From a virus, in IMG/VR virus record IMGVR_UViG_3300009537_000178, positions 1-23,909 of that record: DNA of 23,909 nucleotides. One strand, given 5' to 3'. Numbering within the stretch: the first letter of the stretch is position 1; every line of letters begins with the position of its first letter. The notes under the pieces are model-generated. The model was not told the origin of the DNA, searched no databases, and was given only the letters and a program-made list of their open reading frames with translations. The translations under genes were made by a program, and so were the position numbers. Below, piece by piece: positions 1 through 23,909 of the stretch.

Positions 1-1
1 T

Positions 2-31
2 CCTTTCGGCCCCGTGAATCCAAGAGGCTAG
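2..31 (+). CDS. C-terminal tail of an upstream gene (partial)
   Basis: Frame +2 reads nine codons ending PFGPVNPRG and a TAG stop at 29-31. In this densely packed operon that is consistent with the end of an upstream gene cut by the window edge. Too little is visible to assign a product. It is not certain to be coding: frame +1, which holds the next gene, is also open to the window edge. Confidence 0.3.
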   Translation, partial: PFGPVNPRG

Positions 32-96
32 ACGCATTCGAGCGTTGCTGGCCATGCCATCAACTCTTTGGCGATGGTATCGGTGGCGGTCACGCC

Positions 97-867
97 ATGC
101 CGGCAGGGGCCCACACCCGCCCCTGCGAGGTGTGCGGGGCATCGTTCACCCCAAGGCTGAAACATCCCGACGACGTCCGGTGCCGTACCTGTCGATCCCT
201 CACGGACAAGGCCACGGCGGAAAACGAGATCCGCGCCGGGGCCGGTTTTGATGCGGCATTCGTGCCCATACCGGTCAAGTCCGCGCCGACACATTCGGCT
301 GCACCGATGCGACAGGTTGTGTTCGACCTTGAGACGTTCGCGCTCGACCGTGGTTGGGGCGTCATCCTCATGGCCCATTTTATGGTCCATGGCGACGGTG
401 AGGTGAAGTGGTTCAAGTTCGATGCGCGTCAGGCTCCGGGGTGGCCCGACGTCCGCGATGATGACTCGTGGATCACTACTCAGTGCCTGTCCGTGCTGAA
501 GGGTTGCCATATCGCGTATGCTCACAATGGGCGTAACTTCGACATCCCGTACCTGAATTCGTCGGCGTTGAAGTATGGGATTGAGAGGCTCAAGATCAAG
601 CTCATTGATCCCGTCCAGATCGCGAGGAAGAACTATCGGATTGGGAACAACTCGTTGTCTGCGCTGGCGGACTTCCTGGATCTGGAGGAGAGCAAGCTGC
701 ACCTGAGTCCGGATGTGTGGCGCAAGGCGCTGTTCAACAACGATCAGGCCATGTGGGATTTGTTGGCTGAACGCTGCACGTCCGACGTGGAGTTACTGAA
801 TGCCGTTGCATCCCGCGTCACTTCCGATGTGGGCATGGTCGATTACGGCGGGAGCGCGTGGCGCTAA
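97..867 (+). CDS. DEDD-family 3'-5' exonuclease (RNase H-like) with N-terminal zinc ribbon
   Basis: This is a 256-residue protein. Cys10/Cys13 and Cys29/Cys32 form a zinc-ribbon-like pair of CxxC motifs. The RNase H-like exonuclease fold follows: Exo I is FDLET (Asp77, Glu79), Exo II is AHNGRNFD (Asp149) and Exo III is RCTSDVELL (Asp230). All four acidic residues expected for two-metal catalysis are present. The Tyr usual four residues before the last Asp in the Y-type group is Arg226. Phage enzymes of this kind act in DNA replication, repair or degradation of host DNA; the exact role is unknown. The reading frame is open upstream to base 1, but no ATG, GTG or TTG lies in frame between the preceding stop at 29-31 and ATG 97, so 97 is the best start. 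The end overlaps the next gene by 10 nt. Confidence 0.8.
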   Translation: MPAGAHTRPCEVCGASFTPRLKHPDDVRCRTCRSLTDKATAENEIRAGAGFDAAFVPIPVKSAPTHSAAPMRQVVFDLETFALDRGWGVILMAHFMVHGDGEVKWFKFDARQAPGWPDVRDDDSWITTQCLSVLKGCHIAYAHNGRNFDIPYLNSSALKYGIERLKIKLIDPVQIARKNYRIGNNSLSALADFLDLEESKLHLSPDVWRKALFNNDQAMWDLLAERCTSDVELLNAVASRVTSDVGMVDYGGSAWR

Positions 868-1343
868 AACTCCCCGAGTCGGTGGACTTTCCGTTCGGGG
901 TATCGTTCCCCGTCCGAATCGGCCCCGTCGACAGGAACGAGGGCTACTTCCACGCCCCCAATGGGGACATCCGGCGCGGTCATATTGCCATAGAGGACAA
1001 CCTCCGGTATCGCCGCCGCCTTTACGTCTTCACCCACGAGGTGATACACGCCTCTGCCGCCTGGCTTCGGTGGGTCGTGTCGACCCCGCGCACCCCACGG
1101 CGTATTCCGTCCAGCGTCACGTTTCCGTTCGGCTATCACGTCCGTGTGCAGCGTCCCGAACAGCACAAGGACGGGAGTTTCTTCGAGTACCCTCACCCGC
1201 GTATAGTTGTTCCTTCCGACATCCCGCGTCCCGTTCATGCGTTCGCTTGGGCGTTGAATGATGGGGTGAACGAGTGGTCATTGTGGGTCCACGACCACTA
1301 CATCGAAAGACGTGGCGATCCCGCCGAATGGTTGAACAAATGA
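858..1343 (+). CDS. Small protein with HExxH motif, metallopeptidase-like
   Basis: A 161-residue protein of unknown family. Its one recognisable signature is HEVIH at residues 60-64, preceded by hydrophobic LYVFT. This is the zinc-binding HExxH arrangement of metallopeptidases and of SprT-like or other zincin-fold proteins. No clear third ligand can be named, though downstream His residues (for example in WVHDHY near the C-terminus) are candidates. Many short motifs are aromatic or prolyl (FPFG, YPHPR), suggesting a compact beta-rich fold. The start is GTG 858, overlapping the exonuclease end by 10 nt, and its stop overlaps the methyltransferase start as ATGA. Its placement between a nuclease and a DNA methyltransferase would fit a DNA-metabolism accessory, but no function is claimed. 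A chance HExxH in an otherwise unrelated protein is possible. Confidence 0.7.
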   Translation: MALKLPESVDFPFGVSFPVRIGPVDRNEGYFHAPNGDIRRGHIAIEDNLRYRRRLYVFTHEVIHASAAWLRWVVSTPRTPRRIPSSVTFPFGYHVRVQRPEQHKDGSFFEYPHPRIVVPSDIPRPVHAFAWALNDGVNEWSLWVHDHYIERRGDPAEWLNK

Positions 1344-2320
1344 CGTGGCGCATTTTGACTGGTGACGCGCTGGAGCAACTCGGGACGCTGCCAGCCGAAT
1401 CGGTCCAGTGCTGCGTTACGAGTCCGCCGTATTGGGGGCTGCGGGACTACGGCGTCGAGGGGCAACTCGGAATGGAAAAGACGCCCGAGGAGTACGTGGC
1501 GCGCATGGTCGAGGTGTTCCGCGAGGTGCGGCGCGTGCTGCGGGATGACGGGACGCTGTGGCTGAATCTCGGGGACAGGTACATGGCCCGCCAGTTCGGA
1601 TGGGGCACAAAGAACGACCGTTCTTGGGCTGCGTATCACCGGGAGGCTGGAGATGAGAGAAAATCAGCGCCGCGCACAGGGCACGAAGCCGAAGGGTCCG
1701 GGGAGATGTGCCGCCGCACCGGCCTCAAGCCCAAGGATCTCGTCGGCATCCCGTGGCGCGTCGCTTTCGCGCTCCAGGCGGACGGCTGGTGGCTGCGCTC
1801 AGACATCATCTGGTCGAAGCCAAACCCGATGCCGGAGAGCGTGACGGATCGGCCGACCAAGGCGCACGAATACCTGTTCCTGCTCACCAAGTCGAAGCGG
1901 TACTTCTACGACGCGGATGCGATTGTGGAGGACGCTACGAATGCAGGCGGGCGGGCGGGCTACGCTGGTTATTCGGCGCGGGCCGTGGCGATGGGTCGCG
2001 AACCGAGCGGAAACGAGAAACCGGGCGTCGTGGCGCTGAACGGAGACACCCGCAACCGCCGCACCGTCTGGACCATCCCCACGCAGCCCTTCCCGGGCGC
2101 GCACTTCGCCGTGATGCCTCCGGCCATCGTCGAGCCGTGCATCCTTGCGGGCGCACCGTTCGGCGCGACCGTGCTGGACCCGTTCACCGGGGCCGGCACG
2201 GTCGGCGTCGTGGCGCTTCGTCTCGGCCGCTCGTTCGTCGGGATTGAGCTTAACCCCGAGTACGTCGATCTGGCATCGCGACGTATCCATGACGACGCGC
2301 CACTGCTAAATCAAGCATGA
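1340..2320 (+). CDS. Site-specific DNA methyltransferase (N4-cytosine/N6-adenine, beta-type order)
   Basis: This 326-residue enzyme transfers a methyl group from S-adenosylmethionine to an exocyclic amino group of a DNA base. Catalytic motif IV is TSPPYW at residues 27-32. The SAM-binding motif I, DPFTGAGT, lies near residues 280-287, followed by FVGIELNPEY. Motif IV before motif I is the permuted beta-class order. SPPY rather than DPPY is common in N4-cytosine enzymes, but the base cannot be decided by eye. ATG 1340 is preferred because it overlaps the previous stop as ATGA and sits just before the conserved WRILTGDALEQL start; an in-frame ATG at 1328 and a more upstream GTG at 1274 are alternatives. 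No restriction endonuclease is adjacent, so an orphan methylase protecting phage DNA from host restriction is the simplest reading. Confidence 0.92.
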   Translation: MTWRILTGDALEQLGTLPAESVQCCVTSPPYWGLRDYGVEGQLGMEKTPEEYVARMVEVFREVRRVLRDDGTLWLNLGDRYMARQFGWGTKNDRSWAAYHREAGDERKSAPRTGHEAEGSGEMCRRTGLKPKDLVGIPWRVAFALQADGWWLRSDIIWSKPNPMPESVTDRPTKAHEYLFLLTKSKRYFYDADAIVEDATNAGGRAGYAGYSARAVAMGREPSGNEKPGVVALNGDTRNRRTVWTIPTQPFPGAHFAVMPPAIVEPCILAGAPFGATVLDPFTGAGTVGVVALRLGRSFVGIELNPEYVDLASRRIHDDAPLLNQA

Positions 2321-2371
2321 CCATACTTCAATTTCCGCTAGCGGTCCAAAAACACCGCGAGCATTTTCCCC

Positions 2372-2376
2372 GGAGG
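2372..2376 (+). promoter_or_regulatory. Shine-Dalgarno GGAGG deciding the DUF6378-like start
   Basis: GGAGG lies 12 nt before ATG 2389. The competing in-frame ATG 2317, which overlaps the methyltransferase stop, has no purine-rich site upstream. The spacing is slightly long but supports 2389. Confidence 0.5.
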
Positions 2377-2388
2377 GTAAAAAGAAAC

Positions 2389-2748
2389 ATGACCGTACTA
2401 GAAAAGGCCGCAGCAGCCAACAAGGACAGGGCGGAGAGATACGGGCATCCGTTCGACCACTTCAGTCGCACCGTGAAACTCATCAACGTGCGTTTCGCGC
2501 ACAAGCTCAAAGAACCGCTTTCGCCGCTGGACTGGCCGCTCATGATGGAGCTGGACAAGATCGCGCGAGGTGACGACACCGACGCGAAACAGAATGATGA
2601 CGACACGGACATTGCCGGGTACGCTAACGCTCGTGGAATAGTGAAGTGTAGAATGCAGCAACGGCCCGGTGTTTTGACCGCATCGCAACGGCTCGCAAAG
2701 GTGATGGCGGAGGATTGGATGAAATGGCACCACCGCCCGCAAAGGTGA
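2389..2748 (+). CDS. DUF6378-like phage protein
   Basis: A 119-residue protein resembling the phage DUF6378 family of unknown function. It keeps the family pattern: an AAAANKDRAERYGHPFDHF segment, then SPLDWPLMMELDKIAR, then a D-D-T-D-IAGYA element. Such proteins have a helical, MazG-like look with conserved acidic residues, but no activity is established. The start is chosen at ATG 2389 because of the GGAGG upstream and because the family similarity begins there. ATG 2317 would add 24 residues and overlap the methyltransferase stop. The C-terminus appears altered by a 44-bp duplication: without it the frame would continue into ...[12 protein letters not shown] and stop at 2790-2792. Confidence 0.75.
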   Translation: MTVLEKAAAANKDRAERYGHPFDHFSRTVKLINVRFAHKLKEPLSPLDWPLMMELDKIARGDDTDAKQNDDDTDIAGYANARGIVKCRMQQRPGVLTASQRLAKVMAEDWMKWHHRPQR

Positions 2749-2765
2749 TGGCGGAGGATCGGATG
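2694..2765 (+). repeat. 44-bp-period direct repeat
   Basis: A perfect 22-bp unit at 2694-2715 recurs at 2738-2759. With one mismatch the match extends a further 6 bp (2694-2721 versus 2738-2765). The period of 44 is not a multiple of three, so the second copy falls out of frame and truncates or rewrites the C-terminus of the DUF6378-like gene. The second copy also supplies the GGAGG nearest to the next gene. Confidence 0.85.
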
Positions 2766-2781
2766 GAAGCGCGACAAGAGG

Positions 2782-3468
2782 GTGTGGCGTAAGGGCACGA
2801 TAGCGGCGCTTCCCCTTATCGCAGTCGTCGCGTGTCATCCTCGTGCTAACTTTGTTGTTGCACCGCCGAAGCCGCCAGACAGTCTCCGCGACGTGGTTCA
2901 GTTGTTTGTGGATCACGGTGGCAGTACGACCCGGGGGCACGGGTTTGTCTCCGCCTACAGGCTCTATACCGCAGCCCACCTTCTACGGGGGGATCGGGAT
3001 AAGGTTTGGTGGCTGAGCAACGCCTCTCGGGGCGAGGCGAGAGTTGTTTGGGTGGACCGTGAGCGCGATATTGCCGTGCTGTCGCCATCGGCATCAGTGG
3101 GGGGAGAATTCTTACCCGCATCCATCCCGTTCGCCAACAGAGAGCCGATGCTGGGCGAGCGGTTGTGGTGGGTGGCCTTCGAGGATTACGGCGAGTTTGA
3201 TGACGTCCGGTCGATTCCGTACCATGGCTACTATCGTGGTCGTGGACCCGACGGAACGTTCATCATCGACGGAGCAACATATTGGGGTTATTCGGGCGGC
3301 CCCATCGTTATCGATGCCGGCGCGGTCGTCGGGTTCGCATCGCAGCTCGGAATACTGAAGCAGGGGGTTAAGGTCGCAATGACGCACGACAATCCGATGC
3401 GAGCACTTCTCTTGGTTCGCGCTGTAGGGTTCGGCAGATACCTGTCGGATCACCCCAAGAAACCGTGA
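2782..3468 (+). CDS. Trypsin-like serine protease, predicted lipoprotein
   Basis: This is a 228-residue protein with a chymotrypsin/HtrA-type catalytic triad in the right order: His66 in TAAHLL, Asp96 in RERDIAVL, and Ser171 in GYSGGPIV. The N-terminus has a basic start, a hydrophobic stretch and a lipobox-like VVAC (Cys18), so I infer export and lipid anchoring at the periplasmic face of a membrane. No PDZ domain follows the protease. The start is GTG 2782, the only start codon in frame after an upstream stop; AAGAG is very close and GGAGG (2753-2757) is distant, so the exact start is uncertain. Its stop overlaps the next start as GTGA. It sits among secreted proteins, not head genes, which argues against a prohead protease. 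It could process host envelope proteins, phage proteins or competing phage components; the substrate is unknown. Confidence 0.85.
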
Positions 3469-4157
3469 AGAGTCTGACCCCCTACCATTGGCGTCGTGTC
3501 GCGTTATGGGTGCTGCTCTTTGGCGCATTGACGTTGATGCTCGCTAGCTGTGGCGGCATCGACATCGACCATGTTGCGTGCATCGCCCTGCCGGGTCACA
3601 CCTACGAGTACGATTCAGATGAGGAGAGATTCGTATGTATACCCCCGCCACCAACGCCTACGCCAAGCCCTACGCCTGTCCCCACGGCCACCCCTACACC
3701 GCAACCGACGCCGACGCCGACTCCAGCCCCGCCCACCCCCTCACCCACACCTACACCGCAACCGACGGTTGTACCTACTCCGCAACCCACGCCGCTCCCG
3801 TCTTGTCTCGTTGAGTGGGAGTGGAAGTACATCTGCGAGCATCGGAGTTGTGACGTTCAGGTGAGCCCCGAGCCCGCCGAGTTCGGTGCGCCCGTGCAGC
3901 AGGTGGTGGAATCGCTTGACCGTAGACGTATTCGAGAGGATGATGTGCCCGCTTACGTCGCTGAGGTCGCAGAGGGATTGCGCGGGATGGGGTGGTGCGT
4001 GGCAACGAGAGCGGACGACCGTGACGTGAGTCACGACGAGGTGGGATTGTGGCGGGGGAAGCGCCGGGAACATTGGGACGTGTGCGTGAGTACGGGCGAG
4101 GGTTGGTGCACTACCGAGCACTACTTCCTTGCCGCAAGGGGCAAGCCGGCATCTTGA
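3465..4157 (+). CDS. Predicted lipoprotein with Pro/Thr-rich linker
   Basis: A 230-residue protein with an N-terminal hydrophobic segment ending in lipobox LASC (Cys29), so probably lipid-anchored outside the inner membrane. A short Cys-containing stretch (Cys39, Cys58) is followed by a Pro/Thr/Ser-rich linker of roughly residues 60-113. A C-terminal domain of about 115 residues then follows, with several cysteines ([22 protein letters not shown]) that suggest disulfides. The linker looks like an extended stalk holding the C-terminal domain away from the membrane. I do not recognise the C-terminal domain. GTG 3465 overlaps the protease stop, and the gene stop overlaps the next TTG start. An o-spanin is conceivable from the lipobox and prolines, but it is far longer than usual. 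A superinfection-exclusion or surface moron role is an alternative. Confidence 0.75.
3640..3806 (+). repeat. Low-complexity repeats encoding the Pro/Thr linker
   Basis: Degenerate short repeats of CCNACN codons, including several near-copies of acaccgcaaccgacg. They encode about 55 residues of alternating Pro and Thr/Ser. The tract length is likely to vary between relatives by slippage or recombination. Confidence 0.8.
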
Positions 4158-4555
4158 TCGCCCCATTTCTCGCTGCCGTTACGATGTTTTCTCCGGCGCA
4201 GACCGACCAATACATCGCAGACTATGTGGGTCGGCTCGAGACTGTGGAGAAAAAGATCGAGGCCCTGGATCGGTCGCGGACGGACTGCGATCTTCTTGTA
4301 GCCGCTGGTGGGTTAGACTTGTATTCGACGGCGTATGCTCTCGCGCGGAATCCCGACGCACGGGAGTCGAATCCGCTCGGGTTCAATACGGAGGCCCGTA
4401 TCGCCATTAAGGCTATATCCATCCCCGCCGGTTGTTTTGCCGCACGCAAGTTGCGTTTGAGCGGACGGGACGGATGGGCGACAGGGTTGACGTTGGCTAA
4501 CGTTGCGGCGCACGTCGTCATCGCCGGATTGAATTTCAGGAAGGGTGGACAATGA
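4154..4555 (+). CDS. Small membrane protein, DUF5658-like, holin candidate
   Basis: A 133-residue protein. I choose TTG 4154 because it overlaps the previous stop as TTGA and starts a hydrophobic leader, [13 protein letters not shown] helical segment (about residues 15-35, [14 protein letters not shown]) follows, then a membrane-associated region with [10 protein letters not shown], an ARESNPLG motif, [14 protein letters not shown] and a C-terminal hydrophobic stretch ([13 protein letters not shown]). The L-D-x-x-S-T...E-x-NP-L pattern resembles small integral membrane proteins of the DUF5658 type often found in phages. Location in a run of envelope-directed genes makes a lysis role such as holin possible but unproven. 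An upstream in-frame start exists around 4049 but would overlap the previous gene by more than 100 nt. Confidence 0.65.
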
Positions 4556-4677
4556 CGTTTGGACTATGGGGTTTCATCGTGAAGTTGGCGCAGATCATCA
4601 CCAAGGGTCGCGCCGCGGGGCTATGGAAGAATGGTCAGGGTCCAGTGGTCCGCGACCCACGCAATGGGCCCAAGTGA
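4552..4677 (+). CDS. Short 41-residue protein
   Basis: ATG 4552 overlaps the previous stop as ATGA, and the TGA at 4675-4677 overlaps the next GTG start as GTGA, exactly the coupling used throughout this operon. The product begins [19 protein letters not shown], an amphipathic or weakly hydrophobic N-terminus, and ends with a polar, proline-containing tail (VVRDPRNGPK). There are no cysteines and no recognised family. A small membrane-associated peptide is possible. The evidence is purely architectural. Confidence 0.55.
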   Translation: MTFGLWGFIVKLAQIITKGRAAGLWKNGQGPVVRDPRNGPK

Positions 4678-5072
4678 CAGCACTGTCGTTCGAGCGGATA
4701 ACGCACCCGCGTTACAAGTTTCAGCTCACGTCCGACTACTGGCACGTGATGAGGCTGCCGCTGAAGTTTGTGGGCCCACAGACGGACCATATCGCCTATG
4801 GCGGGGGAGTTCTCCTCATTTCCAAGGGCTATTGCTGGGACGGTCCGAGCGGTCCGACGGTGGACACGGTGGATGCGCTTCAGGCGAGCCTCGTTCATGA
4901 CGCCCTGTATCAATTGATTCGCGAGGGGTTTTTGCCGCAGTCATTCCGACGCGAGGCCGACGCGGAATTGTACAAGATTGCGAGACGTGAGGGGATGCCG
5001 CTGTGGCGTGCCGCGTACTGGTATGTCGGGCTGCGATTCTTTGGCTGGACCGCGACCCGGGGAGCGTCATGA
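4674..5072 (+). CDS. DUF1353-like phage protein
   Basis: A 132-residue protein starting at GTG 4674, which overlaps the stop of the preceding short gene as GTGA. It carries the hallmark of DUF1353: a beta-rich first half, then YCWDGPSGPTVDT and LVHDALYQLIREG, then an Arg/Ala/Asp-rich helix with AD..LY and a C-terminal GLRFFGW. The invariant His-Asp pair in VHDALY looks like an active or metal site, but no biochemical function is established. DUF1353 genes are common in tailed phages, often near lysis or tail genes. A longer reading from 4545 exists but would overlap the 41-residue gene throughout and lacks family similarity upstream. Confidence 0.8.
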   Translation: MTALSFERITHPRYKFQLTSDYWHVMRLPLKFVGPQTDHIAYGGGVLLISKGYCWDGPSGPTVDTVDALQASLVHDALYQLIREGFLPQSFRREADAELYKIARREGMPLWRAAYWYVGLRFFGWTATRGAS

Positions 5073-5845
5073 TTCGCGCATTCGTTTTGTCTCTCACCGT
5101 CGCCACAACCCTCCAAGTAGTACTTGCGCCACAGTATGATTTGTGCGGCGATACCGTTCCGGGGGCGTACAAGACCGGGTGCTCGAGCACTGCGGTAGAC
5201 AAGGCTGCGGTGTTTGTCGCAACGAGCAGCATGTATCTCAGCCTTACGAACAAGCCCGCCCTGGAGATGACGACGGGCGCGGACTTCACCGTGTGGGCGC
5301 GGGTCTACATGATCTCCGATACGGTACACGGTATCGGGTCGATGGGTGGGGAGGCCCATGCCGATGCGGGGTGGGCGCTGTACAACACGCAAAGTTACGC
5401 TTGTTGTCACGGGGCGGTTACTCGGCAGGTTGATGTTGTCGCGTGGAGTGCCGATAGTTGGAAGACGGTGGGGACCGTGGTGCTGGAGGGGGCCGACACG
5501 GTGGAGGCCTACTTTGGGGGCTCCCCGAGTGGATCACCGACGGCCTTCGACCAAGCGGACGTTGACTCCAACGACGTGCTTAACGTTGGTTCGTGGAAGT
5601 CTGGCGGGCTTCCGCTCGACGGGAAGATCAGCATCTTTGCGATCTGGCCCACGACGGGGATGAGCGACGCGAACATGACGACGCTTGAGGGGGTGTCGTT
5701 CTGCTCCGACATTACCACCGAGGGACTCGCAGCCCCTGAGATTTGCTGCGACTTCGACGACGATGTGGTGACGTGCGATGGTGGGGTGACGAGCTACACG
5801 CTGACGAACAACAACGGCGTGACGCTAGGGGACGGTCCGGCATGA
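5069..5845 (+). CDS. Secreted LamG-like (concanavalin-type) protein
   Basis: A 258-residue protein starting at ATG 5069 (ATGA overlap, GGGGAG upstream). The N-terminus MIRAFVLSLTVATTLQVVLA is a typical signal peptide. The central region fits a LamG/concanavalin-like jelly roll: FTVWARVYM strand, a GWALYN strand, AWSADSWKTV, a property strand with VEAYFGG, then NVGSWKSGGLPLDGKISIFAIW and a closing MSDANMTTLEG. These domains usually bind carbohydrate or mediate adhesion. Paired cysteines (CGD, TGC, ACC, SFC, CC, TC) suggest disulfides in the periplasm or outside. A short beta-rich C-terminal tail follows the domain. It could be an exported surface-binding factor or a virion adhesin, although a signal peptide is atypical for a virion protein. 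Confidence 0.65.
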   Translation: MIRAFVLSLTVATTLQVVLAPQYDLCGDTVPGAYKTGCSSTAVDKAAVFVATSSMYLSLTNKPALEMTTGADFTVWARVYMISDTVHGIGSMGGEAHADAGWALYNTQSYACCHGAVTRQVDVVAWSADSWKTVGTVVLEGADTVEAYFGGSPSGSPTAFDQADVDSNDVLNVGSWKSGGLPLDGKISIFAIWPTTGMSDANMTTLEGVSFCSDITTEGLAAPEICCDFDDDVVTCDGGVTSYTLTNNNGVTLGDGPA

Positions 5846-6264
5846 AAAGGGTTGCAGCGATACTCACCCTGCTCCCCCTGGTGGCATCAGCGCAGACACG
5901 GGGTCAGGTCGAGATCGATCTCGCGGCATTGTGCGCGCTCGTGGATGTCGCCCAGCCCGCCTACATGGCGGCGAATGACGGCTGGCCGTTCCGGTGCTTC
6001 CCACCGAACTATCGGTTGGATGGATGCGGGGACGTAATCGGTCCGGGAAACCTCGCCAGGGCCAATGCTGCGGGGTTTCGCGTTGATGTGTGGAAGGAGG
6101 GTGGTGCGAATGCGGGGCAGTCGGACGGAAACGGCTGGTCATGCTCTGCGGTCCACGACGGTGAGCGTAAGCGTCTCGCCCCTCGACGTGTCCCGGGCAG
6201 AAGTGGGCGCCCCCCAAACACGAACCACCGGGCAGCGCACGAGTGGGGGGAAGAGGGTTCGTGA
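5842..6264 (+). CDS. Small secreted cysteine-containing protein
   Basis: A 140-residue protein at ATG 5842, overlapping the previous stop as ATGA. The N-terminus MKRVAAILTLLPLVASAQT is a clear cleavable signal peptide with an ASA-Q cleavage site. The mature part has cysteines in ALCALV, FRCFPP, DGCGD and WSCS, consistent with two disulfides. The last 45 residues are basic and proline-rich and look disordered. No family recognised. It ends just before the GTG of the next gene. An overlapping ATG at 6110 with AAGGAGG at 6094-6100 starts another frame, which I treat as a shadow because of its Ser/Arg-only composition. Confidence 0.6.
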   Translation: MKRVAAILTLLPLVASAQTRGQVEIDLAALCALVDVAQPAYMAANDGWPFRCFPPNYRLDGCGDVIGPGNLARANAAGFRVDVWKEGGANAGQSDGNGWSCSAVHDGERKRLAPRRVPGRSGRPPNTNHRAAHEWGEEGS

Positions 6265-6609
6265 GTGCTTAACGGAGGCAAGCAGACGCTCACGCTCGCC
6301 GGAGTCCTTGGGGCCCTCGTCATCGTCTTCGGCGTTTGGAATGCTGCGCCATGGATTACGTCCGCTGTGGCCGCCGAGCAAACAAAGAGACTCGAAGAGC
6401 GAATCGGTCGCGTTGAAGTCAAGACGGATCGACATGCGGACGCGTGGGCGCACACGGGTGCCGCCGAAGCGCACGCACAGCAGCGGCAGCTATTGAAGGA
6501 GCATGAGCGCCGGATCGAACGCCTAGAGGGTACGCTGGCGGAGATCGACCGGAAGGTGAGCAGGATACTTGCCCTGATGGAAAGAGGGGCATTGGAGGCA
6601 GTTAGATGA
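6265..6609 (+). CDS. Membrane-anchored coiled-coil protein, spanin/holin-like
   Basis: A 114-residue protein at GTG 6265, preceded at good spacing by a purine-rich GGGGGGAAGAGGG. One N-terminal transmembrane helix (about residues 9-36, LTLAGVLGALVIVFGVWNAA...) is followed by a long charged helix with heptad-like spacing (TKRLEERIGRVEVK and EHERRIERLEGTLAEIDRKVSRILALM). This single helix plus periplasmic coiled coil is the architecture of i-spanins (Rz-type), and also of some holin-associated proteins. No embedded lipobox-bearing o-spanin was found in the alternate frames. The assignment rests on topology only. Confidence 0.65.
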   Translation: MLNGGKQTLTLAGVLGALVIVFGVWNAAPWITSAVAAEQTKRLEERIGRVEVKTDRHADAWAHTGAAEAHAQQRQLLKEHERRIERLEGTLAEIDRKVSRILALMERGALEAVR

Positions 6610-7064
6610 GTAATCGTAAACTGCTCGCCGCCGGTATGGTGGTGAGCTACGTTCTCTTGGTGTGGGTCACGGCGGGACTCGCATATAACAGGAAGTACAC
6701 CAGCGGTAGCACCGGGCTTTCCGTCACCACGTCGACACAGTACGTTGCGTTCGAGCACCACACAGACCTTGACGGGGACGGCGCCACCACCGACGAGGAC
6801 TTCTTGGCCAACACGGTAGTGATCCACAACGCCAATGCCGCTGCGGGCGACCCGTGCTACTACCTCCTCGTCAATGCCGACGGTGCCGCTATCGCAGCAA
6901 CGACGACGAACGGGTCACGTATCGCTGCGAATTCTACTCGGACCGAGGTGTTCGATCTCGCTTTCGGCGGGCAAGGCTGGAAGGGGATCGCTATGGTGTC
7001 GGCCGCGGGCGAAACCTGCACGGCATACGTCGATGCCTACGGTTCCGTTCCGGTGTCCCCATAA
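6606..7064 (+). CDS. Exported protein of unknown function
   Basis: A 152-residue protein at ATG 6606, overlapping the previous stop as ATGA. The N-terminus (LLAAGMVVSYVLLVWVTAGLAYN) is a signal peptide or anchor. The rest is beta-rich with Thr, Ala and Gly, a D-D-DGD-T-DE acidic stretch near residue 58 (HTDLDGDGATTDEDF) that looks like a calcium-binding dockerin-type loop, and two cysteines (DPCYY, ETCTAY) likely to form a disulfide. No family is recognised. It is the last of the envelope-directed genes; the next start is 29 nt downstream. Confidence 0.6.
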   Translation: MSNRKLLAAGMVVSYVLLVWVTAGLAYNRKYTSGSTGLSVTTSTQYVAFEHHTDLDGDGATTDEDFLANTVVIHNANAAAGDPCYYLLVNADGAAIAATTTNGSRIAANSTRTEVFDLAFGGQGWKGIAMVSAAGETCTAYVDAYGSVPVSP

Positions 7065-7093
7065 TCACTCTTCTCGCTCCCGCGCCAAAAGCG

Positions 7094-7954
7094 ATGGCGC
7101 GCCCCAAGTGGGACTACGCCAAGCAGCCCAAGGTTGCGGTGGAGTCGTGCGAACTCTGCCGCAATGACGTGTTCGCCGTCATTGGCCATCGTGACCGCTA
7201 CGGGTTCCCCGTGGAGACGCATTGTTGTACGTCGTGCGGACTCATCTTTCTGAATCCTCGCATGACGACCGAGGCGTACAACGAATTCTATCGGGACGTG
7301 TATCGCGACCTGATCGGATCGTACGTCGGCAGGGAATTCAGCCTCCAGTCGATGAGGGCGGGACAGGCGGCGTACGCGGAGCGGCTTGTGCGGCTATTGC
7401 GGGCGTTCCCCGTCAATGACGCCAAGACGCTACTCGACATCGGTGGGTCCACGGGTGTTGTGGCGTCCGTCGTTGGCTCCTCGTTCGGGCTCGCACCATT
7501 TGTACTTGAGCCTTCCAATGAGTGCAATGATCTGCCCGCCGGCGTGGATGCGATCCAGAGCTCGCTTGAGGAGTACGAAGCGGATGGCGGGTTCAGTCTG
7601 ATTCTCATGTGTCAGACGGTGGATCACCTCACCGACCTAATGGGTGGACTTCGGAAGATCCGGCACCTCGTTGCAGAAAACGGCGTATTTTTTGTGGACA
7701 TGGTGGACTTCGAGAAACAGGTGCTTGTCTGCAACAGCGTGGAAAAGGCGATCAAGATCGATCATCCGTACTACCTGACCGACTACACGATGACGAACGC
7801 GCTACGCCTTGCGGGATTCCGTATCGTTCGGAAGGATTATGCGGCAGACCGGCGCCATATCGGGTACGTGTGTCGCCCCCGCGACGTACGGGGCTTTTCG
7901 CCACAGGGTGCGGATGACGTGCTCCGCACGCTATGGCACGCGAAGGGGAGATGA
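7094..7954 (+). CDS. SAM-dependent methyltransferase with zinc-ribbon N-terminus, sugar-modification type
   Basis: A 286-residue class I methyltransferase. Cys19/Cys22 and Cys45/Cys48 form a zinc ribbon (CELC...CTSC) followed by GLIFLNPRMTTEAYNEFY. That N-terminal pattern is typical of methyltransferases found in polysaccharide and sugar-nucleotide gene clusters. Motif I is LLDIGGSTG (about residues 113-121), an acidic residue follows in VLEPS, and SLILMCQTVDHL is the motif IV region. A C-terminal part with Tyr, His and Asp follows. The gene ends overlapping the NeuA-like start (ATGA), so the pair is probably cotranslated, and I infer that it methylates the nonulosonate or another glycan building block. 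The start at ATG 7094 is preferred because upstream sequence overlaps the previous gene; no good ribosome binding site is visible. Substrate is inferred from context only. Confidence 0.8.
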   Translation: MARPKWDYAKQPKVAVESCELCRNDVFAVIGHRDRYGFPVETHCCTSCGLIFLNPRMTTEAYNEFYRDVYRDLIGSYVGREFSLQSMRAGQAAYAERLVRLLRAFPVNDAKTLLDIGGSTGVVASVVGSSFGLAPFVLEPSNECNDLPAGVDAIQSSLEEYEADGGFSLILMCQTVDHLTDLMGGLRKIRHLVAENGVFFVDMVDFEKQVLVCNSVEKAIKIDHPYYLTDYTMTNALRLAGFRIVRKDYAADRRHIGYVCRPRDVRGFSPQGADDVLRTLWHAKGR

Positions 7955-8631
7955 TCGTTGGACTCATTCCCGCAAGAGCCGGATCTCGGGGCATTGTTGC
8001 GAAAAACACTCGCCTGCTTGGCGGGAGATCGCTCATCGCCTGGGCCGCCAGCGCCGCCCTCGCCTCCGAATGCCTCGACGAAATCTTCGTCTCCACCGAA
8101 AGCGACGCCATCGCTCGTCTTGGTCGGCAGTGCGGCATGGGAATCCTCATGCGGCCAGCGCGGCTAGCGGACGACCACACGCCCATGCAGCAGGTCATCA
8201 CCCACGCACTGGACAAACTCGAATGGGAGCACGTGACCATTCCGAAGATTATGGTGCTGCTACAGCCCACGTCCCCGTTCCGCAACCCCGTGCGGATCAA
8301 TGAAGCGGTGGGGATGCTCCAGCGTACCAACGCCGATTGCGTTATGACGGTGGAGAAGATTCCGGACCATTACAACCCCGGGTTCGCATGGGCCATGGTC
8401 GACGACAAGATCGCGCCATGGGATTCCACCGACCCGCCCGTTTGCCGGCAGTACCTTACGCCGGCGTACAGCCGTGACGGTGGGGTGTATGCGTTCTCGG
8501 TGGAAAGTTTCAGGAGAAACAAGAACATCTATGGCGACGACTGCCGGGGTATCGTCGTCCCGCCCGCCGAAGCGTGCAATCTCGACGAGGAATCGGACTG
8601 GCTCGACGCCGAGCGGAGATTGAGAGGCTAG
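7951..8631 (+). CDS. neuA: CMP-nonulosonate (sialic acid) synthetase, NeuA-like
   Basis: A 226-residue cytidylyltransferase that would activate a nonulosonic acid with CTP to give the CMP-sugar. The family signatures are clear: IPARAGSRGIVAKN at residues 6-19 (nucleotide-binding loop), VSTES near 48-51, LLQPTSPFR at 103-111, SRDGGVYAF at 174-182 and a C-terminal NLDEESDW. The last motif corresponds to the metal-binding D-x-D of CMP-sialate synthetases, with Asn210 in the place usually held by the first Asp. Length matches single-domain bacterial NeuA. ATG 7951 is chosen for the ATGA overlap and because homology starts there; ATG 7933 is an alternative. CMP-Kdo synthetase is a possible but poorer fit, and the NeuB and NeuC homologs downstream support the sialic-acid reading. 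Confidence 0.88.
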   Translation: MIVGLIPARAGSRGIVAKNTRLLGGRSLIAWAASAALASECLDEIFVSTESDAIARLGRQCGMGILMRPARLADDHTPMQQVITHALDKLEWEHVTIPKIMVLLQPTSPFRNPVRINEAVGMLQRTNADCVMTVEKIPDHYNPGFAWAMVDDKIAPWDSTDPPVCRQYLTPAYSRDGGVYAFSVESFRRNKNIYGDDCRGIVVPPAEACNLDEESDWLDAERRLRG

Positions 8632-8635
8632 GAGG
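8630..8635 (+). promoter_or_regulatory. Strong Shine-Dalgarno AGGAGG for the small terminase
   Basis: AGGAGG overlaps the NeuA stop and lies 4 nt before ATG 8640. It marks the ATG as the true start, even though the frame extends upstream. Confidence 0.75.
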
Positions 8636-8639
8636 ACGT

Positions 8640-9137
8640 ATGCCCTACAAGGTTCCATGCCGCGCCCATTCGTCTCGGACGGGCGCACCGTGCGGGCGTC
8701 CCGCCCTCAAGGGTGGCTTCGTGTGCCGCTCCCACGGCGGTGCCGCGCCACAGGTGAAGGCAAAAGCGCGGGAGCGCTTGGCGGACATGATTGACCCCGA
8801 CCGTATCCTCCGCTCCGTTGCCGAGATCGCCCATTCCGACTTGCGCGACTTCTTCGACGAGAACAACAACCTCAAAGATCCCGCCCATTGGCCGGACCAT
8901 GCCGCCCGGACGTTGCAGACGGTGGAAGTGCTGAAGAGCAACAGGATCAGTGGGGACGGAAAGCAGGAGGACATCCTCAAGATCAAGACGTGGGACAAAA
9001 TGAAGGCGCTCGAATACCTGATGAAGCACAAGAACCTGTTCGAGCAGCACAAGAAGGCTGGCGCGGAGGCGTTCGCCAAGGCTACGGAGGCTCTCGCGGA
9101 AGGACGCAAGCGTGCCATGGAGCGCAATAGCGAGTAA
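8640..9137 (+). CDS. Terminase small subunit with CCCH-type zinc finger
   Basis: A 165-residue protein that would recognise phage DNA and load the large terminase for packaging. The C-terminal two thirds match the small-terminase pattern: IAHSDLRDFFDENNNLKDP (a widely conserved segment), a helix with TLQTVEVLKSNR, then KIKTWDKMKALEYLMKHKNLF. The N-terminus has a zinc finger with spacing C-x10-C-x10-C-x2-H (Cys7, Cys18, Cys29, His32). The C-terminal helix is rich in Lys, Glu and Ala. The large terminase lies two genes downstream. A strong AGGAGG precedes the start. The TAA overlaps the next ATG as TAATG. Confidence 0.88.
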   Translation: MPYKVPCRAHSSRTGAPCGRPALKGGFVCRSHGGAAPQVKAKARERLADMIDPDRILRSVAEIAHSDLRDFFDENNNLKDPAHWPDHAARTLQTVEVLKSNRISGDGKQEDILKIKTWDKMKALEYLMKHKNLFEQHKKAGAEAFAKATEALAEGRKRAMERNSE

Positions 9138-10171
9138 TGGACCTCCGTCAATTCTTTCACCGATTCACACAGCCATTGGCCAACCCTGAGGCTGTCGGGG
9201 ATTATTGGCAGGATGCATTGACGTCTCCACCGAGGGAGTATGGCGTGCCATTCCTACAGAACGCCCGCAACGCTGTGGGCGGTGCTGTTGCTGGCGGGCT
9301 TGAGGGTGTGGCGAACATGACGGACCCCGCGACGCTCATCAGCCTTGCCTTGTCCGGCGGCACCGCCCCGCAGGGTGCCACCCTGGGGCGGATGGGTATG
9401 CAATCGCTCAGGACGCTCGCCGGATACGGCGTGGATGCGCTGGACGTGGCGTCTAACGTGGATCAGTACGGCATCAATCCCATGACGCTCCTTGCCATTG
9501 CTGGTGGTGCGGCGGGAGCGAAGCGTGGCGGGCCTTCCGTGATGGGAATGGACGCCTATCACGGAACCACGGCGACAAGGTATGTTCCCGGCGAGCGTCA
9601 ACCCGGATCGGATTCGGCTCGTTTAGAGTTGGCCCAATTGGCCGAAAGACATAGTATTCGTGATCCAATGGACGTAGCCTCCATATTCGAGAGGTGGAAG
9701 GGGAGTGGTCAGGCATCTCAGTTTGGCGTCACGGACGCCGAGGTGGCGGCTGCGCGAAAACTGACAACGGAGGCTCGCGGATCAACTGCTGCCGGCAGAA
9801 GCGTGCCATCTTTCGATAAATTTGATGTGCCAGATACAAATGAACTTGGTATTCACGTCGGCACCAGGGAGCAGGCTAGCGTCGTTGGTGATGCCTTTCC
9901 GGTGGAGGTGGACCTAAAGACCCCCTTGCGCCTTCCAGACCTTGGGGTGTGGTCCCCCGAGCGCGTGATTGATGCGACGCGCAGGGCGGGTGTTGAGATT
10001 ACGGGGCGTGAGGCGCAGGGGGTCTTGGGCGGGAAGAACCCCGCCGCCGGCATGCGGGGCCTTTTGATGGAAAAGGGCTACGATGGAATCGTTTACGAGA
10101 ACGCGTCGGAGGGGGCCGGGGATTCGTTCATACTGTTTGAATCGAAACAGGTGCATTGGAAGGGGGAGTGA
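9137..10171 (+). CDS. ADP-ribosyltransferase-like phage protein (ART-PolyVal type)
   Basis: A 344-residue protein. Residues 1-130 are Ala/Gly-rich with hydrophobic stretches (VGGAVAGGLEGVA, TLISLALSGG, TLLAIAGGAAGA). From residue 140 a catalytic-looking domain starts with YHGTT, continues through FDKFD, GIHVGTREQA, FPVEVDLKTPLRLPDL, and ends with LLMEKGYDGIVYEN and SFILFESKQVHW. That order matches phage ADP-ribosyltransferase domains (ART-PolyVal), where H-G-T begins the NAD site and GYDG plus a final F-x-s-x-q-v strand close the fold. A region of about 70 residues after GTT (150-222) looks inserted and is richer in A+T. It overlaps its neighbours as TAATG and TGATG. The hydrophobic N-terminus suggests an injected or virion-associated effector; no target is known. 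Confidence 0.65.
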   Translation: MDLRQFFHRFTQPLANPEAVGDYWQDALTSPPREYGVPFLQNARNAVGGAVAGGLEGVANMTDPATLISLALSGGTAPQGATLGRMGMQSLRTLAGYGVDALDVASNVDQYGINPMTLLAIAGGAAGAKRGGPSVMGMDAYHGTTATRYVPGERQPGSDSARLELAQLAERHSIRDPMDVASIFERWKGSGQASQFGVTDAEVAAARKLTTEARGSTAAGRSVPSFDKFDVPDTNELGIHVGTREQASVVGDAFPVEVDLKTPLRLPDLGVWSPERVIDATRRAGVEITGREAQGVLGGKNPAAGMRGLLMEKGYDGIVYENASEGAGDSFILFESKQVHWKGE

Positions 10172-10401
10172 TGGTAACGGTGAGAGAACTTTATCCGGAC
10201 GGAGACGGTGTGTCGCGAGACGAGGATACGGTAACGCAAAAGGCTCTTGATCGGGCCGAGGGGATCGTTTTGGGATTTAGGGGGTCACGCAGCACGATAC
10301 GAATGCGTTGGGATATTGCGCTCGTGCTTGACGAGTACGAACGCAAGGTGCGACGTCTCAACTTGGAATTGTCCGAATGCTATGGTCGCATCCCTAAATG
10401 A
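10171..10401 (+). CDS. Short unknown protein between ART-like gene and large terminase
   Basis: A 76-residue protein at ATG 10171, sharing TGATG with the preceding stop and preceded by GGGGGAG. It is charged, with an acidic N-terminus (PDGDGVSRDEDT) and a likely helical C-terminus (IALVLDEYERKVRRLNLELSECYGR). No cysteine motif, no signal peptide, no recognised family. The stop overlaps the large terminase start as ATGA. Confidence 0.6.
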   Translation: MVTVRELYPDGDGVSRDEDTVTQKALDRAEGIVLGFRGSRSTIRMRWDIALVLDEYERKVRRLNLELSECYGRIPK

Positions 10402-11903
10402 GCACCGCCGTCGCCTCTGTCGTCCCTGACGTAGACGCCGAACTAGCCGCGTTCGTTGCCGATTTCTACGATGATCCCGAGGGCTTCGTTTTTGCCGCAT
10501 ACCCGTGGGGTAAGACGGGTACGCCACTGGCGGAGCACAAGGGGCCGGACACGTGGCAGCGCGAGTTCCTTCGCTCCGTGGGCGATGCCGTCAAGGAGGC
10601 CAAGTTCAACGGAGTCGACGCGGTGCGTCCCATTCGTCGCGCCATCTCGTCAGGCCACGGGATCGGCAAGTCCGTCATGGCGGCATGGCTCGTTGATTGG
10701 ATCATGTCCACCCGTCCGGGGTCGCAGGGGACGGTTACGGCGAATACGTTCAAGCAGTTAGAGACGAAGACATGGGCGGCGATCAAGCATTGGACATCGC
10801 TGTGCATCACGCGGGATTGGTTCGTCGTGGGCGATCAGAAGATGTACCACCGCGACTTCAAGGACTCATGGTTCTGTGCGCCGCAGTCGTGTAAGGAGGA
10901 GAACTCCGAGGCGTTCGCTGGACAGCATGCGGCGGGGGCGACGTCGTTCTACGTTGTAGACGAAGCGTCCGCAATTCCGGACAAGATTTTCGAGGTTGCC
11001 GAGGGTGGCTTGACCGACGGCGAGCCCATGATCTTCATGTTCGGCAACCCGACGCAGAGCACGGGGTACTTCTATCGTGCCTGTTTCGGCGGGCTCAAGA
11101 AGCGGTGGGAGTCTCTCGCTATCGACTCCCGCGATTGCCGGTTTACGAACAAGGTACAGCTACAGGAGTGGATAGATGACTACGGTATTGATTCCGACTT
11201 TGTACGGGTGCGCGTGCTCGGACTGCCTCCGTCGGCTTCCGACGCACAGTTCATCGACTCCAAGCGTGTCCTTGACGCACAGAAGCGTTCCGTGTCCGTC
11301 CTGTCGGACGAACCACTCGTTGCTGGATGCGACATGGCTTGGGGCGGGAAGGACGACAACGTCATTCGGTTCCGGCGCGGACTCGATGCCGCATCCATCA
11401 AGCCCATCAGAATCAAGGGAGAGTTCACCCGAGAGCCCCACGTGCTCGTCAACAGACTCGGAGACGTACTCTCCCAAGACTACGACGGACAAAAGGTCGC
11501 CATGCTCTTCCTCGATTCCGCCGGAATCGCCGGTCCTGTTGCAGCGAGGCTTCGGGAGTTGGGGCATCGTAACGTCCAGGAGGTCAACTTCGGTGCTCAT
11601 TCGCCTTCCATAAAGTTCCGCTACATGCGCGACTTTATATGGGGAGAGATGAAAGAATGGCTACTCAGTGGTTGTATTGATTCGGACCCGGAACTCGAAG
11701 CGGACCTTGTGGGTCCAATGATTCGGCCTGACGGGAAGCAACGGGTGTGGCTGGAGTCGAAAGAGGACATGGCCCGTCGTGGCGTGGACTCCCCCGACGA
11801 TGGCGATGCTCTCGCCCTCACGTTCGCAGCGAAGGTTGCACGCACCACGGGCTTTAGCGCCCTTGGCAATATTCAGATGCCCACAGATTGGGGTTGGAGC
11901 TAA
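10398..11903 (+). CDS. Terminase large subunit (ATPase plus nuclease)
   Basis: A 501-residue packaging motor. The ATPase domain shows Walker A at residues 85-92 (SGHGIGKS), and Walker B with catalytic Glu at YVVDEAS (Asp188, Glu189). The motif FGNPTQSTG (about 215-223) is the usual coupling region. The RNase H-like nuclease has Asp312 in GCDMAWGGKDDN, Asp373 in LFLDSAG and Asp470 in DDGDAL, the three acidic residues expected. It cuts concatemeric DNA and drives it through the portal encoded next. Start ATG 10398 overlaps the previous stop as ATGA, and the stop shares TAATG with portal. An intact, full-length enzyme. Confidence 0.95.
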   Translation: MSTAVASVVPDVDAELAAFVADFYDDPEGFVFAAYPWGKTGTPLAEHKGPDTWQREFLRSVGDAVKEAKFNGVDAVRPIRRAISSGHGIGKSVMAAWLVDWIMSTRPGSQGTVTANTFKQLETKTWAAIKHWTSLCITRDWFVVGDQKMYHRDFKDSWFCAPQSCKEENSEAFAGQHAAGATSFYVVDEASAIPDKIFEVAEGGLTDGEPMIFMFGNPTQSTGYFYRACFGGLKKRWESLAIDSRDCRFTNKVQLQEWIDDYGIDSDFVRVRVLGLPPSASDAQFIDSKRVLDAQKRSVSVLSDEPLVAGCDMAWGGKDDNVIRFRRGLDAASIKPIRIKGEFTREPHVLVNRLGDVLSQDYDGQKVAMLFLDSAGIAGPVAARLRELGHRNVQEVNFGAHSPSIKFRYMRDFIWGEMKEWLLSGCIDSDPELEADLVGPMIRPDGKQRVWLESKEDMARRGVDSPDDGDALALTFAAKVARTTGFSALGNIQMPTDWGWS

Positions 11904-14134
11904 TGGCGCACACGGAACGGGGCTACGACAGCATCGTTGAGGAGGCTAAGGCTAGGTTCAAGTTGAGCCGTGACGCTGAGGCCAAGCAGAAGCAGCGGGA
12001 AACGGATGATCTGCGCTTTCAGGTGCCGGAATTCCAGTGGGATGACGCATCCAGGCAGCAGCGCACTGGGGGCTTCGTCTCTGGGGTGCCCCATCCGTTG
12101 CCGCCCCGCCCCATGTTGGCTATCCCGAAACTGGACCAGCCCATTCAGATCGTACTGAATCAGGAGCGACAGGCGCACCTTGGTGTCAACGTTCACCCCC
12201 TGTCGGAGGATTCGGACAAGGACACGGCGGAGGTGCTTCAGGGCCTGTACCGGAAGATCCAGCGGGACAGTCGCGCCCACATCGCCCGCTCATGGGCGTT
12301 CGAGCGAGCCGTCAAGGCTGGTCGTGGCGTGTACCGTATCGGCTACGAATTCGATGATGAGGGGGGACACCCGTTCGATCAGAAAATCACCATCTCTCGC
12401 ATCCTGTATCAGAATCAGGTGTACTTTGATCCGTCCGCGCAGGAGCCGGACTACTCCGACGGGAACTTTGCGTTCATCACTGGCTGGATACCCTATAGCG
12501 ACTTCCAGCGGTTGTATCCGAAGGCGAGCATCTCCGTTACGCATGACAATCCGTCCGACTGGGCCCCCACGGAGTCGGACATGCCCGATTGGGTCAAGAA
12601 CGACGAGGGCGAGGAACGACACATCCTCGTGGCGGAATACTTCCGGAAGGTGTACGAGAAGGACACGGTGTTTCTCATCCGCAGCCTAGAGAATCCGGAC
12701 GAGCCCACCCCACCCGTCGTTGCGCGCCCTGACGAGATCAAGAAGATACGTGAGGCGCTCACGGGCGGCGGCTACGAGATCGTCACTCACCGGGAGCGAC
12801 AGCGTCCCGTTATCGAGTGGCACGCACTTACGGGCGTAGAGGATGAGCCGCTCGATAGCGAGAGGTGGAACGGAAAGTACATTCCGCTCGTCCCCGTCAT
12901 TGGGCGTGAGCTTCAGCCATTCGACAATGAGCGTCGCTGGACCGGCGTCATCGGTCCCGCGAAGGATGCGCAGCGTCTGTTCAACTACTCCGCATCAGGG
13001 CTTGTCGAGATGGCTGCACTCGAACCTCGCGCCCCCTGGCTGATGGACTCGCGCCAGATCGAAGGCTATGAAGCCTTCTGGGCGCAGTCCAACACGCGCA
13101 ACTTCCCGTATCTGCCGTACAGGGCGACGAACGAGGGGGAGCAGCCCATTCCGCCGCCAGCGCGTGTGCAGGTCGATGCCTCACGGATGGGTCCGAACAT
13201 GATGCTCGTCCAGCAGGCGGACAACTTCATTCAGAGTTCAACCGCAATGTTCGACCCGGCATTGGGCAGGATGCAGACGGAACGTGAGCGTAGCGGAAAG
13301 GCGATCCAGTCGCTACAGGGCATGTCTGACCTTGGCAACTCACACTTCCTCAACAACCTTGCCGAGATCAGCATGGTCTATGAGGCCAAGGTTGTGTTGG
13401 ATCTGATGCGGACCGTCTATGAGCGTCCCGGCCGAATCGTGGAGATCCTGGACAACGAGGATAAGGGTCGGTCGATTACGTTGAATCAGGTTGCCAAAGA
13501 CGGCAAGATGTTCGACATCCGTAAGGGTGTGTACGGCGTGTCTGTCAAGGTGGGCCGGTCGTACCAGAGCAGGCTCGAGCAGGGGTCCGAGGAGATCGGT
13601 CAGATCCTTTCGAACAGTCCCGAACTCGTCCCCCTGATCGGTCCGACATACTTCAATTTCCGCGACTTCCCGGGAGCCCAGGAGGTTGCCGAAGTGCTCA
13701 CGAAGATGCGGGATCAGCAGTATCCATTCCTGCAAGAGAACGAGGGCGAGATGCCTTCGCCAGCACAGATGTACAATATGCTCCGGCAGGGTAAGCAGGA
13801 GAACGATCAGCTCAAGCAGGCGCTACAGAAGTTGCAGCAGGAGATTGCCACCAAGCAGGCGCAGCAGCAGGCGTCGATCCAGAACGCGGAGACGAAGGCT
13901 CGGACCGACCTCGCTATCGCCCAGTTGCAGGCGGCCGGATCGGCGCAGAGCAAGCAGATGGATCAGGCGTTGAAGCAGTTGGAGTGGTTGCGTGAGGCGT
14001 TCGAGAAGGACAAGGATCGCGATCACGAGGTGAACATGCAGGACGACGAGCAGGTTCACGAGATTGGCATGGAGAGGCTCAAGGCGGACCTTGCGCCAGC
14101 ACCACAGGGGGATGGGGATGGGGGAGAAGCGTAG
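11903..14134 (+). CDS. Portal protein, P22 gp1-like
   Basis: A 743-residue protein, close to the size of the P22 portal. The N-terminus holds a disordered charged stretch followed by the characteristic PRPMLAIPKLDQPIQIVLNQERQ segment and a region with LYRKIQRDSRA and ERAVKAGRGVYRIG. The middle has AKDAQRLFNYSASGLVEMAAL and SGKAIQSLQGM, characteristic of this family. The C-terminus is a long Gln/Lys/Glu-rich helix (about residues 620-735), consistent with the portal barrel and with interaction with terminase or scaffold. It forms the dodecameric DNA channel at one capsid vertex. ATG 11903 overlaps the terminase stop as TAATG; a TTG at 11888 is less likely. The end overlaps the NeuB-like gene by 17 nt. 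Confidence 0.93.
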   Translation: MAHTERGYDSIVEEAKARFKLSRDAEAKQKQRETDDLRFQVPEFQWDDASRQQRTGGFVSGVPHPLPPRPMLAIPKLDQPIQIVLNQERQAHLGVNVHPLSEDSDKDTAEVLQGLYRKIQRDSRAHIARSWAFERAVKAGRGVYRIGYEFDDEGGHPFDQKITISRILYQNQVYFDPSAQEPDYSDGNFAFITGWIPYSDFQRLYPKASISVTHDNPSDWAPTESDMPDWVKNDEGEERHILVAEYFRKVYEKDTVFLIRSLENPDEPTPPVVARPDEIKKIREALTGGGYEIVTHRERQRPVIEWHALTGVEDEPLDSERWNGKYIPLVPVIGRELQPFDNERRWTGVIGPAKDAQRLFNYSASGLVEMAALEPRAPWLMDSRQIEGYEAFWAQSNTRNFPYLPYRATNEGEQPIPPPARVQVDASRMGPNMMLVQQADNFIQSSTAMFDPALGRMQTERERSGKAIQSLQGMSDLGNSHFLNNLAEISMVYEAKVVLDLMRTVYERPGRIVEILDNEDKGRSITLNQVAKDGKMFDIRKGVYGVSVKVGRSYQSRLEQGSEEIGQILSNSPELVPLIGPTYFNFRDFPGAQEVAEVLTKMRDQQYPFLQENEGEMPSPAQMYNMLRQGKQENDQLKQALQKLQQEIATKQAQQQASIQNAETKARTDLAIAQLQAAGSAQSKQMDQALKQLEWLREAFEKDKDRDHEVNMQDDEQVHEIGMERLKADLAPAPQGDGDGGEA

Positions 14135-15122
14135 GACGTACATCATCGTAGAGATCGGGTGTGCCCACGAGGGGTCTCTCGCTATGGCGGCGGCCCTGAT
14201 GGGGGCCGTGGCTGACACGGGCGCGGATGCCGTCAAGTTCCAGTGCCATATCGCTGACGCGGAGAGCGGTCCCGATGAGCCATGGCGCGTTGATCCCGGT
14301 CGGGTGCGGCAGGACGAGTCGCGGTATGCGTACTGGAAGCGGATGGAGTTCACGGAGGACCAGTGGCGGCAGTTGCGTGACGAAGCCGACGAATTGGGAC
14401 TCGATTTCATCGTGTCGCCGTTCTCTGTCGTTGCCGTGGACATGATGGAGCGGGTTGCGGTCGATGCGTTCAAGGTCGCATCGGGGGAAGTGACGAATAT
14501 CCCCCTGCTTGAGCGTATCCGCGACACGGAGCTGCCCGTGTTCCTGTCTACCGGAATGAGTACGATAGAAGAGATCGACCGCGCCGTCAGTGCCGTTGGT
14601 CTGAACGACACGACCATCATGCAGTGTACGAGCATGTACCCGTGCCCGCCGAAGTATGCGGGACTTGGGCATATCGCTCGGCTGAAGCATCGGTATCGGA
14701 CCAAGGTTGGTTTCTCCGATCACTCCGGCGAGATCGCTGCCGGTATCGCCGCAGTGACGCTTGGTGCTGACGCGCTGGAGGTTCACATCCGGACGGAACC
14801 CCCGTGTGGGCCCGATGCTGATTCGTCGTTGACGGTGGACGAGATTGCAACGCTCGTCGATGCCGTGTCGTGGGTTGAGGCGGCGGAGACCCACTCCAAG
14901 GGCGCCGTGGCGGAGAAGTTGTCACGTGAGCGTGAAATCTTCCGTCAGTCGTTAGTGTATGCGCGGGACGTTCCCGCGGGCGAGGTGTTGGGTCCGGGCG
15001 ACGTAACAACGCGCAAGGCGGGACGCGGCCTCGCCCCCGACAGGCTACCGACGGTTTTGGGGAGAGCGGTGGGTTATCGCAAGGGCAAGGGGGCGCCCGT
15101 GGAGTGGACGGACTTCGCGTAA
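14118..15122 (+). CDS. neuB: Nonulosonate (sialic acid) synthase, NeuB-like, with SAF domain
   Basis: A 334-residue enzyme that would condense an N-acyl hexosamine, such as ManNAc, with phosphoenolpyruvate to form a nonulosonic acid. The TIM barrel shows VEIGCAHEG (12-19), GADAVKFQ (35-42), FKVASGE (118-124), VFLSTGMSTIEEI (141-153), MYPCPP (173-178) and GFSDHSG (198-204). Metal-ligand candidates are His202 in SDHS and His223 in EVH. A C-terminal antifreeze-like SAF domain (275-334; RQSLVYARDVPAGEVL...KAGRGLAP) caps the active site as in known NeuB dimers. Family-typical Asn-His at the first motif is Ala-His, and EKH is EVH, so it is divergent. ATG 14118 has AGGGGG six nt upstream; ATG 14112 is an alternative. 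It lies between portal and scaffold and is coupled to NeuC by TAATG. Confidence 0.92.
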   Translation: MGEKRRTYIIVEIGCAHEGSLAMAAALMGAVADTGADAVKFQCHIADAESGPDEPWRVDPGRVRQDESRYAYWKRMEFTEDQWRQLRDEADELGLDFIVSPFSVVAVDMMERVAVDAFKVASGEVTNIPLLERIRDTELPVFLSTGMSTIEEIDRAVSAVGLNDTTIMQCTSMYPCPPKYAGLGHIARLKHRYRTKVGFSDHSGEIAAGIAAVTLGADALEVHIRTEPPCGPDADSSLTVDEIATLVDAVSWVEAAETHSKGAVAEKLSREREIFRQSLVYARDVPAGEVLGPGDVTTRKAGRGLAPDRLPTVLGRAVGYRKGKGAPVEWTDFA

Positions 15123-16282
15123 TGAGGCGAATAGCGGTCGTAATCACCGCAAGGGCGAGCTACGCTCGTATCCGCTCCGTCCTGCTCGCGATGCGGGACG
15201 ATCCGGACTTCCTGCCGCTCGTCATCGTTGCCGGGTCCGCGCTACTGGACCGCTACGGTGACATCCGCCCCTTCATTGAAGGAGATGGGCTCCATGTCGT
15301 CCGCTCCGTGCCGATGGTGGTGGAGGGTGGTACGCCCGCGGAGATGGTCACGACCACGGGGCTCGGCATGATCCGTCTCGCGTCCGTCCTTGAGGATCTT
15401 CACCCCGACGCGGTCATCACCATTGCCGATAGGTACGAGACACTCGCCACCGCCACGGCTGCGGCATACATGAACATTCCGCTGATCCATCTTCAGGGCG
15501 GAGAGGTCACCGGATCCATCGACGACAAGGTTCGCAACGCCATCACGCAACTTGCCGACACCCACCTTGTAGCAACAGATCGCGCCTACGATCGGGTGTG
15601 GAAGATGCGCCATGATGGCGTCCACAAGGTCGGCTGCCCCTCTATCGATCTTGCGCGATGGGTAAGGCTCAACGCCGGGGACCGTTCGTTCGACCCCATA
15701 GAGCGCTACGGCGGGGTCGGCGCGGACATCGACTTTCAGTTCGACGACTACATCGTCGTGCTCCAGCACCCCGTTACGACGGAGTATGGTCGGGCGGGAC
15801 GGGATACGACCGAGACGCTTGGGGCTGTCCACGCCATGGGGGGTGTCCATGTAGCATGGATATGGCCCAATGTGGACGCGGGAACGGACGGAACATCCAA
15901 CGCTATCCGTCACTGGCGTGAACGTGAGGGGACGAAGAATATACGGTTCTTCAAGAATATGGCCCCGGTGGACTTCCTCACGTTCCTGTTGGGCTCTCGC
16001 TGCCTCGTCGGCAACTCCAGCGTCGGCATACGCGAATGCTCGTATCTTGGTGTCCCCGTGGTTAATATCGGAACCCGACAAAATGGACGGGAACGTGGGC
16101 CGAACGTGGTCGATGTGCCGGCGAATCACCGAGACATCACCGCCGCGATTAAGGCTCAGATGTCGGACGATGAGGTTCCCTGCTCCACCCTGTACGGGGA
16201 CGGGTATGCGGCGGAACGGATTCTTGACGTACTTAGGAAGGAACCCGAGGACGATATGGTGTTTAAGGAGGTGGTGGTGTGA
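15122..16282 (+). CDS. neuC: UDP-N-acetylglucosamine 2-epimerase (hydrolysing), NeuC-like
   Basis: A 386-residue GT-B-fold epimerase/hydrolase that would turn UDP-GlcNAc (or a related UDP-diamino sugar) into ManNAc (or its analog) plus UDP, giving the substrate for NeuB. Seen: VVITARASYARIRS (6-19), IADRYET (101-107), HLQGGEVTGSIDDKVRNAITQLAD (123-146), with Glu128 and Asp134, QHPVTTE (215-221), and LVGNSSVGIRE (295-305) followed by GVPVVNIGTRQNGRERGPNV. The HxGGE-T-x-G-x-D signature plus the ARASYARI start fits hydrolysing NeuC/LegG proteins better than WecB-type non-hydrolysing epimerases. It starts in TAATG overlap with NeuB and its GTGA end overlaps the scaffold. The natural substrate, and thus which nonulosonate is made, cannot be read by eye. 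Confidence 0.9.
   Translation: MRRIAVVITARASYARIRSVLLAMRDDPDFLPLVIVAGSALLDRYGDIRPFIEGDGLHVVRSVPMVVEGGTPAEMVTTTGLGMIRLASVLEDLHPDAVITIADRYETLATATAAAYMNIPLIHLQGGEVTGSIDDKVRNAITQLADTHLVATDRAYDRVWKMRHDGVHKVGCPSIDLARWVRLNAGDRSFDPIERYGGVGADIDFQFDDYIVVLQHPVTTEYGRAGRDTTETLGAVHAMGGVHVAWIWPNVDAGTDGTSNAIRHWREREGTKNIRFFKNMAPVDFLTFLLGSRCLVGNSSVGIRECSYLGVPVVNIGTRQNGRERGPNVVDVPANHRDITAAIKAQMSDDEVPCSTLYGDGYAAERILDVLRKEPEDDMVFKEVVV
16265..16271 (+). promoter_or_regulatory. Strong Shine-Dalgarno AAGGAGG for the scaffold gene
   Basis: AAGGAGG lies 7 nt before GTG 16279 and inside the end of NeuC, so the scaffold is translated independently of the coupling. Confidence 0.75.
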
Positions 16283-17481
16283 CGCAGGATGCGGGTGGGT
16301 CGATGGTTACGGTTGAGGGTGACGACGGCTTTACCGCCACGTCCAATGCGGAGACGCAGGAGGCCATAGCGGACGTCCTTAATGCCAATGTGGGGCGCGC
16401 CGGGGATGACGAACCGGAAACGGAGAGCACCGACGGTTCGCGTGGGCGCAGCAAGGATGGCAAGTTCGTTTCCGTTAGACCTATCCCGCCCGATAAACTG
16501 AAGGCCAAGGTTGACGAAAAAGCTGGACCTGACGATGACGTCAAGTCCGATGATGACGTCAAGCCAGACGAAGACGCCAAAGCCGAAGATGACGCCGAGG
16601 ACGAGCCGAAGAAGGAAGCTGGGGCCAAGGAAGAGCCCAAGGAAAAGCCCAAGGCGGAAGAGACGAAGGAGGAGCGGGACTCCAAGGCGAAGCAGCGCAT
16701 CCATGAGGTGATCGAGCAGCGGCGTCAGGTGGAGGCAGAGAACCGCCGCCTCCGCGCCGAGCTCGCCTCAATGACTCCCGCCCAGCGGGCGCAACCCCCA
16801 GCGACCGATACGGCGGGCTCCGATGGATTACCCCCGCCGCCGAAAGAGGCGGATTTCCAGGACTACTCCGATTACGTTCGCGCCCAAAGCGAGCATAGCG
16901 CCCTCGTGGCCATGCAGCGGATGCTGAGTGGGGCGCAGCAGCATCAGCAGAAACAGGAGTTCGCGGAAAAGGTTCACGGTGCGTTGGGGGCGTTTCACGA
17001 CGGAATCGAGAAGGCCGGCGGCGAACAGTTCCTCAGATCACTCCCCCCCGAGATCACAACCATTCAGCCGTCATTTATTGTTCGGCCAGACGGTAGTGTA
17101 GAATCGTTACCGCAAAATGAAATTGGTCCCCTCAATGTTCTTGCGGACGAAATCATCGCCGCGGGACCGAAAGGACCGACCATTCTCAAGCATTTGTCTG
17201 AAAATCTCGACACATATCGGCGGATCTCCAGCGCCGCAAGTCCGGATGCGGTCTACCGGATACTTGGTGGAATAGAGGCTCTGACTGCTGCAACTGCTGG
17301 CAACCCGGCACCATCAGTCCCTCGCTACGAACCAAAGGCGAATCCGCCCGTCAAGCCAGTGACGGGATCGCCGTCTGTCCGAGACGATGACGTTTCCATC
17401 AATGATGAGATCAGTTTCGAGGAGCATGTCCGCCGTGAGAACGAGCGGGAACTCAAAAAGCGTCGCGCCCGTCTCGGATAG
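16279..17481 (+). CDS. Scaffold protein (head assembly)
   Basis: A 400-residue, highly charged, helix-rich protein in the P22 gp8 position, immediately before the coat gene. The N-terminal third holds alternating acid and Lys repeats (residues about 75-140; the DNA repeats gatgacgtcaag at 16534-16545 and 16552-16563). A coiled-coil segment follows (RIHEVIEQRRQVEAENRRLRAEL), then a helix-rich middle and a basic C-terminus (ENERELKKRRARLG) that resembles the positively charged coat-binding end of P22 scaffold. No cysteine is present. It would guide procapsid assembly and then leave the head. GTG 16279 overlaps the NeuC stop and is preceded by AAGGAGG. Assignment is by position and composition, since scaffolds diverge fast. 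The stretch at 17080-17160 is poorer in G+C. Confidence 0.8.
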   Translation: MTQDAGGSMVTVEGDDGFTATSNAETQEAIADVLNANVGRAGDDEPETESTDGSRGRSKDGKFVSVRPIPPDKLKAKVDEKAGPDDDVKSDDDVKPDEDAKAEDDAEDEPKKEAGAKEEPKEKPKAEETKEERDSKAKQRIHEVIEQRRQVEAENRRLRAELASMTPAQRAQPPATDTAGSDGLPPPPKEADFQDYSDYVRAQSEHSALVAMQRMLSGAQQHQQKQEFAEKVHGALGAFHDGIEKAGGEQFLRSLPPEITTIQPSFIVRPDGSVESLPQNEIGPLNVLADEIIAAGPKGPTILKHLSENLDTYRRISSAASPDAVYRILGGIEALTAATAGNPAPSVPRYEPKANPPVKPVTGSPSVRDDDVSINDEISFEEHVRRENERELKKRRARLG

Positions 17482-17483
17482 TC

Positions 17484-17502
17484 TGGATGCCGTAAGCATC
17501 TA
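17484..17502 (+). promoter_or_regulatory. Short hairpin abutting the coat gene ribosome binding site
   Basis: TGGATGC, loop CGTAA, then GCATCTA can form a 7-bp stem with one G-U pair. Its 3' arm ends at the first base of the coat AGGAG (17502-17506). It could tune coat translation or be an RNA processing site. It lies in the 31-nt gap between scaffold and coat. No U tract follows, so it is not a terminator. Confidence 0.4.
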
Positions 17503-17512
17503 GGAGTTCCAC

Positions 17513-18742
17513 ATGGCCAATACGATTGTCACGTCTACCTACGTGACACGTGAGGTCGCCCGGTACTTCAGCAACAACCTCAAGGGTGCGAGTAACTTCA
17601 ATCGTAGCTACGATTCGCAGTACTCGCAGGGTGGGGCCAAGGTCGGTAATACGGTCAAGGCCCGGCTCCCGCAGAAGTGGGAAGTTCGCGATGGACAGGC
17701 GTACTCACAGCAAAACCTGCTCGACGAAACCGTTGACATCGTTCTGAATCATCAGAAGGGCGTCGATTTCGGCTGGTCGAGTTCGCAGGCGACGACGGAT
17801 CTCGATGAGATCAAGACTCGCTACATTCAGCCCGCAGCGGAGACGCTGGCGAACAGTGCCGATAGTGTCGCGATGGAGGATGTCTACAAGGACATCTACA
17901 ACTCCGTCGGCGTGCTCGGTACGACCCCCGCCACCGCACTCCTGTGGCTTCAGGCTGGCGTGAAACTGGACGACGGCGCATCGATGGAGAACGGTCGCTG
18001 TGCGGTTCTGGATCCGCTCGCTTGCGCCACGTTGTCGAACGCGCAGCAGGCGTTGTTCCACCCCGGACCCGCTATCAGCGAGAACAACAGGACGGGGCAG
18101 TTTGCCCGTAACCAGTTGGGCGTTGATGATTGGTATCGGGACAATAACGTCCCTCGCTTCACGTCCGGAGATCTGGATTCGGGCAACAACACCCCACTTG
18201 TGAATGGTGCGGGCCAGACCGGCTCAAGCCTCATCACGGATGGGTGGGATGCCGGTGCGGCTCCGGTCAAGGGTGACATCTTCACTCTTGCCGGCGTGAA
18301 CCAGGTCAACCCGCTCTCGAAGGTCGACACTGGTCGTCTCCAGCAGTTCGTTGTCACGGCGACACCGACCGCCGGCGCGTCGATCACGTTCTCGATCTCC
18401 CCGAGCATCATCACTTCGGGTCCGCTCCAGACCGTTACGGCAAGCCCGGCGAACAACGCCGTTCTTACCATCTGGAACATGACCGCCGGTTCCACGTTGG
18501 CGCCGACGACCTCCCCGCAATCGCTCCTCTTCCATAAGGACTTCGCAGCGTTCGTTATGGCAGACCTCGTGATGCCCAACGGTGGGGCTCGCGCCACGCG
18601 CGTGAACTCCAAGCAAATGGGTATCTCCATTCGCTTTGTCGAACAGTTCGACATCGCGACGGACCAGAACCAGAATAGGCTCGATATTCTGTTCGGCTCA
18701 GCTACTCTCCAGGCGCGTCTCGCCTGCCGAGTGGTTGGTTAG
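17513..18742 (+). CDS. Major capsid protein, P22 coat-like
   Basis: A 409-residue protein with the P22 coat (gp5) pattern: N-terminal NTIVTSTYVTREVARYFSNNL, then VGNTVKARLPQKWEVRDGQAYSQQN, a helical segment with TLANSADSVAMEDVYKDIYN, a loop region, and a C-terminal ADLVMPNGGARATRVNSKQMGISIRFVEQFDIATDQNQNRLDILFG. P22 coat is slightly longer (430). It builds the icosahedral HK97-fold shell. AGGAG is 6 nt before ATG 17513, fitting a highly expressed gene. The 18240-18540 region (about residues 245-345) is rich in Thr, Ala and Ser and could be a surface-exposed insertion or domain; exposed Thr/Ser could also be glycan acceptors. The stop TAG is part of the next ribosome binding site. Confidence 0.93.
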   Translation: MANTIVTSTYVTREVARYFSNNLKGASNFNRSYDSQYSQGGAKVGNTVKARLPQKWEVRDGQAYSQQNLLDETVDIVLNHQKGVDFGWSSSQATTDLDEIKTRYIQPAAETLANSADSVAMEDVYKDIYNSVGVLGTTPATALLWLQAGVKLDDGASMENGRCAVLDPLACATLSNAQQALFHPGPAISENNRTGQFARNQLGVDDWYRDNNVPRFTSGDLDSGNNTPLVNGAGQTGSSLITDGWDAGAAPVKGDIFTLAGVNQVNPLSKVDTGRLQQFVVTATPTAGASITFSISPSIITSGPLQTVTASPANNAVLTIWNMTAGSTLAPTTSPQSLLFHKDFAAFVMADLVMPNGGARATRVNSKQMGISIRFVEQFDIATDQNQNRLDILFGSATLQARLACRVVG

Positions 18743-18746
18743 GAGG
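18741..18746 (+). promoter_or_regulatory. Strong Shine-Dalgarno AGGAGG for the decoration-like gene
   Basis: AGGAGG overlaps the coat stop codon and sits 6 nt before ATG 18753, an ideal spacing for high expression. Confidence 0.7.
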
Positions 18747-18752
18747 TAGGCA

Positions 18753-19556
18753 ATGGCATCTCCTACCGGTCTTACTCGTACCACCCTCAGCGCAGCACTG
18801 AACGATTCCGACGCGGAAATCTATGTTGCGTCCACAACCGGATTGGCTAACGGCAGACTGATTTACATCAGGGGCGAAGTTATCAAGGTGTCTGACACCG
18901 CGAGCACTCTCGCCAACCCCATCGGCGTCGTGCGTGGCTATGACGGTACGCGCACCAAGTCCCACCCGTCCGGTGCGAAGTTGTATCACGGTGCGCCCGA
19001 TGTGTTCAAGAGTCTTTATAGCAATGCTAAGGGGCTCTTTGGAGACTCGGGTACGTTCCCGCAGTACCTCATCCCGGGCGCGAAGGCGACCGACGATGAC
19101 GGTAACGAGTACGTCATGGTTGAGGCAAGTGCCCAAATCTACACTGGCGTTACTTGCGCGATCAGCCTTGACGGGAACTTCACCGCAGCCGTCCACACGG
19201 ACTCCCTCCGTGGTTCTATCGGTGTCGCTGTCGAGCAGATCGACTCCACCGAATTCGGTTGGTTGCAAATCTACGGCTATCACGCTGCGGCACAGAACGC
19301 CTCGGGTGATAGCGCGGCCACCAGCACACAGGTGGTTGTTGGTGCCACGTCGGTGTCCAGTCCTGCCGCAGGGATGGCCACTATCGCGGGCACCACGGTC
19401 GAAGCGGCGCTCATCTATGGCATGTACTGCGTAGGTGCGGCGTCGTCCGCAACCACGTCGGCCGCGTCGTTCGCGGGCGTGTCGGTCCCCGTTTGGCTGC
19501 ACTACCCGTACGCGACCGGTATCCATGACTTCACTCTGGACCCGACCTCCTCGTAA
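18753..19556 (+). CDS. Virion structural protein, capsid decoration/head fibre candidate
   Basis: A 267-residue protein directly after the coat gene. Its first 85 residues follow a common phage structural module: TRTTLSAALNDSDAEIYVASTTGL, then GRLIYIRGEVIKVSD, then GVVRGYDGTRTKSHPSGAKLYHG. The second half contains YLIPGAKATDDDGNEYVMVEAS and a Thr/Ser/Ala-rich C-terminal region (about residues 185-245). This fits a particle-surface or head-associated protein; it might equally be a tail or head-tail protein. No signal peptide. It has a strong AGGAGG and is likely abundant. A 14-nt gap separates it from the next gene. A Thr/Ser-rich, surface-exposed protein is also a candidate glycan acceptor, an inference from composition. 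Confidence 0.7.
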   Translation: MASPTGLTRTTLSAALNDSDAEIYVASTTGLANGRLIYIRGEVIKVSDTASTLANPIGVVRGYDGTRTKSHPSGAKLYHGAPDVFKSLYSNAKGLFGDSGTFPQYLIPGAKATDDDGNEYVMVEASAQIYTGVTCAISLDGNFTAAVHTDSLRGSIGVAVEQIDSTEFGWLQIYGYHAAAQNASGDSAATSTQVVVGATSVSSPAAGMATIAGTTVEAALIYGMYCVGAASSATTSAASFAGVSVPVWLHYPYATGIHDFTLDPTSS

Positions 19557-19570
19557 GGGATGGGCTCTTA

Positions 19571-20506
19571 GTGGCCGTCATCGTAAAGCCCGGGGGGGAT
19601 TCGCTTCCCCCTCGGGTCGTTTCTCGCAAAACCGACAAGGTTGGGTTCGTTGGCAGCCATAGATCATCCCTGGCTGCTGCACCATGGGGCGACCCATCGT
19701 GGACGCTGTGGGGTCACGCCTCTTCGCGTGGCTTCTACGAAAGGGAGTTGGATGCGTACTTCGATCTGCACATCAAGGAGCGTTGGTCCCGTGGCGGAAA
19801 AAAGGGTGCGCACTATCCACTTTGGCTGAAGCGCAATACCGTGCCGGTCTACATGCAGGAGCGTTACCCGGAGGTACCAGCGAGTATCCGGTATCCGCGG
19901 GAGCGCATCCTTCAAGAGTTCAACGTCGCGGACAATCGTCGTTACTTCCCGAATCAGGTAGCGTGGATGACAGCATTGGCGCTCGCTGAGGGCTACACCA
20001 CCATTGGCATGTTCGGCATCAGTTATGCGTCGCGTGGAGAGTATGCGATCCAGCGTGGGGGAGCCGAGTTCTGGATCGGTTTCGCTGCGGGACGAGGGGT
20101 GCGCATCGTTCTGCCCGAGGCGTGTTCGTTGCTACGCGAACCCGCGGCGTTGTACGGGTACGAGTCGCACGACGAAAGGGGCGTATTGATAGAGGAGTAT
20201 CAGGAGAAGCGGTTCAAGCCGCACGAGACGATCAGGGTATTGAAGCCCGGAGAAACGTTCACCAAGGCGAAGCCTCCGGCGCACATAGCCATGGAAATTG
20301 AAGAGGAAGAGCGCGTGCACCCCCGTCCCGATTGGGCGAGGGTTTTCCAGCATAAGGAGATAGAGGATGTCAGACGACAACGACGTGCAGGGTGGCGTTC
20401 TAGCCAACCCCGCATCCGGGTACTCGAAGGAGATGGCGAAGTGGGAGATGTTTCCAAACCAGCACACGGGTGTGCGTGGTCCGGGTCGTCCATACCAGTT
20501 CCGTGA
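19571..20506 (+). CDS. Rossmann-like phage protein, candidate sialyltransferase/DUF115-type enzyme
   Basis: A 311-residue protein starting at GTG 19571. A Rossmann-type start KVGFVGSH (23-30) is followed by APWGDPSWTLWGHAS (37-51), FDLHIKERW (64-72), HYPLWLKRNTVPVYMQERYP (81-100), FPNQVAWMTALALAEGYTTIGMFGISY (126-152), GEYAIQRGGAEFWIGFAAGRGVRIVLPE (157-183) and LYGYE (194-198). The segment with a helix, ALA-x-GY, a beta-strand and FGIS-Y resembles the core of GT42 sialyltransferases and DUF115/Maf-like proteins (CstII-like A-I-ALGY...GIDFY). The family is known to me as a phage protein of unsettled function, so transferase is an inference strengthened by NeuA/B/C in the same operon. The last 46 residues overlap the next gene and are probably not conserved. 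A GC hairpin lies within codons 7-16. Confidence 0.6.
   Translation: MAVIVKPGGDSLPPRVVSRKTDKVGFVGSHRSSLAAAPWGDPSWTLWGHASSRGFYERELDAYFDLHIKERWSRGGKKGAHYPLWLKRNTVPVYMQERYPEVPASIRYPRERILQEFNVADNRRYFPNQVAWMTALALAEGYTTIGMFGISYASRGEYAIQRGGAEFWIGFAAGRGVRIVLPEACSLLREPAALYGYESHDERGVLIEEYQEKRFKPHETIRVLKPGETFTKAKPPAHIAMEIEEEERVHPRPDWARVFQHKEIEDVRRQRRAGWRSSQPRIRVLEGDGEVGDVSKPAHGCAWSGSSIPVP
19589..19616 (+). promoter_or_regulatory. Very strong GC hairpin in the 5' end of the candidate transferase gene
   Basis: CCCGGGGGGGA and TCCCCCTCGGG pair over 11 bp (one G-U) around a 6-nt loop. The following sequence TCGTTTCTC is only weakly U-rich. It could act as an attenuator or partial terminator after the abundant coat and decoration genes, or as a translation or mRNA-stability element. 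It lies in codons, so it may also be neutral. Confidence 0.4.
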
Positions 20507-21137
20507 GTTTCCGCTCATGCTGTATCGCGCCCTTCCGTTCGGACCGAACAGCAAGATTCAGTGCATGGCGCAGTCCCCGCACCCCTACCAGATCAAGGAT
20601 CCCGAGGAGCACCGGTTCGCATCCATGGCGGCGGAGGAGTTCACGAAGTCTTGTCAAACGATCGTGAACGACGAGCAGGAGCTTCAGCGGGCGTTCGAGA
20701 GCGGGTATCGAAAGTCTCCCCAGGATGCTGTCGATGCCGCCATGGCGCGCGAGGACTCCATCGCACGGGCCGCAGCGGAGAGGGCGTACGACGACAGGAA
20801 CATCAGCGATGCGGCGAAGTTGGAGGTGGCAAGGGCCGAGGCCGCGGCAGACGGAAAGCACCTTCCCGAGATCCCCGAGTCGCCGGTAGTCAAGCGCGTG
20901 TCGGTCGCCAACAGCGACACTGTCCCCGGCAAGCGGTGCAAGGGTGTCTATGGCGAGCCCCCGTGTGAGGGGAAGACGCCAAAAGAGTACGACTACTGCG
21001 ATGCCCACGCACGCCTTCGTCCCGCCGGAGCCCCCGGCTCGCCTCAGTGTGTCGGTGCGACCGCGAAGGGCCCCCGCTGTTCCCGTCGGGCTCGCGAGGG
21101 GTTCAAAACCTGCGGGCTCCACAAAAAGGCGGGATAA
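20367..21137 (+). CDS. Phage protein with two C-terminal CCCH-type zinc fingers
   Basis: A 256-residue protein at ATG 20367 with AAGGAGATAGAGG just upstream. Residues 1-70 are conserved-looking and polar (PYQFREFPLMLYRALPFG). The middle is a long Ala/Glu/Arg helix (about 75-170). The C-terminus holds two zinc fingers: C-x8-C-x10-C-x2-H (CKG...PPC...YDYCDAH) and C-x9-C-x10-C-x2-H (CVG...GPRC...FKTCGLH). This spacing closely resembles the finger of the small terminase. It lies among head genes and might be a nucleic-acid-binding virion or assembly factor. The overlap with the preceding frame (140 nt) is larger than any other in the window. The stop lies directly before the next ATG. Confidence 0.7.
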   Translation: MSDDNDVQGGVLANPASGYSKEMAKWEMFPNQHTGVRGPGRPYQFREFPLMLYRALPFGPNSKIQCMAQSPHPYQIKDPEEHRFASMAAEEFTKSCQTIVNDEQELQRAFESGYRKSPQDAVDAAMAREDSIARAAAERAYDDRNISDAAKLEVARAEAAADGKHLPEIPESPVVKRVSVANSDTVPGKRCKGVYGEPPCEGKTPKEYDYCDAHARLRPAGAPGSPQCVGATAKGPRCSRRAREGFKTCGLHKKAG

Positions 21138-21857
21138 ATGGCAACAGTCCAAGGCGCAATCGTCACGCCAGCCCTTCAGGATCTTGGCGTAATCTCGTCC
21201 GGGGAGACTCCCGACTCGGAGGATTCCGCGCTAGGACTCGCCCGCCTCAACCGCATGATCGACACATGGGCTGCGGAGAGGCTTACGATCTATCACACTA
21301 CGCGGACCACGTGGACCATCACGGCATCCGACGGATCGTACACGCTCGGTGCGACCGGAGATATTGCTATCGTCCGTCCCGTGTTCATCGACTCCGTGGG
21401 GTACATCGACACCAGCGCTGACCCCGACATCGAGCTGCCACTCCACCCATTGACCGTTGAGGACTACGCTCGGATCAGTCAGAAGGCACAAACCGGCACG
21501 TATCCGACCTCGTGGTACTACAACCCCACGTTCGCTAACGGCGCAATCGAACTATGGCCGGTGCCCACGTCCACCACGCTCTCCGGGGTCATCTATGCCC
21601 CGACAGCGCTAACGTCGTATGCGGCGCTGACGACGACGTTCACGCTCCCGCCCGGATACGAGGAGGCGCTCTCCACCAACCTAGCTGTCCGTCTCGCGCC
21701 CGCGTTTGGACGATCCGTGCCGAAGGAGCTTCACGATCAGGCGGCGCGCGGGGTCGAACTCATCAAGCGTGGCAACAGTCGGATGCGCGACCTTCTCGTG
21801 GATGCCGCTATGATTTTCCACGGGTCTGGCGCGTACAGTATCGACACGGGCCCATAG
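21138..21857 (+). CDS. Head-to-tail adaptor, P22 gp4-like
   Basis: A 239-residue protein in the gp4 position between coat and gp10-like genes. The order of motifs fits the family of DNA-packaging/tail accessory proteins: ALQDLGVISSGETP, LARLNRMIDTWAAERL, YTLGATGDI...RPVFIDS, ELPLHPLTVEDYARI, AIELWPVPT, then LPPGYEEALSTNLAVRLAPAFG and a C-terminal helix with AARGVELIKRGNSRMRDL. It would add to the portal ring after packaging and connect to the tail. It is longer than P22 gp4 (about 166), as in many environmental homologs. ATG 21138 directly follows the previous TAA. Confidence 0.8.
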   Translation: MATVQGAIVTPALQDLGVISSGETPDSEDSALGLARLNRMIDTWAAERLTIYHTTRTTWTITASDGSYTLGATGDIAIVRPVFIDSVGYIDTSADPDIELPLHPLTVEDYARISQKAQTGTYPTSWYYNPTFANGAIELWPVPTSTTLSGVIYAPTALTSYAALTTTFTLPPGYEEALSTNLAVRLAPAFGRSVPKELHDQAARGVELIKRGNSRMRDLLVDAAMIFHGSGAYSIDTGP

Positions 21858-21858
21858 C

Positions 21859-23349
21859 TTGGAATATCAGGCGTTCGTTGGTGCCGCGTATCCATCGCAG
21901 TCGAACAGGGCGAGTCCGGAGCGGCTCGTCAACTGGTACGTGGAAAAGATGGAGTCGGATGGCGCGTCGTCTCGCGCCGCGCTATATCCAACGCCGGGCG
22001 TATCCACCCTTGCGACCCACACGGCGGCGGCATCGGGGCGAGCCCATTTCTACATCAACGGACGAGAGTTCGCCGTCATCGGCAAGGACTTCGTCGAGAT
22101 CGACATAGACGGAACGATTACGGACTATGGCGATGTTGCCGTAGATGGCAACCCCGCAACGATCTCGTCCAACGGTGATGGCGGCGGGCAGTTGTTCATC
22201 ACGTCCGGCGGGAATGGGTATCTATTCACTCTGTCCACCAACACGTTTACGTCAATCTCGGCGCTTGCGGACAAGGCGACAATGGGGGACATGCTGGACG
22301 GACGCTTCCTTGCCCTGGATGCCGCCACGTCCACGGTCTATATCTCCGATCTACTCGATGGAGCAACATGGCAGACGGGGGTGGTGCTGTTTCAGCGGTC
22401 CGAGATGCCGGACCGATGGATCGGTATGCGCGTGTTTAACCGCTACATCTACTTGTTCGGTACAGAGACGTCGAGCGTTTACTATAACAGCGGAAACTTT
22501 CCCGTGCCGTTCTCGCTCCATCCGTCGGGCACGCTACAGGCGGGTACCGCGGCGGGGTTCTCGCCGAAGGTTGTCGGGCAATCCGTCATGTGGCTTGGCT
22601 CCACCGATCAGGGGGACGGGCAGGTGTGGCGCACGGCGGGGTTCACCCCCGAGGTCATATCCACGTTCCCCGTCGCCAACGCGATCAATGGGTATGGTTT
22701 GGTAAGTGACGCCATTGGGGACTCCTACGACGACCTTGGGCATTCGTTCTATGTCCTCACGTTCCCCACCGCGGATGCCACTTGGTGCTTTGACGCAAAA
22801 ACGGACCTATGGCATGAGCGTGAAACGTGGATCAGCGAGACATCAACGGCGGGGGCATGGCGCCCCCTGTTCCATGCGTTCGCGTTCGGCAAGCATCGCA
22901 TCCTCGACCGTTCCGGCCCCGTCGTGTACACCCTGTCGTCCGACAATGGCCTCGACGTCGGGGGTCGCCCTATCCGTCGCTGGCGCGTGTCCCCCATCCT
23001 TGAGCACGAAAACGAGCGCCTTTTTGTCGCCAGCTTCGAGATCGACATGGAGACGGGGCTTGGAACGCAAACCGGACAAGGTAGCGATCCCGAGGTCATG
23101 CTTCAAATCAGCAAGGACGGCGGGAAGACTTATGGGCCCGAAAGGTGGGTCAAGGCGGGAAAGGCGGGGAAGTACACGAGGCGTGTGCGCTGGACCCGTA
23201 ACGGTGCCGCCCGACAACGTGTGTTCAAGGTGATGATGACGGACCCGGTTCCGTGGCGCGTGACCAACGCCTACCTGATGACGCCGCAGGCGCCGGAGAG
23301 TCAGCGTTGGGCGTTCCGAAATCAGGCCGCAGTGCAGAGGGGGCGCTAG
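21859..23349 (+). CDS. Head-closure/tail hub protein, P22 gp10-like
   Basis: A 496-residue protein close to P22 gp10 (472). The N-terminus has the family start FVGAAYPSQSNRASPERLVNWYVEKMES...ALYPTPGV. A beta-rich, propeller-like body follows (VIGKDFVEID, QLFITSGGNGYLF, YIYLFGTETSSVYYNSG, GQVWRTAGFTPEVIST, HSFYVLTFPTADATWCFDAKTDLWHERE). It would cap the DNA exit channel below the gp4-like ring. The start is TTG 21859, one base after the previous stop; no ATG is nearby in frame. The stop TAG directly precedes the next TTG. Confidence 0.85.
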   Translation: MEYQAFVGAAYPSQSNRASPERLVNWYVEKMESDGASSRAALYPTPGVSTLATHTAAASGRAHFYINGREFAVIGKDFVEIDIDGTITDYGDVAVDGNPATISSNGDGGGQLFITSGGNGYLFTLSTNTFTSISALADKATMGDMLDGRFLALDAATSTVYISDLLDGATWQTGVVLFQRSEMPDRWIGMRVFNRYIYLFGTETSSVYYNSGNFPVPFSLHPSGTLQAGTAAGFSPKVVGQSVMWLGSTDQGDGQVWRTAGFTPEVISTFPVANAINGYGLVSDAIGDSYDDLGHSFYVLTFPTADATWCFDAKTDLWHERETWISETSTAGAWRPLFHAFAFGKHRILDRSGPVVYTLSSDNGLDVGGRPIRRWRVSPILEHENERLFVASFEIDMETGLGTQTGQGSDPEVMLQISKDGGKTYGPERWVKAGKAGKYTRRVRWTRNGAARQRVFKVMMTDPVPWRVTNAYLMTPQAPESQRWAFRNQAAVQRGR

Positions 23350-23865
23350 TTGGCTCTTGCCCCGTCCGCGCCGATTCCGCTCTTTGACCCGATCTCTAAT
23401 CCGAAGCGGACCAAGTATGGTGAGCGCGAGAGGGACCCGCAGGATTCATTAGTCACGCTCGCGTGGAATAAGTTCTTCGTGAACCTGAACGATCAGGTTG
23501 CCGCGGCCGCGACGGTACTAGCCACCACGTCATTAACGGGTCAGGCGGCGAGCATTGGCGCGACGGCGCTAGACCTTGGGTCCGTGTCGGCTGGTTTGTA
23601 TCGGGTGACGTATTATACTCGTATCACGCAGGCTGCGACCACTTCGTCCAGCCTGACGGTTTCTTTCGCGTGGACCGATACGGCCAGCATGAGCACCTCG
23701 TTCGCTGCCATCACGGGCAACAGTATCACCACGTTCCAGTCGGATAGTCTGATGGTGTACATCGACAACGCCAGTCCGATCACATACTCAACGACGTACG
23801 CCTCTACCGGGGCGACGCCGATGCAATATTCTCTTCGGATCACGACCGAAAGGATGTCGACCTAA
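23350..23865 (+). CDS. Beta-rich virion protein in the tail region
   Basis: A 171-residue protein starting TTG 23350, directly after the gp10-like stop. The first 60 residues contain SLVTLAWNKFFVNLNDQVA, a helical virion-like region; the rest is a Thr/Ser/Ala-rich beta sandwich (GLYRVTYYTRITQ, LTVSFAWTDTASM, LMVYIDNASPITYS, YSLRITTERM). In P22 this position is the tail needle gp26, but no long coiled coil is visible, so needle is not supported. Head or tail spike/collar accessory are alternatives. It ends at the start of the last partial gene. Confidence 0.7.
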   Translation: MALAPSAPIPLFDPISNPKRTKYGERERDPQDSLVTLAWNKFFVNLNDQVAAAATVLATTSLTGQAASIGATALDLGSVSAGLYRVTYYTRITQAATTSSSLTVSFAWTDTASMSTSFAAITGNSITTFQSDSLMVYIDNASPITYSTTYASTGATPMQYSLRITTERMST

Positions 23866-23909
23866 TGTATCCATGGGGCGCATCCATCAAGCCGCCGTCC
23901 ACGAGCGGC
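23865..23909 (+). CDS. Start of the next structural gene (partial)
   Basis: ATG 23865 overlaps the preceding TAA (TAATG) and opens a frame to the window edge: MYPWGASIKPPSTSG. Continuity and coupling make it likely to be real; the product is unknown. Confidence 0.5.
   Translation, partial: MYPWGASIKPPSTSG

Follow-up and report, generated by a model that had tools for sequence, protein, structure and literature searches.

Maf proteins transfer nonulosonates (NulO) to flagellin and are the closest functional analogue of the protein described here. Transfer of a NulO to a structural protein in the cytoplasm, as carried out by the MptE-like/DUF115/Maf group (PF01973), is the job that we propose for our candidate, and the two share a Rossmann core of the same general type; unlike that group, the candidate lies far under the Pfam cut-off, forms a compact single domain and has the virion rather than flagellin as its proposed target. 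The GT42 enzymes CstII and Cst-I of Campylobacter and Pasteurellaceae likewise use CMP-Neu5Ac made by Neu genes. The bacterial sialyltransferases known belong to families GT38, GT42, GT52 and GT80, and no bacterial legionaminic acid (Leg) transferase had been reported (PMC7439481). Protein-acting nonulosonate transferases are hard to recognise, and the study of the Bacillus subtilis sps genes, which encode the legionaminic acid pathway of the spore crust, named none: SpsA and SpsB were excluded and the CMP-Leg transferase was left unidentified (PMC7439481). The sps system resembles the proposed context of the candidate in supplying a CMP-NulO for a protein-rich surface layer, and no member of the candidate family is named there (PMC7439481). 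In mycobacteriophages, capsid and tail-tube proteins are glycosylated by enzymes that the phage itself encodes (Che8 gp110, Corndog gp38, Myrna; PMC12363180). Such phage-encoded enzymes acting on the phage's own virion proteins correspond to what is proposed here, and the passages on them describe neither a phage NulO pathway nor a NulO glycan (PMC12363180). Nothing relevant to sialic acid synthesis by phages was found in the papers searched.

The window, that is, the whole stretch of DNA that was analysed, is a 23.9 kb virus record (IMGVR_UViG_3300009537_000178) from a tailed phage, in which head genes and NeuA, NeuB and NeuC genes all lie on the same (+) strand. NeuA is a NeuA/PseF-type CMP-nonulosonate cytidylyltransferase (7933..8631; PF02348 E=1.1e-16; TIGR03584 E=1.2e-36, under its cut-off), NeuB a nonulosonate synthase with a SAF domain (14064..15122; PF03102 E=4.3e-59; SAF E=2e-7) and NeuC a hydrolysing UDP-GlcNAc 2-epimerase yielding ManNAc (15104..16282; TIGR03568 319 bits, cut-off 235.9; PF02350 E=5.5e-58). 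NeuB matched TIGR03569 at E=7e-78, under the equivalog cut-off; NeuB and NeuA thus best matched NulO synthase and cytidylyltransferase models, both under equivalog cut-offs. The first codons of NeuB overlap the portal gene, and its true start is perhaps near 14118. Upstream of NeuA lies a Methyltransf_23-type methyltransferase (6854..7954; PF13489 E=1.1e-9 and synteny; true start probably nearer 7100), a possible sugar-modifying enzyme; genes of this type adjoin NeuC/NeuA in two other loci as well (L018 and L027).

The head module comprises a scaffolding protein (16279..17481; phrog_8865 E=9.8e-19), a P22-type major capsid protein (17513..18742; PF11651 E=5.5e-27; phrog_283, a PHROG major head protein, E=2.5e-67), a decoration-like protein with 21% Ser+Thr (18753..19556), the candidate (19571..20506), an uncharacterised ORF with weak family matches that overlaps the 3' end of the candidate and has Cys/His pairs close to its C terminus (20367..21137), and a head-tail adaptor of the SU10 adaptor/Ad3-like type (21138..21857; PF24175 E=6.9e-9; phrog_12985 E=3.9e-42). 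The terminase and portal were assigned by reading ORFs. Three further ORFs caught our attention: a DNA methyltransferase-like ORF with the motif TSPPYWGLRDYG (1274-2320), a small protein that combines a lipobox-like 'LMLASCGG' with a long Pro/Thr repeat, a possible alternative surface glycan acceptor (3465-4157), and an ORF reading 'YHGTTATRY ... GIHVGT ... GYDGIVYEN' (9137-10171), which gave the impression of a phage ADP-ribosyltransferase-like protein. A second obvious transferase for CMP-sialic acid was absent from the window.

The candidate is encoded by a + strand ORF of 311 aa with a GTG start, and the same start is seen in relatives, as L018 and L024 begin 'MAVKM..' 4 nt past the upstream stop. 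Its position directly 3' of the coat and decoration-like genes is as the initial annotation had described. The ORF had no match in Pfam or PHROG, and single-sequence searches with it (Pfam, PHROGs, PDB sequences, cultured phages) came back nearly empty. When the viral collection was scanned twice, with the nearest relatives of the candidate as queries, more than 100 homologous loci emerged, in which G28, P38, W44, W47, H67, A137, G149, E157, Q161, G176 and Y195 are near-invariant, in Neu-linked and unlinked members alike; the family is therefore conserved and a chance ORF can be ruled out. Members are mostly 180-330 aa long and form a single compact domain. They occur mostly in phages, several of them unrelated, and also in a Bacillota group. 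A gene family that has no entry in Pfam or PHROG gains a name in this way. The window copy deviates from the family consensus in having Ser for Asp at 151 and Pro for Thr at 127. Its last 38 residues may be spurious, since the model gives residues 274-311 no fold (pLDDT<50) and their codons overlap the following gene out of frame. The ORFs of more than 700 aa in L173 and L176 resemble a member with a spurious N-terminal extension, and there the Ser/Thr-rich upstream gene sits in another frame of the same stretch. One member, from a cultured Microcystis phage, is annotated as a 'type 11 methyltransferase'; we rejected this name, as no Pfam methyltransferase matched.

An AlphaFold (AF2) model was built from 50 sequences. 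The model revealed a GT42-like Rossmann domain (residues ~20-200), a partly helical region (201-273) and a disordered end (274-311); the pLDDT of the core was >90, with 152 residues at 90 or more. The top match of a Foldseek search against the PDB was 1ro8_B, the complex of CstII with a substrate analogue (E=9e-4, prob 1.00). Of the ten top PDB matches, nine were CstII or the Campylobacter alpha-2,3-sialyltransferase related to it, and several of these structures contained CMP or an analogue. The candidate is thus placed by computation in the fold class of GT42 CstII, and not in an unrelated fold; the TM-scores of 0.34-0.46, with incomplete overlap, indicate a shared fold class and not close kinship. 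The core motif ALALAEGY/FGISY, from which a likeness to GT42 and to DUF115/Maf proteins had originally been proposed, is real: helix 129-139 (the WMTALALA region) is followed in the model by strand 144-148 (TIGMF) and 'FGISY'. The resemblance to GT42 was borne out by the Foldseek matches. That to DUF115/Maf held for the type of Rossmann core, and Foldseek also matched an MptE-like protein of a phage; it failed at the level of PF01973, which matched one member at E=0.17 (12 bits against a gathering cut-off of 34.6).

We also compared the family with GT42 at the sequence level, where no match to GT42 or DUF115 was significant. The core motif of the window protein aligns with 'TSGVYMCAVAIALGYKEIYLSGIDFY' of CstII-type enzymes, and the candidate motif 'YMCAVAIALGYKEIYLSGIDF' with GT42 'YMLALAIxEGxxEIGLWGVDM'. 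In an hhalign comparison with a Pasteurella GT42 protein, taken from a plasmid record, 'NQVAWMTALALAEGYTTIGMFGI' of the family paired with 'TSGVYMCAVAIAMGYTDIYLTGI' (E=3.5e-4, from a single pairwise comparison). When a family profile was compared with PDB sequences, CstII was the best match at a non-significant E=0.37-0.55, and another CMP-Neu5Ac sialyltransferase was among the matches at E=1.4. Eight members weakly matched the PHROG 'alpha-2;3-sialyltransferase' (best 0.015). PF06002 (CST-I) did not match the window protein, and its best value among 55 members was E=0.18, in one member; phage and MAG records contained no PF06002 proteins, which is little informative since the control genomes contained none either. 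The catalytic residues of CstII are His188 and Arg129. Within the ~30 aligned columns, T/S-S/N at 127-128 and Y158 could match CstII residues, and no counterpart of R129 or H188 was identified in the family. The candidate differs from GT42 in lacking a significant whole-protein sequence match and an identified Arg129/His188 counterpart, in its own invariant W44, W47, H67, E157 and Q161, and in its mostly phage distribution and pairing with virion genes. H67, E157 and Q161 are no more than candidate catalytic residues. In two members an intein-like insert interrupts the core motif, in both cases separating 'GVDM' from 'EEY'; one looks complete (L192:14884-16506, ending ..HN|T), and of the other the start portion is present, cut by the contig end (L043:3601-4221). 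Inteins favour active sites, and the inserts would point to the core motif as a possible active site. Since the proteins stay under every sequence cut-off of the families tested, we describe them as a new GT42-like family and not as GT42.

Among the first family loci, several unrelated phages had NeuA/B/C genes. As evident from a reverse search, this linkage exceeded the controls: 23 of 80 viral contigs selected solely by NeuB carried the candidate family (~19 once near-identical pairs were merged), against 0 of 80 random viral contigs (712 kb, picked by an arbitrary 15-mer) and 0 of 80 contigs with GDP-mannose dehydratase (1.37 Mb, including five NeuB genes), with a Fisher p=1.9e-8 against each control. 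Three of the 23 were already known from the forward search. The family gene was on the NeuB strand in all 23 contigs and downstream of NeuB in 21, at a median gap of 3.4 kb, and NeuA directly adjoins it in L015-type and L178 phages. The GDP-mannose dehydratase control rules out chance linkage in phages rich in sugar genes. The NeuB alignment used for selection (A4) had been seeded with NeuB from family-bearing contigs; an artefact of seed similarity was rejected, because the fraction was steady down the ranking and 11 of the 40 lowest-ranked NeuB loci still carried the family.

A tree of 82 members showed 15 label changes for Neu linkage, at least six of them forced by well-supported branches, and the linkage is thus scattered over the family; the tree describes distribution and not an unbiased frequency, as some rows were found through NeuB, and 'unlinked' may also mean not covered, as the contigs are fragments. 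One well-separated clade (30 of the 82 rows), mostly short members together with the Microcystis phage, had zero linked Neu genes, in agreement with the early caution that the sialic acid connection may suit some members only. These proteins perhaps use host CMP-sugars such as CMP-Kdo or host CMP-NulO, or have another function. We noted that L047, L050, L053 and related viral loci form a large clade of 180-200 aa members without linked Neu genes, and that in L002 the short-clade member immediately precedes a head-tail adaptor-like gene. Among 50,697 cultured phage records, only 3 had NeuB relatives, and this biology is therefore almost invisible in isolates.

Three Bacillota MAGs (L313, L314 and L315) provided all the cellular loci that the genome scan yielded, with two tandem family copies in L313 and L314 and one in L315. 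In these loci NeuB accompanies a NeuA fused to a KdsC/KDN-9-phosphatase-like domain (the domain was tested in L313); the family genes are divergent from NeuB/NeuA, and the neighbourhood is not phage-like. In the class to which one of these MAGs belongs (that of G009), comprising 73 genomes, the family was present in 10, NeuB in 12 and both in 9. NeuB was thus found in 9 of 10 genomes with the family and in 3 of 63 without it (Fisher p=2e-8, although related genomes are not independent), and in 10 of 10 family-bearing genomes NeuA or NeuB stood beside a family gene, a near-obligate association. Several of these genomes had an extra copy as well, around which the short stretch that was read contained no Neu gene. 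Errors of MAG binning are possible and, given the recurrence in ten genomes, an unlikely explanation. We also observed that the bacterial members (L313:8924-10478, L314:7175-8503 and L315:6310-7041) have Arg-rich C-terminal tails and lie opposite NeuA-phosphatase/NeuB; their role is perhaps at a surface layer.

The NulO genes beside the family varied. NeuC-type (sialic) genes were present in the window and L027, PseI exceeded its cut-off in L037 and L046, L046 also had WbuX/WbuZ-type (acetamidino-type) amidation genes under their cut-offs, and the Bacillota loci had the KDN-phosphatase-like fusion. The candidate family is the constant element across NeuC-, PseI- and KDN-phosphatase-type loci, as expected of a step that uses CMP-NulO. 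As a separate observation, L035, L037 and L046 contain an apparent acetamidino-nonulosonate pathway (WbuX-type amidotransferase, HisF/WbuZ-like, PseI-type NeuB and GNAT/radical SAM genes).

Within two genes of the family we found terminase, head-tail adaptors and coats from a number of families unrelated to one another (P22 coat, HK97 type PF05065, PF19821 and PF13252). The immediate upstream neighbour is rich in Ser and Thr, with a median of 17.9% compared with 12.1% in other genes of the same loci (p=8e-6). All contigs of the window lineage in which both genes are readable have the transferase gene immediately behind the decoration gene, with the distant relative L454 as the one exception; L445 and L455 break off before the pair can be read. 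The pair persists in L030 and L452, which have non-P22 coats and no P22-type coat match. In L454 (5379-8047), two tandem decoration genes related to that of the window are followed, as read in the sequence, by a methyltransferase and a GT4-like glycosyltransferase, which suggests that glycosylation modules are swappable and that another system was apparently put in. The upstream gene of the other main lineage encodes a ~150 aa family, mostly with 20-35% Ser+Thr and the motif 'TSIHGRRLGL', in one to three copies; in the sets searched, it occurred exclusively in loci with the transferase. A model of this protein showed a beta fold at moderate confidence, with the capsid spike of phage Pa223 as the best PDB match (E=1.3e-4) and baseplate and tailspike domains next. 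Two or three tandem copies of the spike-like Ser/Thr-rich protein were seen near the transferase in L035 (16659-18340), L130, L136 and L034. We infer that these decoration- and spike-like upstream proteins are the acceptors. The acceptor is the weaker half of the case, and it rests mainly on gene pairing, because structural beta proteins are often Ser/Thr-rich anyway; given the closeness of that pairing, a virion target is the best guess.

Taken together, we propose, with a probability of roughly 0.7, that the candidate, with its GT42/CstII-like Rossmann fold, acts as a CMP-nonulosonate transferase and sialylates virion proteins. It would be the transfer step that, according to the initial annotation, was missing from the NeuA/B/C pathway, a role that both fold and linkage support. 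In the proposed pathway, NeuC would convert UDP-GlcNAc to ManNAc, NeuB would condense ManNAc with phosphoenolpyruvate to sialic acid, and NeuA would activate the sialic acid with CTP to CMP-sialic acid; the candidate would then bind this donor and transfer the sugar to a virion protein from its own late module, most likely the Ser/Thr-rich decoration protein whose gene lies immediately upstream (18753-19556). A CMP-nonulosonate donor is very probable, and a virion protein is a likely acceptor; for the decoration protein itself, the odds are slightly favourable.

All of the donor evidence would fit equally well a CMP-nonulosonate transferase that acts on LPS, capsule or an outer-membrane lipoprotein at the surface of the host, or on a surface lipoprotein encoded by the phage, and so alters the host, for example to block superinfection. 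The lipobox-like protein of the window could be glycosylated in this way, and the Bacillota copies lie outside any phage head module. Against this stand the location of the gene, no more than two genes away from coat, scaffold, adaptor or terminase genes in unrelated head modules, and its near-obligate pairs with decoration- and spike-like genes, which suggest late expression and a virion partner, and we regard action on such surfaces as unlikely. More doubtful still is a GT42/MptE-like nucleotide-sugar binder with a different task, such as a Kdo transferase fed by host CMP-Kdo, a DNA-base glycosyltransferase or a donor-binding accessory protein. The clade of short versions and the Microcystis phage without linked NulO genes, the weak MptE-like match of one member and the existence of virus-encoded DNA-modifying glycosyltransferases, cited in PMC12619734, are compatible with such a role; the linkage, however, is specific to NeuA/NeuB and absent from the GDP-mannose dehydratase pathway, the bacterial copies sit in a minimal NeuB-NeuA locus, and no DNA-hypermodification gene was noticed in the window. 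It is highly improbable that the candidate modifies the nonulosonate or CMP-sugar ahead of an unseen transferase, as its co-occurrence with NulO genes, methyltransferases and amidation genes might suggest, because the closest structures in the PDB belong to transferases, many of them in complex with CMP or an analogue, the Bacillota loci show no other transferase gene beside NeuB-NeuA and the family, and a modifier should suit one NulO, whereas the family is found with Neu-, Pse- and KDN-type genes.

As a CMP-nonulosonate transferase acting on the virion, the candidate family would provide a compact putative transferase and, encoded with it, a putative acceptor. We give about even odds to the broader proposal that it is a previously unrecognised nonulosonate transferase family travelling in portable modules, composed of NeuA/B/(C) or Pse-type genes and a dedicated Ser/Thr-rich acceptor gene, which would build sialic-, pseudaminic- or KDN-type capsid coats independently of host sugars. 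It is probable that some phages decorate portions of their own virions with sialic-acid-type sugars; if this is true, phages carry a full sialic acid pathway for their own particle, which would bear on the interactions of the virion with hosts and surfaces.
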